DNA of 64,000 bases from Archangium gephyra (GTDB lineage: Bacteria; Myxococcota; Myxococcia; Myxococcales; Myxococcaceae), in assembly GCF_001027285.1 (NCBI RefSeq), contig NZ_CP011509.1, forward strand, positions 4,038,501 to 4,102,500. Direction: 5' to 3'. Within the stretch, counting starts at the first letter, position 1. The number at the start of each line of letters is the position of its first letter. The translations under genes were made by a program, and so were the position numbers. Positions 1-64,000 of the stretch are shown here, one piece after another. The notes beneath the pieces are model-generated. The model saw only the letters and a list, made by a program, of their open reading frames with translations. It did no database searches and was not told where the DNA came from.

Positions 1-53
1 TCCAGAGAACAGCATGGGGGTCTCCTGCGGATGGGTCTGGTGTGCAGCGGGCT

Positions 54-2297
54 TCAGGCGGCGGAGGTGCTCGGGGTCTTGTCAGCCGGCTGCTGGCCCT
101 GGAGTTGGGCGTGGATGAGCTGGGCGTAGAGGCCGCCGCGGGCCACGAGCTCGTGGTGCTTGCCCTGCTCGGCGAGCCGGCCCTTGTCCATCACGAGGAT
201 GAGGTCCGCGTTCATCACCGTGCTCAGCCGGTGGGCGATGACGATCCGGGTGCAGCGCAGGGAGGAGATCGACTCGAGCACCCGGGCCTCCGTCACGGCG
301 TCCAGCGCGCTCGTCGCCTCGTCCAGCAGCAGCATGGCGGGATTGCGCACCAGCGCCCGGGCCATTCCCAGCCGCTGCCGCTGCCCGCCCGACAGCTGCT
401 GTCCCTGGTTGGCCAGCGGCGTGTTGTAGCCGAGCGGCAGGGCGACGATGTCGTCGTGGAGCTGCGCCAGCCTCGCCGCCTGCTCCACGGCCTTCATCGG
501 AAGGTCTGGCTCGTCGAGGGTGATGTTGTCGCGCACGGTGCTGCCGAAGAAGGCGGGGTTCTGCAGCACCACCCCCATCTGACGGCGCACCGCATGCAGG
601 TCCAGGTCCACCAGGTTCGCTCCGTCGTAGCGCACGCAGCCGGAGGTGGGCAGGTACAGGCCGAGCAGGAGGTTGGCCAACGTGCTCTTTCCCGCGCCGG
701 ACCTGCCCACGATGGCCACCATGCTGCCGGGCTCGATGCGCACGGAGACGTCCTGCACCACCAGGGGCGTGTCGGGGGAGTAGCGGAAGCTCACCTGCTC
801 CAGCTCGCAGGCCCCGGTGAGGGTGGGGGCATGGCCCGACCTGTCCTTGGGCCGCTCGGGGGGCGTTTCCAGCACGTCCCGGAGCCGCTCCAGGTAGCTG
901 CCCATCTGTTGCAGCTGGCCCGCGGTGGCGACGAGGTTGGAGAGCGGCCCGAGCACCGAGGCGGCCAGGGCGTTGATGGCCAGCATCTGTCCGGTGCTCA
1001 GCTCCTGGTTCACCACCTGCCACGTGCCCAGCATCAGCAGCAACAGGGGAGAGCCCAGCCGCAGCGTGCTCGTCGCGCTCTCCACCCACACGCCCAGGAT
1101 CCCTCGCGCCAGCGACACGTTGAGCAGGTCCACGAAGAGGTTGGAGTACGTCTGGACCGAGCGCTCCTCCATCCCGAAGGCCTTGAGCGTCTGGATGCCC
1201 GAGAGCATCTCCATCTGGTACGTCGCGTTCTTGGCCTCCAGCTCCAGGCTCTGGGACAGCAGTTGCTGCTGCCGGTGGCGCGAGAGCAGGAAGACGAGCA
1301 CCTGCATCCCTCCGAGCGCCACCACCAGCAGTCCCATCGCGGGGCTGGTGGCGAAGAGGATGCTCAGGTAGAGCACCACCATGCCCCCGTCCAGCAGGGT
1401 GGAGAGGGTGCTCGAGGAGAGCAGATCCCTCATGCTGGTGTTCATGGACAGCCGCATCATCAGGTCGCCCGTGGGCCGCGACTGGAAGAAGGGGAAGGAG
1501 AGGCTGACCAGGTGCTCCAGGAAGCCGAGCGTCAGCTCGGAGTCCACGCGGATGCGCAGCGCGGTGATCAGGTAGCCGCGGATGAGCGACGCCAGGAACT
1601 GGAACACCACGATGGACATCATCCCCACGCCCGCCACCAGCAGCAGGTGCGTGTCCCCGCGCGGAATCACCTGGTCCACCAGCAGGCCCGTCAGCAGCGG
1701 CAGCGTCAGCGCGAAGAGCTGCACCAGCAGCGACAGCACGAGGATGCGGCGCAGCGCCACCGACTGTTTGAGCAGGGGGGCGACGTAGCGGCGCCAGTCC
1801 GTCCTGCGCGGCTGGCTCTTGACGAAGTCCTCCCCCGGCTCCAGCAGCAGCGCCACCCCGGTGAAGGACTGACGGAACTTCTCCATCGTCACCCGGCGCC
1901 GGCCCTGCGCGGGATCCACGATGTCCACGTAGTCCGAGCCCAGCCCCTCGAAGACGACGTAGTGGTTGAAGCGCCAGTGGAGGATGGTTCCGGTCTCCAC
2001 GAAGGGCAGCCGGTCCACGTCGATGGAGACGCCCCGGGCGCGCAGGCCGAAGCGCCGGGCCGCCGCCACCAGCGAGAAGGCCGTCGTGCCGTCGCGGGAC
2101 ACCCCCGTCACCTTGCGCACCTCCTCGAGCGTGACGTGCCGGCCGTGGTAGCCCAGCACCATCCCCAGGCAGGCGGCGCCGCAGTCCATGACCGTGAGCT
2201 GGCGGATCTCCTGCAGCCGCCTCGGGCGCAGCCGCCCCCACAGCCGGCGCAGCGCTGGAAAACGCTCGAGCAACGGGCGCTGCTTCTCAGCGGTCAT
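54..2297 (-). CDS. lanT: LanT-type peptidase-containing ABC exporter (C39 peptidase, TMD, NBD)
   Basis: A 747-residue bifunctional exporter that should cut the leader from the lanthipeptide precursor and pump the product across the inner membrane. The N-terminal C39 peptidase domain has Cys39 (in TVMDCGAAC), His112 (in RFNHYVVF) and Asp128 (in DIVDPA), the family's catalytic triad. A membrane domain spans about residues 175-460. The ATPase has Walker A GRSGAGKST (531-539), signature LSGGQ (635-639), Walker B LLLDE (656-660) and switch His689. The start ATG overlaps the end of the upstream HlyD gene by 11 bp, which implies translational coupling. It is the last gene of the operon. C39 enzymes cut after a double Gly, and the precursor at 7504-7731 has one. 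The peptide substrate is inferred from the cluster. Confidence 0.93.
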   Translation of the reverse strand: MTAEKQRPLLERFPALRRLWGRLRPRRLQEIRQLTVMDCGAACLGMVLGYHGRHVTLEEVRKVTGVSRDGTTAFSLVAAARRFGLRARGVSIDVDRLPFVETGTILHWRFNHYVVFEGLGSDYVDIVDPAQGRRRVTMEKFRQSFTGVALLLEPGEDFVKSQPRRTDWRRYVAPLLKQSVALRRILVLSLLVQLFALTLPLLTGLLVDQVIPRGDTHLLLVAGVGMMSIVVFQFLASLIRGYLITALRIRVDSELTLGFLEHLVSLSFPFFQSRPTGDLMMRLSMNTSMRDLLSSSTLSTLLDGGMVVLYLSILFATSPAMGLLVVALGGMQVLVFLLSRHRQQQLLSQSLELEAKNATYQMEMLSGIQTLKAFGMEERSVQTYSNLFVDLLNVSLARGILGVWVESATSTLRLGSPLLLLMLGTWQVVNQELSTGQMLAINALAASVLGPLSNLVATAGQLQQMGSYLERLRDVLETPPERPKDRSGHAPTLTGACELEQVSFRYSPDTPLVVQDVSVRIEPGSMVAIVGRSGAGKSTLANLLLGLYLPTSGCVRYDGANLVDLDLHAVRRQMGVVLQNPAFFGSTVRDNITLDEPDLPMKAVEQAARLAQLHDDIVALPLGYNTPLANQGQQLSGGQRQRLGMARALVRNPAMLLLDEATSALDAVTEARVLESISSLRCTRIVIAHRLSTVMNADLILVMDKGRLAEQGKHHELVARGGLYAQLIHAQLQGQQPADKTPSTSAA

Positions 2298-3231
2298 GAG
2301 CGAACAGTCCCTTCAAGGCGGGTACCAGGGTCAGCAGGATGCTCTCGGTGCGCACCCGGGCCTCGGCTCGGGCGGGCATTCCGTCGAAGTAGTGGTGGGG
2401 CTGGCCCTCGCGCTCGAAGCTCCGCGCGGGCAGCCGGGCGCGCACCAGGACGAAGGCGCCCTTGAACTCGAAGGCATCGGCCAGTCCCGGCCCCAGCGCG
2501 CGGCGCACCTCGTTGGGACCGATGATCTGATCTCCCACGTGCTCCACCGTCGCCTCGCGGTACTCGTAGCGGGAGCCGTCCAGCTCCACGCGCACCAGGG
2601 TGCCCGGCTTCAGGTAGGGGCGGTATTGGCCGGGCAGGAAGGCCAGCAGCACCGGCGAGGCATTGGCCGGGACGAGGGACAGCACGCTCACGCCGGCGGT
2701 GAGGTACTGGCCCGGCTGCACGCGCACGTCCGTGACGATGCCCTCGCTGGGGGCTCGCAGCGTCCGCGCCGCCACCCGGGCCTCGGCCAGCTCCTGCTCG
2801 GCGCGCAGCGAGGTGAGTGCCTGGCGGGCCGCGGCATCCGAGGGCTCCCTCAGGTAGCGCACCAGCTGCATCTCGAACTCATGGCGCAGCCGCTCCACCG
2901 TGGCGGCTTCCTCGAGGGAGACGAACGTGACCAGCTCCTGGCCCGCCCGCACCCGCTGGCCCATCTTCACTTCCACGGTGGAGACGAGCCCGGCGCCGTG
3001 GCTCGTCAGCTCCACCTTCCCCTCCAGCTGCACCACGGCCGGGCCGGAGGCGTACTCGTTGAGGTTGCCCACCACGCAGTAGAAGAACCCGGTGCACAAC
3101 ACGCCCAGCAACAGCCAGTACAGCCAGTTCGTCCACGCGGGCGAGATGTGGAGGATGTCTCCCTCCTCCCGCACGTTGCTGGCGTAGTGCTCGAGCGCTT
3201 CCTGGCGGTAGATGGAATTCTTGCCTTGCAC
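2287..3231 (-). CDS. HlyD-family secretion adaptor (short, peptide-export type)
   Basis: A 314-residue membrane-fusion protein. A short cytoplasmic N-terminus is followed by one membrane anchor (about residues 32-53, WTNWLYWLLLGVLCTGFF), then a lipoyl/biotinyl-like half (VSTVEVKMGQRVRAGQELV), a short helical hairpin, the second lipoyl half (LRAPSEGIVTDVRVQPGQYL) and a beta-barrel. It would link the C39 ABC exporter to the outer membrane. The start is GTG, with GGGAGC upstream. It lies 15 bp after another adaptor gene and overlaps the ABC gene. The overall shape resembles adaptors of peptidase-containing transporters rather than RND adaptors. No TolC-like gene is in the window, so the outer-membrane channel must be elsewhere. 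Confidence 0.85.
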   Translation of the reverse strand: MQGKNSIYRQEALEHYASNVREEGDILHISPAWTNWLYWLLLGVLCTGFFYCVVGNLNEYASGPAVVQLEGKVELTSHGAGLVSTVEVKMGQRVRAGQELVTFVSLEEAATVERLRHEFEMQLVRYLREPSDAAARQALTSLRAEQELAEARVAARTLRAPSEGIVTDVRVQPGQYLTAGVSVLSLVPANASPVLLAFLPGQYRPYLKPGTLVRVELDGSRYEYREATVEHVGDQIIGPNEVRRALGPGLADAFEFKGAFVLVRARLPARSFEREGQPHHYFDGMPARAEARVRTESILLTLVPALKGLFAHDR

Positions 3232-3246
3232 GCTGGTGCTCCCGCC

Positions 3247-4179
3247 CTAGGGGCTCACAGAGGAGGTCACCCGGGCTCCGGGCACCACCCACACCCGGAC
3301 GACGGTGCCCAGGGGCAGCCGCTGCCCGGGCCGCGCCGTCACGTTGGCGATGGCCAACACCATCCGCGAGGCGCTATCCACCTCGGGCGCCACGCTCTCC
3401 ACGACACCCTCGAGCCGCTCGGCGACCCCCTGGACCTCGAGCTGCACGGGGGTGCCCTCCGCGACCCCCGGGGCGTGCGCTTCGGGGATGGCGAAGCGCA
3501 CCTGCTGGGCACTGTCCGCCAGCAGGTGGAGCAGGGGGCGGCCGGTGCTCACCAGCGCGCCGGGGTCCAGGTAGCGCATGGACACGGTGCCGTCGACAGG
3601 GGCTCGCAAGGTGGCCTCGGACAGGCGCAGCCGCAGCTGCTCCACCCGGGACTGGTGGCTCTGCACCTGGGCCTTGGCGGCGGCGGCCTTCGCGGCGGCT
3701 GTCTTCTGCGCGAAGCGCAGCCGGGCCTGCTCCTCCTCGGACATGGCACCCAGGGCGGCCAGCTTCTCGTTGCCTCCGCGCTGCAGCGATTCCTCGGCCG
3801 ACAGGAGCGCCAGCTTCGCCACCTCCTCCTCGGCGTGCATGGCCTCCAGGTCCGCCTGGGCGATGGCCAGCTCGTGCTGGAGGGGCTGCACGTCGAGCCG
3901 GGCCAGCACGTCTCCCTTGCGCACCCGGCCACCCACCCGCACCGCCACGTGCTCCAGCCTCCCGTCGAACTTCGCCGAGATGTCCACGCTGCCGCCGGCG
4001 ACGATGACCCCGATGAAGCCGGGGCCCTCACCGGAGGGGGCCGGGCGGGCTTCCGCCAGAGGCAGCTCGGCGGGGACCGCGAGCGGCGGTGGGCTGGCCG
4101 GGGCACGGTGCACGAGCAACAGCCCCATGCCCGCCAGCAGCACGACTCCGGTTCCTACGATGACGAGTCGCTGAGACAT
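3247..4179 (-). CDS. HlyD/RND-type periplasmic adaptor subunit
   Basis: A 310-residue adaptor with an uncleaved signal anchor at residues 5-23, a Pro/Ala-rich linker, a first lipoyl half (RLEHVAVRVGGRVRKGDVLA), a long Ala/Glu/Gln-rich coiled-coil hairpin (about 105-185), the second lipoyl half (LRAPVDGTVSMRYLDPGALV) and a beta-barrel. Unlike its neighbour at 2287-3231 it looks like a classical efflux adaptor. It starts 10 bp after the lanM stop, so it is in the same operon. Two adaptors of different type in one lanthipeptide operon is uncommon. They may form a hetero-oligomer, or this one may serve another inner-membrane pump, for example in self-protection. That second role is inference. Confidence 0.82.
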   Translation of the reverse strand: MSQRLVIVGTGVVLLAGMGLLLVHRAPASPPPLAVPAELPLAEARPAPSGEGPGFIGVIVAGGSVDISAKFDGRLEHVAVRVGGRVRKGDVLARLDVQPLQHELAIAQADLEAMHAEEEVAKLALLSAEESLQRGGNEKLAALGAMSEEEQARLRFAQKTAAAKAAAAKAQVQSHQSRVEQLRLRLSEATLRAPVDGTVSMRYLDPGALVSTGRPLLHLLADSAQQVRFAIPEAHAPGVAEGTPVQLEVQGVAERLEGVVESVAPEVDSASRMVLAIANVTARPGQRLPLGTVVRVWVVPGARVTSSVSP

Positions 4180-4189
4180 CGCGCGTAGA

Positions 4190-7100
4190 TTATCGGATCG
4201 TTCCGACTGGAGCAGCCGGGGGTTCGAGCATCAGCACGCTCGGAACCCGCCCGGGCGCCGCGAAGCGCAGCAGGCCCCAGCCAATGCCCGCCAGGCCCGT
4301 CATCAATCCGGGGGTGTCCAGGCCGAGGGGGGTGGCGCAGCGCCAGGCGTGCTGCTCGGCCCGGGCGAGCAGGGAGCCCAGGGTGGCCTGGATGAAGGCG
4401 TCCGTTCCGTCGGGGGCTTCGCCGGCCGCCTGGGCGCTCACCAACACCTCCAGGTTGCCCATGTCTCCATGGCACAGCGAGTCATTGTGGCCGAAGCCGT
4501 GCTTCAACGTGCCGGCCACCGCCGCGCGGAGCTCCTCGCGGAGCTGGGGCGTATCGAGGTGGCGCAGCATGCGGGCCCGCGCCAGGCCGATGCCGGGAGC
4601 GCCATAGCACCACGCCTGGACGGACTGGGAGTGGGTGCGCGTGTCCTTCCAGTTGAGCTGCTCGGGGCTGAAGAGGGTGCGCTCGTAGGCGAGCGCCTCC
4701 TGGGCGGTCTCGGCGAAGCGCGGCTCGCCCGAGGCCGTGGCGAGCTCCAGCAGGGCCCACGCCATGCCCGAGGCCCCGTGGGAGAAGCCGCTGAGGGGCT
4801 GGGTGGACGGCACCGTCGTCATCCACCCGGCGCCCTGGGCCTGTGGCTGGCGCGTGGCCAGCAGCTGCTCGCCGCAGCTCACGGCCGCCGCCAGCGCGCG
4901 CGGGGAGCCCGTGGTGTGGTGCAGCGCGAGCAGCCCGCCAATGCAGCCGGCCGCACCGGCGATGATGTCCAGGTTGCGATCCTGCGCGATGAACGGCAGC
5001 AGCGGCTCGAGGTGCGACTCCGCCTCGGCCAGCAGCGCCGGCTCGTCGAGCAGCACGCCCAGGTGCGTCATCACGTAGAGGACACCGCCCCAGCCCTCGA
5101 AGCCGCCGAGCACCTTCATCCGGGTGCGAGAGCGCTCCGCGATCCGCCGCAGGCTGTCGCTGGCGTTGCGGGCCACGCGCGTGAAGCGCTCCTCGCCCGA
5201 GAGCCGGCCGAGCTGTGCCAGGAAGAGGGCCACGCCCGACATGCCGCCATAGAGGTCCAACGTCAGCGGGGAGAAGGACCAGCTCTGGAAGCTGTCCTGG
5301 CGCAGACCCATCCAGCCGAGCAGGCCCTCATCACTGGAAGCCAGGGTGAGGAGCCGGTCGCCCACGGCGCGAGCCGCCGCCATCAGCCGCGTGGGCTCCA
5401 CCGGTACCGGCTCCCGCCGCGGGGGCGGGGCGGGCTCCGGCGGCAGCTCGGGCAGCGAGGACACCAGGGACGAGCGGACCCACCAGAGGTGCCGCTCCAG
5501 GTCCGCCTCGCCCATGTCCCGCAGCCGCTGCTCGCACACCGCCATGCCGGTGCTCCACAGCGCGCCGGGGAACGTCCCGCCCGGCCCGCCGTCCAGGTCC
5601 GTCGAGTCGGGCCGCGTGGAGAAGCGGGGGATGTCGCCGCGGTGCAGGGCCGCGCGCTCCTCGGTGATGACACTCGCCAGGAAGGGCCGGCGCCGCATGC
5701 CCATCCACAGATTGTCGAAGTACTTCTCCCGCTCCAGTCCGTCGCGCAGCAGGTCCGGGTGGTAGCTCTCCTGGAGGAGCTTGTAATAGATCTGCGTCGA
5801 GCGCAGCAGCACGCGGATCTCCACCGGGAGGAAGCGCCGCAGGGGCCCCTCGGGCGCGAGCAGCGCGTCACGCTCCCGCTGCAGCAGCCGGTACATCTGC
5901 TCGAATCCCGCGCACAAGCTCTCCAGGTAGCGGCCTGGCTGGACCGGCTCACCGCGCACGGTGGGCATGTTGCGCGCGCCGTTCATCAGGATGCGCTTGC
6001 GGTACTGCCGCATGGTGTCCTCGCCCGTGTCCTCCCAATGAGGCACTTCGTGCGGGGTGAGCTTGCCCGCGGGCGAGCCCATTCCACCCACGTCCACGCC
6101 CTCGTTCTGCTCGGTGGCCCAGGCGCGCAGGGGCAGCATGGAGATGCGGCTGACGGAGTAGTCGATGATGCGGACGAAGAACTGCTCCTCCCGGGTGGGG
6201 AAGTTCATCCGGTCGCTGATCTGCGGGTGGAACAGCGTCTCGAGGTCCACCACCACCGGGTGCTCGCCCTCGGCGATGAGGTTCTCGAAGTGCATGTCCA
6301 TGCCTCCCACGTGGTGGAAGAGGCACAGCAGCGCGCCCATGCGCTGGTAGAACCGTTGGATGCCCTCCTCGGACTCGCATGGCCGGGCGTCCACGTACTC
6401 GCACCAGCCGTAGCCGTCGCGCGCCACCATCCGCAGCTGCCGGAAGGGGGGCAGCTCTCCCCGCTCGCCCAGCCAGGCCAGCAGCTCATGGAAGCGCTGG
6501 TCCACCCCGAACGAGCGGGGCTTGTAGACGAGCTTGCTGCCCGAGGAGAAGGTGAGCATGTGCACCGCGCGCCCGTTGTGGTGCTGGTCACCTGCCTGGC
6601 CGGAGAACTCCGTCAGGACGCCTGGGTCCGCGGGCAGCAGCGTCTCGCGCAGCGCCGGGCCATCCGCGGCCAGCCGGGTGGCCAGCTCCCTGCTGGTCTC
6701 CACCCACCGCTCGACGGCTTCCACGCACAGCCGCGCCAGCACGGGGTATTCCTCGAAGAGGCCGAGCGCGAACTTCGGCTCGCGCAGCAACGTGACGAAG
6801 CTGCGGAAGCGCTCCGGGCCCGTCTCTCCCTGGAGCTGGCCGCGCAGCCGGGCCACGTTCATCTCCAGCACCAGCGTGCGGTTGATCCGGTCCAGCAACC
6901 GCACCGGCAGCCCCGCGAAGAGCAGCGGCTCCAGCCGCTCCGGCTCGAACAGCAGCCCGGAGTGCGCGCGCGCCACTTCCTGGACGTGGGCCCGCACGCG
7001 AGCCCGGCCCTGCTCGATGAGCGGGCGTACCCACTCCAGGAATCCCACGGTGGCAACACCCTGGAGGTTCTTGGGGACGGGAAAGGGCTCGGAGGAGACC

Positions 7101-7402
7101 GGCTGGGAGAACGCTTCCTGGAGCGTCGTCAGCCAGGGGAGCCGGCCTCCCAGCCGCTGCTTCAGCTCCTCCAGGGGCTCGGTGAGCAGGGCGCCCAGCT
7201 GCGCCTCCGTCAGCCCTTCCGCCTCCAGCCGCCGCTCGAAGGCAATCACCGAGGTGAAGGGCTCCTTCGCGCGCCACGGCTCCAGCCGCCGTTGCACCTC
7301 CTCGGTGCTCGCGCCGCCCGCCGCTCTTCCTGGCCCCTGCTGCCTTTCTCGCAACCACACCGCACGGAACCACGCTGCCGATCCGAAGGAAGACTCAGTC
7401 AC
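4190..7402 (-). CDS. lanM: Class II lanthipeptide synthetase LanM
   Basis: A 1070-residue bifunctional enzyme. It phosphorylates and eliminates Ser/Thr in the precursor to give dehydroalanine/dehydrobutyrine, then adds Cys thiols to form (methyl)lanthionine rings. The N-terminal part is the DUF4135 dehydratase, with lipid-kinase-like motifs KLVYKPRS and HFENLIAEGEHPVVVDLET. The C-terminal part (from about 730) is the LanC-like cyclase: GFSHGASG, then the zinc ligands Cys932 (WCYGAPG), Cys977 and His978 (CHGDMG). All three ligands are present, so cyclase activity is expected with the ordinary Cys-Cys-His zinc site. Start is GTG with a GGAGA ribosome site, 101 bp after the precursor gene and beyond a terminator-like hairpin. 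Two adaptors and the exporter follow. Confidence 0.95.
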   Translation of the reverse strand: MTESSFGSAAWFRAVWLRERQQGPGRAAGGASTEEVQRRLEPWRAKEPFTSVIAFERRLEAEGLTEAQLGALLTEPLEELKQRLGGRLPWLTTLQEAFSQPVSSEPFPVPKNLQGVATVGFLEWVRPLIEQGRARVRAHVQEVARAHSGLLFEPERLEPLLFAGLPVRLLDRINRTLVLEMNVARLRGQLQGETGPERFRSFVTLLREPKFALGLFEEYPVLARLCVEAVERWVETSRELATRLAADGPALRETLLPADPGVLTEFSGQAGDQHHNGRAVHMLTFSSGSKLVYKPRSFGVDQRFHELLAWLGERGELPPFRQLRMVARDGYGWCEYVDARPCESEEGIQRFYQRMGALLCLFHHVGGMDMHFENLIAEGEHPVVVDLETLFHPQISDRMNFPTREEQFFVRIIDYSVSRISMLPLRAWATEQNEGVDVGGMGSPAGKLTPHEVPHWEDTGEDTMRQYRKRILMNGARNMPTVRGEPVQPGRYLESLCAGFEQMYRLLQRERDALLAPEGPLRRFLPVEIRVLLRSTQIYYKLLQESYHPDLLRDGLEREKYFDNLWMGMRRRPFLASVITEERAALHRGDIPRFSTRPDSTDLDGGPGGTFPGALWSTGMAVCEQRLRDMGEADLERHLWWVRSSLVSSLPELPPEPAPPPRREPVPVEPTRLMAAARAVGDRLLTLASSDEGLLGWMGLRQDSFQSWSFSPLTLDLYGGMSGVALFLAQLGRLSGEERFTRVARNASDSLRRIAERSRTRMKVLGGFEGWGGVLYVMTHLGVLLDEPALLAEAESHLEPLLPFIAQDRNLDIIAGAAGCIGGLLALHHTTGSPRALAAAVSCGEQLLATRQPQAQGAGWMTTVPSTQPLSGFSHGASGMAWALLELATASGEPRFAETAQEALAYERTLFSPEQLNWKDTRTHSQSVQAWCYGAPGIGLARARMLRHLDTPQLREELRAAVAGTLKHGFGHNDSLCHGDMGNLEVLVSAQAAGEAPDGTDAFIQATLGSLLARAEQHAWRCATPLGLDTPGLMTGLAGIGWGLLRFAAPGRVPSVLMLEPPAAPVGTIR

Positions 7403-7429
7403 GATGTGTGTCTCCGCGGGGGAGAGGGC

Positions 7430-7474
7430 AAAAACACTCGCGCGCCGCAGCCTGGATTGGGCATGCGGCGCGCG
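7430..7474 (-). terminator. Attenuator/terminator hairpin between lanA and lanM
   Basis: A perfect 11-bp inverted repeat, CGCGCGCCGCA (7439-7449) and TGCGGCGCGCG (7464-7474), with a 14-nt loop. Read on the minus strand it is followed after four bases by five T (A-run at 7430-7434). This is a rho-independent terminator by form. It sits between precursor and synthetase, where partial termination would give much more precursor than enzyme, as is known in other lantibiotic operons. Confidence 0.75.
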
Positions 7475-7503
7475 GGAGATGCTACTTCATGTCTGCGAAA
7501 GGC

Positions 7504-7731
7504 TTAGCAGCAGGCCGTCGCCGTCGTGGAGTAGGTGCAGCAGGACGTCTTGGTGACCGACACGTCGATGTCGACCGCCTCCGCGTAACCACCGGCAACT
7601 CCCTCGAGGTCCGAATCGGTCAACTCGACCATGCCGGCCGGGTTCTGCGGCAGCTGGGCGCGCTCCTCGGTGGTCAGGCTCATGCGGTACTGCTCATCCT
7701 TCCACGCGCGAACCACATCGATGTTGCTCAT
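7504..7731 (-). CDS. lanA: Class II lanthipeptide precursor, mersacidin/lichenicidin-like
   Basis: A 75-residue precursor. The leader begins MSNIDVVRAWKDEQYRMSL and has the conserved set of the TIGR03898-type family as I recall it (VRAWKD, YRMSL, LPQNPAG, VELTDSDLEGV). It ends in a double-Gly site, VAGG at residues 45-48. The 27-residue core starts YAEAVDIDVSV and ends TKTSCCTYSTTATACC. It holds four Cys as two CC pairs (core positions 16-17 and 26-27) and nine Ser/Thr, so up to four rings are possible. The ATG at 7731 has GAGGAG just upstream; longer in-frame extensions upstream lack the leader logic. lanM, adaptors and the C39 exporter follow on the same strand. Bioactivity is unknown. Confidence 0.93.
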   Translation of the reverse strand: MSNIDVVRAWKDEQYRMSLTTEERAQLPQNPAGMVELTDSDLEGVAGGYAEAVDIDVSVTKTSCCTYSTTATACC

Positions 7732-7822
7732 GATCAGCTCCTCAAGGGGGGGTGGATACGGGTAAAACGGGTGCAGCTCGCAATCACCGGCTAACTGAAT
7801 AAGTCCGAACCGGCTGAAAATC

Positions 7823-7850
7823 ACTATAGACCTTCTAATCCCGTCGTCAA
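7823..7850 (-). promoter_or_regulatory. Sigma-70-type promoter of the lanthipeptide operon
   Basis: On the minus strand TTGACG (7845-7850) and TATAGT (7823-7828) are separated by 16 bp, each a 5/6 match to consensus. Transcription would start near 7816 and give a leader of about 85 nt before the lanA ATG. It is one of the best consensus promoters in this GC-rich window. Confidence 0.72.
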
Positions 7851-7993
7851 GCACCCCCCCTGGCTGTCGGCGCGGGTTTTCCGCGGGCGGAGGGGGAGCA
7901 GGTGCGCACGGGTAGGGATTGCCGTGACCGGGAGCATCAGGGCGTCTGGCGAATATGCTGGAGTTCGAATCCCCGGAGTGGAGCCCCGCACCC

Positions 7994-9655
7994 ATGGAGA
8001 GCCCCTTGCGCATCGCACTGCCTTTCGAGCCTCGCCAGCACCTGGCGTCCGAGAATCCATCGGGCTTCCACATCGTCAACGCCGAGTTCCTCCATGCGCT
8101 GGCGCGCCACGGCCGCTCGGGTGAGTTGTTGCTGCTGGCGGCCAGGGCGAACGCGGCTCCTCCCGGGCTCGGAGGAGAGGGCGCGCTCAAGCAGACCCGG
8201 GTGCTCGACATCCTGGAGCTCGTGCGTCAGCCGCAGCCGCCGCCGGTCGATCTCCTGCATGATCTCTCATGCCAGGTGGATCGCGCCCTCACCGTGCGAG
8301 GCCACTGGAATGGGCCGGCCTTTCCCCTCACGTTCGTCAGCCACGGCCTGGTCCTCCAGCTCTCCCTTCGCGCGTTGGCGTACCCGCTCCTGCTCGGCGG
8401 CATCCAGCCGTTCGATTCGTTGATCTGCATCTCCCATGGCATCAAGCGCGGACTGGAGCGGTTGCTCGACTCGGCGGCCGAGTCCTTTGCACGGGTGGCG
8501 GGGGCGGACGCCCCGCGGTTGCGCTACCGGGGCCGCCTCGACGTCATCCATTGGGCGGTGGACTCCGAGCGCTTCGGCTCGGTGGCCCGGAGCGAGGCCC
8601 GCGCCGCCCTGGGCATTCCCCAGGACGCCTTCGTCCTGCTCTCCATCGGCCGCATCTCGCCGTTCAGCAAGGGGGACCTGCTGCCGTTGCTCGGGCTGTT
8701 CCGCGACCTGCGCGCGAGCAACCCCGAGCGCAAGCTCCGCCTCGTCATCGCCGGCTCGGTGGATGTGCAGTCCTACAACACCGTGCTCCAGGGCCATGCC
8801 AGGTCGCTGGGGGTGACCGAGCACGTGCAGTGGCTCGGCGGCGTCGAGCCCTCGCGGCGGCACCTCGTGCATGCGGCGGCGGATGTCTTCGTCAGCCTGA
8901 ACGACGCGACGGGCGAGGGCTTCGGGCTCACACCGCTGGAGGCCCTGGCGAGTGGTGTGCCCCAGGTCGTATCGGACTGGGATGGCATGCGGGAGATGCT
9001 GGTCCATGGAGAGACGGGCTTCCTGGTGCCCACGGTCTGGGCCAATTGCGACGACGAGCTCATCCTGCATGGGCTGGTCGGCGGTCAGACACACCGCGAC
9101 CTCTGGACGGCGCAGTCGATCGCCACGGACATGACCGCGATGCGGCGGTCGCTCCAGGCCCTCATCGACAGCCCGGAGTTGCGTGCGCGGATGGGGGAGG
9201 CCTCCCGGCTCCGGGCCGCCCGGCTGTTCTCGTGGAAGGAGATCATCCGGCAGTACGAGGAACTGTGGCAGGAGCTCGCTGGCCTGGCGCGGGCAGCCCC
9301 GCCCGCTCGTGCGCAGATGCTCCCAGAGGCCATCCACGGCGTCCTGGGCCACTACGCGGCGGAGCAGCTCGAGCCCTCCACGCCGCTGAAGCTCACGGAG
9401 GCGGGCTCGCGCCTGCTCACCCAGGGCGAGTTCGTTCCTCTCTACGGCCAGCCGCCCCCGGTGGAGCCGGAGCGCGTCGTGGCGCTGCTGGGAGCGCTGA
9501 GCGCCCGGAATGGAGGGCCGTGCACGCTCGCGACGCTCGAGCAGGACACGCTCGCCACCTGGGGCTCGGGCCACACCTGGTTCCTGCGCCATGTGCTGTG
9601 GCTGCTCAAGTTCGGGCTCCTCGAGGTGGAGCGTCCACTCCCTGGAGTGGGCTGA
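7994..9655 (+). CDS. GT4-like glycosyltransferase with C-terminal extension (copy 1)
   Basis: A 553-residue cytoplasmic GT-B glycosyltransferase. The N-terminal acceptor half begins MESPLRIALPFEPRQHLAS. The C-terminal sugar-nucleotide half has VLLSIGRISPFSKGD, LRLVIAGSVD, VQWLGGVEPS and the EGFGLTPLEALASGVPQV loop typical of GT4 retaining enzymes. From about residue 445 comes a roughly 110-residue tail (TPLKLTEAGSRLL, then LRHVLWLLKFGLLEVE) that I do not recognise; it is helical and could be winged-helix-like. The ATG at 7994 is chosen over an upstream in-frame ATG at 7955 because the next gene starts at the same residue with a similar GGAG site. It is divergent from the lanthipeptide operon. 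Donor and acceptor sugars are unknown. Confidence 0.85.
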   Translation: MESPLRIALPFEPRQHLASENPSGFHIVNAEFLHALARHGRSGELLLLAARANAAPPGLGGEGALKQTRVLDILELVRQPQPPPVDLLHDLSCQVDRALTVRGHWNGPAFPLTFVSHGLVLQLSLRALAYPLLLGGIQPFDSLICISHGIKRGLERLLDSAAESFARVAGADAPRLRYRGRLDVIHWAVDSERFGSVARSEARAALGIPQDAFVLLSIGRISPFSKGDLLPLLGLFRDLRASNPERKLRLVIAGSVDVQSYNTVLQGHARSLGVTEHVQWLGGVEPSRRHLVHAAADVFVSLNDATGEGFGLTPLEALASGVPQVVSDWDGMREMLVHGETGFLVPTVWANCDDELILHGLVGGQTHRDLWTAQSIATDMTAMRRSLQALIDSPELRARMGEASRLRAARLFSWKEIIRQYEELWQELAGLARAAPPARAQMLPEAIHGVLGHYAAEQLEPSTPLKLTEAGSRLLTQGEFVPLYGQPPPVEPERVVALLGALSARNGGPCTLATLEQDTLATWGSGHTWFLRHVLWLLKFGLLEVERPLPGVG

Positions 9656-9719
9656 GCAGGCCGGAAGCCGCTGAAGGTCCGTCCGCTCGAATCACCATCC
9701 CAGCCTGGAGGCCCGCACC

Positions 9720-11375
9720 ATGGAGAGTCCCCTGCACATCGCACTGCCCTTCGAGCCTCGCCAGCACCTGGCGTCCGAGAGTCCGTCGGGTTTCCACATC
9801 GTCAACGCCGAGTTCCTCCACGCGCTGGCGCGCCATGGCCGCTCGGGAGAGCTGTTGTTGCTGGCGGCGAGGGCGAACGCGGCTCCTCCCGGGCTCGGAG
9901 GGGAGGGCGCGCTCAAGCAGACCCGGGTGCTCGACATCCTGGAGCTCGTGCGCCAGCCGCGGCGGCCGGACGTCGGGGTCCTGCATGATCTCTCGTGTCT
10001 GGTGGGCCGGGCCCTCTCCGTGCGCGGCTATTGGGAGCGGCCGGCCTTTCCCGTCACGTTCGTCAGCCATGGACTGGTCCTCCCCACGTCCGTGCGTACG
10101 CTGGCGTTCCCGCTCCTGGCCGGCGGCATCCAGCCGTTCGACTCGATGATCTGCATCTCCCACAGCCTGAAGCGCGCGTTCGAGCGGCTGCTCGACGCGA
10201 CCGCCGAGTCCATCGCGAGCGCGGCGGGCCCGGATGCCCCGCGGTTGCGTTACCGGGGCCGCCTCGACGTCATCCACTGGGGCGTGGACTCCGAGCGCTT
10301 CGGCTCGGTGGCCCGGAGCGAGGCCCGCGACGCCCTGGGCATTCCCCAGGACGCCTTCGTCCTGCTCTCCATCGGCCGTGTGTCGCCCATCAGCAAGGGG
10401 GACGTGCTGCCGCTGCTCGGGCTGTTCCGCGATCTGCGCGCGAGCAATCCCGAGCGCAATCTGCGGCTCGTCATCGCCGGCCCGGTGGATGTGCAGTCCT
10501 ACAACACCGTGCTCCAGGGCCATGCCAGGACACTGGGCGTGACCGAGCACATCCAGTGGCTGGGTGGCGTCGAGCCCTCGCGGCGGCACCTCGTGCATGC
10601 GGCGGCGGATGTCTTCGTTGCCCTGAACGACTCGACGGGTGAGGGGTTCGGGCTCACGCCGCTGGAGGCGATGGCGAGCGGTGTGCCCCAGGTCGTATCG
10701 GACTGGGATGGACTGCGGGACACCGTGGTTCATGGAGAGACGGGCTTCCTGGTGCCCACGGTCTGGGCGGATTGCGACGACGAGCTCATCCTGGATGGCC
10801 TGGTCGGCGGCTCCGCACATCGCGACCTCTGGACGGCGCAGTCGATCGCCACGGACATGACCGCGATGCGGCGGTCGCTCCAGGCCCTCATCGGCAGCCC
10901 GGAGTTGTGCGCGCGGATGGGCGAGGCCTCCCGGCTCCGGGCCTCCCGGATGTTCTCGTGGAAGGATGTCATCCGGCGCTACGAGGAGCTGTGGCAGGAG
11001 CTCGCTGGCCTGGCGCGGACCTCCCCGTCCACCCGTGCACACGTGCTCCCAGAGGGCAACCACAACATCCTGGGCCACTACGCGGCGGAGCAGCTCGAGC
11101 CCTCCACACCGCTGAAGCTCACGGAGGCGGGCTCGCGCCTGCTCACCCAGGGCGAGTTCGTCCCTCTCTACGGCCAGCCACCCGCGGTGGAGCCGGAGCG
11201 CGTCGTGGCGTTGCTGGGCGCGTTGGGGGCCCGGGGGGGAGGGCCGTGCACGCTCGCGACGCTCGAGCAGGACACGCTCGCCACCTGGGGCACGGGCCGC
11301 ACCCGGTTCCTGCGCCATGTGTTGTGGCTGCTCAAGTTCGGGCTCCTCGAGGTGGAGCGTCCTCTTCCCGGATAG
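9720..11375 (+). CDS. GT4-like glycosyltransferase with C-terminal extension (copy 2, tandem duplicate)
   Basis: A 551-residue protein, nearly collinear with the gene just upstream and very similar along its whole length by eye, including the unusual C-terminal tail. GT-B motifs are intact: VLLSIGRVSPISKGD, LRLVIAGPVD, EGFGLTPLEAMASGVPQV. Differences cluster around residues 80-150 (RRPDVGVLHD against QPPPVDLLHD, and PTSVRTLAF against QLSLRALAY), in the half that normally binds the acceptor, while the nucleotide half is almost unchanged. That pattern suits a recent duplication with a changing acceptor and the same donor. The gene lies 64 bp after copy 1 and is followed 20 bp later by a third glycosyltransferase, so one operon is likely. 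Confidence 0.85.
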   Translation: MESPLHIALPFEPRQHLASESPSGFHIVNAEFLHALARHGRSGELLLLAARANAAPPGLGGEGALKQTRVLDILELVRQPRRPDVGVLHDLSCLVGRALSVRGYWERPAFPVTFVSHGLVLPTSVRTLAFPLLAGGIQPFDSMICISHSLKRAFERLLDATAESIASAAGPDAPRLRYRGRLDVIHWGVDSERFGSVARSEARDALGIPQDAFVLLSIGRVSPISKGDVLPLLGLFRDLRASNPERNLRLVIAGPVDVQSYNTVLQGHARTLGVTEHIQWLGGVEPSRRHLVHAAADVFVALNDSTGEGFGLTPLEAMASGVPQVVSDWDGLRDTVVHGETGFLVPTVWADCDDELILDGLVGGSAHRDLWTAQSIATDMTAMRRSLQALIGSPELCARMGEASRLRASRMFSWKDVIRRYEELWQELAGLARTSPSTRAHVLPEGNHNILGHYAAEQLEPSTPLKLTEAGSRLLTQGEFVPLYGQPPAVEPERVVALLGALGARGGGPCTLATLEQDTLATWGTGRTRFLRHVLWLLKFGLLEVERPLPG

Positions 11376-11395
11376 CGCGTTCAGGGAACGTGAAC

Positions 11396-12679
11396 ATGCC
11401 GAGAGAACTCCTCGAGTCCCCCCACGTCATCGTCATCACGAGCGAATACGGGAGCATGCGGATTGGCGGCGTGGGGACCTACACGAACATGCTCGTGGAC
11501 TACCTGCGCCGCGGGTTCGCGCGGCTCCATGTGGTCGAGATCCCCAACTCGAACAGGGATCCCGTCTCGGTGCGCGAGGGGCCGTTGGGCGAGCGGATCC
11601 TTCGCGCTCCCTATCCCCGCTTCCAGACCCGGCTGGACATCGATTACGACCCGAAGCTGGAAGCGCTCTACCGGTTGCTCCCGATGGACGAGCCCCTGCT
11701 CATCTTCGGGAATGACTCCTACGGCACCTACGTGGGGGAGCGGATCCGCGCGGCGGCCAGGAACAGGGCGTGCCTGGTCCATGTCCCGCATCTGTTCGCG
11801 TCGCTCTCGCACTTCAATGGCTATGGCGGAGAACGTTTCGGGGAGCTGCTGCGGACGGCTCCTCCGCGGATCCTCCCCTTCATCCAGAAAGACGTCGAGA
11901 TGCTGAGCAGGGCGGACTTCGTGCTGTTCGTCAGCCAGTACATGCTCGCGTACGCCAGCCAGTACCTGGGAGGAGCACCGGAGCGGTACGGCATCGTCGG
12001 GCACTACGTCGAAGCGCCCCCGGTGGTGAAGGAGCACTATTCGGACGAGGTGCGCAACGTCATCTTCATGGGCCGGTTGGAGTCCCTCAAGGGGCTCCAC
12101 GAGCTTTTCGAGCACCTGGAAGACGTGATGCGGTGCCTGCCCAGGGCGACCTTCCACATCTACGGCATGGGGTCGCTGAGGGACGTGCTGAAGTGGCGCG
12201 GCCGGCGCTTCGGTGACCGGCTGGTGTGGTACGGGTACAGACCGCGTGAGGAGGTGCTGCGGGTATTGCCGGAGATGGACCTGGCCATCATCCCCTCGCT
12301 CTGCGAGTCATTCGGCTACTCGGCCCTGGAGGCCATGGCCGCTGGCGTGCCGCTCATCGCCAGTGATGTGGGCGGGCTGGGGGAGCTGACGGCCTGGCTG
12401 CCGGAAGGGCTGCGTCTGCGCACGGCCGTGGGGGGCAATCCCCTCTTCGATGACGTCAAGGAGATTGGCATCACCCTCCCACGCGAGGAGCTCGTGCGCG
12501 TCCTCACCTACGCGGCGGCCCACCCGGAGGTGCTCGCGGCAACGGGAAGGCAGGGCGCCGTGCTGGCGCGAGAGCAGCACGGTGCTGGGAACTACACCCA
12601 ACGGATGGACGAGTTCCTCGACAGGACACTCCAGTGGCTCGCGAATGGAGTGCCCTCCAAGACCACGACTGGCGGGTGA
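11396..12679 (+). CDS. GT4-family glycosyltransferase
   Basis: A 427-residue GT-B enzyme of a different subfamily from the two upstream copies. The N-terminus HVIVITSEYGSMRIGGVGTY has the Gly-rich loop seen in glycogen-synthase-like and GT4 enzymes. The C-terminal half has NVIFMGRLESLKGLHELF, FHIYGMGS, LVWYGYRPREEVL and PSLCESFGYSALEAMAAG, with the donor-binding Glu region intact. The ATG at 11396 follows AGGGA at suitable spacing; an in-frame GTG six bases upstream is an alternative. It lies 20 bp after the second duplicate glycosyltransferase. It could extend a glycan started by its neighbours, but the product is not deducible from sequence. Confidence 0.85.
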   Translation: MPRELLESPHVIVITSEYGSMRIGGVGTYTNMLVDYLRRGFARLHVVEIPNSNRDPVSVREGPLGERILRAPYPRFQTRLDIDYDPKLEALYRLLPMDEPLLIFGNDSYGTYVGERIRAAARNRACLVHVPHLFASLSHFNGYGGERFGELLRTAPPRILPFIQKDVEMLSRADFVLFVSQYMLAYASQYLGGAPERYGIVGHYVEAPPVVKEHYSDEVRNVIFMGRLESLKGLHELFEHLEDVMRCLPRATFHIYGMGSLRDVLKWRGRRFGDRLVWYGYRPREEVLRVLPEMDLAIIPSLCESFGYSALEAMAAGVPLIASDVGGLGELTAWLPEGLRLRTAVGGNPLFDDVKEIGITLPREELVRVLTYAAAHPEVLAATGRQGAVLAREQHGAGNYTQRMDEFLDRTLQWLANGVPSKTTTGG

Positions 12680-12697
12680 CGCTGGGAAGGGGCGCGC

Positions 12698-12916
12698 TCA
12701 GCAGCGTCCGAGCTTCAGCTCGCGCTCGGCCTGGGCCCAGTCCTGCTCGTGCTGACCGTGGCCGCCGCCGCGAGCGAGGAACAGCTCATAGGCGCGGCGG
12801 GCGATCTGCTCATGGGTGGGCTGGGTGCGGTTGGAGGCCGCGGCATTGCGAGCCGGGTTCTCCGGCATCTGCTGGGCCGGAGTGGGGTGGGACGTCTTGG
12901 CGTGCGTACGTGCCAT
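12698..12916 (-). CDS. Small DUF2934 protein
   Basis: A 72-residue protein. A basic, disordered N-terminus (MARTHAKTSHPTPAQQ) precedes a short conserved helical segment, PTHEQIARRAYELFLARGG then HEQDWAQAERELK, which matches the DUF2934 pattern (IA.RAYELF..RG..HG...DW..AE.EL). The function of this family is not known. The ATG at 12916 has GGAGGAG just upstream, a much better start than longer in-frame extensions. It converges on the glycosyltransferase gene with 18 bp between stops. Confidence 0.8.
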   Translation of the reverse strand: MARTHAKTSHPTPAQQMPENPARNAAASNRTQPTHEQIARRAYELFLARGGGHGQHEQDWAQAERELKLGRC

Positions 12917-13053
12917 GCGGGGCTCTCCTCCAGAGGAAAGGAAGACTGCGGCCCGCAGCATCGGCATGGAGGCGGGGGAGGGAAATCGGCCTCGGCTCCC
13001 TCCGTTGCCGGAGCGACACGGCGGACCGGGGCCTGTCCTCCAGCGGACGGTCT

Positions 13054-14184
13054 TCAGCCGCGAAGCGCACCGGCGGTGACAGCGGCCTCGAGTGCCTTGT
13101 GCATGGCGGTGCTCATACCGAGCGAGGAGGCCTCGTCGGGGGTGCACCAGCGCAGCTCCTGGAAGGCGGGGGCGCGGGTGGGGTGCGGGTGTCCCGTCAC
13201 GCGCAGCAGCCGGAGCGAGAGCGAGCGGTGGGTGAGCTGCCGGCGCACGGTGCCGAGGTGGCCTTGCACGCGGACCTCCGCGCCGAGCGCCTCGGCGAGC
13301 TTCACGGCGGAGGCGGGATCGGGCGTGTCGTCCTCGACCTCGGCGGCGGGCAGCTCCCAGAGTCCGCCGAAGAGGCCTTTCTCGGCGCGCCGGGCGAGCA
13401 GCAGCCGGCCCTCATGGGCCCAGACGGCCACGGCGAGCGTCATGCGCTTGGGGGCGGCGCGCACCTTGGCGGGGGGCAGCTCGTCCACGCGGCCGTTGCG
13501 GTACGCGAGACACTGCTCGCGCACGGGGCACAGCAGACACAGGGGATTCTCCGGGCGGCACACGGTGGCGCCGTGCTCCATGAGGGCCTGGTTGAAGTCG
13601 CCGGGCCGCTCGCCGGGCACGAGCGCGGTGGCGAGCTCCCACAGCCGGGCCTCGCGGGCGCGGTCTCCGGGGGGGCCCTCCACTTCGAAGAGGCGCGAGA
13701 GGACGCGGGCCACGTTGCCATCCACGAGGGGCGCGGGCTCGCCAAAGGCGATGGAGGCCACGGCCCCAGCGGTGTAGCGGCCGAAGCCGGGGAGGGTGAG
13801 CAGCTCGGCGGCGGTGGAGGGGAGCCTGCCGCCGAAGCGGGCGACGAGCTCCTGGGCGGCGCGGTGCAGGTTGCGAGCGCGCGAGTAGTAGCCGAGCCCG
13901 CGCCACCCGGCGAGCACGTCCGGCAGGGGCGCGGTGGCGAGCGCCTCCACCGTGGGAAAGCGCTGGAGGAACCGCTCCCAGTAGGGGATGACGGTGGCCA
14001 CCTGCGTCTGCTGGAGCATGACCTCGCTGAGCCAGATGGCGTAGGGGTCTCGCGTGCGGCGCCAGGGCAGGTCGCGCTTCTGCCGGTCGTACCAGGTGAG
14101 CAACCCGGAGCGGAGGGACTCGCGGCGAGCGGGCTCGACGAGGGGCGTGGGGGAGGGCGCCTTGCGTTTGCGCGGAGGGCTCAT
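13054..14184 (-). CDS. mutY: A/G-specific adenine DNA glycosylase MutY
   Basis: A 376-residue base-excision repair enzyme that removes A mispaired with 8-oxoG. The glycosylase domain has the catalytic Glu (SEVMLQQTQV), the helix-hairpin-helix LPGFGRYTAGAV and the catalytic Asp (LVDGNVARVLSR). The 4Fe-4S loop is exact: C-x6-C-x2-C-x5-C (CRPENPLCLLCPVREQC). A C-terminal NUDIX-like domain for 8-oxoG recognition follows (RLLLARRAEKGLFGGLWELP, RQLTHRSLSL). The ATG at 14184 shares four bases (ATGA) with the stop of the upstream SDR gene, so translation is coupled; a longer in-frame start exists but would lie inside the SDR gene. Confidence 0.95.
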   Translation of the reverse strand: MSPPRKRKAPSPTPLVEPARRESLRSGLLTWYDRQKRDLPWRRTRDPYAIWLSEVMLQQTQVATVIPYWERFLQRFPTVEALATAPLPDVLAGWRGLGYYSRARNLHRAAQELVARFGGRLPSTAAELLTLPGFGRYTAGAVASIAFGEPAPLVDGNVARVLSRLFEVEGPPGDRAREARLWELATALVPGERPGDFNQALMEHGATVCRPENPLCLLCPVREQCLAYRNGRVDELPPAKVRAAPKRMTLAVAVWAHEGRLLLARRAEKGLFGGLWELPAAEVEDDTPDPASAVKLAEALGAEVRVQGHLGTVRRQLTHRSLSLRLLRVTGHPHPTRAPAFQELRWCTPDEASSLGMSTAMHKALEAAVTAGALRG

Positions 14185-14990
14185 GGCGCCTTGGCCGCGT
14201 TGACGATGCGGCGGGCCACGCGGTCGAAGAGCGAGGGCATCCACCGGTTGGCGAGCACCATGACGCGGCCGGGGAGGGTGAGGATCGTCTCGCGGCGCTT
14301 GCGGCGGCTGGCGCGCACCATGGCGGAGGCGACGGTGGCGGAGCTCATCGCGTTCAAGGGGATGGCGTCCTGCTTCCAGCCCTCGGCGTTGAGGCGGGCG
14401 TCGCGGAACTCCGTCTCGGTGAGGCCGGGGGAGACGAGCAGCACGGAGATGCCCTCGGCGGCGAGCTCGGCACGCAGGGACTCGGTGAGGAGATTCACGG
14501 CGGCCTTGGAGGCACCGTAGCCGCCGAGCAGCGGCAGCCCGCGGTGGCCGAGCACGGAGCTGACGTTGACGACCTGCGAGCCGGGAGCGCGCTTGCGCAG
14601 CAGGGGCAGGGCGGCGCGGGTGACGCGCACGAGGCCGAAGAAGTTGATGTCGAAGACCTGGCGCAGCTGCGCCTCGCTGAAGCCCTCGACGGGGCCGTAG
14701 AGCCCGAGCCCGGCGTTGTTGACGAGGATGTCGAGCCCGCCGAACGCGGCCTCCGTCTCGCGCATGAGACGTGTGACATCCTCCTCCACGGTGACATCGC
14801 AGCGGACGGGGAGGGCCCGCACGCCGAGTGCTTGCACGTCGCGCGCGGCGTCCTGGAGTTGGGACTCGCGGCGGGCGGCGAGCACGAGGTGGGCGCCCTG
14901 GGAGGCGTAGGCGGTGGCGGCGGCGCGGCCGATACCGCTGGAGGCGCCGGTGATGAGGACGACCTTGCCCTGGAAGTCTCTGGTGGCCAT
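14181..14990 (-). CDS. Short-chain dehydrogenase/reductase (SDR)
   Basis: A 269-residue classical SDR. It has the NAD(P) loop TGASSGIG, the NNAG motif (LVNNAGLG), the catalytic Ser in NVSSVLG and the YxxxK pair in YGASKAAVN. An Arg-rich stretch right after the first beta strand (AARRESQL) suggests NADPH. A C-terminal amphipathic segment (ILTLPGRVMVLANRWMPSLF) resembles that of membrane-associated DhrS7/YqjQ-like SDRs. The substrate is unknown. The ATG at 14990 has AAGGTG about 11 bp upstream; a GTG at 15002 adds four residues and is possible. The stop overlaps the mutY start. Confidence 0.9.
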   Translation of the reverse strand: MATRDFQGKVVLITGASSGIGRAAATAYASQGAHLVLAARRESQLQDAARDVQALGVRALPVRCDVTVEEDVTRLMRETEAAFGGLDILVNNAGLGLYGPVEGFSEAQLRQVFDINFFGLVRVTRAALPLLRKRAPGSQVVNVSSVLGHRGLPLLGGYGASKAAVNLLTESLRAELAAEGISVLLVSPGLTETEFRDARLNAEGWKQDAIPLNAMSSATVASAMVRASRRKRRETILTLPGRVMVLANRWMPSLFDRVARRIVNAAKAP

Positions 14991-15105
14991 GAAGCGGGGC
15001 ACCTTAGCGGCTCGCCGGAGGGGGAAAAGGACCTGCTGGGGTGTGCCTGCACGCCTGTCCCTCTTTCGACTTCAGCGAGCCACCGTCTAGGATGCGCGGC
15101 CTCCC

Positions 15106-16059
15106 ATGCGGCGCACCTCCTTCGCGAACGATTTCTCCTGGTCCAAGAGCCGTCACGAGAAGCTCCAGGAGTGCCTGAGGGCCTACTACCTCTACTACTA
15201 CCGCTCCTGGGGCGGCTGGGAGTCGGGGGCGCCCAAGGAGGTGCGGGAGCTGTACGTGCTCAAGAAGTTGGGCAACCGCTACGCGTGGGCGGGCAGCGTG
15301 GTGCACGACGCCATCAAGGACGCGCTGCTGGACATCCGGGCGGGGCGCGCGGTGGAGCCGGAGAAGGTGGAGGCGAGGGCGCGCAAGCTGATGCAGGACG
15401 ACTTCCGCTATTCGCGGGGCAAGTCGTACTGGTCGCAGAAGTACCGCAAGACGTTCTCGGGGCTGGTGGAGCACGAGTACGACGAGCCGGTGGCGGACGA
15501 GGCGTGGAAGCAGAACTGGGAGACGGTGCGCTCGGCGCTGGCGTGGTTCTTCAGCTCGCGCTGGCCGGAGCTGGCGCGGGGGTTGAAGCCGGCGCAGTGG
15601 CTGGAGGTGGACGCGGGGGCGGACTTCTCCACCTTCGTGATGGACGGGGTGAAGGTGTTCGCGATTCCCGACTTCGCCTATGTGGAGGCGGACGGCTCAC
15701 CGGTGGTGGTGGACTGGAAGACGGGCAAGGCGCGCGAGGGGTACGACGAGCAGGTGCTGGGCTACGCGCTGTACGTGTCGCAGCGCTACCGGCTGCCGAT
15801 GGAGAAGGTGCGCGCGTCGCTGGTGTACCTGAACGACGGGGTGGAGCATCAGGTGCAGGTGGACGCGGACGCGGTGGAGGGCTTCAAGTCCCGCTTCGCG
15901 CAGAGCGTGGCGCGGATGCGCGAGCTGCTGGCGGACCCGGCCAGCAACACGCCCAAGGACGAGTCGGCCTTCCCGCAGACGGAGAACCTGTCCTCGTGCA
16001 CCCGCTGCGCGTTCCGCCGTCCCTGTGGACGCGAGGCCGCGGCGGCGAAGGTGGCGTGA
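15106..16059 (+). CDS. RecB/Cas4-like PD-(D/E)XK nuclease with probable Fe-S cluster
   Basis: A 317-residue nuclease of the RecB-like PD-(D/E)XK superfamily. Motifs run in order: a His in WAGSVVHDAI, an Asp in FAIPDFAYVE, the D-x-K motif in VVVDWKTGK and the QxxxY motif in EQVLGYALY. One Cys near the N-terminus (KLQECLRAYY) and three at the C-terminus (CTRCAFRRPC) are the 1+3 arrangement that holds a 4Fe-4S cluster in Cas4 and AddB. No CRISPR array, cas gene or recombination partner is adjacent, so this is an orphan, possibly in DNA repair. The flanking SDR gene is on the other strand and a small zinc-ribbon membrane protein follows. Confidence 0.85.
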   Translation: MRRTSFANDFSWSKSRHEKLQECLRAYYLYYYRSWGGWESGAPKEVRELYVLKKLGNRYAWAGSVVHDAIKDALLDIRAGRAVEPEKVEARARKLMQDDFRYSRGKSYWSQKYRKTFSGLVEHEYDEPVADEAWKQNWETVRSALAWFFSSRWPELARGLKPAQWLEVDAGADFSTFVMDGVKVFAIPDFAYVEADGSPVVVDWKTGKAREGYDEQVLGYALYVSQRYRLPMEKVRASLVYLNDGVEHQVQVDADAVEGFKSRFAQSVARMRELLADPASNTPKDESAFPQTENLSSCTRCAFRRPCGREAAAAKVA

Positions 16060-16110
16060 GCCTTCGCGCGGGTACTCCACGCCGCTCCCGGGACGCGTAG
16101 ACTCCGGGAC

Positions 16111-16998
16111 ATGGCGAGTACCACGCGCATCATCGAGGAGACGTGGACCTGCGACGTATGCGGGACGAGCAACGAGGGCCGCTCGGAAGCCTGCGGCAGG
16201 TGCGACGAGGCGGCTCCTGGCCTCAACACCCTTTTTCCGAGGGCAAGGCCCCTGTCGGCGTTCTGGCGGCGCCTGCCGGTGAGGAACCCGCTGGCGCTGA
16301 GGACGCGTGTGCGGCAGTCGATTCCCCTGTGGGTGCTGCTCGGATTGGTGGGCCTCATCGTGGGGCCGTGCGTCTGGAGCTTCCAGGAGAACGAGGTGAA
16401 GGGGGAGGTGGTGGCGATGGAGTGGAAGCGCCTGGTGCGCCGGGAGACCTTCGAGAAGGTGACGCGGCGGGGATGGAGGGATGAGCTGAAGCAGGCGCCG
16501 GCCCGGATGCCCGTGAACGGGAGCGGAGAGGCCGCGGGACTGGAAGCCGTGCGCGATTGCGAGCAACTCCAGCGGGGCTCGCGAAGGGTAGAGGACGGGT
16601 ACAAGACGAAGTGTGAGACCCGGCTCGTGGGCGAGAGCATGAAGAGGGTCTGCGAGCGGGTGCCGCGTTACCGCGAGGAGCCCATCTACGCGGAGCAGTG
16701 CGGTTACGACACGTGGGTGTGGAAGCAGGTGGAGCAGCTCGAGGCGAAGGGCCGGGACGACACGCCTCGCTGGCCGGACGGGACCCTGGTGGCGCAGGGG
16801 CCGCTGGACCGGGTTCAGCGGCTGGAGGCCTACTCCGCGCGCATCCAGTACCGCAAGGGAGGCGAGTCGCGTGAGTACGAGTACCTGCTCCCGAACGAGG
16901 CGAGATTCCACGCCATGCGCAAGGGCCAGTCCGTCACCCTCCAGGTGCGCAACGATGGCGCGGTGCTCGGAGTGCAACTGACGGACGCAGCCCCCTGA
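16111..16998 (+). CDS. Zinc-ribbon single-pass membrane protein of unknown function
   Basis: A 295-residue protein not recognised as a known family. The N-terminus carries a RanBP2-like zinc ribbon (WTCDVCGTSNEGRSEACGRC: CxxC, ten residues, CxxC). One membrane segment follows at about residues 72-90 (IPLWVLLGLVGLIVGPCVW), then a large extracytoplasmic domain with four Cys (DCEQ, TKCET, RVCER, EQCGYD) that could form disulfides. The ATG at 16111 lies 51 bp after the nuclease gene on the same strand. The zinc ribbon would face the cytoplasm. No enzymatic motif was seen. Confidence 0.7.
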   Translation: MASTTRIIEETWTCDVCGTSNEGRSEACGRCDEAAPGLNTLFPRARPLSAFWRRLPVRNPLALRTRVRQSIPLWVLLGLVGLIVGPCVWSFQENEVKGEVVAMEWKRLVRRETFEKVTRRGWRDELKQAPARMPVNGSGEAAGLEAVRDCEQLQRGSRRVEDGYKTKCETRLVGESMKRVCERVPRYREEPIYAEQCGYDTWVWKQVEQLEAKGRDDTPRWPDGTLVAQGPLDRVQRLEAYSARIQYRKGGESREYEYLLPNEARFHAMRKGQSVTLQVRNDGAVLGVQLTDAAP

Positions 16999-17059
16999 GC
17001 CGGGATGACGAAGCCGGGCAAGGACAGGAGGCTTTCAGCAGGAGACAGCTCGTCGACGA

Positions 17060-17926
17060 TCAACGGCTCTGCGAGAGGCGGCGCACCACGACACCGGCCG
17101 CGTTCATGCCGAACACGGAGGTGACGAAGGCCACGCTGCCGTCGATCTGGTTGCGGTGCTCGCAGCTGTGGAAGTCGTTGTCGTTGGGGCACACGCAGGA
17201 GAAGCCGTCATCCGCGTCGTAGCGCAGGGACAGGGGCTGGCGCCGCTGCTCGATGGAGTAGACGGCGGTGATGCCCGTGGGCCGCTCGGTGGGCACGCCG
17301 TACTTGCGCTTGAGCAGCTTGCGGATGTCCTTGGCGAAGGGATCCATGTGCGTCTCGCACAGGTCCTCCACGCGGATGGCGGTGGGATCCAAGCGGGCCG
17401 CGGCGCCCATGGAGCTCACCACCGGAATGCCCAGGCTGACGCACCGGTGCAGCAGGTGCAGCTTGGCCTTCACGTTGTCGATGGCGTCCACCACGTAGTC
17501 GTAGCTGCCCGGGGCGAGCAGCTGGTCGGCCAGCTCGTCGCGGTAGAACTCGCGCAGGCCCTGCACCTGGGCGTCCGGGTTGATCTCCTTGCAGCGCTGC
17601 GCCATCAGCTCCGCCTTGGGCTTGCCCACCGTCTTCGCGGTGGCGTGCAGCTGGCGGTTGCCGTTGGTGACGCACACGGTGTCGAAGTCCACCAGCGTCA
17701 GCTGGCCGATGCCGCTGCGCACCAGGCCCTCGGCGGCGTAGCTGCCCACGCCCCCCAGGCCGAAGACGATTACCCGGGCCTTGGCCAGCCGCTCCATCGC
17801 CGGGTCACCGAGCAGACGGCCGGTGCGGTCGAAGCGCCGGTGCAGCTTGAAGGGCTTGGGCTCCGAGGGAGCGGGGGTGCCAGTGGCGGCGGGGACGGCT
17901 TCCGGGGGAGTGGGCTGCGGATTCAT
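17060..17926 (-). CDS. tcdA: tRNA threonylcarbamoyladenosine dehydratase TcdA
   Basis: A 288-residue E1-like (ThiF/MoeB) enzyme that uses ATP to cyclise t6A37 of tRNA into ct6A. After a Pro-rich 25-residue leader it has the nucleotide loop VIVFGLGGVGSYAAEGL, the Asp and Asn/Arg motif VDFDTVCVTNGNRQ, the DAIDN motif (YVVDAIDNVKAK) and the family-specific C-terminus CVCPNDNDFHSCEHRNQIDG then AFVTSVFGM. Length and motifs fit TcdA/CsdL rather than MoeB or ThiF. It converges on the upstream plus-strand gene with 61 bp between. The TatD gene lies just upstream on the same strand, 28 bp away, so a two-gene operon is likely. Confidence 0.92.
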   Translation of the reverse strand: MNPQPTPPEAVPAATGTPAPSEPKPFKLHRRFDRTGRLLGDPAMERLAKARVIVFGLGGVGSYAAEGLVRSGIGQLTLVDFDTVCVTNGNRQLHATAKTVGKPKAELMAQRCKEINPDAQVQGLREFYRDELADQLLAPGSYDYVVDAIDNVKAKLHLLHRCVSLGIPVVSSMGAAARLDPTAIRVEDLCETHMDPFAKDIRKLLKRKYGVPTERPTGITAVYSIEQRRQPLSLRYDADDGFSCVCPNDNDFHSCEHRNQIDGSVAFVTSVFGMNAAGVVVRRLSQSR

Positions 17927-17954
17927 GAAGGGCCTCTATAGCGCGACCGCCTCC

Positions 17955-18752
17955 CTACCGCGAAGGCGGGGGAAAGGCTTCCCGGAACAGACGGCGGGCG
18001 TTCTCGGTCGTCCGCTGGGCAAGCACCTCCACCGGCTCCCCCAGCACCCGGGCCATGCCCTCGATGATGCGCGGCAGGTAGCCGGGCTCCGAGCGCTGTC
18101 CCCGGTGGGGCGTGGGGGCCTGATCCGGGGCATCCGTCTCCACCATCAGCCGATCCGGGGGGATGACGCGCAGGGCGTCCAGCGGCTTGCGCGCCTCGGC
18201 CCAGGTGACGGGGCCCGCGAAGGAGAAGTGGCAGCCCTTCTGGATGTAGAAGCGCGCCAGGTCCACGCCCCCGCCGTAGCTGTGCATGAGCACGCCGGCC
18301 TCGGGCAGCGGCTCCTGCTTGAAGAGCTCGATGAGGGCGGGGTGCGCGCGGAAGCAGTGCATGAGCACGGGCAGGCCGTGCTTGCGTGCGAGCGCCAGGT
18401 GCCGCCGCAGCACCGCCACCTGGCGCTCCATGGGCGCGCCCGCCGCCGAGGGCCCGTCCAGCCCACACTCGCCCACGGCGATGGCGCCTCCCTGGGCGAG
18501 CAACGCGTCCAGCCGCTCGAGGTGCGCCTCGTCCTCCTCGGGAGGGAGATCCGGGAGCAACTGGGGATGGATACCGAGTCCCACCTGGAGGCGCGGCTCG
18601 GCGCGGGACATGGCGAGCAGGGGCTCCCAGTTGTCCGGGCCCACCCCGGGGACGAGGATTCCGTGCAGTCCGGCGGCCCAGGCGCGGGCGAGCACCTCGT
18701 CCCGGTCTGGTTCGAAACGCGACGCATCGAGATGGCAGTGGGTGTCAATCAT
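17955..18752 (-). CDS. TatD-family metal-dependent hydrolase
   Basis: A 265-residue TIM-barrel metallohydrolase of the TatD deoxyribonuclease family. Metal ligands are visible in order: HCH (MIDTHCHLD), Glu (AVGECGLDG), His (LPVLMHCFRAH), His (GVLMHSYGGG) and Asp (MVETDAPDQAP). Family members act as 3'-5' exonucleases or AP-site hydrolases; the substrate here is not known. The ATG codes directly for the first metal motif, as is normal for the family. It is the first gene of a likely two-gene minus-strand operon with tcdA and is divergent from the lipoprotein gene at 18883. Confidence 0.9.
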   Translation of the reverse strand: MIDTHCHLDASRFEPDRDEVLARAWAAGLHGILVPGVGPDNWEPLLAMSRAEPRLQVGLGIHPQLLPDLPPEEDEAHLERLDALLAQGGAIAVGECGLDGPSAAGAPMERQVAVLRRHLALARKHGLPVLMHCFRAHPALIELFKQEPLPEAGVLMHSYGGGVDLARFYIQKGCHFSFAGPVTWAEARKPLDALRVIPPDRLMVETDAPDQAPTPHRGQRSEPGYLPRIIEGMARVLGEPVEVLAQRTTENARRLFREAFPPPSR

Positions 18753-18882
18753 CGGAAAGGTCCGGTGGCTCTTCGTTCGTCCGTCGTTCAGCCCGAGACA
18801 GCCGCCACCATGTGGGTCCCCGGATCAGTGCCCGAGCCCGGGGAGGCGAGCCTATACGCACGCGTCGGTTTCGGAGGGTCCT

Positions 18883-20376
18883 ATGACCAAGCGTGTTGTC
18901 CTGGGTGCGCTCGTGGGCGCGCTGATGATGGTGTCGACGGGCTGTACGGAGGAGTGTGTCGATCAGATCGACTGCCTCAACGAGAAGGGGGAGCCGGGCG
19001 AAGGCAAGCGGTGGGCTTGCGTCGACAACAAGTGCCAGGCCCAGGACAACACCACCCCGGTTCCTGACGCCGGGACGCAGACGGACGCGGGCACGGATGC
19101 GGGCACGGGGACGGATGCCGGGACGGACGCGGGCACGGGGACGGACGCCGGCACGGACGCGGGCACGGACGCCGGCACGATGACCGTGGGCAAGGACGGT
19201 GCCTGCACCGACTCCATCAACTGCATGGGGGGCCTGCGGTGCGAGGGCGCCACGGGCAGCAAGACCTGCCAGCCGCTGCACCTCGCGGTGACGGCTTCCG
19301 TGAACAACGGGGCCGGTCCCATTGAAGCAGTGGCCGTCCGTGCGGAAGCGGGCGCCGCGCCGTTCGAGCTCAGCGAGGCCGCGGGCGCGAGCCGCTTCCC
19401 GCGCTGGAGCAAGGACGGCACGGCCGTGGCCTTCGTGCAGGAGGAGACCGCGGGCAGCCCGGTGCTCGTCTCCCGGACGATTCCGCTCGTCGCGGCGCAG
19501 AAGACCGAGCTCACCACCGGCACGGCCGCCGCCACCGAGGACTTCCGGCACATGGAGTGGGAGCCCTCGTCCCGCGTCGCCTGGACCAAGAAGGCGGGCA
19601 CGAGCGTCACGGGCATCTCCGTCCTCGCTCCCCCGAGCACCACCGTCGAGACGGCCAGCCCCAACGGCGGCTTCCCCTCGTGGAAGGACGACCAGAGCCT
19701 CTTCTACAGCGCCGCGGGCTCTGGCGTGTTGGCGGTGACGCTCGGAGGGACGCCCGCGGATGTGGGCGGGAGCTCGGGAGGAGAGCAGCCCCGCTACAAC
19801 CGGGTGACGGACTTCCTGCTCTACCTCGCCAGCACCGGCACGACGAACTTCGCGGATGGTTCGCAGTCCCTGTACAGGCTCCTCACCCTCCCCGCGGCGG
19901 GGGCGGCGTCTTCCAACGAGATCGCCACGGTGAGCGCTCCGACAGCCGTGACGGGTGGTGAGGTCAAGTCGTTCATCACCGCTCACGACTGGGCGCCGGA
20001 CGGCACGTACGTCACCTACGTGCGTGCGTTCTACTTCGATCCCGAGGGGGACGTGGCGCCCTCCATCATCTGCGGCAACGGGGGGGCCGAGGCCTGCGGG
20101 ACCCAGGCGGGACCCAACGTCTACCTGCAGCGCATCGATACCGCGACGGGTCAGGCGTCGGGGACGGCCCTCCTCGTGGCGGAGAATGCGACCCTGCCCT
20201 CGGTCTCTCCGGATGGGCGCTACGTGGCCTACATCCAGGGCCAGCGGCTCTACGTGCGCGGCATCAACGCGGACGGCACCCTGAGCAGCGCGGCGCCCAC
20301 CGTGCTCACCCCGACGACCCTGAAGGTGCAGACCGGCCTCGGCAACGACCACCGCCCGCGCTGGCAGCCGCGGTAG
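18883..20376 (+). CDS. Lipoprotein with Asp-Ala-Gly-Thr repeat linker and TolB-like propeller
   Basis: A 497-residue secreted lipoprotein. The signal peptide MTKRVVLGALVGALMMVSTG is followed by the lipobox Cys21. A short Cys-rich segment, a low-complexity linker of DAGT/DAGTGT repeats (about residues 61-99) and a second Cys-rich segment precede a beta-propeller with PD40/TolB-like blades (RFPRWSKDGTAVAFV, FPSWKDDQSLFYSA, ITAHDWAPDGTYVTYV, PSVSPDGRYVAYI). Such Cys-rich plus DAGT architecture is common in myxobacterial surface lipoproteins, and the linker likely acts as a flexible stalk. GGAGGG lies 5-10 bp before the ATG. A strong hairpin terminator follows. Ligand unknown. Confidence 0.8.
   Translation: MTKRVVLGALVGALMMVSTGCTEECVDQIDCLNEKGEPGEGKRWACVDNKCQAQDNTTPVPDAGTQTDAGTDAGTGTDAGTDAGTGTDAGTDAGTDAGTMTVGKDGACTDSINCMGGLRCEGATGSKTCQPLHLAVTASVNNGAGPIEAVAVRAEAGAAPFELSEAAGASRFPRWSKDGTAVAFVQEETAGSPVLVSRTIPLVAAQKTELTTGTAAATEDFRHMEWEPSSRVAWTKKAGTSVTGISVLAPPSTTVETASPNGGFPSWKDDQSLFYSAAGSGVLAVTLGGTPADVGGSSGGEQPRYNRVTDFLLYLASTGTTNFADGSQSLYRLLTLPAAGAASSNEIATVSAPTAVTGGEVKSFITAHDWAPDGTYVTYVRAFYFDPEGDVAPSIICGNGGAEACGTQAGPNVYLQRIDTATGQASGTALLVAENATLPSVSPDGRYVAYIQGQRLYVRGINADGTLSSAAPTVLTPTTLKVQTGLGNDHRPRWQPR
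19065..19179 (+). repeat. Intragenic minisatellite encoding DAGT/DAGTGT units
   Basis: Tandem 12-bp units (GACGCGGGCACG and close variants) with some 18-bp units, all in frame, encode Asp-Ala-Gly-Thr. Third-position variation (GCC/GCG, GGG/GGC) shows the array is old enough to have diverged. Copy number could vary between strains and change stalk length. Confidence 0.8.
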
Positions 20377-20403
20377 TCCCCTGACGCACACAGCCGGGCC
20401 CGG

Positions 20404-20436
20404 CGCCCGCGTCCCGGAAGCCACGGGGCGCGGGCG
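20404..20436 (+). terminator. Hairpin terminator after the propeller lipoprotein gene
   Basis: CGCCCGCGTCCC (20404-20415) pairs with GGGGCGCGGGCG (20425-20436): 12 bp with one G-T pair and a 9-nt loop. It starts 28 bp after the stop codon and is followed by TTGTCCTGTG, a weak T-tract. No other gene spans it. Confidence 0.6.
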
Positions 20437-20555
20437 TTGTCCTGTGTACAGTCGGCCGCGTGTGAAGGCCGGGGACTTGCCTCCCGAGTCAAAGCGACGT
20501 ACCCAGGCGCCCCCGTTCCCGCGTCGCGGGCCGCTCTTGCTGTGGGAGGATCTGG

Positions 20556-20813
20556 ATGAAGCTCCACGCCGTGCTCTGCCTGTTGGCCCTGGCGGGTTGT
20601 GCGACCCTGCCGTCGCCGCTCTCCACCCGGGCCGAGCCCGTCGCCGGAAGCGGTGGCCCCGCGGGGGACGTGCAGGCGGTACCGGAGCCGGTGCGCATGG
20701 AGACGCCCGCGGGCACCTTCCTCGTGCACCCCAACAACGCCGAGGACCTGGGCAAGCTGCTCGCGGGCGAGCCCACCGACAAGCAGTACCTCTCCATCAC
20801 GGACGTGCCCTGA
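20556..20813 (+). CDS. Small lipoprotein of unknown function
   Basis: An 85-residue protein with a clear lipoprotein signal, MKLHAVLCLLALAGC, and the acylated Cys at residue 15. The mature part is short and acidic to neutral (TPAGTFLVHPNNAEDLGKLL, then PTDKQYLSITDVP) with no known domain. The ATG is preceded by GGGAGGATCTGG, a good ribosome site. It stands alone between a hairpin terminator and a convergent small gene. It was not recognised as a known family. Confidence 0.72.
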   Translation: MKLHAVLCLLALAGCATLPSPLSTRAEPVAGSGGPAGDVQAVPEPVRMETPAGTFLVHPNNAEDLGKLLAGEPTDKQYLSITDVP

Positions 20814-20835
20814 GGGCCTCCGCGTGGGCTCACCA

Positions 20836-20871
20836 CTCCCCTCGGGCCGTGAAGCCGGTGGGGGAGGGGAG
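20836..20871. terminator. Possible bidirectional terminator between convergent small genes
   Basis: CTCCCCTC (20836-20843) pairs with GAGGGGAG (20864-20871) around a 20-nt loop, in the 60-bp gap between a plus-strand lipoprotein gene and a minus-strand small gene. No T-tract is present on either strand. Confidence 0.4.
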
Positions 20872-20873
20872 AC

Positions 20874-21104
20874 TCAGCCTTCCAGGACGATGCGCCGTCC
20901 CAGGATCCGGGTCATCTGCGGCGAGGTGACGAGCTTGAGCACCTCGAAGCTCTCTCCGCCGGCCGTGTCATAGGCCGCCGCGATGAGCTCCCCCAGGGTG
21001 AGCAGCGCCGGAGCCGCCTTGCGGGTGGTCCTCCGGGGCGTGGGCATGGCCCTGCGTCCCTGCCGCTGGACCGAACCGCGCTTGCGTGTCGCCGTCTTGG
21101 CCAT
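20874..21104 (-). CDS. Small basic protein of unknown function
   Basis: A 76-residue protein. The first 32 residues are strongly basic (KTATRKRGSVQRQGRR, then PRRTTRKA), suggesting nucleic-acid contact. The rest is a hydrophobic helical segment, LLTLGELIAAAYDTAGGESF, followed by VLKLVTSPQMTRILGRRIVL. No family is recognised. GGGAGGAC just upstream of the ATG at 21104 supports it as a real gene. It is divergent from the DHH phosphoesterase gene. Confidence 0.68.
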   Translation of the reverse strand: MAKTATRKRGSVQRQGRRAMPTPRRTTRKAAPALLTLGELIAAAYDTAGGESFEVLKLVTSPQMTRILGRRIVLEG

Positions 21105-21343
21105 GGTGTCCTCCCACCTGCCACCCGTGGGTTGAGGGACTGATCAGCCCTGTAGCATTTGCATGCGGCGTGCCAGGGGCTCGTCCGCCTGCCTGTCATG
21201 GAGAATCAAGGACTTGCAGTCACCACTGGCCTCGCACCCCGGGGAGGGATTCCAAACTTCGTTCAATCTTCCGGGGGGGAATGACTCGTTTCGTTGAGGC
21301 TTTTCGTACACAGGTGACACGCGAGTCAGGTAAGGCCACCGCC

Positions 21344-22300
21344 ATGAACGTCCAGGTTCTCTTCCACGACAGCTGCTTCGACGGGGCCGCGAGCGCGGCG
21401 GTCTTCACCCGCTTCTATCGCGAGCGCGTGCGCCCGGAGGCCCGCTTCAGCTACCGGGGCCTGTCCCACCAGGCGGGGGGCGCGGCCATTGACCCGGCCG
21501 TCTTCACCGGGGACGAGAACGTCATCGTCGACTTCCGCTACAGCCAGGATCCGCGGCTCACCTGGTGGTTCGACCACCACGTCTCCGCCTTCCAGCAGCC
21601 GGGGGACGAGGCCCATTTCCGCGCGGACACCAGCGGGCACAAGTTCCACGACGCGCACCGCAAGAGCTGCACCGTGTACCTGGCGGACGTGGCGCGCGAG
21701 CGCTTCGGGTGGGATCCCTCTCCCTTGAAGGAGCTGCTGCACTGGGCGGAGCTCATCGACGGCGCGCTCTTCCCCAACCCGGAGATGGCCGTGGCGCTGG
21801 AGGAGCCCGCGCTGCGCATCATGACGGTGCTCGAGGCCAACAAGGACCCGGCGCTCATCCCCCAGGTCATCGAGCGGATGCAGACCGACTCGCTGGCCGC
21901 CATCGCCGCCTCGCCGTTGATCGCCACGCCGCTGGCGCCGCTGCTCGAGCGCCACCGCCAGCACATCGAACTGGTGCGCGCCAAGGCCCGCTACGAGAAC
22001 GGCGTCGTCTCCTTCGACCTGGCGGACGAGGGCGTGGACAGCCTCAACAAGTTCATCGCCTACGCGCTCTACCCCGAGGCCCGCTACACCCTCTGGGTGG
22101 GGCAGGGCCCCTCGCGCGCCAAGGTGTCGCTCGGCTCCAACCCGTGGCGGCCCCAGGAGCGGCGGCACGACCTGGCCGCCATCGCCTCGCGCTATGGCGG
22201 CGGGGGACACCCCGTGGTGGCCGCCATCAGCTTCAAGGCCGGGGAGCTGGCGCGCGCCCGATCCGCCTGGATGGAAATCCTTTCCGAGCTGTCCGCTTGA
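21344..22300 (+). CDS. DHH/DHHA1-family phosphoesterase
   Basis: A 318-residue protein of the DHH superfamily (RecJ, NrnA and cyclic-dinucleotide phosphodiesterases). It has the metal motifs FHDSCFDGAASAAVF, an Asp in ENVIVDFRYS, the DHH equivalent WWFDHHVSAF and a late Asp in WAELIDGALF. The DHHA1 substrate motif is RYGGGGHPVVAA near the C-terminus. The order fits an oligoribonuclease/pAp- or cyclic-dinucleotide-type enzyme, but the exact substrate cannot be told. The ATG at 21344 (MNVQVLFHDSC) is preferred to an in-frame extension to 21086 because AGGTAAGG lies just upstream and the family starts here. Confidence 0.85.
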   Translation: MNVQVLFHDSCFDGAASAAVFTRFYRERVRPEARFSYRGLSHQAGGAAIDPAVFTGDENVIVDFRYSQDPRLTWWFDHHVSAFQQPGDEAHFRADTSGHKFHDAHRKSCTVYLADVARERFGWDPSPLKELLHWAELIDGALFPNPEMAVALEEPALRIMTVLEANKDPALIPQVIERMQTDSLAAIAASPLIATPLAPLLERHRQHIELVRAKARYENGVVSFDLADEGVDSLNKFIAYALYPEARYTLWVGQGPSRAKVSLGSNPWRPQERRHDLAAIASRYGGGGHPVVAAISFKAGELARARSAWMEILSELSA

Positions 22301-22755
22301 TCTCGACACACTACATTTTGCGCACCTCGCAAAATTTGCGAGCGTGCGGGCCGCAACACCTGCGGTGATCGCCATCGGACAGTCGTGCTTTCGGGGGGTT
22401 GGCAGGCGGCCCACCGTTTGCTTGGCGTCCTGGCTGTGATCGGTTTCCCGCCATTTTTCCAGCAGGCTCGCAATTCCGGGCGTGGCCCCAGGCCAACGGC
22501 CCCCGAGAGAGCGAGCCTCCTGGCGGTGGCTTGCCCGGGAATAGACGTACTCGGGTTTTCCTGTGAGCCTTCCTCTCAGGTGGGGCTGTTTGCTTCTTCT
22601 CGGTGCGTTGAGGGATTCTTTCCTCGGGAGGGGCGCAACCCCGTGGAGTGGCTTTCCTCCAGCACGGTGTTGGGCCCCCAACTTTCAGCGTTTCAAGAAT
22701 TCTTTGCGTCCTGTGTAAACAGGGGTAATCTGTTCTCCGTTATAGAGTTGCCGGA
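22301..22755 (+). promoter_or_regulatory. 455-bp intergenic region upstream of the minor-pilin operon
   Basis: The largest gap in the window. It holds a near-perfect palindrome just after the DHH gene (22320-22348), a short inverted repeat CCTGTGTAAACAGG (22710-22723), and TATAGA at 22741-22746, ten bases before the first pilin ATG. It is richer in A/T than its surroundings. No ORF with good codon use is present on either strand. I saw no convincing sigma-54 site: TGGCGGTGGCTTGC near 22522 has the right elements with spacing one base short. Confidence 0.5.
22320..22348. repeat. Operator-like or terminator palindrome after the DHH gene
   Basis: CTCGCAAAATTTGCGAG (22326-22342) is a perfect 8-bp inverted repeat around a single A. 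Outer arms (GCGCAC on the left, CGTGCG on the right) add five more pairs with one bulged C. The AT-rich centre is unusual here and fits a dimeric regulator site at least as well as a terminator, since no T-run follows. Confidence 0.6.
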
Positions 22756-23457
22756 ATGACGAACCACGTGAATCCAACCAGACACGAAGGGCGGGAGAGA
22801 GGCTTCACGCTTCTCGAGGTGCTGCTCGTGCTGGCCATCCTGGGTGTGCTGACGGGGATGGCGGTGGTGGCCTTCGACGCGGTGGGACGGCGGGGGGCGT
22901 TGCAGAACGCCGCCTTTGATTTCCAGGGCGCGATGATGTCGGCGCGCACGCGGGCGGCGTCGCGCGGCTATCCGGTGTGGGTGGTGCTCTATCCGGAGGC
23001 CAACCGCAAGAGCCTGACGGACGGCATGGGCGCGTTCATCGTGGTGGAGGATCACGCGGGCACCTACGTGCGTGACCCCCTCGAGCTCTTCAAGCTCGAG
23101 CTCAAGCCGAGCGAGGTGAGCGGCAAGCCCCTCGTGTCGGCGGTGTACTTCCTCGAGGACTACAACAAGAAGGTCCGTTTCGAGACGCTGACGCCCGGGC
23201 AGGTGGGCCTGTTCGGCGCACCCTTCCAGCTGCTGGCGGCGAAGACGTGCAGCTTCTGCTCCTCAGGGGCCGCCCTGGCGGGCGCCATCGGCTTCTTCCC
23301 GGATGGCAGCGCGAACTTCGTCGATGGCGAGGGCGACTTCGTCTCCGGCACCAACCAATCCATGGCCCTCCGCAGTCTGGAGGGCCGCAACCAGCAGCTG
23401 TTCGCCATCTCTGGCCCCACGGGCTACATGGCGGTCTTCAGCCCGGACAAGCTCTAG
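22756..23457 (+). CDS. FimT/GspH-like minor prepilin
   Basis: A 233-residue type IV prepilin. A short basic leader ends at the PilD site ERG/FTLLEVLLVLAILGV, with Glu at mature position 5. The long hydrophobic N-terminal helix is followed by a globular domain with a CSFC pair (about residue 159) and WVVLYPE/GAIGFFPDGSA stretches typical of GspH/FimT proteins. It is the first gene of the pilin operon. Minor pilins of this type prime pilus assembly and sit at the tip with PilY1. The ATG at 22756 lacks a strong ribosome site; a GTG five codons later is possible but gives a shorter leader. Confidence 0.85.
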   Translation: MTNHVNPTRHEGRERGFTLLEVLLVLAILGVLTGMAVVAFDAVGRRGALQNAAFDFQGAMMSARTRAASRGYPVWVVLYPEANRKSLTDGMGAFIVVEDHAGTYVRDPLELFKLELKPSEVSGKPLVSAVYFLEDYNKKVRFETLTPGQVGLFGAPFQLLAAKTCSFCSSGAALAGAIGFFPDGSANFVDGEGDFVSGTNQSMALRSLEGRNQQLFAISGPTGYMAVFSPDKL

Positions 23458-23473
23458 CCTCGGAGGAACCGCC

Positions 23474-24091
23474 GTGGACTCCACTTCCCGCCGCCCCGTC
23501 CGCCGCAACCGTACCGCCCGCCGCGGTGTCTCGCTCATCGAGGGGATGACCGCTTCCGTGGTGCTGCTCATCGGCATGGTGGGCGTCTTCCAGGGCATCA
23601 TGGTGGCCAGCCGGCAGAACATGATGGCCAACCACGCCACCCGCGCCTCGGGCATCGCCTCGCAGGTGCGCGTGGCGCTGGACACGCTGGGCTGGGCCCG
23701 GGTGATCGGCACGCCGGATCGTCCCGGCCTGCTGGTGGGCCAGCGCTGCAACGCGACCGACGAGGTGCGGGCGCTCACCGGCGGCATGGAGCACCTCACG
23801 CCTGGCGACGACGACGACTGGCGGGTGCGCTGCGTCTTCGACCTGGATGCCTACGAGCAGGTGGCGCTGCCCTCGCTGCGGGTGCTGCCCAGCTACGCGC
23901 CCTCGGACATGAGCCACTTCCGGCGCGTCCTGGTCGTCGTCGACAAGCTGGACGAGGCCACGGGCGTGACCGTCAACCAGGTGACGGTCGTGGTATCCTG
24001 GGTGGAGATGGGCAAGCGCCGGTTCGTGTTCCAGAACTTCGGGTTCTACGACTCGGGCCCGTTCGGCAACGAAACCTACGTCGAGATCTGA
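23474..24091 (+). CDS. PilV-like minor prepilin
   Basis: A 205-residue prepilin. The start is GTG at 23474, chosen because CGGAGGAA sits directly upstream and because it gives a compact basic leader (RRPVRRNRTARRG) ending at the cleavage site G/VSLIEGMTASVVLLIGMVG. The mature protein keeps Glu5 and a hydrophobic helix, then a domain with two Cys (QRCNATDE, VRCVFDLD). PilV proteins join the minor-pilin tip complex. The gene starts 16 bp after the FimT-like gene. A longer in-frame extension upstream is out of character with the family. Confidence 0.83.
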   Translation: MDSTSRRPVRRNRTARRGVSLIEGMTASVVLLIGMVGVFQGIMVASRQNMMANHATRASGIASQVRVALDTLGWARVIGTPDRPGLLVGQRCNATDEVRALTGGMEHLTPGDDDDWRVRCVFDLDAYEQVALPSLRVLPSYAPSDMSHFRRVLVVVDKLDEATGVTVNQVTVVVSWVEMGKRRFVFQNFGFYDSGPFGNETYVEI

Positions 24092-24099
24092 TCGGTCCC

Positions 24100-25305
24100 A
24101 TGACCCCCTCGAGAAACACCCAGACTCTCGCGCCGCGTGGTCTCACGCTGCTCGAGCTGATGGTGGGAACGGTGACGACCACCATCATCCTCGCCGCGGT
24201 GGCCGTGTCCTTCGCGGGCATCCAGGGCTCCTACCAGACGGAGTCGCGCATCAAGGTGTCGGTGGAGGGGGTGCGCACGGCGACGCAGTTCGTCGAGCAG
24301 CGGCTGCGCCTGGCCGGCTACGGCGTGGATCCGCGCTTCGCGTTCGACTTCAGCGCCGTGGGGCTTCCCGGGGAGACCAAGTCCAACCACACCCTCGTGT
24401 TCGCCAGCGGCGCGCCCAAGTCCGTGACCGACGACCTGGCCTTCCGCTACCGGGACGCGGCGTACCTGCGCCGGGGGCGCTTCCTGGGGGCGGCCGGCCT
24501 CCAGCTGGAGCCGGGCTTCTCCTTCGGGGTGGACCTGGCCAAGGGCCAGCGCCTGCTCGTCTCGTGCAACAACGGCAAGAAGTACCTGGTGCTGAAGGTC
24601 AACGCGGGGGGAGTGGCCAAGAACCTCGGTGCCTCCGCCAACTTCACGGTGGACACGAAGCTGTCCTCCACCACCCAGGACGACACGTGCCTGTCCAAGA
24701 CGGGCGAGCTGGACGCTCCGTACGTCCTGCTGCTGCACGAGGTGCGCCTGCGCATCATGGACCTGGGGGGCCGCCCGTTCCTCATGGCCTTCCAGGGCCT
24801 GGATGAGCTGAACATGGACACCGCCGTCCCGCTGGCCGCGGACGTGGAGTCCTTCCAGGTGGCCTACATCATGAACCGGCCGCCGCTGGACGGGGACAAC
24901 GCGGGCCTGCCGCCGGTGGACATCGCCTCCGACGAGCCCAACTGGATCCTCGGGGACCTGAACAGCGCGGACAAGGATCGCCACCCGCCGCAGAGGGATC
25001 CGCTCAAGCCGGAGCCCAAGTACGGCGACCCCTACGATGCGGCCATCCGCTACTCGAACCATCCGGCCAACATCCGCGCGGTGCGCGTGGCCATCTCGGT
25101 GCGCTCGGCGACCCCCGAGCCCAACGGGCGCCGTGGCTTCGGGCGGGAGGACCTGGAGGATTCCGGGGAGCTCTCCGCGCCGGATGGCTATTACCGGACC
25201 AACATGACCACGACCGTGCGCGTGCCGAACCTGATGTCGCGCTCTGGTTTCAACCCGCCGGTGGGGGCTCTCCACCCCTCCGGCTCCAATGTGTGGGGAG
25301 GCTGA
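24100..25305 (+). CDS. PilW-like minor prepilin
   Basis: A 401-residue prepilin with cleavage site PRG/LTLLELMVGTVTTTIILAA and a large C-terminal domain, the size expected of PilW. The motif GVRTATQFVEQRLRLAGYG after the helix is characteristic of PilW. Two Cys (LLVSCNNGK, DDTCLSK) may pair. The ATG lies 8 bp after the PilV-like stop. The protein should form part of the pilus-tip priming complex with its neighbours. Confidence 0.85.
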   Translation: MTPSRNTQTLAPRGLTLLELMVGTVTTTIILAAVAVSFAGIQGSYQTESRIKVSVEGVRTATQFVEQRLRLAGYGVDPRFAFDFSAVGLPGETKSNHTLVFASGAPKSVTDDLAFRYRDAAYLRRGRFLGAAGLQLEPGFSFGVDLAKGQRLLVSCNNGKKYLVLKVNAGGVAKNLGASANFTVDTKLSSTTQDDTCLSKTGELDAPYVLLLHEVRLRIMDLGGRPFLMAFQGLDELNMDTAVPLAADVESFQVAYIMNRPPLDGDNAGLPPVDIASDEPNWILGDLNSADKDRHPPQRDPLKPEPKYGDPYDAAIRYSNHPANIRAVRVAISVRSATPEPNGRRGFGREDLEDSGELSAPDGYYRTNMTTTVRVPNLMSRSGFNPPVGALHPSGSNVWGG

Positions 25306-25310
25306 CCATC

Positions 25311-25805
25311 ATGCACCTCAGGACGAGGGCCCCCCGCGGCAACGCCCTGATGTTGACCCTCATCGCCATCTCAGTGCTGATGGTTCTGGTGGGGGGCGCC
25401 ATCCAGTTCACCAACTACAACCGCGAGGCCACGGCCGAGAAGCTGCGCGGTGACAAGGTGAGCGCCTGCGCGGACGCCGCGCGCCGCCACCTGCTCTCCC
25501 GCTTGAAGCTGTTCCGGGCCACCAGCGAGCTGCAGATCCTCGACACCAAGCTCATCGATGATCCGGATCCCAGCGCGCGCTCGCAGATGATGACGGGCCA
25601 CTATGGCTCGCCAGCCGAGAGCACGGTGGTGGCCGTCAACGCGGTGGCCATGGGCGAGGCGACGAAGCAGGCCCGTGACATCGCCAACACCGTGACCGAC
25701 TCTGGCGGCACCCTGGGCGGCAAGTACTACCGCGTGGTGGTCAAGTGCCACGAGAGCGCGGGCCGCGAGTCCGAAGTCGAATTCCTCTTCCGTTACGGAC
25801 TGTGA
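25311..25805 (+). CDS. PilX-like pilus assembly protein
   Basis: A 164-residue protein with an N-terminal membrane helix (GNALMLTLIAISVLMVLVGG), opening RTRAPRG like a PilX leader but without Glu at position 5, as is common in PilX N-terminal-domain proteins. The mature part keeps the Asn/Tyr-rich post-helix segment FTNYNREATAEK. The ATG at 25311 has GGGGAGG just upstream and lies 5 bp after the PilW-like stop. It is the last small component before pilY1. Confidence 0.78.
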   Translation: MHLRTRAPRGNALMLTLIAISVLMVLVGGAIQFTNYNREATAEKLRGDKVSACADAARRHLLSRLKLFRATSELQILDTKLIDDPDPSARSQMMTGHYGSPAESTVVAVNAVAMGEATKQARDIANTVTDSGGTLGGKYYRVVVKCHESAGRESEVEFLFRYGL

Positions 25806-25816
25806 GGAAAGGCGCC

Positions 25817-28800
25817 ATGTTCCGCAAGTTGACGCTCAGCCTCGTTGCCATCCTGGTGGTGCTGCTCCGGGCGGACACCGCGTCCGCCATCGATCAGGCG
25901 GCCTGCTGTCTGCCCACCACGTCCCGTCTGGATGCGCTGATGAACCCGCCCAAGGGCAGCGACGAGAAGTTCTTCTCGCGCCCGGGTGGGCCTCCCAACA
26001 TCCTCTTCGTCATCGACACCTCCAGCTCGATGCACTCGTGGCCCAAGTCCTGGCCAGGCACCAAGGGCTGCTCGGACTCCTTCCTCAACGGGTTGGGGTA
26101 CACCAACGCCGAGGAGTACCCCCGGCTGTGGACGAGCCTCAGCAGCCAGTCCGACAACTGGTTCGCCAACACCAAGTACTACGAGGCTCCGTCCAACGGG
26201 TACGGCGTCACCTTCGGCAACGCCCCGCAGAACACCAACACCTGGACGGACGTGACCAACGCGTGCTCGTCCATCACGGGCATCAGCGGCGCGGACCAGA
26301 CCACCTGCCGCAGCTGCCTGGATACCCGGGGCTACTACATCCACAACAGCAGCACCCGGCGGGTGAAGGGCAACTTCCTCAACTTCTACGCGCCGCGTGA
26401 CTCGGGTGCCGTGAAGGTGCTGGCGGACGTCATCAAGGATCTGCGCGAGGTGCGCTTCGGCGTGATGGGCTTCCAGACCCGCGCCGCCAGGACGTGCTGG
26501 GGCCTCAAGGAAGGCACCAGCAACCAGTGCCTCTGCATCCAGCAGCCCATGGGCCCCACCTGCGCCAAGTCCTATCCGCTGGACAGCAGCTCGGTGGAGA
26601 ACAACCGCAACTCGGTCCTCAACGACCTGACCAACGTCAACACCAACAACAGCAACGGCCTGGGCTGGGACGGCTGCAATACCCCGCTCGCCGATGCGCT
26701 CTACGCGGCTGGCTTCTACTTCCAGTCCAAGGGCTCTCCCACGCCCTACACCGAGTACCTGGGCGCCAGCCACCCGACGAGCAACAACTACTCCGCGGCG
26801 GACGGGGTGTGCTTCGAGTGCGGCTTCAACGCCGTCATCATGCTGACGGATGGCGAGCCCTCCGCCGAGGGCAAGGTGGTCAAGATGCCGGCCGCCATCG
26901 CCAATGACACGACGACGACCTGCGACGGCTGCTCCACCAGCAACCTGCACAAGGTGGCGCGGATGCTGTGGGACAAGGACCTGCGCTTCGACATGGGTGG
27001 CCAGCAGCGCGTGGCCACCTACACCATCGGCTTCTCCGAGGACGTGGAGGACAGCAAGCTGCTGCAGGAGACGGCGCGGTGGGGCGGCGGCAAGTTCTTC
27101 CCGGCCCGCAGCACCAGTGAGCTCAAGCGCGTCATGCTCGCCATTCTCGACGACATCAACACGCGCAACACCGCCTTCTCCTCCGCGGCCGTCAACACCC
27201 TGCAGACGCAGAGCGTGTCGGCCACGGCCATCATCCCGCGCATGATGCCCAGCAAGAACGGCAACTGGGCGGGCAAGCTCTACCGCTTCGAGCAGTTCAA
27301 CGAGTTCGTCGAGGACCTGGACAAGAACGGTGACGGAGATCGCGCCGACGTCCTGCTCGTGGACAAGGCGGGGGCGCTCGTCGCCGAGGACTCCTCGATC
27401 GAGTACCGCAAGGTGGTGTCCCCCACCGGCGGCCCTGGCGGCACGCCCTCCTTCGGCGCCAAGGCCGATGAGTTTTGGGAGGCGAACGCCAAGCTGCAGG
27501 AGCTCGGCCACAAGAACCGCAAGATCTGGACGGTGACGGACAACAACGCCGGCGGCTCGAAGGACGGGTTGATGACGGAGAAGGACCAGGTGGTCGAGTT
27601 CAAGCTCGCCAACATGGCCCAGCTGCGCCAGTACCTGGCCGTGAGCGGCGCGCCCCTGTGCCCCACCGGCCTGCTCACCACCTACAAGCCGGGTCTCATC
27701 CTCGAGAAGATGAAGATGACGACCTCGTTGGATCTCGTGACGGCCGTGACGATGATGACGGCCCAGGGTCTGGTGGGGATTCCGGCCAACCCGACGACGC
27801 AGGACGCGTATGACTTGCTGTGCGCGGCGCTCGTCATGCAGTACGTGCGCGGGCAGGATCTCTTCGACGAGGACGCCGACGGCCTGCGGGACGACACGCG
27901 GCAGTCCGTGCTGGGCGACATCTTCCACTCCTCGCCGGTGGTGGTGGATCCGCCGGTGGACAAGTTCCTGTGTGACATCGGTATCAGCAACCAGTGCGTG
28001 AGCACGCTCTTCGCCACCGAGCAGCGCACGGGCGTGAAGTCCACGGAGCTGGACAAGTACACGCAGCCCACCGCCTGCAATATCTCCGCGCCGGTGCAGA
28101 AGGACGCCTACGACGCCTGGCACTTCGTCAACCGCAAGCGCGAGCGCCTCATCCTGGTGGGCGCCAATGACGGCATGCTGCACGCCTTCAGCGACGGCCA
28201 GGGCCAGGAGGACACCAACTGCGAGGTGACGTACCCCAGCAACGCGACGGGCGGAGGCCTGGAGAAGTGGGCCTTCATCCCGGCGGATCTGCTGTCGCGG
28301 CTGCAGGACATGCTGCAGGGCCACGCCTACTACGTGGACGGCGACATCATGGTCCGCGACATCTGGGCGGACGACAACAACGACGGCAAGAAGCAGATGG
28401 CCGAGTACCACACGGTGGCCGTGGTGGCTGAGGGCCGCGGTGGCACGCACTACTTCGCGCTGGAGATCCAGTGGGATGGGTCCGCCACGCTGGCCACCAG
28501 CGCCAAGACGGCGCCGAGCTTCCGCTGGATGTTCCCGCAGCCGTGCACGGACGAGGCGCTGCGCTTCGGCAAGACGCTGATGAGCCTGAGCCCCAAGCCG
28601 CCGCCCATCGGCCCGGTGCTGCTGCAGTCCGAGACGGGCCTGTCGCGCCACGAGGACAAGAAGCTGCTGAGCTCCGAGCGCTGGGTGGCGATGCTGTCGG
28701 GTGGCTGGTCTCCCGCCAACGAGAAGGGGCGCGGCATCTACATGGTGGACGTGTGGAATGGCACCGTGCCGGATCGCCGCGACAACCTGCTGTGGAAGTG

Positions 28801-30340
28801 GGAGTACTCGGAGGACTTCAAGGACAAGTCGGATCCGCGCAAGTACCTGACGTATGGCTTCGCGGCGCCGGTGGCCCTGGCGGACTACGGCTCCAACACG
28901 AAGGTGCGCTTCGACGGCTTCTTCGACACCGCGGTGGTGGGAGACCTGGGCGGGCAGCTGTGGACGCTGCGCTTCCACGAGCCGGGAGTGCGCGATGCCT
29001 CCACGAAGCTCATCTCCAACTGGAGCGGCGCGCGCTCCTTCACCATGGACAGCAAGGGTGTGAACGGAGGCTCCGAGCTGAGCGTCCGCAGCCGCTCGCC
29101 CTTCTACTACCTGACGTCGTTGGCGATGCAGCCGGAGAACCGCGCCCTGCGTGCCTTCGTGGGCTCGGGCAACCGCTACCAGCTGCTCGACAATGGCGCC
29201 GGCACCTGCCGCTTCGACAACCCGCAGGCGTGCGCCAAGCTGGGGTGCGGCGATACGCTGTCCACCTACAAGGTGCTGCAGAGCGATGGGGACTACCAGC
29301 GGCTGAGCAACCAGTGGGCGGACCGCGCCTACAAGGCGGCCCAGTACAGGGCCTTCGGCTCCGAGTCGACGAGCACCACCAACTTCTGCGGCACGGCGGG
29401 TGACACGGACTTCATCACGGCCGAGTACGAGTACCGCTACGCCAACTCCTGCCCCGCGCCTTCGGGTGGCAGCAAGGTCAACTACGAGTTCGCCCGCACC
29501 AAGGCGCTGTGCGGCCAGGACTCGGCGGGTACGTTCGATTGCCGGGTGAGCGTGCCGGGTAACACGCTGAACATGAACGACCTGGACCTGAGCGCGTCCG
29601 CCACCCCGAGCTCGCTCGGCAAGAACCGCTTCTACGGCGTCTGGGCCTATGGCGGCATCCCGGCGCGCATGTTCGACGAGAACTCCGCGAGCACCTCGAA
29701 GAACAAGGCCTGGGACTACGACCAGCGGCAGTTGACCGACACGGGCGGCTCCACCACCACGGGTGACCTGGTGGACGTGACGAACGTGGAGTGCGACGCC
29801 ACGGGCAACTGCAAGTGCGCGACGGGCAAGACGTGCTCGTCGAAGGTGCTGGCGAGCGCGGACAGCTACGGCTGGTTCTACGAGTACGAGGGGCTGCCCC
29901 ACAAGACGGCCAGCGGTGCGGCGGTGCTCTCCAGCTGCACCCTGTGGAACTCCATGTACCCCGGCCCGGCCTCCTCGGGAGCGTGTGCCGGTTCGAACTC
30001 CAACCTGGCCCGGCTGTTCCAGGCGGACTTCGTCACGGGTGCGCCCAACTGCGCGGCGGGCTTCGTCAACGGCACCGCCTACGCGCGCTACCAGAACCGC
30101 TCCGTGCTGTCGCCTCCTCCGGAGCCGGCCATGAGCATCCAGATCTCGAAGACGGGCCAGGTGGTCTATGGCGTCAACTTCTTCGAGCCTGGCAAGGCGC
30201 AGGCCACGGGTGTGCAGGTCTCGGGTGACCGGGACGTGCTGCAGTACATCTACGAGCTGCCCGTGTCGCAGTCGCTGCACAGCTGCCGGCACGACGGCGA
30301 GGCGGGTGGTCAGGGCTCGTGCCTCCCCTCGGGGCTGTAG
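25817..30340 (+). CDS. pilY1: PilY1-type pilus tip adhesin/biogenesis factor
   Basis: A 1507-residue secreted protein. The signal peptide is MFRKLTLSLVAILVVLLRA and cleavage is near TASA. A von Willebrand A-like domain has the MIDAS motif DTSSSM (about residue 70) and later IMLTDGEPS. The C-terminal half is the PilC/PilY1 beta-propeller (DIFHSSPVVV, ILVGANDGMLHAF, GDLGGQLWTLRF). Asp-rich calcium-loop-like segments are DLDKNGDGDRAD and DEDADGLRDD, plus DDNNDGKKQ. More than 20 Cys suggest many disulfides. It starts 11 bp after the PilX-like gene. In other bacteria PilY1 with minor pilins caps the pilus, controls retraction and binds surfaces. A terminator hairpin follows. Confidence 0.92.
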   Translation: MFRKLTLSLVAILVVLLRADTASAIDQAACCLPTTSRLDALMNPPKGSDEKFFSRPGGPPNILFVIDTSSSMHSWPKSWPGTKGCSDSFLNGLGYTNAEEYPRLWTSLSSQSDNWFANTKYYEAPSNGYGVTFGNAPQNTNTWTDVTNACSSITGISGADQTTCRSCLDTRGYYIHNSSTRRVKGNFLNFYAPRDSGAVKVLADVIKDLREVRFGVMGFQTRAARTCWGLKEGTSNQCLCIQQPMGPTCAKSYPLDSSSVENNRNSVLNDLTNVNTNNSNGLGWDGCNTPLADALYAAGFYFQSKGSPTPYTEYLGASHPTSNNYSAADGVCFECGFNAVIMLTDGEPSAEGKVVKMPAAIANDTTTTCDGCSTSNLHKVARMLWDKDLRFDMGGQQRVATYTIGFSEDVEDSKLLQETARWGGGKFFPARSTSELKRVMLAILDDINTRNTAFSSAAVNTLQTQSVSATAIIPRMMPSKNGNWAGKLYRFEQFNEFVEDLDKNGDGDRADVLLVDKAGALVAEDSSIEYRKVVSPTGGPGGTPSFGAKADEFWEANAKLQELGHKNRKIWTVTDNNAGGSKDGLMTEKDQVVEFKLANMAQLRQYLAVSGAPLCPTGLLTTYKPGLILEKMKMTTSLDLVTAVTMMTAQGLVGIPANPTTQDAYDLLCAALVMQYVRGQDLFDEDADGLRDDTRQSVLGDIFHSSPVVVDPPVDKFLCDIGISNQCVSTLFATEQRTGVKSTELDKYTQPTACNISAPVQKDAYDAWHFVNRKRERLILVGANDGMLHAFSDGQGQEDTNCEVTYPSNATGGGLEKWAFIPADLLSRLQDMLQGHAYYVDGDIMVRDIWADDNNDGKKQMAEYHTVAVVAEGRGGTHYFALEIQWDGSATLATSAKTAPSFRWMFPQPCTDEALRFGKTLMSLSPKPPPIGPVLLQSETGLSRHEDKKLLSSERWVAMLSGGWSPANEKGRGIYMVDVWNGTVPDRRDNLLWKWEYSEDFKDKSDPRKYLTYGFAAPVALADYGSNTKVRFDGFFDTAVVGDLGGQLWTLRFHEPGVRDASTKLISNWSGARSFTMDSKGVNGGSELSVRSRSPFYYLTSLAMQPENRALRAFVGSGNRYQLLDNGAGTCRFDNPQACAKLGCGDTLSTYKVLQSDGDYQRLSNQWADRAYKAAQYRAFGSESTSTTNFCGTAGDTDFITAEYEYRYANSCPAPSGGSKVNYEFARTKALCGQDSAGTFDCRVSVPGNTLNMNDLDLSASATPSSLGKNRFYGVWAYGGIPARMFDENSASTSKNKAWDYDQRQLTDTGGSTTTGDLVDVTNVECDATGNCKCATGKTCSSKVLASADSYGWFYEYEGLPHKTASGAAVLSSCTLWNSMYPGPASSGACAGSNSNLARLFQADFVTGAPNCAAGFVNGTAYARYQNRSVLSPPPEPAMSIQISKTGQVVYGVNFFEPGKAQATGVQVSGDRDVLQYIYELPVSQSLHSCRHDGEAGGQGSCLPSGL

Positions 30341-30360
30341 GCCAGGGCTGAGTGTCACAC

Positions 30361-30398
30361 CGGGGCCCGTCCTCGCCGCATGGCGATGGCGGGCCCCG
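30361..30398 (+). terminator. Terminator hairpin after pilY1
   Basis: CGGGGCCCG (30361-30369) pairs with CGGGCCCCG (30390-30398), a perfect 9-bp stem. An inner TCGCC/GGCGA stem stacks within the loop. CCGCTTTC follows. It lies 20 bp beyond the pilY1 stop. Confidence 0.65.
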
Positions 30399-30479
30399 CC
30401 GCTTTCAGGGGAGGAGCCGGGCGGGCGGGCAGTTGGCAACTTCCCGTGCCGCGGGCGATGCCGTAGCCTTCGGGCCCCC

Positions 30480-31679
30480 ATGTCCCGGCGCGGTCCGTTC
30501 GCCCTCTGCCTCCTCTTCCTCGGTTCCTGCCAGTGGACGTCTCCCACGTCCGCTCCGGCCGTTGCCGACGCGGGCACCGCGCCAGTTGCCTTGGCGCCAG
30601 TGCCCGTGCCCGCGGCCTCCCCCGTGCCCGAGCCGCTTCCTCCGTGCCGGGCGCGGGGCTCCAGCCCCCTGAGCGCGGCGCTGGACTACCTCGACAACGG
30701 CAAGTACCCGGAGGCCCTCTCCTGCGCGGCCCAGGCCTCGGCCCTGGAGCCGGACTCGGCCGCCGCCCACTCGGCGCGGGGCGAGGCGCTGGCCGCCCTC
30801 CAACGCACGGCCGAGGCGCAGGTGGCCTATGCCCGGGCGCTGGCGATTGATCCGAACCAGCCGGACGCGCTGCTCGGCGCGGCGCACCTCTACGCCGTGC
30901 AGCTGCCCTCCAGCCGCGAGTACGACGAGCTGGGGGCCCTCTATGCCGAGAGCGGGCTCTCCCAGGCCGACATGGCGCCGGAGCTGCTGCCGCGCTTCGC
31001 GCTGGTGGCCGCCATGGCGCTCAACGACCTGGGGCAGGCCGCCGAGGCACTCCAGCGCGCCAAGCTCGTCCTGGCGCGCGAGCCGGACAACCACGAGGCC
31101 GCGTACGAGAAGGCCCTGGCCCTCTTCGAGCTGTGCCGCTTCGCCGAGGCCCGGGCCGCCTTCAGCACCCTGCAGAAGGATCCGCAGCGCGGGGCGCATG
31201 CGCACTACCACCTCGGGCTGCTACTGGAGCGCGAGGGCAAGTGGAAGGAGGCGAAGGCGCACTTCGACGAGGCGCGGATCCTCTCGCCCGAGGACTTCCC
31301 CGCGCCCCCCACGCCCACCGAGGCCGAGTTCCGCGAGGAGGTGGCCCGCGCGGTGGCGGCCCTCCCCGAGGACATGCGCAAGGACCTGACCGGGGTGCCG
31401 GTGCGCGCCGAGGAGCTGCCCGCGGAGGAGGATCTGCTCTCCGGGGAGCCTCCGCTGTCTCCCGCGATTCTCGGCCTCTTCCGGGGCCCTCCGTTGACCG
31501 AGCCCTGCGATGGCTCGGAGACGCCCTGCCGCTCGGTGGCCCTCTACCGCCTCAACCTGGCCCGGGCGGTGCGCACCCGCGAGGAGCTGAGGGAGCAGAT
31601 AAAGGTAACGCTGCTCCACGAAGTGGGGCACCTTCGGGGCGAGGACGATCAGGAACTGGCCGCCCGCGGCCTGGAGTGA
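30480..31679 (+). CDS. TPR lipoprotein fused to a C-terminal minimal zincin domain
   Basis: A 399-residue lipoprotein (signal MSRRGPFALCLLFLGSC) with an Ala/Pro-rich linker and TPR units at about residues 60-270 (ALDYLDNGKYPEALSCAAQA, AAHSARGEALAALQRTAEAQ, AHYHLGLLLEREGKWKEAKA). The last 65 residues match the small zincin family PF06262: VALYRLNLARAVRTREELRE, then the zinc motif HEVGHLRGEDDQEL (HExxH with a downstream Asp). Stand-alone PF06262 proteins are normally small and cytoplasmic, so fusion to a TPR lipoprotein is unusual. The ATG at 30480 gives the signal peptide. The next gene starts 8 bp after its stop. Confidence 0.8.
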   Translation: MSRRGPFALCLLFLGSCQWTSPTSAPAVADAGTAPVALAPVPVPAASPVPEPLPPCRARGSSPLSAALDYLDNGKYPEALSCAAQASALEPDSAAAHSARGEALAALQRTAEAQVAYARALAIDPNQPDALLGAAHLYAVQLPSSREYDELGALYAESGLSQADMAPELLPRFALVAAMALNDLGQAAEALQRAKLVLAREPDNHEAAYEKALALFELCRFAEARAAFSTLQKDPQRGAHAHYHLGLLLEREGKWKEAKAHFDEARILSPEDFPAPPTPTEAEFREEVARAVAALPEDMRKDLTGVPVRAEELPAEEDLLSGEPPLSPAILGLFRGPPLTEPCDGSETPCRSVALYRLNLARAVRTREELREQIKVTLLHEVGHLRGEDDQELAARGLE

Positions 31680-31687
31680 CACGAGAC

Positions 31688-32875
31688 ATGGCTCGCCCAA
31701 CCCCCCCCACCGCCCGCGTGAGCCTCAAGGGGGCCAAGGCCCTGCGCAAGGGCAACCCCTGGCTGTACCGCACCGAGCTGTTGGAGCCGCCCCAGACGGA
31801 GGAGCGCGGCGCCGTGGTGTCGGTGGTGGACCCGCAGGGCAACCCCGTGGGCCAGGCCTTCTACGCGCAGCGCTCGCCGCTGGCGCTGCGGCTGCTCACG
31901 CGCAAGAGCCCCGCCGAGGAGAAGGTGGACGAGGCCTTCCTGCGCCACCGCCTGGAGCTGTCGCTCGCGAGGCGCGCGCCGCTGCGCCAGCGGGACGGCG
32001 TGCGCCTGGTGCACGGCGAGGCGGACCTGCTGCCCGGCCTCTTCGTGGACCGCTACGGCGCGGGCCTGTCGCTGCAGACGCTCTCCGAGGGCATGGACGT
32101 GCGCAAGGAGTGGGTGGCGCGCACGCTCGCCGAGCTCACCGGGGCCAGCCACGTGGTGTGCCGGGACGATGCCTCGGGCCGCGACTTCGAGGGCCTGACG
32201 CGCGAGGTGAAGCTGCTGCACGGGCAGGGCGAGGCCCGCTTCAGCTACCACGAGGGGGAGAACCTCTTCGAGGTGGACCTGCTGGGGGACATGAAGACGG
32301 GCGCCTTCCTGGACCAGGTGGACAACCACGTGCGCGCGGGCGAGCTGGCCCGGGGCGAGGGGTTGGACCTGTTCAGCTACCACGGGGGTTTCGCCCTGGC
32401 GCTCAGCCGCACGTGTGACTCGGTGCTGGCGGTGGAGCAGGACGCGAAGGCCTCGGAGCGGGCCCGGGCGAACGCCGCGCGCAACGGGCGCACCAACGTC
32501 ACGGTGGAGAACGCCAACGCCTTCGACGTGCTGCGCCGCTTCTCCGAGTCCGGCCGCCGCTTCGACACGGTGGTGGTGGATCCGCCGGGGCTGGCCAAGC
32601 GGCGCGAGGGCCTGGCCACCGCGCTGCGCGCCTACCACGAGCTCAACCTGCGCGCCCTCAAGTGCCTGCGCCCCGAGGGCCTGCTCGTCACCTGCTCGTG
32701 CTCCGGCAAGCTGACGCGCGAGGCCTTCGAGGAGATGGTGCTCTCGGCCGCCTCGGACGCCAAGCGGCCGGTTCAAATCCTCGAGCGCCGGGGCGCGGGG
32801 TTGGACCACCCGGTGCTCGGCGGCCTGCCGGAGACCGAGTACCTCAAGGCCTTCTTCGTCCGCGTCCTGCTGTAG
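31688..32875 (+). CDS. RlmI-like class I rRNA cytosine-C5 methyltransferase
   Basis: A 395-residue SAM-dependent methyltransferase. The N-terminal PUA domain (VSLKGAKALRKGNPWLYRTE) is followed by a central domain (LLPGLFVDRYG, GAFLDQVDNHV) and a Rossmann fold with LDLFSYHGGFALALS, the acidic motif II (VLAVEQDA), the VVVDPPGLAKRR motif and the SCSGKLTREAF motif with the candidate catalytic Cys. This order is that of RlmI (23S m5C1962) and relatives; the exact base is not provable here. The ATG at 31688 starts 8 bp after the zincin lipoprotein gene and opens the PUA domain as in the family. Confidence 0.88.
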   Translation: MARPTPPTARVSLKGAKALRKGNPWLYRTELLEPPQTEERGAVVSVVDPQGNPVGQAFYAQRSPLALRLLTRKSPAEEKVDEAFLRHRLELSLARRAPLRQRDGVRLVHGEADLLPGLFVDRYGAGLSLQTLSEGMDVRKEWVARTLAELTGASHVVCRDDASGRDFEGLTREVKLLHGQGEARFSYHEGENLFEVDLLGDMKTGAFLDQVDNHVRAGELARGEGLDLFSYHGGFALALSRTCDSVLAVEQDAKASERARANAARNGRTNVTVENANAFDVLRRFSESGRRFDTVVVDPPGLAKRREGLATALRAYHELNLRALKCLRPEGLLVTCSCSGKLTREAFEEMVLSAASDAKRPVQILERRGAGLDHPVLGGLPETEYLKAFFVRVLL

Positions 32876-32881
32876 CGGACT

Positions 32882-33376
32882 TCAGATGCCCATCTCCTCG
32901 CGCAGCCGCTTCACCTGCTTGAAGTACTCGGTGCGGGGGAAGGGGACGTTGAGGATGTGGAAGTCCTTCTTGGACAGGCCCACGCTGCCGAAGCAGTAGT
33001 TGCTGTCGGACATGTTGCGGCACAGCACCAGGTAGGCGCTGCTGGTGCAGTTCTCGCTCTGCACGCAGTAGGCGCAGTTGTGGCACTGCTTGCAGTCCAC
33101 GCAGTGCGAGCAGTTGTTGCACAGCTCGCAGCGGGTGCAGTGGGTGCACTGGTAGCAGCTGTCGCAGTCCTTGCAGAACATGCAGTTGGCGCACCGCTCA
33201 CAGCCCTCGCACGCGTAGGAGCCGGGGTTGCCCGGGTCCGCCGTGTACATCTTCGCGAGCCGCTGGTACTGCTCGAGGAACTCGCGCTTGCCCATGCGCC
33301 CGACTTCCTGGCGCGCCTGGGCCTGCTGCTCGAGCACCTCCGGTACGTTCACCCGCGACCCTTTGTCCTTCACCAC
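32882..33376 (-). CDS. Cys-x-x triplet-repeat protein (solenoid-like, unknown function)
   Basis: A 164-residue protein dominated by an uninterrupted array in which Cys occurs at every third residue from 56 to 104: 17 consecutive Cys-x-x triplets, then one Ser-x-x and a last Cys at 110. Two more Cys are at 119 and 128. The spacers are polar (CEGCERCANCMFCKDC opens the array). The N-terminus is a charged helix, and the C-terminus (FHILNVPFPRTEYFKQVKRL) is ordinary soluble sequence. No signal peptide is seen, so the Cys are probably reduced or metal-bound in the cytoplasm. Myxobacterial homologues are, from memory, sometimes mislabelled CaiB/BaiF; nothing here supports a CoA-transferase. Confidence 0.8.
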   Translation of the reverse strand: MVKDKGSRVNVPEVLEQQAQARQEVGRMGKREFLEQYQRLAKMYTADPGNPGSYACEGCERCANCMFCKDCDSCYQCTHCTRCELCNNCSHCVDCKQCHNCAYCVQSENCTSSAYLVLCRNMSDSNYCFGSVGLSKKDFHILNVPFPRTEYFKQVKRLREEMGI

Positions 33377-33388
33377 GGAAGCTCCTTT

Positions 33389-33991
33389 CTATTGGCGGTC
33401 CGTCCCGCCGGGGGCCCGGTGCAAGCGCGCCAGCCCCTCGAGGTCGATGTCTTGTGCCACCCGGCGCACCTCCACCGTGCCCGGGTATCCCCGGCTGCTC
33501 ACCGCCACCACGTACCGGTTGCCCACCAGCAGGCTGGCCTCGGCCAGTCCGCTCGACACGTCGTAGCGTACGAAGCCCACCGCCTCCTTGTCCTTCCAGA
33601 AGATGGGGGCGGTGGGATCATTCGTGGCCCGGCCCCGGCCCTCGTCCGCCGCCGCGCGGATGGCCTGCCCCAGCTTCTTGCCCAGGGAGGTGTCCACGAT
33701 GCGCACCTTCACTTCCCGATCCTCACCGTGGGTGAAGCTGCGCTCCACCTCGCTGACGGACACCTCGCCATACCGGCCGGTGGAGCCCCCTTCCTGGGTG
33801 CGCTGCAGGCCCTCCAGGCTCTCCGGGAGGAAGGCCCGCAAGTCCTCGAAATGAGCGCAGGGGAAGGACGCCGGGGTGTTCGCGGCCGTGCTGTCCGCGT
33901 CTCCCGGTGTTTTTTTTCCACCATCGGTGCAGGCCGTGCCCGCGACGAGCGCGAGGAGAAAGAGCCGCTGGAGAAAAGAATAGTCGCGCAC
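33389..33991 (-). CDS. Probable lipoprotein of unknown function
   Basis: A 200-residue exported protein. A GTG start at 33991 gives the signal VRDYSFLQRLFLLALVAGTAC; the Cys is in a poor lipobox (GTAC), so lipidation is only likely. The mature domain contains PCAHFEDLRAFLPESLEGLQ, SVSEVERSFTH and a C-terminal VVAVSSRGYPGTVEVRRVAQ. It has the look of a small DUF-type domain found in several myxobacterial lipoproteins, not a known enzyme. An in-frame start at 34045 would overlap the helicase gene on the other strand, so the later GTG is preferred. It lies 12 bp upstream of the Cys-x-x gene, in the same direction. Confidence 0.7.
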   Translation of the reverse strand: MRDYSFLQRLFLLALVAGTACTDGGKKTPGDADSTAANTPASFPCAHFEDLRAFLPESLEGLQRTQEGGSTGRYGEVSVSEVERSFTHGEDREVKVRIVDTSLGKKLGQAIRAAADEGRGRATNDPTAPIFWKDKEAVGFVRYDVSSGLAEASLLVGNRYVVAVSSRGYPGTVEVRRVAQDIDLEGLARLHRAPGGTDRQ

Positions 33992-34025
33992 GGGGGAATC
34001 AAAGGGTATCCCCGAGCCGCGCGCA

Positions 34026-36146
34026 ATGGACCTCTCGAAGCTCAATCCCCCTCAGCGCGAAGCCGTGCTGACCACCGAGGGCCCCCTCCTGGTGTTGGCG
34101 GGCGCTGGCAGCGGCAAGACTCGCGTCATCACCAACCGCATCGTCCACCTGCTCGACAAGCGGCCGGGTGGCCTGCTGGCCCGCAACATCCTGGCCGTCA
34201 CGTTCACCAACAAGGCCGCCACGGAGATGAAGGAGCGGCTGGTGCACATGGCGGGCCCCCGGGCCCAGAACGTGCTGGTGTGCACCTTCCATGCCTTCGG
34301 CGCGGAGATGCTCCGCGAGGACATCTACCGGCTGGGCTGGCCCAAGAAGTTCACCATCGCCGACCAGGGAGATCAGGCGGCCATCATCAAGCGGGCCATG
34401 CGCGAGCGGCGCATCGACGACCGCACCTTCGATGCGCGCAAGGTGCTCACCCTCATCTCCAAGGCGAAGAACGCCGGCAAGACGCCCGAGCCGCTCGGGG
34501 AGGGGATGGGGGACGACTACGATCTCATCGCCCACATGGTCTACGAGGGCTACCAGCTCGCGCTCAAGGCGCAGGGCTCGGTGGACTTCGATGATCTGCT
34601 GATCCTCCCCTCGCGGCTGCTGCGCGAGCACGAGGACCTGCGGCACAAGTACACCCAGCGCTTCCGCTACCTGCTGGTGGACGAGTTCCAGGACACCAAC
34701 CAGGCCCAGATCGATCTGCTGACGCTCCTGGCCAGCGGCGAGACGCGCAACGTGTGCGTGGTGGGGGACGACGACCAGTGCATCTACAGCTGGCGCGGCG
34801 CCGAGGTGCGCAACATCCTCAACTTCGACAGGTACTTCACCGGGGCCAAGGAGGTGCGGCTGGAGCAGAACTACCGCTCCACGCAGGTGGTGCTGGACGC
34901 GGCCAACGCGGTGATCGCCCGGAACCCCGAGCGCAAGGCCAAGAAGATGTGGTCCGACCGCAAGGGTGGCGAGCGCATCAAGGTGGTGACGGCGCCCACG
35001 GAGGAGGAGGAGGCCCGGTACGTGGCCAATGAAATCTCCCGGCTGCTGGCCGGAGGGATTCCGGCGGATGAGATCGCCATCCTCTACCGGGTCAACGGCC
35101 AGTCGCGCCCCATCGAGGAGATGCTGCGCGAGAAGAGCATCCGCTACGAGGTGGTGTCGGGCAGCGAGTTCTTCGACCGGCGCGAGGTGAAGGACGTCAT
35201 CGCCTACTTCAAGCTGATCGCCAACCCGCGGGACGAGACGGCGCTCCTGCGCATCATCAACGTGCCGGCGCGGGGCATTGGCGACGTCACCATGGAGCGG
35301 CTGGTGGCGCACGCGCGGCGTGACAGCGTGACGCTCTGGGGCGCCATGGAGCGCGCCGAGGGCTACGAGGATCTGCCCAAGGGGGCCGCCGAGAAGGTGA
35401 AGGACTTCCTGGCGCTCGTGGAGCGCTACCGGCAGAGCTACGAGCACGGCAACCTGGCCGCCACGACGCGCAAGCTGCTGGAAGAGATCGGCTACAAGGA
35501 CGACGCCAAGTCGCTCACCACCTCGCAGGCCAGCGCGGACCGGAAGCTCAAGTCCATCGACCAGGTCATCAACTCCCTGGAGGCCTTCGAGAAGCGCGAG
35601 GGCCCGAAGGCCAGCCTGCTCACCTACCTCAACCGGCTCAGCCTCGACACCCGGCAGGAAGAGGAGGAGGTGCCCGGCGCCCACAAGGCCGTCACCCTGA
35701 TGACCCTCCATGCCTCCAAGGGCCTGGAGTACCGGGTGGTCTTCTTCATCGGCATGGAGGAGGAGCTGATGCCCCACAAGGGCATGCAGGGCGAGGCGCA
35801 GAACCTCGAGGAGGAGCGCCGCCTCTGCTACGTGGGCATTACGCGGGCCAAGGAGCTCCTCTACCTGACGCGCTCCGCCATGCGGGTGAAGCGGGGCAAG
35901 GAGGTGCCGCGCACCCCCTCGCGCTTCCTGGAGGACATCCCCCCGGAGCTGGTGGAGGTGCTGGACCTTGACGCACCGCGCAAGGGGCCTCCGACCGAGC
36001 AGGAGAAGAGCTTCTTCGCCAACCTGAAGGAGCGCTTCAAGGCGCCGGGGGCGAGCGGGGGAGGGGCCCCCGGGCCCAAACCGGCGGTGGGCGGCCCGAC
36101 AGCCGGGGGGCCCGCGCCCACCGGAACCGTGGGTGGGGCACGCTGA
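34026..36146 (+). CDS. UvrD/PcrA/Rep-type 3'-5' DNA helicase
   Basis: A 706-residue superfamily 1A helicase. Motif Q LNPPQREAV, Walker A LAGAGSGKT (residues 24-32), Ia AVTFTNKAATEM, Walker B VDEFQDTNQAQ, III GDDDQCIYSWRGA, IV LEQNYRST, V VTLMTLHASKGLEYRVVF and VI YVGITRAKELLYLT are all present. The C-terminal 50 residues are a Gly/Pro-rich linker (about 655-706), as in PcrA/UvrD, which binds RNA polymerase in other bacteria. It should act in nucleotide-excision or replication-fork repair. Which of the three named types it is cannot be settled. The ATG lies close to, and is divergent from, the lipoprotein gene start. Confidence 0.92.
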   Translation: MDLSKLNPPQREAVLTTEGPLLVLAGAGSGKTRVITNRIVHLLDKRPGGLLARNILAVTFTNKAATEMKERLVHMAGPRAQNVLVCTFHAFGAEMLREDIYRLGWPKKFTIADQGDQAAIIKRAMRERRIDDRTFDARKVLTLISKAKNAGKTPEPLGEGMGDDYDLIAHMVYEGYQLALKAQGSVDFDDLLILPSRLLREHEDLRHKYTQRFRYLLVDEFQDTNQAQIDLLTLLASGETRNVCVVGDDDQCIYSWRGAEVRNILNFDRYFTGAKEVRLEQNYRSTQVVLDAANAVIARNPERKAKKMWSDRKGGERIKVVTAPTEEEEARYVANEISRLLAGGIPADEIAILYRVNGQSRPIEEMLREKSIRYEVVSGSEFFDRREVKDVIAYFKLIANPRDETALLRIINVPARGIGDVTMERLVAHARRDSVTLWGAMERAEGYEDLPKGAAEKVKDFLALVERYRQSYEHGNLAATTRKLLEEIGYKDDAKSLTTSQASADRKLKSIDQVINSLEAFEKREGPKASLLTYLNRLSLDTRQEEEEVPGAHKAVTLMTLHASKGLEYRVVFFIGMEEELMPHKGMQGEAQNLEEERRLCYVGITRAKELLYLTRSAMRVKRGKEVPRTPSRFLEDIPPELVEVLDLDAPRKGPPTEQEKSFFANLKERFKAPGASGGGAPGPKPAVGGPTAGGPAPTGTVGGAR

Positions 36147-36159
36147 ACGCAGTGCGACC

Positions 36160-36188
36160 TTGACTTGCCCCCCGCCCCCCTCTAAGAC
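36160..36188 (+). promoter_or_regulatory. Promoter of the rplM-rpsI operon
   Basis: TTGACT (36160-36165) and TAAGAC (36183-36188) are 17 bp apart in the 143-bp gap before rplM. The predicted transcript has a leader of about 95 nt, which includes a small GGCGC/GCGCC hairpin (around 36251-36265) that could take part in ribosomal-protein feedback; that role is inference. Confidence 0.5.
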
Positions 36189-36289
36189 GGTCGGCCTTTC
36201 CGGGCCGGCTTGGAAGTTTACAGGCCAGACCCGTGGTTGCTACGGCTACAGGCGCTTCAGGCGCCAACCATGCTTTTGGAGTTCAAACA

Positions 36290-36736
36290 ATGTCGCAGAG
36301 GACCTACAGCGCGAAGCCGGCGGATATCAAGCGCGAGTGGCACATCATCGACGTGAACGGCAAGGTGTTGGGCCGCGCGGCGAGCCAGATCGCCACGCTG
36401 CTCAAGGGCAAGCACAAGCCCACGTACACCCCGTCCATCGACACGGGTGACCACGTCATCGTCATCAACGCCGACAAGGTGAAGGTGACGGGGACGAAGG
36501 AGCAGGACAAGATGTACTACCGGCACCCCCGCGCCGGTTTCCCGGGTGCCCTCAAGAGCACCAACCTGGCCAAGCTGCGCGCGCGCCACCCCGAGGACAT
36601 CATCCTCAACGCCGTGCGCCGCATGCTGCCGCGCAGCGCCCTGGGCCGTCAGATGATGACCAAGCTCAAGGTGTACGCCGGTGACACCCACCCGCACGCC
36701 GCGCAGAAGCCCGCGACGCGCGAGGTCGAGGCGTAA
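36290..36736 (+). CDS. rplM: 50S ribosomal protein L13
   Basis: A 148-residue protein with the whole L13 signature: REWHIIDVNGKVLGRAASQI, ATLLKGKHKP, GDHVIVINADKVKVTG, MYYRHPRAGFPGALKS, and ILNAVRRMLPRSALGRQMM followed by LKVYAGDTHPHAAQKP. It binds 23S rRNA in the large subunit. The ATG at 36290 has GGAG about 10 bp upstream; an earlier in-frame GTG would add a 19-residue extension not found in the family. rpsI follows 51 bp later, the usual bacterial pairing. Confidence 0.98.
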   Translation: MSQRTYSAKPADIKREWHIIDVNGKVLGRAASQIATLLKGKHKPTYTPSIDTGDHVIVINADKVKVTGTKEQDKMYYRHPRAGFPGALKSTNLAKLRARHPEDIILNAVRRMLPRSALGRQMMTKLKVYAGDTHPHAAQKPATREVEA

Positions 36737-36787
36737 GCGCTGTCCTTCCTTCCCCACTTTCCGCACCCCATTTAGAGAAGAGACGAC

Positions 36788-37189
36788 ATGGCTACCGCCA
36801 CCGAGAAGGGTTTCTATGGCACCGGCCGCCGCAAGGAGGCCACCGCGCGCGTGTGGATCCGCCCGGGCACTGGTGTTGTGATTGTCAACGGCCGCGACAT
36901 CAACGTGTACTTCGGCCGCGAGACGTCCAAGATGATCCTGAACCAGCCGCTGGACGTGCTGGAGCAGAAGGGCAAGATCGACATCGAGGTCAACGTGCGC
37001 GGCGGCGGTCTGAGCGGCCAGGCCGGCGCCATCCGCCACGGTCTGTCCCGTGCGCTGTGCAACTACAACCCCGAGTTCCGCCCCGCGCTGAAGAAGGCCG
37101 GCTTCCTCACGCGTGATGCCCGCGCGGTGGAGCGCAAGAAGTACGGCCAGCCGGGCGCGCGTCGCCGGTTCCAGTTCTCCAAGCGCTAA
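36788..37189 (+). CDS. rpsI: 30S ribosomal protein S9
   Basis: A 133-residue protein with S9 features: [69 protein letters not shown] and the C-terminal basic tail [10 protein letters not shown], whose last Lys-Arg reaches the P-site tRNA. GAGAAGAGACG lies before the ATG. It is the second gene of the L13-S9 operon and is followed by a strong terminator hairpin. Confidence 0.98.
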
Positions 37190-37222
37190 TCCGCGCTCGC
37201 GCGGTATCGCTGGGAGTACACG

Positions 37223-37256
37223 CACGGCGGGGGTTCCTTCGGGAGCCTCCGCCGTG
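37223..37256 (+). terminator. Terminator hairpin after rpsI
   Basis: CACGGCGG (37223-37230) and GGTTCC (37232-37237) pair with GGAGCC (37242-37247) and CCGCCGTG (37249-37256) around a TTCG tetraloop, with one unpaired base on each side. GTGCTTTGC follows. It ends the ribosomal operon before pilT. Confidence 0.75.
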
Positions 37257-37341
37257 GTGCTTTGCGGGGCAGGGCAGGCGAGCGCGGCCTCGTCCAGGGC
37301 CCCTCGTCGCTTCTGTTGGGCGTGCTACCATCGGCGCATCC

Positions 37342-38724
37342 ATGGAACTCAACGAGATCCTCCAGATTGCGCTCCGCGGCGGTGCCTCCGACATCCACCT
37401 CAAGGCGGGTCTGCCGCCCATGTTCCGTGTCGACGGCTCGCTCGTCCCGCTCAAGGACGGCAAGCGGCTGCCTCCCGAAGAGGTGGCGCGCATGGTCTTC
37501 GGCATCATGAACGAGTTCCAGAAGGAGAAGTTCAAGCAGAGCAACGAGGTGGACCTGGCCTACGGCGTCCCCGGGCTCGGCCGCTTCCGCGTCAACGTCT
37601 TCCAGCAGCGCGGCACCATCGGCGCGGTGATGCGCGTCATCCCCACCAAGGTGATGGCCATCAAGGAGCTGATGCTCCCGCCCATCCTGGAGAAGATCTG
37701 CCTGGACGAGCGCGGCCTCATCCTCGTCACCGGCACCACGGGCTCGGGCAAGTCCACCACGCTCGCGGCGATGATCGATCACATCAACGCCACCGAGACG
37801 AACCACATCATGACGATCGAGGATCCGATCGAGTTCCTCATCCGCGACAAGCGCTCCATCGTGAACCAGCGCGAGGTGGGCGTGGACACGATGTCCTTCG
37901 CCCAGGCGCTCAAGAGCGCGCTGCGGCAGGATCCGGACGTCATCCTCGTGGGCGAAATGCGTGACCACGAGACCATCGAGACGGCGCTCGCGGCCGCGGA
38001 GACGGGCCACCTGGTGATGTCCACGCTGCACACGCTGGACGCCACGGAGACCGTCAACCGCATCGTCTCGGCCTTCCCGCCGTACCAGCAGAAGCAGGTG
38101 CGCATCCAGCTGGCGAGCGTGCTCAAGGCGGTGGTGAGCCAGCGTCTGATTCCGCGCGCGGACGGCAAGGGCCGCGTGGCCGCGGTGGAGGTGCTGCGCT
38201 GCACCGCCCGCGTGAAGGAGCTCATCGAGGACAAGGACCGGACGAAGGAGATTCCGGACGCCATCTCGCAGGGCTTCGACACGTACGGGATGCAGACCTT
38301 CGACCAGTCGCTGATGTCGCTGGTGAAGCAGGGGCTGGTCACCTACGAGGAGGCCCACCGGCAGGCCACCAACCCGGACGACTTCGCGCTGCGCTTCTCC
38401 GGCATCAGCGCCACCTCGGACTCGAAGTGGGACAACTTCGACGGCGGTGGCCCCAAGCCGGTGCCGGGCTCGGCCAGCTTCGGACAGAACCAGCAGCCCG
38501 CGCCGGCCGCGACGCCGGCCCCGCGTGCGGCCCCCGCTGCCGCCGCGCCCCGTCCGGCGGCTCCGTCCTCCGTGCCCCGTCCGGGCGTGCCCGCCGCCCC
38601 CGCCGCCGCGTCCCGCGCGGGGGTTCCGGCCGTTGGCGCGGCCCGTCCGGCGGCTCCGGCGCCCGCTCCCGCGGCTCCCAAGGCTCCCGCGGCCGACGAC
38701 GACTTCCAGATCGAGCGGTTCTGA
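37342..38724 (+). CDS. pilT: PilT-type retraction ATPase with Ala/Pro-rich C-terminal tail
   Basis: A 460-residue hexameric secretion ATPase of the PilT family. The N-terminal PAS-like domain has GASDIHLKAGLPPMFRVDG. The ATPase has Walker A GTTGSGKST (131-139), the Asp box TIEDPIEFL, Walker B LRQDPDVILVGEMRD and the His box TGHLVMSTLHTLDA. The PilT-specific AIRNLIRE-like C-terminal segment is replaced by RCTARVKELIEDKDRT. From about residue 365 there is a roughly 95-residue Ala/Pro-rich, disordered tail ending DDDFQIERF, which canonical PilT lacks. Other type IV pilus core genes are not adjacent, so it may be a PilT paralogue rather than the main motor. Confidence 0.88.
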   Translation: MELNEILQIALRGGASDIHLKAGLPPMFRVDGSLVPLKDGKRLPPEEVARMVFGIMNEFQKEKFKQSNEVDLAYGVPGLGRFRVNVFQQRGTIGAVMRVIPTKVMAIKELMLPPILEKICLDERGLILVTGTTGSGKSTTLAAMIDHINATETNHIMTIEDPIEFLIRDKRSIVNQREVGVDTMSFAQALKSALRQDPDVILVGEMRDHETIETALAAAETGHLVMSTLHTLDATETVNRIVSAFPPYQQKQVRIQLASVLKAVVSQRLIPRADGKGRVAAVEVLRCTARVKELIEDKDRTKEIPDAISQGFDTYGMQTFDQSLMSLVKQGLVTYEEAHRQATNPDDFALRFSGISATSDSKWDNFDGGGPKPVPGSASFGQNQQPAPAATPAPRAAPAAAAPRPAAPSSVPRPGVPAAPAAASRAGVPAVGAARPAAPAPAPAAPKAPAADDDFQIERF

Positions 38725-38775
38725 CGAGAAGGGGAAGGAGCTCCTCCTCCCCTCACCCTTCCTCGCGGACCCATT

Positions 38776-38810
38776 CCCTCTCCCCCCGGGAGAGGGTCAG
38801 GGTGAGGGTA
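38776..38810 (-). repeat. Palindromic intergenic repeat, copy A (minus orientation)
   Basis: A 9-bp stem CCCTCTCCC/GGGAGAGGG with a 3-nt loop (38776-38796), followed by TCAGGGTGAGGGTA. This is the same element as copies at 38876, 51971 and 56948, read in the opposite direction to copy B. It lies between the converging pilT and the unknown gene ending at 38915. Confidence 0.8.
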
Positions 38811-38875
38811 TTTGTCCCCGTGTTCCAACCCGTGCGGCGCGGGCATGAGGGGATCCAACCCGAGTCCACCCGATA

Positions 38876-38911
38876 CCCTCACCCCGTCCCTCTCCCGAGG
38901 GGAGAGGGGAG
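38876..38911 (+). repeat. Palindromic intergenic repeat, copy B (plus orientation)
   Basis: ACCCTCACCCCGT followed by the stem CCCTCTCCC (38888-38896), loop GAG and GGGAGAGGG (38900-38908). With copy A it makes an inverted pair about 65 bp apart, resembling a BIME, and could also terminate both convergent transcripts. Confidence 0.8.
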
Positions 38912-38914
38912 ATT

Positions 38915-39655
38915 CTACGCTTCCTCGTCACCAATCTGCGCCCGCAGCCGGGAGAGCCGCTGGGTGCCGACGAGGCCCTCCTTGGCCAGCAGCTGGAGGA
39001 AGTCCACGGTGGCGCGCAGCCTGGCTTCCATCTCCGCCTCGGGCTTGTCGGCGACCTCCGTCTCGTAGAGCGCCTCCATGTGCTCGGGGTTGATGGGACT
39101 GGGACCCTCGCCCCAGGCGATGTTCACCAGGGCCCGCGAGATGTGCGCGCGCACGTCGCGCTCCGCCTCGTCCCGGGCGCCCTTCTCGAAGCCGAGGATG
39201 AGGGCGTCCACCTGCTCGCGGGTGAGGGCCGCCAGGGACGGCACCTCGCCGAGCGCCTCCTGGACGAACGCGCTGTCGAAGGCCTCCACCTCCTCCTCGT
39301 AGCCGAAGGCCTCCTCCAGGAGGATGGCGGCGATGAAGGCATCCGTCTCGTCCTCCGTGGCGCCCTCGGCCTTGAGGGACTCCCGGGCCTTGAGGGTGGC
39401 GTCCTGGAGCGCCGGGTCCTCGGCGATGGCGCGCGTGGCGGCATAGGCCGCCAGGAAGACGACCGCCGCCTCGGCGTCCGAGGAGAGGTGGCGCTTGCCC
39501 TTGCCTCCCATCAGCTCGTTGCGCTTGTCGGGGTGGGCGGTGGCGGTCTGGGCGAAGAGCCGCTCCTCGGGCCCGAGCGGCTCTCCGTTCTTCTCCTTCT
39601 CGAGCGTCTCACGGGCGGCTTCGGGGCTGAGGTAGCGGGCGATGAGGGGGTGCAT
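38915..39655 (-). CDS. Acidic helical protein of unknown function
   Basis: A 246-residue soluble protein with no signal peptide or membrane segment. It is acidic and almost wholly helical by composition (LSPEAARETLEKEKNGE, AFIAAILLEEAFGYEEEVEA, EAEMEARLRATVDFLQLLAK). No family or catalytic motif was recognised. The ATG at 39655 (MHPLIARYLSP) is chosen because longer in-frame starts would overlap recX on the opposite strand. It is divergent from recX with only 34 bp between starts, and ends beside the paired intergenic repeats. Confidence 0.72.
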   Translation of the reverse strand: MHPLIARYLSPEAARETLEKEKNGEPLGPEERLFAQTATAHPDKRNELMGGKGKRHLSSDAEAAVVFLAAYAATRAIAEDPALQDATLKARESLKAEGATEDETDAFIAAILLEEAFGYEEEVEAFDSAFVQEALGEVPSLAALTREQVDALILGFEKGARDEAERDVRAHISRALVNIAWGEGPSPINPEHMEALYETEVADKPEAEMEARLRATVDFLQLLAKEGLVGTQRLSRLRAQIGDEEA

Positions 39656-39689
39656 GCCGCGCCTGTTACCACATGCTAGAGAGCAGGCG

Positions 39690-40196
39690 ATGGACTCCGA
39701 GGCACCCACCCCCGAGGAAGTCAAACGTGCGACGGACGCGTGCCTGCGATTGTTGGCCGTGCGGGCCCGCAGCCGGCACGAGTTGCTGACGGCGCTCGAG
39801 CGCAAGGGCTTCTCCGAGCCGGTGCGTGAAGCGGCGCTGGCGCAGGTGGCGGGCTGGGGCTACCTCGATGACGAGCGCTTCGCCCGGGACCGGGCGGCGG
39901 TGCTGCTCCAGCGGGGCAAGTACGGCCCCGAGGCGGTGCAGCAGCGGCTCCAGGCCCACGGGCTGAGCCGCGAGGAGGCGAGCGAGGCGGTGGCCGAGGC
40001 CACTGGCGCGGTGGAGTTCGACGCGGAGGCCGCCGCGCGCCAGGTGCTGGAGCGGCGGGGCCTGTCCGGCCGGAAGCTGGGGCCCAAGGAGCATGCCCGG
40101 GCCGGCCGTCTCCTGCTCAGCCGGGGCTTCTCCGAGGACGTCATCCAGCGGGTACTCGGCGACGCGGCGCTGGAACCTTCAGGTCCGGACGATTAG
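39690..40196 (+). CDS. recX: RecX-family regulatory protein
   Basis: A 168-residue protein with the three-helix RecX repeats: RARSRHELLTALERKGF, AALAQVAGWGYLDDERFARD, LLQRGKYGPEAVQQRLQAHG, and a last repeat LGPKEHARAGRLLLSRGFSE. RecX binds RecA filaments and limits their growth. recA is not next to it here. The ATG at 39690 has GAGCAGG upstream. Very similar length to usual RecX. A BamD-like lipoprotein gene follows 15 bp later in the same direction. Confidence 0.9.
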   Translation: MDSEAPTPEEVKRATDACLRLLAVRARSRHELLTALERKGFSEPVREAALAQVAGWGYLDDERFARDRAAVLLQRGKYGPEAVQQRLQAHGLSREEASEAVAEATGAVEFDAEAAARQVLERRGLSGRKLGPKEHARAGRLLLSRGFSEDVIQRVLGDAALEPSGPDD

Positions 40197-40211
40197 CTTG
40201 CTTCCCTACCC

Positions 40212-40991
40212 ATGCGTCTTCTTCGAGCTGTCTGCCTGACTGCCCTCTTGTCCACCGCCGCCGGCTGCGCGGCCCTCTCCTCCGGCCAGAGCGCGGATCC
40301 GGACTTCGCCTCGGATGCCGCCGCCAACCTCCAACTGGGTGACGAGGCCCTGGAGCGGAAGGACTTCCTCCAGGCCGAGCGGTACTACGAGCACGTCCGG
40401 ACCAAGTACCCCTACCTCGAGGTGGCCAACGAGGCCGAGCTGAAGCTGGCGGACCTCGCCTACGCCCAGGAGACGTACCCGGAGGCGCGCGAGAAGTACC
40501 AGTCCTTCATCAAGCTCCACCCCACGCACCCCAAGGTGGACTACGCCGCCTACCGCTCGGCCCTCTCCCACTACGCGGACATCCCCTCGGACTTCTTCAT
40601 CCTGCCTCCCTCGACGGAGAAGGATCAGACGGAGATCCGCTCGGCGCTCGTCTCCCTGAACGACTTCGTCCGCCAGTACCCCAACTCGCAGTACGTCCCC
40701 GAGGCGAAGCAGAACATCGAGGACACGCGCCGGCGGCTGGCCGAGCACGAGCTGTACGTGGCCTCCTTCTACGCCCGGCGCGAGCGCTGGAAGGCCGTGG
40801 TGCAGCGGCTGGAGGGGCTGCTGAAGAACTACCCGGGCACCTCCGTCGAGGAGAAGGCCCTGTTCGATCTGCACGAGGCCTACGTGAAGCTCAACCAGCC
40901 CGAGCAGGCGAAGCAGACCCTGCAGCGGGTCATCGAGCGCCTGCCGGGGACTCCCGCCGCCGAGCGGGCCCGGAGGATGATGGGCTCGTGA
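40212..40991 (+). CDS. bamD: BamD-like outer-membrane assembly lipoprotein
   Basis: A 259-residue lipoprotein. The signal MRLLRAVCLTALLSTAAGC ends at the acylated Cys19. The rest is TPR-like (LGDEALERKDFLQAERYYEH, ADLAYAQETYPEAREKYQSF, VQRLEGLLKNYPGTSVEEKA, QPEQAKQTLQRVIERLPGT). HPTHPKVDYAAYRSAL and FVRQYPNSQYVPEAKQNIED match the BamD/YfiO signature. BamD works with BamA in folding outer-membrane proteins. No other bam gene is nearby, and TPR lipoproteins are many in myxobacteria, so the functional call is likely rather than certain. Its stop overlaps the next GTG by four bases. Confidence 0.85.
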   Translation: MRLLRAVCLTALLSTAAGCAALSSGQSADPDFASDAAANLQLGDEALERKDFLQAERYYEHVRTKYPYLEVANEAELKLADLAYAQETYPEAREKYQSFIKLHPTHPKVDYAAYRSALSHYADIPSDFFILPPSTEKDQTEIRSALVSLNDFVRQYPNSQYVPEAKQNIEDTRRRLAEHELYVASFYARRERWKAVVQRLEGLLKNYPGTSVEEKALFDLHEAYVKLNQPEQAKQTLQRVIERLPGTPAAERARRMMGS

Positions 40992-41701
40992 GGAGCACCG
41001 AGGACTGGAGCCGGCTGGGCGGAGGGATCATCACCGTGCTGGCCGCCGCGGCCGTGGCGGTGCTCCTGGTCCCCCGTCTCCTGGGCGTGGCCGCCGGGCC
41101 CGAGGCGGACATCATCACCGCGCTGAAGAGCACCGAGCGGGATGGGCTGTCGCTGTCACTGCCCGGCGTGGAGGAGCCGCTCCGCTCCCAGAAGCACCAC
41201 TTCGCCCGCATCACCGTCAATGTGGAGCCCGGCGGGCAGCGGGCCGTGGCCTGGGCGACCCTGGACTTCGATGGCCAGCTGGGCCGCACGGGCGTCAGCT
41301 CCCTGGGTGTGGAGCGGGTGCCCTTCGTCCGCCGCGGAGGGGAGTGGGTGCCGGAGACCCTGGCCGCGCCCCGGCTGGCGGCGGTGGTCCGGGCGCTGGA
41401 GTCCCGGCGCCGGGCGCTGGAGGCGGGAGACCGCCAGACGTTGGCGGGTCTGCTCGCCCCGGGACTGGAGCCGGCCACGGGGGGAGGGGAGGAGGAGCTG
41501 GAGCGGGTGATGGGGCTCCAGCGGCGCCGCTACCGGGCGGAGACGTGGTTGCTGCGGCTGGAGCGGGACGAGGCCGTGGCCACCGAGTCCTGGCGGCTGG
41601 AGGGACAACTGCCCTCCCGGCCCGTGGACGAGAAGGGCCAGCGCCGGTTCTCGTTGATTCGTCACGAAGAGGAATTCTTGTTTTCGTCCGGTCTCATGTA
41701 G
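40988..41701 (+). CDS. Membrane-anchored protein of unknown function
   Basis: A 237-residue protein with one N-terminal membrane segment (about residues 12-34, GGIITVLAAAAVAVLLVPRL) and a soluble domain outside the membrane with alternating strands and an Arg-rich helix (VVRALESRRRALEAGDRQTL). The pattern AGDRQTLAGLLAPGLEP recalls SnoaL-like/NTF2 domains, but the match is too weak to name it. The GTG start at 40988 forms a GTGA overlap with the bamD stop, so the two are translationally coupled, which suggests a role at the cell envelope. Confidence 0.72.
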   Translation: MRSTEDWSRLGGGIITVLAAAAVAVLLVPRLLGVAAGPEADIITALKSTERDGLSLSLPGVEEPLRSQKHHFARITVNVEPGGQRAVAWATLDFDGQLGRTGVSSLGVERVPFVRRGGEWVPETLAAPRLAAVVRALESRRRALEAGDRQTLAGLLAPGLEPATGGGEEELERVMGLQRRRYRAETWLLRLERDEAVATESWRLEGQLPSRPVDEKGQRRFSLIRHEEEFLFSSGLM

Positions 41702-41803
41702 GCTAGGCGCCATTCGCAGCAGGGCTCAGCCGGGTGGGACGGACGGGGTACAGGGAGGGAGGCTGAAGGCCGTGGCCACACTCATCATCGAGGTCGTAGC
41801 ACC

Positions 41804-42754
41804 GTGAGCACTCCGAGCGGATCGCCGGCGAAGACGTACGCGCTCAAGTTCATCTCCGGCAAGTACCAGGGTGGTGAGTTCCCGCTGAAGGCGGAGAAGC
41901 AGATCGTCATCGGCCGCTCGAGCGAGCTGGACATGGTGCTCGTCGAGGACATGGTGTCGCGCAAACACGCGCGCATCGTGGTCAACGGGACCGGGCAGAT
42001 CTCCATCGAGGACCTCGGCTCGACGAACGGCACCTTCGTCAACGGCGAGAAGGTCAAGCAGGCGACGCTCAAGGAGGGGGACCGCATCCTCATCGGCACC
42101 TCCATCCTGAAGCTCATCCTGCAGGGCGTGGGGGCGGGCGAGGTCGACGAGGTGGTGGCCAAGCAGCGCCTGGAGGAGGTGGCTGTCCAGGCGGCGCGGA
42201 CCTCGACGAAGGCCTCGTCCATGACGGGGAAGATCGAGGAGATTCCGCTGCCGGACCTGCTGCAGCTCTTCCACACGTCCAAGAAGAACGGCGTGCTGGT
42301 GGTCAACAACGACCACGAGGCGAAGATCTACCTGCGCCAGGGCCGCGTGTACTACGCGGTCATCGACGAGAACCACAACCTGGGGCCGCAGAAGAGCTTC
42401 AACCGCATCATCACCTGGGAGCAGGGTGACTTCGAGCTGCGGCCGGCCGACCCCCAGGAGTTCATGGTGGAGCTGGACTCGTCCACCGAGGCGCTCCTGA
42501 TGGACGCGCTGAGGCAGCTGGACGAGTACAAGCGCATCCAGAAGGATCTGCCGTCGATGGCCACGCAGCTGTCGCTGGCGATGCCGATGACGGCGAAGCT
42601 GCGCGAGCTGACGCCGGAGCTGCTGGACGTGCTGCAGCAGGTGCACAACTACGGCTCGCTGGGTGGGGTGCTGGACCACTCGGAGCAGGACGACGTGCAG
42701 GCGGCCGAGTCGGTACTGCAGCTCATCAAGCGCGACTACGTGCGCGCCAGTTAA
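41804..42754 (+). CDS. FHA-DUF4388 signalling protein
   Basis: A 316-residue cytoplasmic protein. The N-terminal FHA domain (residues 12-105) binds phosphothreonine and has the expected core GRSSELDMVL, SRKHARI and GSTNGTFVNG. The second half is DUF4388 (PATAN), starting SMTGKIEEIPLPDLLQLFHT with the GVLVV...IYLRQGRVYYAV pattern, a domain common in deltaproteobacterial signalling proteins. A helical C-terminus follows. It should read out a Ser/Thr kinase signal. Start is GTG. The selD start lies 10 bp after its stop, so both are probably co-transcribed. Confidence 0.88.
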   Translation: MSTPSGSPAKTYALKFISGKYQGGEFPLKAEKQIVIGRSSELDMVLVEDMVSRKHARIVVNGTGQISIEDLGSTNGTFVNGEKVKQATLKEGDRILIGTSILKLILQGVGAGEVDEVVAKQRLEEVAVQAARTSTKASSMTGKIEEIPLPDLLQLFHTSKKNGVLVVNNDHEAKIYLRQGRVYYAVIDENHNLGPQKSFNRIITWEQGDFELRPADPQEFMVELDSSTEALLMDALRQLDEYKRIQKDLPSMATQLSLAMPMTAKLRELTPELLDVLQQVHNYGSLGGVLDHSEQDDVQAAESVLQLIKRDYVRAS

Positions 42755-42764
42755 GAGGCCTACC

Positions 42765-43817
42765 GTGTCCGAAGAGCAGAAGCCGCGCCGGCTCACCGAG
42801 CTGGCGAATTGCGCGGGTTGAGCGGCGAAAATCCGCCCCGCGGATCTGGCGCAGGTCCTGCGCCAACTGAAGACTTCGAAGGATACGAGGGCGCTGGTGG
42901 GCTTCAACACCAACGATGACGCGGCCGTGTATCGCGTGGCGCCGGGGCTGGCGCTGGTGAGCACGGTGGACTTCTTCCCGCCGGTGGTGGACGACCCGTT
43001 CCAGTTCGGGGCCATCGCCGCGGCGAACGCGCTGTCGGACATCTACGCCATGGGGGCCAAACCCCTGTTCGCGCTCAACCTGGTGGGCTTCCCCAAGGAT
43101 CGCCCCATGGAGGAGCTGTCGCGGATTCTCGCGGGCGGCCAGGCGAAGGCGGACGAGGCGGGCATCCCCATCCTGGGAGGGCACTCCATCCAGGACCCCG
43201 AGCCGAAGTACGGGCTGGCGGTGACGGGTCAGGTGCACCCGAAGAAGGTGCTGACGAACGCCGGGGCGAAGCCGGGCGACGTGCTGATGCTGACGAAGCC
43301 CCTGGGCTCGGGCATCGCGACCACGGCCATCAAGCGCGGCGTGGCGTCCAAGGAGCTGACGAAGCGCGTGGTGGCGCTGATGTCGGAGCTCAACAAGAAG
43401 TCCGGAGAAGTTTTCGCCTCGGGTAGGTTCAAGGTGAACGCCCTCACGGACGTGACGGGCTACGGCCTGCTGGGGCACCTGCTGGAGATGATGACGGGGG
43501 CGAAGGCGAAGGCCTTCCTGGACCTGGAGCGCATCCCCATCCTCTCGGAGGTGCCGGCGCTGGCGCAGCAGGGCGTGGTGCCGGGCGGGACGAAGTCCAA
43601 CCTCGCCCACGTGGGCAAGAAGGTGCGCTTCCCCAAGGGTCTGCCCGAGGACATCCAGTGGGTGCTCGCCGACGCGCAGACGAACGGGGGCCTGTTGGCC
43701 TCGGTGCCCGCGAAGGACGTGGCCAAGGCCTACCGGGCGCTGGAGAAGGCCGGTGTGGACGTGGCCCTCATCGGTGAGGTGGGCGAGGGCCGCCCCGGCA
43801 TCGAAGTCGTCGGCTGA
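42765..43817 (+). CDS. selD: Selenide, water dikinase SelD, itself a selenoprotein (UGA = Sec19)
   Basis: A 350-residue enzyme that makes selenophosphate from selenide and ATP for Sec and selenouridine synthesis. The true start is GTG at 42765 with AGAGG upstream. An in-frame TGA at 42819-42821 falls exactly at the catalytic position (NCAG-U-AAKIRPADL), where homologues have Cys or Sec, and Lys22 follows. Downstream the frame is open to 43817 with intact motifs: FNTNDDAAVY, VSTVDFFPPVVDDPF, GAIAAANALSDIYAMG, LGGHSIQDPEPKYGLAV, LTDVTGYGLLGHL, GGTKSNL. A SECIS hairpin lies at the right distance. Standard callers would cut the gene to begin at 42897 or so. selA, selB and tRNA-Sec are not in the window. 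Confidence 0.95.
42848..42864 (+). promoter_or_regulatory. Bacterial SECIS element of selD
   Basis: GGCGCAGGTCCTGCGCC forms a 5-bp stem with the loop AGGTCCT (or 7 bp with loop GTC). The loop contains GGTC, as in the E. coli fdhF SECIS, and its G lies about 33 nt after the UGA, within the 16-37 nt window known for SelB-dependent readthrough. Confidence 0.85.
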
Positions 43818-43876
43818 AGGCCGTACCGCTGGCCGCTGGCGCTCCATCGGGCGCGCCTCTACGATCCGCTCCGGCC

Positions 43877-44686
43877 ATGACGCTCCGTCTCCTCCCCCTC
43901 GTCGGCGTGCTCGTCCTGCTGTGCCTGCCCTCGTCCTCCCGCGCGGCCGAGCGTCCCGCGCGCATCGTGGTGGACCCGGGCCATGGCGGAGACCAGGAGG
44001 GGGCGACGAGCCCCACGGGCCTGCTCGAGAAGGACGTGTCCCTCCAGGTGGCGCGGCGGGTGCGGGACCATCTGGAGGAGGAGCTCGGGGCACAGGTGCT
44101 GATGACGCGGGAAGAGGACCAGTCGCTGCCCCTGCCCGAGCGGGTGGAGTTCTCCAACAAGCAGCGGCCGGACCTCTTCGTGTCCATCCACTGCAACGCG
44201 ATGCCCACCCGGCGCACGCGCGCGCGCGTCCAGGGCATCGAGACGTACTTCCTCTCGGCCAGTGCCTCCAACGCCACGGCGCGAGCGGCCGCGGACCGTG
44301 AGAACGCCGAGGCCCCGGCCTCGCGGGGAGGGCGGGGCGACTCCACGCTGGCCTTCATCCTCCATGACCTGGCGCGCACCGAGGCACACCAGGACTCCTC
44401 GCGCCTGGCGTACGCCATCCACCAGAAGCTCATCGCGGCCACTGGCAGCTCGGACCGGGGGGTGCTGCAGGCGCCCTTCTACGTGCTCAACGGCGTCGAG
44501 GCCCCCGCCGTGCTCGTGGAGATTGGCTACATCTCTCATCCGGACGAGGGGGGCCGATTGGCCCGCGCCGAGTACCAGGAGCGGCTCGCCACCGCCATCA
44601 CCGAGGGCGTGCGGGCCTTCCTGGCCGAGGTGCGCCGGCGCGACTCGCCCAAGCCCGCGAAGGTGGCGGCTCCCGCGACTCCCTGA
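43877..44686 (+). CDS. N-acetylmuramoyl-L-alanine amidase (Amidase_3)
   Basis: A 269-residue periplasmic zinc amidase that cuts the peptide stem from peptidoglycan. The signal peptide is MTLRLLPLVGVLVLLCLPSS, with cleavage near SRA-AERPA. Zinc ligands and catalytic residues are visible: His in VVDPGHGGDQEGA, Glu in GLLEKDVSL, His in DLFVSIHCNAM and Glu in AVLVEIGYISHPDEG. The AmiC-type inhibitory helix region lies around residues 135-165. No SPOR, LysM or AMIN domain is attached, so targeting must come from elsewhere. It has a 59-bp gap from selD and stands before rph. Confidence 0.9.
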   Translation: MTLRLLPLVGVLVLLCLPSSSRAAERPARIVVDPGHGGDQEGATSPTGLLEKDVSLQVARRVRDHLEEELGAQVLMTREEDQSLPLPERVEFSNKQRPDLFVSIHCNAMPTRRTRARVQGIETYFLSASASNATARAAADRENAEAPASRGGRGDSTLAFILHDLARTEAHQDSSRLAYAIHQKLIAATGSSDRGVLQAPFYVLNGVEAPAVLVEIGYISHPDEGGRLARAEYQERLATAITEGVRAFLAEVRRRDSPKPAKVAAPATP

Positions 44687-44770
44687 CAGAGAGCCGCACT
44701 CCCGACGGACAACGGGCCGGGTCGTCTGCTAGAGAGGCGGCCCCGTTTCCCCTTGCCGAGGAGCCTCCCC

Positions 44771-45487
44771 ATGCGGTCCTTCAACCGTGGGGCGCTGGAC
44801 ATGCGCCCCGTCACCCTCACTCCCGCCATCACCCGTCACGCCGAGGGCTCGACCCAGGTGGAGTTCGGCGATACCCGCGTGCTCGTCACCTGCTCGGTGG
44901 AGGAGCGGGTGCCGCCCCACCTGATGGGCAAGGGCTCCGGCTGGGTGACGGCCGAGTACGGCATGCTGCCGCGCTCCACGCATACCCGCACGCAGCGTGA
45001 GGCCGCCAAGGGCAAGCAGACCGGGCGCACGTTGGAGATCCAGCGCCTCATCGGCCGCTCCATGCGCGCCGCGGTGGACCTGCCGGGCCTGGGCGTGCGC
45101 ACCTTCACCCTGGACTGCGACGTCCTCCAGGCCGATGGCGGCACCCGCACGGCCTCCATCACCGGCGCCTACGTGGCCCTGGTGCTCGCGATGCGCAAGC
45201 TGCACAAGGCCGGAGTGATGCCGCGCATGCCCAAGCTCACCCCCATCGCCGCCGTGTCCGTGGGCGTGGTGAAGGGCGAGGTGCGGGTGGACCTCGACTA
45301 CGACGAGGACTCCACCGCCGACGTGGACCTGAACCTGGTGGCCACCGGAGACGGCCGCATCGTCGAGGTGCAGGGCACCGCCGAGCACCAGCTCTTCGAC
45401 CGCAAGACGATGGACGCGATGCTGGACGCGGGACTGGCCGCCATCCGCCAGCTCACCGAGGCTCAGCAGAAGGTGCTCGGCGCATGA
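44771..45487 (+). CDS. rph: Ribonuclease PH
   Basis: A 238-residue phosphorolytic 3'-5' exoribonuclease that trims tRNA 3' ends. It has [52 protein letters not shown], the phosphate-binding [14 protein letters not shown] and [20 protein letters not shown]. The ATG at 44771 has GAGGAG upstream; an earlier TTG at 44753 is not needed. The stop overlaps the rdgB start (ATGA). This rph-rdgB pairing is common in bacteria, and here both lie shortly upstream of a tRNA cluster. Confidence 0.96.
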
Positions 45488-46092
45488 AGCCCCGTCTGCT
45501 CTTCGCCACCGGAAACCAGGGCAAGCTGCGCGAGCTGCGCGGCCTCGTGGGGGACGCCGTGGAGGTGGTCTCCCTCAAGGACCTGCCGCCCATCCCCGAG
45601 CCCGAGGAGACGGGCGTCACCTTCGAGGAGAACGCCGAGCTCAAGGCCCGCGCCTACTCCGCGGCCAGCGGCCTGCCGGCCCTGGCGGATGACTCGGGAC
45701 TGTGCGTGGACGCACTGGGAGGCCGTCCCGGCGTGTACTCCGCGCGTTACGCCGAGGGAGACGACAAGGCGCGCTACCAGAAGCTGCTCACCGAGCTGTC
45801 GGGCGTGCCGGACGAGAAGCGCACCGCCGCCTTCGTGTGCGCGCTCTGCCTGGTGCAGCCGGGAGGCGGGCCCGCCATCTTCGAGCTGGGCCGCTGCGAG
45901 GGACGCATCGGCCACGAGCCCCGGGGCTCCCACGGCTTCGGTTACGATCCGGTCTTCCTCCTGCCGGGCGGCAAGACGATGGCGGAGCTGACGGCCGAGG
46001 AGAAGGCGGCCATCTCGCACCGGGGTGTCGCCTTCCAGAAGATGCTGCCGCATCTCAAAGCGATGGCGGGCACACAGCCTGTTGGGGGGTGA
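45484..46092 (+). CDS. rdgB: XTP/dITP diphosphatase (RdgB/HAM1 family)
   Basis: A 202-residue house-cleaning nucleotide pyrophosphatase that removes dITP, XTP and related purine NTPs. The family motifs are [59 protein letters not shown] and [16 protein letters not shown] with AISHRG at the end. The start overlaps the rph stop by four bases. Length is normal. It is the last protein gene before the tRNA array. Confidence 0.95.
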
Positions 46093-46134
46093 GCAGGCGT
46101 CAGGAACGTTTGCCTTGCGCGTCCGTTCCGGATG

Positions 46135-46151
46135 GTTCAACAATGTTGAAC
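46135..46151. promoter_or_regulatory. Perfect palindrome just upstream of tRNA-Pro
   Basis: GTTCAACAATGTTGAAC is a 7-bp inverted repeat with a 3-nt spacer ending 5 bp before the tRNA. It overlaps the expected -10 region (AACAAT at 46139-46144, with TTGCGC at 46115-46120 as a possible -35). It could be an operator, or only the start of the transcript. Confidence 0.5.
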
Positions 46152-46156
46152 TTCAT

Positions 46157-46232
<76 letters not shown>

Positions 46233-46262
46233 CAGCAGCACCGCGGTAACGGAGAGGATTGG

Positions 46263-46339
46263 GTGCCAGTAGCTCAGCTGGATAGAGCATCGGCCTTCTA
46301 AGCCGAGGGTCGTGGGTTCGAGTCCCGCCTGGCGCGCCA
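46263..46339 (+). tRNA. tRNA-Arg (anticodon TCT)
   Basis: Acceptor GTGCCAG/CTGGCGC with one T-G pair, D arm GCTC/GAGC, anticodon stem TCGGC/GCCGA with loop CTTCTAA, T arm GTGGG/CCCGC, discriminator G. The CCA end (46337-46339) is encoded, unlike the tRNA before it. Reads AGA/AGG, rare codons in this genome. Confidence 0.95.
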
Positions 46340-46443
46340 CCATCTTCGTCGTGACAAAAGGGGCTTGAACCGTAACGGTTTCCACGGTAGGGAAGCCGCC
46401 ACGTTTCAGCGCGGTTGTTCCAGCGCGAGTTGTTCGTCGTAAC

Positions 46444-46518
46444 GGCGGCCATAGCTCAACTGGTTAGAGCGCAGGACTGTGACTCCTGAGGTTACCGGTT
46501 CGATCCCGGTTGGCCGCC
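46444..46518 (+). tRNA. tRNA-His (anticodon GTG)
   Basis: Eight acceptor pairs (GGCGGCCA with TGGCCGCC) place G at -1 opposite C73, the histidyl identity element. Anticodon stem CAGGA/TCCTG with loop CTGTGAC, T arm ACCGG/CCGGT. CCA not encoded. Confidence 0.95.
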
Positions 46519-46539
46519 CTTCTCATCCCCCCGCTTTTC

Positions 46540-46613
46540 GCGCCTATAGCTCAACTGGATAGAGCATCGGCCTTCGAAGCCGAGGGTTGGGGGTTCAAGT
46601 CCCTCTGGGCGCA
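46540..46613 (+). tRNA. tRNA-Arg (anticodon TCG)
   Basis: Acceptor GCGCCTA/TGGGCGC with one T-G pair, D arm GCTC/GAGC, anticodon stem TCGGC/GCCGA with loop CTTCGAA, T arm GGGGG/CCCTC with TTCAAGT, discriminator A. The D arm and anticodon stem match the TCT tRNA-Arg 200 bp upstream closely, suggesting shared origin. Confidence 0.94.
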
Positions 46614-46616
46614 CAG

Positions 46617-46640
46617 CAGCACCCCCTTGCGAGGGTGCTG
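46617..46640 (+). terminator. Hairpin after the four-tRNA array
   Basis: CAGCACCC (46617-46624) pairs with GGGTGCTG (46633-46640), an 8-bp stem with an 8-nt loop, 4 bp after tRNA-Arg. No T-tract follows on the plus strand. It also lies 20 bp beyond the convergent recombinase gene. Confidence 0.5.
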
Positions 46641-46659
46641 CCGCGGACTCCTCACCAGC

Positions 46660-47876
46660 TCAGGCCTTGGCGTCCACCGCGGGAACGCGGCAGCGCAGCT
46701 CGGCCTCGGTCTCGAGCGCGGCGAGGTTCTCGCGCATCGGCCGGGCCCACTTCGCCTTGGGCTGCTCCATCAGCTTCTCGTGAGCCAGGTCGATCGTCTC
46801 GGCCAGCTCCTCGTCGCTGAGCTCCGAGGCCGTCTTGCCCTTGTGCGGACCGAAGGCCACCACCACCGACGAGCTCTTCAGCTTCGCCGGAGCCTCCAGG
46901 GCCGGTGCTGCCGGCTCGGTGGCCGGAGCGGGCTCCGGGTGGGTGTCCTTGGCCTTCACCTCGGACTTCACCTCGGCCTTCACGTCCTTCGCCTTGGCGG
47001 TGTCCTTGGCCACCACGGGCTCGCGGACCTCCTTGGCGGAGGTGGCCGCGGGACGCGCCTTCACGGACTCCCGGACCGGCTCGGGTTCCCGCACGGTCTC
47101 CCGGTGCGGCTCCTTGGCCTGCACCGGAGCCGGTGCTGGAGCGGGCTCCTTCTCCTCACGCGCCTCACGGGGGGCCGTGGACACGGGAGGGAAGGACGCC
47201 TTCACGGGGCCCGGACGCGTGCCCAGCACCTCGTAGCCGCCGTGCCCTGACGCGGGCTCGGCCTGCGCCGGCTCGAACTCCTCGGCCGGCATCTCCTCGC
47301 GCACGTACAGTCCGCCGAAGGCCTCGGGGTATGCCTTGCGCAGTGCCGCCACGCGCGCGCACTTCTCGATCATCGTCGTGGGAATCTTGGCCCACAGCGG
47401 CGTCTGCTGGACGTAGCCCGCGAAGTCCAGCCACACCACCACCGGCAACTTCCCATCCCGCACCACGCGCGACCAGGCTCCCACCAGGCTGCCCTTGCGC
47501 TTGGCCGGGTTGAAGCGGTGCAGCACCTCGCCCTGGCCCTGGTCCACGATGATCTCATCCTCGGCGTACACCGCACTCGCCTGGATGCCCTTGAAGTCCG
47601 GGAAGCGCTCCGCGCGCGCCAGCATTCCCGCCTCCGAGGGCTGGAACTCGTAGCGCGTCACCCAGTTGGGCTTCTCCCGGTTGCCCGCGTTCTGCCGGCG
47701 GGCCACGCAGAAGGCCTCCTTGAGCAACGGGTCCAACCCGGAGCGCTTGCACTGCTCGATGAAGAGGGCGAACTCGTCCTCCCCGATGCCTCGGGGCAGA
47801 TGGTCCGCTTGATGAGTTCCACGCGCTCGGGGCTCCACTGGCCCGACGCCGTCTCTGCCTTGTTGTGTGCTTCCAT
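46660..47876 (-). pseudogene. bet: Bet/RecT-family phage-type recombinase, frame broken by a -1 shift
   Basis: A single-strand annealing recombinase split over two frames. The first frame runs from ATG at 47876 (MEAHNKAETASGQWSPERVE, then LIKRTICP). At the C4 run of the coding strand (47793-47796) the homology jumps to the -1 frame, RGIGEDEFALFIEQCKRSGL, and continues to the stop at 46660. The joined product would be about 405 residues, with Bet/RecT marks GSLVGAWSRVVRDGK, TTMIEKCARVAALRKAYPEA and GLYVREEM, an Ala/Lys/Glu/Pro-rich linker and a C-terminal domain (VVAFGPHKGKTASELSDEEL). A one-base deletion, a sequencing error or programmed slippage on C-CCC are all possible. It lies alone between tRNA genes, with no exonuclease partner. 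Confidence 0.8.
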
Positions 47877-48143
47877 GCCGCTGCTCTGTCTCCGCCTGCG
47901 AAAAGGGCGAACGACCTCCGTCCGCCCGCACCTCGGGGAGGATTCAACCCTGGACGGCGTGCGTTGGCATCCCGATACTGAACACCCGTCCAGCGCCAGC
48001 TCGGAGGGCGGACAGGCTCAGCGCAGGGGCTCTGGAGGGGTTGCGCGGGGGTCCGAAAAAAAGCATTTGACGTGGGCCGCGTCGCACCGTACAAGCCGTC
48101 CCCGTCGACGCGCGGTGACGAACCGCCGCGGCGCACAAGAGTC
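47877..48143. other. Intergenic region between the recombinase and tRNA-Lys
   Basis: 267 bp without a gene. It should hold the recombinase promoter on the minus strand, where I see no clear consensus, and the tRNA-Lys promoter on the plus strand. A run of seven A at 48056-48062 precedes the latter. Confidence 0.5.
48067..48095 (+). promoter_or_regulatory. Promoter of tRNA-Lys
   Basis: TTGACG (48067-48072) and TACAAG (48090-48095) are 17 bp apart, with an A-run just upstream that could act as an UP element. Transcription would begin about 42 nt before the tRNA. Confidence 0.6.
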
Positions 48144-48216
48144 GGGAGCGTAGCTCAATTGGTAGAGCAATGGACTCTTAATCCATAGGTTGTGGGTTCG
48201 ATTCCCTCCGCTCTCA
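48144..48216 (+). tRNA. tRNA-Lys (anticodon CTT)
   Basis: Acceptor GGGAGCG/CGCTCTC with one G-T pair, D arm GCTC/GAGC, anticodon stem ATGGA/TCCAT with loop CTCTTAA, T arm GTGGG/CCCTC (one T-T mismatch) with TTCGATT, discriminator A. CCA not encoded. Confidence 0.95.
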
Positions 48217-48220
48217 ACAG

Positions 48221-48262
48221 ACCGGGGCCCCTTCAGCGATGAGGGGGCCCCGGTTCCTTTTT
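48221..48262 (+). terminator. Strong rho-independent terminator after tRNA-Lys
   Basis: ACCGGGGCCCC (48221-48231) pairs perfectly with GGGGCCCCGGT (48244-48254) around a 12-nt loop, followed directly by TCCTTTTT. It is the clearest intrinsic terminator in the window. Confidence 0.92.
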
Positions 48263-48324
48263 GGGGTCCTGGATTGCCGTGCGCCGGGCTCCCGTTTTCG
48301 GGTTAGAACGCACGGTCAGCCCCC

Positions 48325-48406
48325 GGGCGGGTGGCGAAACTGGTAGACGCGCCAGACTTAGGATCTGGTACCGCAAGGTGTGAGGGTTCGAGTCCCTCCT
48401 CGCCCA
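48325..48406 (+). tRNA. tRNA-Leu (anticodon TAG)
   Basis: A class II tRNA of 82 nt. Acceptor GGGCGGG/CTCGCCC with one G-T pair, anticodon stem CCAGA/TCTGG with loop CTTAGGA, long variable arm (TACCGCAAGGTGT), T arm GAGGG/CCCTC with TTCGAGT, discriminator A. CCA not encoded. Confidence 0.95.
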
Positions 48407-48422
48407 CTCCGGCCATTTCGCG

Positions 48423-48451
48423 TTGACCGGATCGGACCTATCTCCTAAACG
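48423..48451 (+). promoter_or_regulatory. Likely promoter of the tig-clpP operon
   Basis: TTGACC (48423-48428) and TAAACG (48446-48451) are 17 bp apart, 70 bp before the tig ATG. The -35 is good and the -10 weak. I see no CIRCE element or sigma-32-like sequence. Confidence 0.45.
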
Positions 48452-48522
48452 CGCACGTCCCACAGCTTCAGTTCTTCACCCCACCGACACGCCGGCAGCG
48501 TCCGGCGCGAGCGAGGCATCCC

Positions 48523-49803
48523 ATGAAGGTCCAGATCGAGGAGCTCTCTCCCATCGAGAAGAAGCTCTCCATCGAGGTCGAGAACTCCCGCGTGACCGAG
48601 GAGCTCACCCGGGCGTACACCGCGCTCGGCAAGCAGGTGAAGCTGCCCGGCTTCCGCCAGGGCAAGGTTCCCCGCCGCATCCTCGAGCAGCGCTACCGGG
48701 AGCAGGTGGAGGACGAGGTCATCCAGCGCGTGGTGCAGAGCGCCTGGCTGGAGGCCGCCCGGGAGCACAAGGTGGAGGCCGTGGCCCCGCCGCAGGTGAC
48801 CAACAACTCCGGCCTCAAGGCCGACGCCCCCTTCACCTTCGAGGCCCGCGTCGAGGTGAAGCCCAAGGTGGAGGCCAAGGACTACCAGGGCCTGCCGCTC
48901 ACCCGCTCCGACTCCAAGGTGGAGGACAAGGACGTGGATGACCGCCTGTCCCAGCTGCGCGAGAGCATGGCCCGGCTGGAGGCCGTGGAGGGCCGTGACA
49001 CGGCGCAGATGGGTGACTTCGCCACCGTGGACTACCAGGCCAGCGTGGACGGCAAGGACTTCCCCGGCAGCAAGGCCGACGACGTGACGGTGGAGCTGGC
49101 CGCCGGTGAGCTGGTGGAGTCCAACGTGGCCGCCCTCGAGGGCACCAAGGTGGGCGAGACCAAGGAGCTGGACTACGCCTTCCCCGCCGACTACCGGGTG
49201 GAGGACGTCAAGGGCAAGACGGCCCGCTTCAAGTTCACCGTCAAGGGCCTCAAGAAGAAGGTCGTCCCCGAGCTCAACGACGACTTCGCCAAGGAGACGG
49301 GCGAGGCCCAGTCGCTCGAGGAGCTGCGCGGGAAGATCCGCGCGGACCTGGAGCAGGGCAAGCGCAACAAGGCCCAGGCCGAGGAGCGCGCCGCCCTCCT
49401 CAAGGCCCTCATCGAGCGCAACTCCTTCGAGGTCCCCAAGGCGATGGTGGAGCGCACCATCGACAACATGCTGGAGAACCGGCTGCGCGCCATGGCCCGC
49501 ATGGGCATGGATCCGCGCCAGCTCAACCTGGACTTCGCCCGGCTGCGCGAGGACCTGCGGGAGGAGGCCACCCAGGAGGTGAAGGGGGCGCTGCTCATCG
49601 AGGCCATTGCTCAAAAGGAGAACATCCAGGCCAGCGACGCCGACGTGGAGAAGAAGCTCGAGGAGCTGGCCAAGGAGGCCAAGCAGGACATCTCCGTCGT
49701 CCGCAAGTACTTCAAGGGCCCGGAAGAGCGTCAGGGGTTGAGCCTCCGACTCCGCGAAGAAAAGACGATTGAATTCCTGAAGGGTCAGGCGAAGTATTCC
49801 TAG
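48523..49803 (+). CDS. tig: Trigger factor (ribosome-bound chaperone)
   Basis: A 426-residue chaperone and prolyl isomerase. The N-terminal ribosome-binding domain has the signature [19 protein letters not shown] (GFRxGKxP). The PPIase domain lies around residues 150-245 ([40 protein letters not shown]). The C-terminal helical arms run from [20 protein letters not shown] to the end. Length matches the family. GAGCGAGGCATCCC lies before the ATG. It opens a proteostasis block: clpP follows 32 bp later, then clpX. Confidence 0.96.
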
Positions 49804-49835
49804 GAGTTCTTCCTTAGACCCTTCGCGAGGTTGTC

Positions 49836-50456
49836 ATGCCCTTCATGCCCGTTCCCTACGTCATCGAGCAGACCCACCGTGGGGAGCGCTCGTACGACAT
49901 CTACAGCCGCCTCCTGAAGGACCGGATCGTCATGTTGGGAACGGAGATCGACGATGACGTGGCCAACGTCATCGTCGCCCAGCTCCTGTTCCTGGAGTCC
50001 GAGGACCCGGACAAGGACATCAACCTCTACATCAACTCGCCCGGTGGTTCCGTGACGGCGGGTCTCGCCATCTACGACACCATGCAGTACGTGAAGCCGC
50101 AGGTGTCCACCATCTGCGTGGGCCAGGCGGCTTCCATGGGCGCGGTGCTGTTGCTGGCCGGGGCCAAGGGCAAGCGCTACGCGCTGCCCAGCTCGCGCAT
50201 CATGATCCACCAGCCGCTGGGCGGGGTGCGCGGACAGGCCACGGACATCGAGATCCAGGCCAAGGAAATCCTCCGCATGCGGGCCAAGCTCAACGAGCTC
50301 ATCGTCAAGCACACCGGCCAGCCGATCGAGCGTGTGGAGAAGGACACGGATCGCGACTACTTCATGGGGGCGATGGAGGCCAAGGCGTACGGCATCCTCG
50401 ACGAGGTGCAGAACCCCCGGAAGGTGCTCACGCCGCCCACGGGCGAGCGCAAGTAG
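49836..50456 (+). CDS. clpP: ATP-dependent Clp protease proteolytic subunit
   Basis: A 206-residue Ser peptidase that forms the tetradecameric ClpP barrel. The catalytic triad is Ser100 ([10 protein letters not shown]), His125 ([10 protein letters not shown]) and Asp174 (DTDRDYFMG). The oxyanion segment [11 protein letters not shown] and the N-terminal [20 protein letters not shown] are standard. A Pro-rich N-terminus ([13 protein letters not shown]) is probably a short propeptide. It pairs with ClpX, encoded 207 bp downstream after a terminator. Confidence 0.97.
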
Positions 50457-50479
50457 GCGCCCCCTCGCGGGGCATACGG

Positions 50480-50525
50480 GCCGGAGCCGCGGGGAATGCT
50501 GCACCGCGTCTCCGGCTTCTGTTTT
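50480..50525 (+). terminator. Terminator between clpP and clpX
   Basis: GCCGGAG (50480-50486) and CGCGG (50488-50492) pair with CCGCG (50504-50508) and CTCCGGC (50510-50516), one bulge on each side, followed by TTCTGTTTT. It separates tig-clpP from clpX, so clpX probably has its own promoter in the 138 bp that follow. Confidence 0.7.
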
Positions 50526-50663
50526 CTGCGCCTGTCATTTTGGGCTGTTAAGTACCCAGCAGGTGCGTGGACGTCCCGGACAGGGGCTGACTAGATTGGT
50601 TTCAAGGCAGGGGGGCGGGCCGGTTGGGGAGCGCACCTCCAGGCAGTTGCAGCGAGGGCAAAC

Positions 50664-51944
<1,281 letters not shown>

Positions 51945-51970
51945 GCGCCCGCGCGCCCAAGCGCCAACAT

Positions 51971-52005
51971 CCCTCTCCCCTCGGGAGAGGGACGGGGTGA
52001 GGGTA
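51971..52005 (-). repeat. Palindromic intergenic repeat, copy C (minus orientation)
   Basis: CCCTCTCCC (51971-51979), loop CTC, GGGAGAGGG (51983-51991), then ACGGGGTGAGGGTA. A second imperfect inverted repeat (GGTGAGGG with CCCTCACC) spans onward to about 52038. It lies between clpX and the prolyl oligopeptidase gene. Confidence 0.8.
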
Positions 52006-52129
52006 GCCGGGCCATGGGTTGAGCCCGGGCCCTCACCGCGCGTCACGGACGCCCCCGCCAGTCCCGCGCTTTTCGTGGGACGGACGGGGGCGTTGCCTTA
52101 TCTGCTGTCCCACCATGGAGACGAAGCGG

Positions 52130-54205
52130 ATGAACCAACCGGCCACGAGGGCGGACGCGGTGGTGGACACCCTGCACGGGGTGGAGGTGGCGGACCCGTA
52201 CCGCTGGCTCGAGGACGAGAAGTCCCCCGAGGTGCAGGCGTGGATGAAGGCCCAGGACGCCTTCACCCGGGAGCAGCTCGAGCGGTTCCCCGGCCGCGAG
52301 GCCTTGCGGCGGCGCTACACGGAGCTCTTCTACGTGGAGTCCCTGTCCGCGCCAGCGGTGCGTGGAAACCGCTATTTCTACGTCCGCACCCACAAGGACA
52401 AGGAGAAGGCGGTCGTCTACTGGCGCGAGGGGGAGAAGGGCGAGGAGCGCGTCCTGCTGGACCCGAACACCTGGAGCCCGGACGGCACGGTGTCCCTGGG
52501 CGTGTGGGTGCCTTCCTGGGACGGGCGGAAGGTGGCCTTCAGCCGCAAGCCGAACGCGGCGGACGAGGCCATCCTCCACGTGCTGGACGTGGACACGGGG
52601 AAGTGGAGCGAGGTGGACGTCATCGAGGGGGCCAAGTACGCCTCCCCGAGCTGGACGCCGGACAACCAGTCCTTCTACTACGCGTGGCTGCCCACGGATC
52701 CGTCCATCCCCGTGGCCGAGCGGCCCGGCCACACCGAGCTGCGCCTGCACCGGCTGGGCACGGACTCGAAGGCGGACGCGCTGGTGCACCCGTGCACGGG
52801 AGACCCGAAGACGTTCCTCGGCGGCAACGTCACCCGGGACGGCAAGTACCTCTTCGTCTACGTCACCCGCGGCTGGAGTGAGAACGACGTCTGGTGGAAG
52901 CGGGTGGGGGAGAAGGACTTCCGCCTGCTGATGAAGGGCGAGGGTGCCCGGTACTCGGTGGACGTCTGGGAGGACGCCTTCTACGTGCAGACCGACGAGG
53001 GCGCGCCCATGGAGCGCGTCTTCAAGGTGTCCCCCGACCGGCCCGAGCGCGCGGCGTGGAGGGAGCTCGTCCCCGAGGATCCCACGGCCGCGCTGCAGGG
53101 CATCAACATCGTGGGCGGCCACCTGGCGCTGGCGTACCTCAAGGACGCCACCACGCGGGTACGGCTGGTGACGCTGGAGGGCCAGCCGGTGCGCGACGTG
53201 GCGCTGCCGGGCGTGGGCGCGGCGAGCAACCTCTACGGCCTGGAAGACAGGGACGAGGCCTGGTTCGTCTTCAGCTCCTTCAGCACCCCGCCGCAGGTCT
53301 ACAAGACGTCCGTGTCCAGCGGACGGGTGGAGCTGTGGGCCCGGGTGGAGCTGCCCCTCCAGCCCGAGCGCTACACGGTGGAACAGGCCTTCTTCCGCTC
53401 CAAGGACGGCACGCGGGTGCCCCTCTTCCTGGTGCACCGCAAGGACCTGAAGAAGACGGGGGATAACCCGACGCTGCTCTACGGCTACGGCGGCTTCAAC
53501 GTGAGCATGCTGCCCTCGTTCCGCTCCAGCATCTACCCCTGGCTGGACGCCGGGGGCGTGTACGTGGTGGCCAACCTGCGAGGGGGAGGGGAGTACGGCA
53601 AGGCCTGGCACGAGGCGGGCCGTATGGAGCGCAAGCAGAACGTCTTCGACGACTTCCACGCGGCGGCCGAGTTCCTCATCCGCGAGGGCTATACCCGGCC
53701 CGACAAGCTGGCCATCGCCGGTGGCAGCAACGGCGGCCTGCTGGTGGGGGTCGCGATGACCCAGCGTCCGGAGCTGTTCGGGGCGGTGGTGTGCCAGGTG
53801 CCCCTGCTGGACATGGTGCGCTACCACCTGTTCGGCAGTGGCAAGACGTGGATTCCGGAGTACGGCACGGCGGAGAAGCCGGAGGACTTCCGGGTCCTCC
53901 ACGCCTACTCGCCCTACCACCACGTGAAGCCGGGGGTGCGCTACCCGGCCCTGCTGATGATGGCCGCCGACCACGACGACCGGGTGGACCCCCTGCACGC
54001 CCGGAAGTTCGTGGCCCGGGTACAGAACGCGGGACATGCCGCACCCGCCCTGTTACGTATCGAAGCCAACGCGGGCCATGGCGGGGCGGACCAGGTGGCC
54101 AAGGCCATCGAGTCCAACGTGGACCTCTACAGCTTCCTTTTCGAAGTGCTTGGCGTGCAGGCGGGCGGCATTGCATCCGCTGCGAACGCAAATCGGGCCC
54201 GCTAA
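52130..54205 (+). CDS. Prolyl oligopeptidase (S9A)
   Basis: A 691-residue Ser peptidase that cuts after Pro in short peptides. The N-terminal beta-propeller starts [19 protein letters not shown] and gates entry to the alpha/beta-hydrolase domain. The catalytic Ser is in [15 protein letters not shown], the Asp in ADHDDRVDP and the His in [12 protein letters not shown]. The protein looks closely similar to the M. xanthus prolyl endopeptidase as I recall it, which is secreted. No signal peptide is seen. ATG 52130 has GGAG nine bases upstream and is preferred to ATG 52115. It sits between clpX and lon, an uncommon place for this enzyme. Confidence 0.93.
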
Positions 54206-54259
54206 ACCAGCGGCCGGACACCCGATGGCCCCCAGGGTGTTCCCTTGCTTGCAGGCCAA

Positions 54260-54286
54260 CGTTCCCCATCTTTCACGCGGGGAACG
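54260..54286. promoter_or_regulatory. Inverted repeat upstream of lon
   Basis: CGTTCCCC (54260-54267) and GGGGAACG (54279-54286) form a perfect 8-bp inverted repeat with an 11-nt spacer. TATAGA (54306-54311) lies 20 bp further and could be the lon -10, but no clear -35 was seen. The repeat could be an operator for heat or developmental control, or a terminator of the upstream gene without T-tract. Confidence 0.5.
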
Positions 54287-54404
54287 GCCGCCGGAGGGGC
54301 CGTGTTATAGAGACCGTCTTACCTGCTCGTACTCTCGGTGTGCGGGCGGGCAACTTTACCAGGGGCTTGCAACCTACGGTGGCAAGCAGGCAGGTGGCGA
54401 ATAC

Positions 54405-56852
<2,448 letters not shown>

Positions 56853-56947
56853 CGGCGACGGGACAGCGGTTGACGTGATTCGCGGGCCCCGGGGACTCCC
56901 CCTGGGGCCCGTTGTCTTTCCAGGCTGGGCAACCAGGGATGCGAGGC

Positions 56948-56984
56948 ACCCTCACCCCGTCCCTCTCCCGGGGGGCGAGGGGAG
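56948..56984 (+). repeat. Palindromic intergenic repeat, copy D (plus orientation, degenerate)
   Basis: ACCCTCACCCCGT followed by CCCTCTCCC and a decayed right arm (GCGAGGGGAGGG). The left part is identical to copy B at 38876. It lies between lon and the peptide-binding protein gene. Confidence 0.75.
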
Positions 56985-57038
56985 GGGGGCGCACTCCGCA
57001 CCCCATGGGCCTCGGTTGCGCGATACAACCCCCCTCCG

Positions 57039-58730
57039 GTGGCTCCTCGCGCGCGCTCACTCGCCTTGATGCTCGTCCTGGTCCTCGTGGCCGGAGGCTG
57101 TGGCCGTTGCGGCTTCCAGCCCGACCCCGGCGTCAAGGTCGTCGTCCCCGCGATGCCCACCACGCTCGACTGGAGCTACTCGGACCCCCATAGCTGGGCC
57201 AACTACCCCGTCATGCTCGCCACCCAGCGCGGGCTCACCACGCTCGCGCCGGACAACTCCGTCCAGCCCGGGCTCGCCGAGCGCTGGGAGCGCTCCCGCA
57301 CCTCCACCGGCCAGGAGGTCTACACCTTCCACCTCCGCCAGGACGTGCGCTGGTCCGATGGTGTCACCCCCCTTACCGCCCAGGACTTCGTCATCGGCTG
57401 GCACCGCGCCCTCCAGGGCCGCGAGCGTGGGGAACTGGCCGACCTCGCCGGTGCCGAGGAGGTGCTCGAGCTCCAGGAGAAGGGCGCTTCCCCCGAGCAG
57501 CTGAAGGCCGCTCTCGCTCGCACCGGTGTCGAGGCGCTCGAGCCGCACACCCTCCGCGTCACCCTGGCCCGCCCGCGCAACTACTTCCTCGCGCGCCTCG
57601 CCAATGTGTACCTGTTCTTTCCCGCTCCCTCCTCTGTCCTCGCCCACAAGACCGAGGAACAGGTGCGCGACTACTTCGACCGGCCTGGCGACGGCCACCC
57701 CCTGGCGCTCGGCCCCTACCGCGTCGAGAACTGGGACCGCGCCGGTGAGCGCGTGCGGCTCGTCCACAACCCGCACTCCGCCTTCCAGCCACCGCTCGCC
57801 GCCGGTGAGCGGCCCGCGCCCGTGCTTACCCTCCTGAAGTCCGAGATCGGCCCCGCCCTCTACGAGCGCGGCCGGGTGGACTTCGTCTTCGTGGACAGCG
57901 CCGTGGCCCTCCAGGGCCGCCGCCCCGAGGACCTCCAGCGCGAGCCGCTCCTCTCCACCTACTTCCTCGCCCTCAACACCGAGCGCCCACCGCTCAACCG
58001 GCCCGAGGTGCGCCGCGCCCTCTCCCGCGCCATCGACCGCGAAGCCCTCATGAAGGGCCTGCTGCCCGCCGCTCGCCCCAGCCACGTCCTCCTCCCGCCC
58101 GAGCTGCCCGGGGCCGCCTCGCCCGAGGAGGCCGCGCGCCTGCCCCACTTCGAGCCCGAGCGCGCCCGCGCGGAGCTCGCCAACGTCCCCGGACTGGACC
58201 GGCCGCTGCGGCTCGTCTACCGCTCGGGGGACTCCTTCGTGCCCGAGGTGGCCATCGCCGAGCGCCTCGCCGCGCAGCTCGCCGCCGTGGGCGTGAAGGT
58301 GACGCTGGATGCACGCTCGGACTTCTCCGCCGAGGTGGCCCGCCGCTCCGCCGAGGGCCCTCGCGCCTATGACATGTACCTGCGCCGCCTGGGCGCGGAC
58401 TACGCGCACCCCAACACCTTCTTCACCCTCTTCAAGCGCAACGGGCTCCACCAGACGGGCTGGGAGACACAACAGGGCGGCGAGCCCATGGACCGCTTCG
58501 AGCGGCTCATGGACGAGGCCGACGCCGAGCCCGACGAGGTCCGCTCGCGCGCCCTCTACGGCCAGGCCCAGGCAGTGCTCCTCGACGAGATGGCCGTCAT
58601 CGCGCCGCTCTACCACCCGGATCGCTACTTCCGGACGCGGGCCTCCCTGCGCGGCGTGGACGTGGACCCCTTCAACTTCCTCTCCCTGCGCGAGCTGCGC
58701 CTGGGCCCGGCCCCCGCGGAGGTGCACTGA
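57039..58730 (+). CDS. Peptide ABC transporter substrate-binding lipoprotein (OppA/DppA type)
   Basis: A 563-residue SBP_bac_5 protein. The signal peptide has a lipobox, LVLVLVAGGC, so the protein is anchored at the membrane. Family motifs include PTTLDWSYSDPHSW, GLAERWERS, YTFHLRQDVRWSDGVTPLTA then DFVIGWHRAL, and ALSRAIDREALMKGLLP. Two matching permease genes follow. The GTG at 57039 gives a charged signal-peptide head (MAPRARSLAL); an ATG at 57069 is an alternative. The likely substrates are oligopeptides, but no ligand-specific residue can be read. Confidence 0.88.
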   Translation: MAPRARSLALMLVLVLVAGGCGRCGFQPDPGVKVVVPAMPTTLDWSYSDPHSWANYPVMLATQRGLTTLAPDNSVQPGLAERWERSRTSTGQEVYTFHLRQDVRWSDGVTPLTAQDFVIGWHRALQGRERGELADLAGAEEVLELQEKGASPEQLKAALARTGVEALEPHTLRVTLARPRNYFLARLANVYLFFPAPSSVLAHKTEEQVRDYFDRPGDGHPLALGPYRVENWDRAGERVRLVHNPHSAFQPPLAAGERPAPVLTLLKSEIGPALYERGRVDFVFVDSAVALQGRRPEDLQREPLLSTYFLALNTERPPLNRPEVRRALSRAIDREALMKGLLPAARPSHVLLPPELPGAASPEEAARLPHFEPERARAELANVPGLDRPLRLVYRSGDSFVPEVAIAERLAAQLAAVGVKVTLDARSDFSAEVARRSAEGPRAYDMYLRRLGADYAHPNTFFTLFKRNGLHQTGWETQQGGEPMDRFERLMDEADAEPDEVRSRALYGQAQAVLLDEMAVIAPLYHPDRYFRTRASLRGVDVDPFNFLSLRELRLGPAPAEVH

Positions 58731-58733
58731 GCC

Positions 58734-59618
58734 ATGCCTCCCGCGCTCCTGCGTCTCGGCCGGCAGCTGGTGCTCGTGCCCATCGTCGCCATCGCGTCCT
58801 ACTTCCTCATGGCCGCGCTGCCCCTCACCACCGAGGACGACGCCAAGCGCCAGGTGGCTCCCGAGGTGCTCGCCTCCTACCGGAGGGATCTCGGCCTGGG
58901 ACAGCCGCTCGGCTTCCTCCGCCCGTGGGAGAAGCTCTTCCGCGGCGAGCGGCTGGGCACCAGCGCCCAGGGCATCACCGGAGACGAGCTGCTGTGGAAG
59001 CTCTCCGGCAGCGTGGGCGTGGGACTCGTGGCCCTGGTGCTCGCGCTCGGGTGGGCCCTGGCCTTCGCGCTGCTCCGGGCCCGCTGGCGGCGCAGCCGGC
59101 TCTCCGTGCTCGGCGACGCGCTGCCCGCCGCGGCCTTCGGCACCCCCGTCTTCATCCCCGCGCTGCTGCTCGCCCCCGCCGTGGTGGAGCGCGGCCACCT
59201 GCTGCCCGAGTTGAGCGCCGCGCTCGTCATCTCCGTCTGGCCCGGCATCTTCCTCGGCACCCTGGTGGCGGACGCGCTGGACACCGAGCTGGCCCGCGAC
59301 TACGTGCGCACCGCGCTCAGCAAGGGCCTCTCCCCGCGCTCCGTGCTGTGGCGCCACGTGCTGCCCAACGTGCTGCCCGCGCTGCTCGACGCCGTGGGCC
59401 CCGTGGCCACCGCGCTCCTCGCCGGCTCCTTCGCCGCCGAGCGCGTCTTCGGCCTGCCGTACTTCGGCCAGCTCTACGTCCTCGCCGTGCTGCAGAAGCA
59501 GGTGGCCGTCGTCGTGGTGGCCACCACCGTCTTCGCCTCGCTGCTCGTCCTCGTGGGCCTCGCGGTGGAGCTCGTGCGGCTCCTCGTGGATCCCCGCGCC
59601 CGGGAGGCCCGCTCATGA
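58734..59618 (+). CDS. Peptide ABC transporter permease (DppB-like)
   Basis: A 294-residue inner-membrane permease with about six membrane segments. The first (LVLVPIVAIASYFLMAALPL) and the extracytoplasmic stretch DLGLGQPLGFLRPWEKLFRG are typical of DppB/OppB. The cytoplasmic EAA loop that docks the ATPase is YVRTALSKGLSPRSVLWRHV followed by LPN. A late segment is FGLPYFGQLYVLAVLQ. The ATG lies 3 bp after the binding-protein gene. The stop overlaps the next permease start (ATGA). Confidence 0.88.
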   Translation: MPPALLRLGRQLVLVPIVAIASYFLMAALPLTTEDDAKRQVAPEVLASYRRDLGLGQPLGFLRPWEKLFRGERLGTSAQGITGDELLWKLSGSVGVGLVALVLALGWALAFALLRARWRRSRLSVLGDALPAAAFGTPVFIPALLLAPAVVERGHLLPELSAALVISVWPGIFLGTLVADALDTELARDYVRTALSKGLSPRSVLWRHVLPNVLPALLDAVGPVATALLAGSFAAERVFGLPYFGQLYVLAVLQKQVAVVVVATTVFASLLVLVGLAVELVRLLVDPRAREARS

Positions 59619-60430
59619 GCGCCCGCCGCATCCCCACCCGCGCCTGGGTGGGCCTCGTGCTGCTCGTGGGCCTGGGCCTCACCAGCTGGCTCGCCGGCCG
59701 TGTCTTCCCCGAGTCGCTCGCCCGCACCTGCCCCCTGGGCATGGACCCCACCCACCCGGACCGCACCGTGTGCGAGCTGGCCTTCGGCGGCCTCTGGGTC
59801 TCCCTGGCCATCGGCCTGACCGCCGGCGCCCTGTCCACCGTGCTGGGGCTCGGCGTGGCCATGAGCGCCCGGGCCGCGGGCGACAGGGTGGAGCACTGGG
59901 TGCTGCGCGCGGTGGACGCCGTCTTCGCCCTGCCGGACGTGCTGGTGGTGATGGTGCTCCAGCTCGCCGGCCAGTCCATGCTGGACGCGGGCCACGCGGG
60001 CGGATTGGGCCCCTTTGGCCTCATGGTGGTGTCCCTGGCCCTGGTGGGCTGGGCGGGCCCGGCGCGCATGTTCCGCAACCGCCTGGCCACCCTGGAGGGC
60101 CAGGAGTTCATCGCCGCCTCCCGGGCCCTCGGCGCCGGCCGCTGGCACCTGCTGCGTGTCCACCTCTGGCCCGCCCTGCGCCCCTTCGTGCTCGCCGTCT
60201 TCCTCAGCCGCCTGCCGACCGCCATCCTCACCGAGTCCACCGTCAGCTTCTTCGGCATCGCCCGGATGGAGCCCATGTCGCTCGGCCGCTACCTCGGTAC
60301 CAGCTACGCGGCCCTCATCTACGAGGGCGGCGCCCGCGTGGTGCTCCCCGCCTGGGGGCTGCTGGTGCTGCTCGTGCTCGGCGCCTCGCTCTCCTCCCAG
60401 GCACTCGGGGCAGGGACGCGCCGCGCCTGA
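59615..60430 (+). CDS. Peptide ABC transporter permease (DppC-like)
   Basis: A 271-residue permease with about six membrane segments. The EAA loop is FIAASRALGAGRWHLLRVHL and the C-terminal part has LTESTVSFFGIARMEPMSLG, as in DppC/OppC (usually E-x-x-LSFLG). The periplasmic loop (ARTCPLGMDPTHPDRTVCEL) holds two Cys that may pair. The start overlaps the previous stop. No ATPase gene (dppD/F type) follows; the next gene is a response regulator, so the nucleotide-binding subunits must be encoded elsewhere. Confidence 0.88.
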   Translation: MSARRIPTRAWVGLVLLVGLGLTSWLAGRVFPESLARTCPLGMDPTHPDRTVCELAFGGLWVSLAIGLTAGALSTVLGLGVAMSARAAGDRVEHWVLRAVDAVFALPDVLVVMVLQLAGQSMLDAGHAGGLGPFGLMVVSLALVGWAGPARMFRNRLATLEGQEFIAASRALGAGRWHLLRVHLWPALRPFVLAVFLSRLPTAILTESTVSFFGIARMEPMSLGRYLGTSYAALIYEGGARVVLPAWGLLVLLVLGASLSSQALGAGTRRA

Positions 60431-60529
60431 GGGGAGCGGCGGTTCGCCCTTCCGGCCAGTGCGAGTGTGGAATTGCGGGCAGTGCGGTGGACGTTGGAAC
60501 CACACGAACCCCCTTCCCAGAAGGTTGCC

Positions 60530-60985
60530 ATGTCCATCGTCAACGAGGAGCTTCCCATCGCCACGGGTCACGCACGCTCCAAGACCCAGGACGAAGACAG
60601 CCTGAAGCTGGAGCCCGTCCGGGGCACCGTCCTCATCGTCGAGGACGATCCGGCCCACCGCGAGCTGCTGGTGGAGTTGCTCACGCAGTGGGGTTACGCA
60701 CCGCTCCCCGTGGGCAGCGCCGAGGAGGCCGAGTTCGCCGTGCGCAACAAGCGCATGGACGCGGCCATCGTGGACGTCTTCCTGCCCGGACGCAGCGGCA
60801 CCAACCTCATGGCCCGCTTGCGCGAGAAGTTCCCCCAGGCCGTCCTCATCGGCGTGAGCGCCATGAGCGATGCGTCCATGGCCCGCAAGTGCAAGGGGCT
60901 GGGCGCGGATCTGTTCATCGGCAAGCCGCTGGCCCCGGAGAAGCTCGCCCAGGCGCTCCAGTCCCGGCACACCAGCTGGCACTGA
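60530..60985 (+). CDS. Single-domain response regulator (CheY-like receiver)
   Basis: A 151-residue protein: a 32-residue disordered head (SIVNEELPIATGHARSKT) and one receiver domain. The acidic pair is in VLIVEDDPAHREL, the phospho-acceptor Asp in AAIVDVFLPGRSG, the switch Ser in IGVSAMSDAS and the conserved Lys in FIGKPLAPEKL. There is no output domain, so it must act by protein contact or as a phosphate sink. The partner kinase is not in the window. AGAAGG lies before the ATG. Confidence 0.88.
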   Translation: MSIVNEELPIATGHARSKTQDEDSLKLEPVRGTVLIVEDDPAHRELLVELLTQWGYAPLPVGSAEEAEFAVRNKRMDAAIVDVFLPGRSGTNLMARLREKFPQAVLIGVSAMSDASMARKCKGLGADLFIGKPLAPEKLAQALQSRHTSWH

Positions 60986-61064
60986 GCGGACACCCCTCTG
61001 GACCCCGGTCCAGGGGGGTACGATTCGGTTGCGCGAAGCGGGGGAAGGGCGGACACTTCCCTCC

Positions 61065-61610
61065 GTGCAGACTCTCGCTCCTGGCCTCCTGGTGGCCACG
61101 CCACAACTGACGGATTCCAACTTCCGCCGCTCGGTCATCCTCATGCTCGAGCACAGTGAAGGCGGATCCATGGGCATCATCATCAACCGTGGGGCTTCGC
61201 TGACGCTGGGGGAGCTGGCCAAGAACCAGTCCCTCGCCATCGCCCCCGAGCGGGTGAACCAGCCTGTCTTCATGGGTGGCCCCGTGGAGAACCACCGCGG
61301 CTTCGTCCTCCACAACAACGAGCACGTGGAGGAGAAGCACGAGGTGGTACCCGGCCTCTTCCTGAGCCTCACCCTGGACACGCTCGGACCCCTGCTGAAG
61401 GACCCCTCGGCCCACCTGCGCTTCTGCCTGGGCTATGCCGGTTGGGGTGCCCAGCAACTGGAGAGCGAGCTGTCCTCCGGCTCCTGGCTCTATGCCGAGG
61501 CGTCCGCCCGGCCCGTGCTAGAGGGGGACCCTGGCATGCTGTGGGAGCACACGCTCAAGAGCATGGGCGTGGATCCCGCGATGCTCCTGAAGGGGAAGGG
61601 ACTGAACTGA
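61065..61610 (+). CDS. YqgE/AlgH family protein
   Basis: A 181-residue protein of the DUF179 family. It has LAPGLLVATPQLTDSNFRRS (LL.A.P...D..F..SV), LEHSEGGSMGIIINR, NQPVFMGGPVENHRGFVLH and the C-terminal LRFCLGYAGWGAQQLESEL. The biochemical function of the family is not settled. The GTG at 61065 fits the usual start, though its ribosome site is weak. Its stop overlaps the bolA ATG (TGATG), so these genes are coupled. Confidence 0.88.
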   Translation: MQTLAPGLLVATPQLTDSNFRRSVILMLEHSEGGSMGIIINRGASLTLGELAKNQSLAIAPERVNQPVFMGGPVENHRGFVLHNNEHVEEKHEVVPGLFLSLTLDTLGPLLKDPSAHLRFCLGYAGWGAQQLESELSSGSWLYAEASARPVLEGDPGMLWEHTLKSMGVDPAMLLKGKGLN

Positions 61611-61867
61611 TGCTTGATCCAAATGCCATCCGCGAGCGGATTGTCGGCGCGCTACCCGGCTCGGAAGTGGACGTGCGCGACACCACGGGGACCGGAGACC
61701 ACTTCGAGGCCCGGGTGGTGAGCCCCGCCTTCGCGGGCAAGTCCATGGTGGAGCAGCACCAGCTGGTGTATGCGCCGCTGCAGGACTGGCTGAAGACCGG
61801 CGAGCTGCACGCGCTGGCCCTGAAGACCTACTCGCCCGAACAGTGGAAGAAGTTCGGCAATCGCTGA
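61610..61867 (+). CDS. BolA-family protein
   Basis: An 85-residue BolA/IbaG-like protein with alpha-beta topology: IRERIVGALPGSEVDVRDTT, then GDHFEARVVSPAFAGKSMVE, the Q-H-Q-L-V-Y motif (EQHQLVYAPL) and a C-terminal ELHALALKTYSPEQW. The His in HFEARV and in QHQ are the usual [2Fe-2S] ligand region. BolA proteins work with CGFS monothiol glutaredoxins in Fe-S delivery, and such a glutaredoxin is encoded 12 bp downstream. Confidence 0.92.
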   Translation: MLDPNAIRERIVGALPGSEVDVRDTTGTGDHFEARVVSPAFAGKSMVEQHQLVYAPLQDWLKTGELHALALKTYSPEQWKKFGNR

Positions 61868-61879
61868 CGAGGTAACCGA

Positions 61880-62200
61880 ATGATGACCCCCGAGTTGAAG
61901 GCCCGTTTCGACGAGGCCATCCGCAACAACAAGATCGTCCTCTTCATGAAGGGCAACGCGATGTTCCCGCAGTGCGGCTTCTCCGCGCGCGCGTTGCAGA
62001 TCCTCCAGCAGCACGGGCAGGTGCACACGGTGGACGTGCTGGCCGACCCCGAGGTGCGCCAGGGCATCAAGGAGTACAGCAACTGGCCCACGATTCCCCA
62101 GGTGTTCATCAACGGGAAGTTCGTGGGTGGCTCGGACATCCTCATGGAGCTGGAAGAGCGCGGCGAGCTGGCGGAGATGATCTCCGGCAAGGGCGCGTAG
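61880..62200 (+). CDS. Monothiol glutaredoxin (Grx4/GrxD type)
   Basis: A 106-residue thioredoxin-fold protein. The CGFS active site is in KGNAMFPQCGFSARALQIL, the conserved Lys precedes (VLFMKG), the TVP-like loop is WPTIPQVFINGKFVGGSDI and length is as expected. It should bind a bridging [2Fe-2S] cluster with glutathione or with the BolA protein encoded just before it. The bolA-grx pair is widely conserved in other bacteria and supports a job in Fe-S trafficking, not disulfide reduction. Confidence 0.95.
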   Translation: MMTPELKARFDEAIRNNKIVLFMKGNAMFPQCGFSARALQILQQHGQVHTVDVLADPEVRQGIKEYSNWPTIPQVFINGKFVGGSDILMELEERGELAEMISGKGA

Positions 62201-62210
62201 ACTTCTGTCC

Positions 62211-63482
62211 GTGGCAACCGCGACACCCCGCACCGCTGAAGAGACGGCTCCCCTGGAGCCGGCCGAGACCCCGGCGCCCGTAGGCCCGCTGGGGCTCGTC
62301 TCCGAGGCACCCGCCGCCCTCCCTCCCGAGAACGCCGCCGGGACGGGGAGGGCGTCGACGTTGAAGGCGCGGGTGCGGGACTTCCGGGCCCGCCATGCGA
62401 AGTGGGAGCTGGCGCTCTTCTTCTTCGCGAGCTTCGCCTACGACATCGCCACGCTGCGGCGCATCGACAACTGGTTCGTGCTCACCAAGCAGGGCCTGTT
62501 CCTCGGGGTGCTGGGCCTGCTGCTGCTGGTGGAGCTGCGCTGGAGCTGGGACACGGAGCCGCCGCGGTGGCTCGCCCGGGTGTGGCGCTTCCGCGAGGAC
62601 GCGCTGCACTTCTTCCTCGGCGGACTGCTCAGCCCCTACACCCTCTTCTATTTCAAGAGCGCCTCCGGACTGACGGCGTTCCTGTTCCTCACGGGCGTCT
62701 TCGGGCTGCTGGTGGCCAACGAGCTGCCGCGCTTCCGGGCACGAGGGCCCGTGGTGCGCATGGGGCTCTTCAGCTTCTGCCTCACCTCGTACTTCGCGTA
62801 CCTGCTGCCGGTGGTGCTCGGCTACTACAGCGGGACGCTGTTCATGGCCTCCGTGGGCGTGTCCTGCGCGGCGACGCTGCTCATCACCCTGTTGGTGGGC
62901 GTGTGGAGCGGGGACAGGCGGCGCACGCTGCGGCACGTGGCGTTGCCAGGGCTCGGCATCCAGGCGCTGCTGGTCGCGCTGTACCTGCTGAGGGCCATTC
63001 CCCCGGTGCCCCTGTCCATGCTCGCGAGCGGCATCTACCACGGCGTGGAGGTGGTGAAGGGTCCCAAGGGCAAGGACTACCGGCTGCTCCACGAGCGCGC
63101 CGAGTGGCGGCTGTGGGAGCACGGGGACCAGGACTTCCGCGCGCGCTCCGGCGACCGCGTCTACTTCTTCGCCAGTGTCTTCGCCCCCACGAGCTTCAAG
63201 CCCCAGCGCGCGGGAGACCGGGGCACCCGGCTCGTCATCCGCTGGTACCACGACGATCCGGACAAGGGCTGGACGCAGTACCACGCCTACGACGACCTGT
63301 ACCTGGAGCAGGGCGGGCGCGAGCGCGGCTTCCGGACGTTCGCGTACGTGACGAATCCCCGGCCCGGTGACTGGCGCGTCTCCATGGAGACCGAGGATGG
63401 GCGGGAGATCGGCCGTCTGTCCTTCACGGTGACTCCCGACGACGCCACGGCGCCGCGCGAGTTCAAGGTGGACGCGGGGTGA
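62211..63482 (+). CDS. Membrane protein with DUF2914 domain
   Basis: A 423-residue inner-membrane protein. A 60-residue Pro/Ala/Glu-rich head precedes about seven to eight membrane segments (ELALFFFASFAYDIATL; QGLFLGVLGLLLLVEL; SGLTAFLFLTGVFGLLVA; LFMASVGVSCAATLLITLLV; LGIQALLVALYLLRAI). The C-terminal 130 residues form the DUF2914 beta domain (YHGVEVVKGPKGKDYRLLHE, then VIRWYHDDPDKGW and RPGDWRVSMETEDGREIGR). The function is unknown. GTG start, 10 bp after the glutaredoxin stop, so it may belong to the same transcript. Confidence 0.82.
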   Translation: MATATPRTAEETAPLEPAETPAPVGPLGLVSEAPAALPPENAAGTGRASTLKARVRDFRARHAKWELALFFFASFAYDIATLRRIDNWFVLTKQGLFLGVLGLLLLVELRWSWDTEPPRWLARVWRFREDALHFFLGGLLSPYTLFYFKSASGLTAFLFLTGVFGLLVANELPRFRARGPVVRMGLFSFCLTSYFAYLLPVVLGYYSGTLFMASVGVSCAATLLITLLVGVWSGDRRRTLRHVALPGLGIQALLVALYLLRAIPPVPLSMLASGIYHGVEVVKGPKGKDYRLLHERAEWRLWEHGDQDFRARSGDRVYFFASVFAPTSFKPQRAGDRGTRLVIRWYHDDPDKGWTQYHAYDDLYLEQGGRERGFRTFAYVTNPRPGDWRVSMETEDGREIGRLSFTVTPDDATAPREFKVDAG

Positions 63483-63484
63483 GG

Positions 63485-64000
63485 ATGCGCTCCTTCCTCC
63501 TGGTGCTCACGGTGCTCGGGGGCCTTCCCGGCCTCGCGCGCGCCCAGGCCGTGACGCCGTACCACCCCCGGATCGCCGGCCTGCCCATGACCTGCATGTC
63601 CGCCCAGGGCGTGCCGGTGGCCTTCGTGCCGAACACCTCGCTCGCCGACGTCGGGCTGTGGTTCTCCGGGTGGCCCGGTGTTCCGGCGCATGTCGAGTAC
63701 AACCCCGGCCTGCTGTCGCGATTGCCGCCGAAGGTGCAACTCTTCTGGTTCGGCCATGCGTGCGCGCACGCGGTGCCCGTGGACACCGCTGGCGAGGAGG
63801 GGGCGGACTGCGCGTCCATCCAACTTCTCAAGCGACAGGGGCTCGTGTCGCGCGCGCAGGTGGGCGAGCTCCAGTCCTACTTCTCGAGTGCGCCGGCGGT
63901 GGTGCCCTGGGGTCATCGCCCAGGGCCCGACCGCGCCCGGCTGCTGCTCGCGTGCTACGACCGCGCGTCCTCACCGCGCCCGGGGACGAGCCGGATTCCG
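63485..64000 (+). CDS. Secreted metallopeptidase-like protein with degenerate zinc motif (3' end outside window)
   Basis: The first 172 residues of a gene cut by the window end. The signal peptide is MRSFLLVLTVLGGLPGLARA. The mature part contains LPPKVQLFWFGHACAHAVPV and EEGADCASIQLLKRQGLVSR, which has the layout of small periplasmic HExxH peptidases (FW..HECAHH, then E..ADCWA). Here the catalytic Glu is Ala (HACAH), so it may bind metal but not cut. AGG lies just before the ATG, and the gene starts 2 bp after the DUF2914 gene. The family call is tentative. Confidence 0.62.
   Translation, partial: MRSFLLVLTVLGGLPGLARAQAVTPYHPRIAGLPMTCMSAQGVPVAFVPNTSLADVGLWFSGWPGVPAHVEYNPGLLSRLPPKVQLFWFGHACAHAVPVDTAGEEGADCASIQLLKRQGLVSRAQVGELQSYFSSAPAVVPWGHRPGPDRARLLLACYDRASSPRPGTSRIP

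Follow-up and report, generated by a model that had tools for sequence, protein, structure and literature searches.

The window analysed here, a stretch of 64,000 nucleotides from the genome of Archangium gephyra, very probably carries a functional operon for making and exporting a class II lanthipeptide, ordered lanA-lanM-hlyDa-hlyDb-lanT-mbl, on a horizontally moving island (Table 1). The lanthipeptide is of an ordinary kind, while the peptide itself looks new. An earlier note on this DNA had described a complete system of five co-directional genes, and these five open reading frames are indeed all found on the minus strand (positions 54-7731), including the two HlyD adaptors and the C39 ABC exporter. 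The system is complete, though, only with a sixth gene past the window edge that encodes a metallo-beta-lactamase (MBL)-fold protein and is conserved together with the exporter.

Table 1. Features of the lanthipeptide island, in window positions.
Feature	Position	Strand	Description	Matches
mbl, sixth operon gene	1..15 (first codons)	-	480-aa metallo-beta-lactamase-fold protein, continues past window edge	
lanT	54..2297	-	747-aa C39-peptidase ABC exporter	Peptidase_C39 + ABC_membrane + ABC_tran
HlyD-family adaptor b	2287..3231	-	314 aa; 3' end overlaps exporter gene start by 11 nt	HlyD_3
HlyD-family adaptor a	3247..4179	-	310 aa	HlyD_3, HlyD_D23; TIGR01730 above cut-off
lanM	4190..7402	-	1070-aa class II lanthipeptide synthetase	TIGR03897, DUF4135 + LANC_like
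Terminator/attenuator-like hairpin	7439..7474	-	14-bp GC-rich stem, then T5 (7430-7434); between lanA and lanM	
lanA	7504..7731	-	75-aa precursor; leader 1-48 ends VAGG, core 49-75 YAEAVDIDVSVTKTSCCTYSTTATACC	TIGR03898
Sigma-70-like promoter	7823..7850	-	TTGACG-N16-TATAGT, upstream of lanA	
Pair of GT4-type glycosyltransferase genes in tandem	7955-9655 and 9720-11375	+	86% identical to each other; divergent from lanA	Pfam
Insertion	1..12701 in window (whole: about -1410 to 12701)		about 14.1 kb between two conserved genes	

The precursor consists of the leader MSNIDVVRAWKDEQYRMSLTTEERAQLPQNPAGMVELTDSDLEGVAGG followed by a core of 27 residues. Its mersacidin-type leader and GG site, which had been recognized before, are borne out by a profile search in which TIGR03898 (mersacidin/lichenicidin family) matched with 73 bits (cut-off 23.5, E 1.2e-20). 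Class II leaders carry D/E at position -8, L/M at -7, and GG (PMC7268733), and inspection of the sequence found D-8, L-7, and GG. The core contains four Cys arranged as two CC pairs together with nine Ser/Thr, just as previously noted, and its unmodified form has a calculated [M+H]+ of 2806.193. CC pairs have precedents in lacticin 481, nukacin, and plantaricin C, and overlapping rings formed from the paired adjacent Cys are plausible from the arrangement of these residues; the plantaricin C model NF000539 scored 22.5 on the precursor, below its cut-off of 29. An orthologue encoded by a congener (G003) is 77-78% identical and keeps all four core Cys as well as seven of the core Ser/Thr (S10, T14, S15, T18, S20, T21, and T24). 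Inspection of the core revealed no TxTxEC lipid II-binding motif and no Glu-Cys at all, so a lipid II-binding lantibiotic of the mersacidin type was rejected and only the leader belongs to that family. A two-component class II lantibiotic was likewise rejected because the island holds one precursor and one LanM, with the other LanM of this genome more than 4 Mb away.

The synthetase matched TIGR03897 with 942 bits (cut-off 304) and combines a DUF4135 dehydratase with a LANC_like cyclase domain; its nearest relative of solved structure is LicM2 (PDB 6st5, E 3e-116). The full set of zinc ligands claimed for it is present as C932, C977, and H978, and the dehydratase residues D272, H274, K294, H371, N374, and D386 are intact as well, all of them invariant or nearly so across the 48 LanMs compared. 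Together, the family matches of precursor and LanM support the assignment to class II that had been made at first reading. A scan for LanM as a single protein across named genomes gave nothing usable. On the export side, LanT recognizably has the C39-site residues Cys, His, Asp, and Gln, and adaptor b accompanies the same type of exporter in G003, in another genome (G039), in the second LanM cluster of the present genome, and in class I clusters. An export system of the NHLM/NHLP type was rejected, since the exporter stays below the curated cut-off of TIGR03796 (629 vs. 853 bits); the two adaptors score 41-44 bits with TIGR03794 (cut-off 156) and the leader 25 bits with the NHLP leader model (cut-off 51).

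All genes had been thought to stand under one good promoter. The sigma-70-like promoter upstream of lanA is indeed good, being the sole match in 8.3 kb where shuffled sequences predict 0.2, and the corresponding region of the orthologous congener cluster contains TTGACA and TATATC with a spacer of 20 nt. However, a conserved terminator-like hairpin splits lanA from lanM (fold z -4.4). The G003 orthologue has an equivalent hairpin of different sequence with a T-run (z -3.8), i.e., the structure is kept but not the sequence, and most other clusters examined have no comparable T-run. The genes downstream of this hairpin are therefore probably reached by read-through only.

From these features, the operon might work as follows. 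Most transcripts from the lanA promoter would probably end at the hairpin, while read-through would supply the enzymes and thus leave the precursor in excess. LanM is predicted from its intact active sites to bind the leader, dehydrate Ser/Thr of the core, for which the seven conserved residues are the candidates, and add the four Cys, giving four (methyl)lanthionine rings. LanT would then cut after VAGG with its C39 domain, and the ABC exporter, together with both HlyD adaptors and an outer-membrane protein encoded elsewhere, would move the 27-residue peptide across the inner membrane.

The mobility of the cluster is shown by empty sites in three congeners (G003, G004, and G005), in which the flanks of the insertion lie 10, 79, and 120 bp apart, and by the different chromosomal place of the orthologous cluster in G003. 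There, the five-gene set is found in the same order with proteins of 60-77% identity, and recurrence of the whole set in another species is more than chance would produce. The ends of the insertion show no direct repeats and a single 10-nt inverted match, and its GC content equals that of the flanks. For each of the five proteins, dN/dS relative to G003 is below 0.6, a value from simple counting that is unreliable at 70% GC. The core alone (27 codons, compared with one orthologue only) shows no synonymous excess (dN 0.24, dS 0.19) and this measure is uninformative for it, so the argument that the core is under selection is based on its conserved Cys pattern instead. Only two of the six congeners searched carry the cluster, and G039 has a cluster of identical gene order with a different core.

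What the product does is less certain; most likely, with about an even chance, it is an antibacterial peptide directed against competitors or prey. Profile and domain searches recognized no dedicated immunity gene, which together with the absence of a lipid II-binding motif would also fit a signal or developmental peptide exported for cell-cell communication in predation or fruiting; in addition, the myxobacterial lanthipeptide myxococin is reported as anti-inflammatory according to a title cited in PMC11251773. We consider such a signal possible but doubtful, because a cluster that is patchily distributed and sits on an island is more in line with a weapon or accessory trait than with a conserved developmental signal. 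It is very unlikely that the cluster is decaying or silent, with genes that are open yet yield no product. This scenario would agree with its sparse presence among the congeners and with the frequent silence of myxobacterial clusters in culture, but all frames are open, the catalytic residues are intact, and the orthologous operon retains both the core Cys and the hairpin after lanA. It is also unlikely that the two neighbouring glycosyltransferases belong to the system and make its product a glycosylated lanthipeptide. They lie on the same insertion as the operon, and G042 encodes a relative that has an MBL gene ca. 5 kb and a LanB gene 12 kb away. Yet they are encoded on the divergent strand, are missing from the orthologous G003 cluster, and occur in only 3 of 58 genomes of the family; since they are not conserved with the cluster, they were set aside as tailoring genes on the basis of this distribution.

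The sixth gene starts 38 nt past the exporter stop, at window position 15 (full coordinates G000:C1:4037073-4038515, i.e., L069:1573-3015, minus strand), and its protein matches PF12706, PF13483, and PF00753 in profile searches as well as CmlA (E 1.4e-7). The metal motif HxHxDH ... GE ... D has Glu in place of His at motif 2 and aligns to CmlA including the GE. Because this is the motif of iron-using members such as CmlA, an oxidative tailoring step is our first, tentative guess at its role. The motif is kept in 12 relatives, whose presumed last ligand position is variable (PYAH/PYAN), but common paralogues carry it too, which weakens it as proof of tailoring. There is a substantial possibility, if somewhat short of an even chance, that the protein is a hydrolase or else a passenger with no connection to the peptide: most proteins of this fold are hydrolases, the GE motif also occurs in a paralogue that is single-copy in most of these genomes, and two clusters (L070 and L112) lack the gene. 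Against this stands its genomic company. An orthologue of 68% identity lies beside the G003 cluster, the pairing with the exporter recurs in nine other genomes with class I LanB/LanC neighbours, and the gene follows or adjoins this type of exporter in class I as well as class II clusters from several genera. Most likely, the MBL-fold protein either acts upon the peptide or shields its producer. The more specific proposal of a new iron-oxygenase tailoring enzyme, common to the clusters of both classes in this bacterial family via an HlyD-C39ABC-MBL module and giving an oxidized (e.g., hydroxylated) product with two vicinal-Cys ring pairs, appears rather unlikely. In any case, the sixth gene ties a CmlA-like MBL-fold protein to class I and class II lanthipeptide export modules, a link that none of the papers found mentions.

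The system had also been called apparently undescribed, which seems right for its core but does not hold for its class. Outside this genome, the core was found in one congener; none of the other genomes and plasmids searched yielded it, nor did any paper found (RiPP databases were outside this search). A scan of named genomes with the precursor alignment produced a single match, to the leader only, in a Ktedonobacterium. Class II lanthipeptides themselves are already known in myxobacteria. LanII-2B of Archangium violaceum, described as the first characterized deltaproteobacterial lanthipeptide, also comes from a class II precursor and LanM (PMC9576775); compared by description, its core has three Cys and four Ser/Thr instead of four and nine. 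Another example is myxococin from Myxococcus fulvus (Wang et al. 2023, as cited in PMC11251773), a LanM product of class II in which several rings overlap. A cluster of the myxococin type was rejected for the island, which contains no separate LanC, and the other LANC_like genes of the genome lie megabases away. The myxococin pathway reportedly draws on an additional stand-alone LanC cyclase and on an M61 peptidase. In one further genome (G059, L121), the HlyDa-HlyDb-C39ABC module of our cluster occurs together with LanM and a separate LanC.

Beyond myxobacteria, plasmid A of Trichormus variabilis ATCC 29413 (NC_007410) likewise groups LanM (39.5% identity), a C39-ABC exporter, HlyD, and a mersacidin/lichenicidin-type precursor (leader 59% identical), but the core is CTTCGNPLHTPIIKCKPVFGALEDISV, there is one HlyD, and the annotation shows no such MBL gene next to it. 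Lichenicidin (LicM2) and mersacidin share the leader family TIGR03898 and the LanM family, whereas our cluster differs in its dissimilar core without CTxTxEC, its single precursor and LanM, and its Gram-negative-type exporter with two HlyD adaptors. The plantaricin C/lacticin 481 group shares LanM modification and a CC pair, of which the present core has two. This distinct core, so far present in two related species, adds to the few known myxobacterial lanthipeptides and is ready for heterologous expression.

As a separate observation, the other LanM clade of this genome, with a LanM at G000:C1:8176221, coincides with ca. three dozen scattered precursor genes without neighbouring LanM (e.g., at G000:C1:11861249), reminiscent of prochlorosins. 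The leaders of 35 of these 36 dispersed precursors match the other clade and none is closest to the window-like group, so a prochlorosin-like many-substrate role was rejected for the LanM of the window. No common promoter was found for the dispersed precursors, and a ribosome-binding-site-like motif is present at 29 of 33. Together with the other LanM clade, they are probably of more interest than the lanthipeptide cluster itself and, if confirmed, would represent one synthetase with many distant substrates outside cyanobacteria.

The window belongs to a single-contig genome of 12,489,432 bases, which by size, GC content and relatives suits a myxobacterium of the Cystobacterineae, and the five open reading frames described in the earlier note are real and intact. 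TIGR03898 matches the precursor leader at 73 bits (cut-off 23.5), TIGR03897 matches the LanM at 942 bits, and the Pfam domains DUF4135, LANC_like, Peptidase_C39, ABC and HlyD lie at the expected places. The LanM does carry all zinc ligands as had been claimed (C932, C977, H978) as well as all dehydratase residues (D272, H274, K294, H371, N374, D386), which are (nearly) invariant in an alignment of 48 LanM proteins. Genes are tightly spaced from lanM through lanT: the gap is 10 nt from lanM to the first HlyD gene and 15 nt from there to the second, which overlaps lanT by 11 nt. The single good promoter proposed earlier was likewise recovered as a sigma-70-like promoter upstream of lanA. The cluster is judged sound, intact and probably active. 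The previous gene inventory had overlooked a sixth gene (mbl), a hairpin between lanA and lanM, and the insertion that carries the cluster. With regard to novelty, the cluster is of a known kind and its partner gene mbl is unreported.

The lanA-lanM gap contains a hairpin of 14 bp with a run of five T after it, and its fold far surpasses those of shuffled sequences (z -4.4). An equivalent hairpin of different sequence, also with a T-run, occupies this gap in G003, a congener carrying the orthologous cluster (z -3.8); the T-run is missing at most other clusters examined. The element resembles a terminator that allows read-through; the precursor would then be in excess of its enzymes.

All five genes recur in G003 in unchanged order, with proteins 60-77% identical (tblastn), and this recurrence argues that the cluster is more than chance. 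In the core alignment (VDIDVSVTKTSCCTYSTTATACC in the window vs IDVDVSVGKTSCCTYSTAATACCPSST in G003), 4/4 Cys and seven Ser/Thr are conserved; T12 and T22 are not kept, and ring formation therefore probably does not require them. A whole-precursor query of 195 genomes of the phylum gave a high-identity match through the core in G003 only. The gene order also recurs in a third genome (G039), whose core is unrelated. The precursor search returned no core match and one leader-only match among named genomes, and leader matches only, none through the core, among plasmids. The leader matched among named genomes, 62% identical to that of the window precursor, is from Ktedonobacteria bacterium brp13 (AP024096.1, L202), hinting that this leader type moves widely. 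The LanM phylogeny joins the window protein to its G003 counterpart with support 100; the pair sits among other clusters in a group of loose resolution.

The sixth gene encodes a 480-aa metallo-beta-lactamase-fold (MBL) protein and begins 38 nt past the lanT stop. Its G003 orthologue (68%) also adjoins the cluster, divergent and upstream, and relatives at 35-46% adjoin C39-ABC genes in nine further genomes, mostly with HlyD genes also present. Among the neighbors of these pairs are LanB and LanC genes of class I, as well as small ORFs that carry GG leaders, so that an HlyD-C39ABC-MBL module is common to class I clusters and the class II cluster of the window. The nine loci were noted as class I clusters of the family, with LanB, LanC and small precursors ending VVGGT or similar. 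No such exporter was found near two further MBL relatives (L184, L186), the former with a LanB nearby. Among PDB entries, CmlA is the only relative of the MBL protein, and the alignment spans the HxHxDH and GE motifs. A His-to-Glu change at motif 2 has been noted for flavo-diiron proteins, and CmlA is counted among iron-dependent MBL oxidoreductases (PMC7785958). The GE motif is also found in a paralogue present as one copy in most of these genomes; it therefore supports an iron enzyme in general and does not single out tailoring.

Gene content, active sites, orthology, the hairpin and the insertion were established here, and we infer each catalytic step of the following, most likely pathway. 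A promoter-driven lanA transcript would mostly end at the hairpin, LanM would dehydrate and cyclize the leader-bound peptide, and the C39 domain would cut after GG during export through the HlyD adaptors and an outer-membrane channel encoded at an unlinked place; the MBL protein perhaps oxidizes the peptide.

In the five other congeners, the gene that flanks the cluster on the left shows 89-95% conservation. Its end lies 10, 79 and 120 bp from the gene at window position 12702 in G003, G004 and G005, respectively, and ca. 14.1 kb separate these two genes in the genome studied here. The insertion comprises mbl, lanT, both hlyD, lanM, lanA and two tandem glycosyltransferase genes; no repeats were found at its ends, no integrase was recognized on it, and the G003 cluster is located elsewhere, not between these flanks. 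The glycosyltransferase pair is a recent duplication confined, among congeners, to this insertion. The two genes are not conserved with the cluster (3/58 genomes). In G042, a glycosyltransferase relative lies near an MBL gene and a LanB gene.

Features of the insertion, MBL relatives and dispersed precursors
Feature	Location	Strand or orientation	Remark
mbl	start at window 15	minus	runs off left window edge
lanA, lanM, both hlyD, lanT	window 54-7731	minus	
Glycosyltransferase 1	window 7955-9655	plus	86% identical to glycosyltransferase 2
Glycosyltransferase 2	window 9720-11375	plus	
MBL relatives (n=8)	L177, L178, L180-L183, L185, L187	same strand as exporter	directly after exporter, or overlapping as called
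MBL relative (n=1)	L179	divergent from exporter	
Dispersed precursors (about three dozen)	G000:C1:11399344 (L071), G000:C1:11861249 (L072), L078-L086, L091-L097, L099-L107, L161-L165, L040, L057		
SAxDxCPSxxxC-like motif	L071, L072, L080, L092, L093, L096, L097, L099, L107, L163		

Among known myxobacterial lanthipeptides, LanII-2B of Archangium violaceum was produced in E. coli and has two rings and weak activity (PMC9576775). Others are myxococin, cited in PMC11251773, and boletupeptin (PMC12328550). By its published description, LanII-2B differs from the window core in Cys and Ser/Thr numbers. Another genome has a locus (L121, G059:C1:3515000-3533000) at which a LanM gene and a separate LanC-like gene accompany a C39-ABC gene and a pair of HlyD genes, similar to the arrangement reported for myxococin; no leader of the mersacidin type was found within it.

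Mersacidin-leader precursor genes are also dispersed through genomes of the genus and its relatives, with 5, 13, 14 and 10 TIGR03898 matches in the studied genome, G002, G003 and G006, often with no LanM close by. Their neighbors are unrelated genes, and several occupy the same positions between species. Of the leaders from 36 dispersed precursors tested, 35 have their nearest counterparts beside the clade of the other LanM of the studied genome (G000:C1:8176221); the remaining leader fits another local group best, and the window-like group is the best fit for none. Counted by hand from searches and the LanM tree, dispersed precursors occur in 10/11 genomes with this clade and ca. 1/25 LanM genomes lacking it (Fisher p 5e-7, or 1e-5 with two doubtful cases added, values that overstate independence because the genomes are related). 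G005 is a counter-example with a dispersed precursor and no such LanM. This pattern resembles the one-enzyme-many-substrates arrangement of prochlorosins and deserves separate study. A core motif like SAxDxCPSxxxC recurs in many dispersed precursors whose cores are otherwise unlike one another, which suggests a single shared ring or function. At another locus (L098, G002:C1:5428000-5446500), a single LanM is accompanied, within 10 kb, by four local precursors that differ from one another.

Follow-up and report, generated by a model that had tools for sequence, protein, structure and literature searches.

The recT gene of Archangium gephyra, as assembled, is split over two reading frames at a run of four C (C4). 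We consider it probable, at roughly three chances in four, that this run is a homopolymer undercall of the assembly and that the chromosome carries an intact recT. The missing base is most likely an error and not a mutation. An intact chromosomal gene would contain a run of five C (C5), of which the assembly reports one too few; the split of recT would be an artefact of this undercall, and the 'slippery' CCC codon at the site would be the remnant of the C5 run after the loss of one C. The error is best supported because the break is found in this assembly alone among those read, the C run is one base shorter than in the two best-scoring congeners (genomes G001 and G004), and two breaks of the same style were found within 800 kb. 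A sequence-only reading of the site had placed decay, error and programmed slip side by side. Of these three, the error is favoured by our analysis, whereas old decay disagrees with the dN/dS values and programmed slip with the single frame in relatives, the lack of a slippery heptamer and the predicted downstream fold (z -0.21).

The recT gene and its frame break

The window is a stretch of 64,000 nucleotides (positions 4038501-4102500 of a single contig of 12,489,432 bases, genome G000), and we take the sequencing platform of its record to be PacBio. The Bet/RecT gene lies on the minus strand, from an ATG at 47876 to a stop at 46660, and its frame break is genuine in the assembled letters. 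Frame 0 reads MEAHNKAETASGQWSPERVELIKRTIC-P, and from the C4 run (47793-47796, minus strand; GGGG on the plus strand) onward the gene continues in the -1 frame. The frame-0 piece with the ATG start (47658-47876, minus strand) encodes 72 amino acids, MEAHNKAETASGQWSPERVELIKRTICPEASG..., and stops at a TGA at 47658. Its first 28 codons (MEAHNKAETASGQWSPERVELIKRTICP; to ...TIC-P) are homologous to the relatives, and the rest is out of frame. The remainder of recT (46660-47811, minus strand) reads ...HLPRGIGEDEFALF... in the -1 frame as far as the stop at 46660; in the upstream direction this frame stays open back to a GTG at 47931. The 15-mer around the C4 run occurs a single time in the window. 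A frame break at this run had been proposed from the sequence within 47780-47810, and it is confirmed here, with the break proper at 47793-47796. The two accompanying claims held as well: the junction costs no residue, given that the relatives have ...TICP-R/K-GI... in a single frame, and the gene is intact past the break, where the -1 frame stays open to its stop and carries the RecT domain.

This RecT/Bet domain (47269-47784, minus strand; converted from residues 10-181 of the RecT-frame protein P0002) exceeds the curated cut-offs of both PF03837 (E 3.9e-39, 134.7 bits versus 24) and TIGR01913 bet_lambda (86.4 bits versus 76.95), and the product thereby belongs with the RecT/Bet single-strand annealing proteins. 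It is the one match to the family in the window's own assembly. On the 5' side the gene is flanked by tRNA-Lys(ctt) and tRNA-Leu(tag) (48144-48407, plus strand), an arrangement that is the same in all 29 relatives for which loci were obtained (L003-L031). The recT locus (46156-48407) adjoins trigger factor, clpP and clpX, and tests of six neighbouring genes recognised neither an exonuclease nor a prophage gene. In contrast to the RecT/Bet annealing proteins that it resembles in its domain, recT here stands alone on the chromosome with tRNA genes on both sides, and its product carries a conserved C-terminal segment behind a long linker of low complexity. The gene seems to encode a Bet protein that has been domesticated and inherited vertically in this family. 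Such a lone tRNA-flanked Bet protein was not named in the paper titles returned by a literature search, which covered titles only.

The C-terminal segment (KLKSSSVVVAFGPHKGKTASELSDEELAETIDLAHEKLMEQPKAKWARPMRENLAALETEAEL; window 46660-46885, minus strand) follows the low-complexity linker, has no Pfam domain and is found at 60-84% identity in most relatives outside the genus (39% in one row). In G018, a stretch at C25:59100-59357 matches this segment alone and represents a second copy away from the tRNA locus. Pyxidicoccus caerfyrddinensis has two recT loci, one flanked by tRNAs (L038) and a second one that lacks them (L042).

The site and the gene in related genomes

The RecT-frame protein was searched in 116 genomes including the window's own. 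Matches were obtained in 40 of these, two of them weak (G072 and G106), and the best-matching genomes belong to the genus Archangium, in which recT is present in 6/6 genomes. The 76 genomes without a match all lie outside this genus. In every one of the 29 relatives with loci, the site continues the frame of the codons upstream of it, and its variants are TGC CCC CGN GGN, TGC CCC AAG/AGG GGN and TGC CCD CGN GGN (D = G, A or T); this count refers to the 29 loci, as the other matches of the protein search came without loci. A second, overlapping set of 13 recT loci (genome_contigs) gave one frame in 12, of which 11 fit the same motif search and one (L043) has a variant motif, while the thirteenth (L039) starts inside recT, where it is cut by the contig end. 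The comparison of the orthologous site thus speaks against a programmed slip, since the break is not conserved in 29/29 relatives and 12/13 genome_contigs loci. Among the relatives read, the break is unique to the window's assembly and lies within the C run, that is, it occurs in one assembly only and in a homopolymer, the mark by which a homopolymer error is recognised.

In G001 and G004, the congeners with the two highest scores, the run is C5 (TGC CCC CGN) and not C4 as in the window. G002, G003 and G005, congeners with CCC AAG, also have C4, yet they are in frame. Judged by dS of the RecT domain, G004 is nearest to the window, and G005 and G002 are nearer than G001. G004 (locus L004) agrees at the site with A. 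violaceum Cb vi76 (L032). G001 is A. lansinium MIWBW, for which PMC10435759 names A. gephyra DSM 2261 and Cb vi76 as the strains of greatest similarity. An exact pattern scan of viral_contigs for an independent copy of the C4 site gave 0 matches, and a scan of genome_contigs returned relatives with the window's own strain absent; own-genome records may be excluded from both, so neither scan is evidence on the strain.

We compared substitution rates behind the break. For the RecT domain, dN/dS of the window genome versus five congeners was 0.039-0.087, and the ten pairs among these five intact congeners gave 0.049-0.129. The tail of recT showed 0.30-0.42 in pairs with the window genome versus 0.25-0.46 in pairs of intact congeners. 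Among eight sequences compared, the changes unique to the window genome in the RecT domain were one synonymous and no non-synonymous. These data show that recT is a gene under strong purifying selection. As dN/dS behind the break is like that of intact congeners, the gene is not an old pseudogene; old decay was rejected, the RecT-domain values of the window genome lying in the range of intact pairs with no drift towards 1. An undecayed RecT domain would fit an error, or an event too recent for further change.

One-base breaks elsewhere in the assemblies

We screened 800 kb of G000 for frame breaks against the same-place stretches of G003 (800 kb), G001 and G002 (400 kb each). The query genes that could be tested against G000 numbered 100 (G001), 193 (G003) and 111 (G002), in overlapping sets. 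In a first version of the screen, antisense open frames of the high-GC DNA produced many hits; this version was replaced by GC3-selected open reading frames and then by the stricter 800-kb version, which asked for GC3 >0.75 on both sides of the break and a one-base gap in the DNA alignment that is not shared.

Under this filter three genes are broken in G000, each lacking a single base within or next to a G/C run: recT, a DTW-domain gene at about 4,122,850, where GGGCGGGG is reduced to G7, and an asparaginase gene at about 4,364,430, where GGGGGCG is reduced to G6. The latter two are unbroken in 5/5 congeners and split in G000 only among the six Archangium genomes. Breaks of this type were also found in other assemblies. 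An SNF2-type gene is split in A. lansinium only among the six genomes (G001:C1, about 9,785,690), with 94% and 99% identity to the G000 copy on the two sides of the break, and a YdjC-like gene is broken in G003, which has one base more than G000 and G001. The SNF2 matches in G002, G003 and G005 contain one TGA within the matched stretch.

By target, the same filter gave three one-base breaks in G000, one each in G001 and G003, and none in G002, over unequal lengths and with an excess too small for a test. Left out of this count by hand despite GC3 >0.75 were G003_276 in G000 (many indels near the gene start), G003_440 (split alike in G000, G001 and G002, so that G003 is the odd one) and G003_396 in G002 (before the probable start of the gene). 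Further one-base G/C-run differences in G000 fell below the filter and were not counted: two at offsets of about 15,700 and 155,464 in the 400-kb set, and G002_204 at about 252,385, with GC3 of 0.72 on one side. As a weak control for decay, in-frame stops were counted. In G000 there were three from each of the G001, G003 and G002 gene sets (nine in total, four after the GC3 filter), versus 6, 5 and 8 in G001, G003 and G002 as targets (2, 3 and 3 after the filter). By inspection, the four stops that remained in G000 appear to be either close to the query's 5' end or in antisense-looking open reading frames.

One-base breaks in single assemblies and in G/C runs are what residual consensus errors look like. 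Errors that fragment genes are well known from long-read assemblies (e.g. Kastor, PMC12007338), and the recT case resembles such indels in the loss of one base of a homopolymer, in a single assembly, from an otherwise intact gene. Two points weigh against the undercall. The count of three breaks is small and the G000 assembly is not shown to be worse than the others. Moreover, none of the three broken genes is shown to be essential, so a real mutation keeps some probability.

Deletion, re-organisation or ribosomal slip

We rank the undercall first and a very recent real deletion second. In the latter case, loss of one base from the C5 run of the strain would have inactivated recT, and the rest of the gene would have had no time to decay. 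This is unlikely, at about one chance in five, and it shares part of its support with the undercall: of the genomes read, no other has the break, and an undecayed domain is equally compatible with a very recent event and with an error. One-base replication slippage at short C runs is ordinary, and loss or absence of recT is tolerated in the wider group, where it appears survivable because 76/116 genomes, all non-Archangium, lack a match. However, a recent loss requires a coincidence, because the gene is found in all six genomes of the genus, is under strong selection and occupies the same tRNA-flanked place in all relatives with loci. In addition, the two same-style breaks in 800 kb are better explained by a technical cause shared with recT.

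A programmed or tolerated -1 slip, in which tRNA-Pro on CCC would re-pair with the C4 run after a backward step of one base and translation would go on in the RecT frame, is very improbable. Its geometry is possible, as a step back on CCC makes CGA the next codon with no residue lost, and a tRNA-Pro gene (tgg) is present in the window. However, a slippable CCC remains whenever any C5 run loses one C, and therefore this geometry is not independent evidence. No relative whose site was read needs the shift, and this includes relatives with a run of equal length (CCC AAG) and with a longer run (CCC CGN). Programmed -1 ribosomal frameshifting is recognised by a slippery heptamer of the form X XXY YYZ, whereas the zero-frame context at recT is C TGC CCC. 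The downstream fold was no better than that of shuffled sequences, 79/200 of which were at least as stable, when one 85-nt stretch beginning one base before the C run was folded at this single length and without pseudoknots. Finally, tRNA-Pro is known to shift at CCC, and in the accessible literature shifts of this kind go in the +1 direction where a direction is given (e.g. PMC7577736); the likeness lies in the CCC codon within a C run, but recT would require -1, the opposite direction. Conservation, site type and fold thus all led us to reject a programmed slip. Should the four C be real and full-length RecT nevertheless be made by a -1 slip on CCC, with neither heptamer nor predicted structure, a frameshift site would have newly arisen here and would make up for the deletion of one base, which we regard as highly doubtful.

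Equally improbable is an old pseudogene or a re-organised gene whose RecT frame would start at its own upstream GTG: the frame is open to the GTG at 47931 and a second GTG lies 15 codons before the CGA, but the RecT-domain dN/dS matches the low values of intact pairs with no unique non-synonymous change among the eight compared, no Shine-Dalgarno-like GGAGG was seen by eye in the 20 bases before either GTG, and the ordinary ATG and first 28 frame-0 codons are retained.

With the undercall as the preferred reading, the recT break is a worked case of a homopolymer undercall that imitates a recoding site; it is an ordinary finding of little biological weight. If the four C are true, recT, which is strongly selected in the congeners, would either have been lost naturally in this strain or be rescued by a compensated frameshift of a rare kind.
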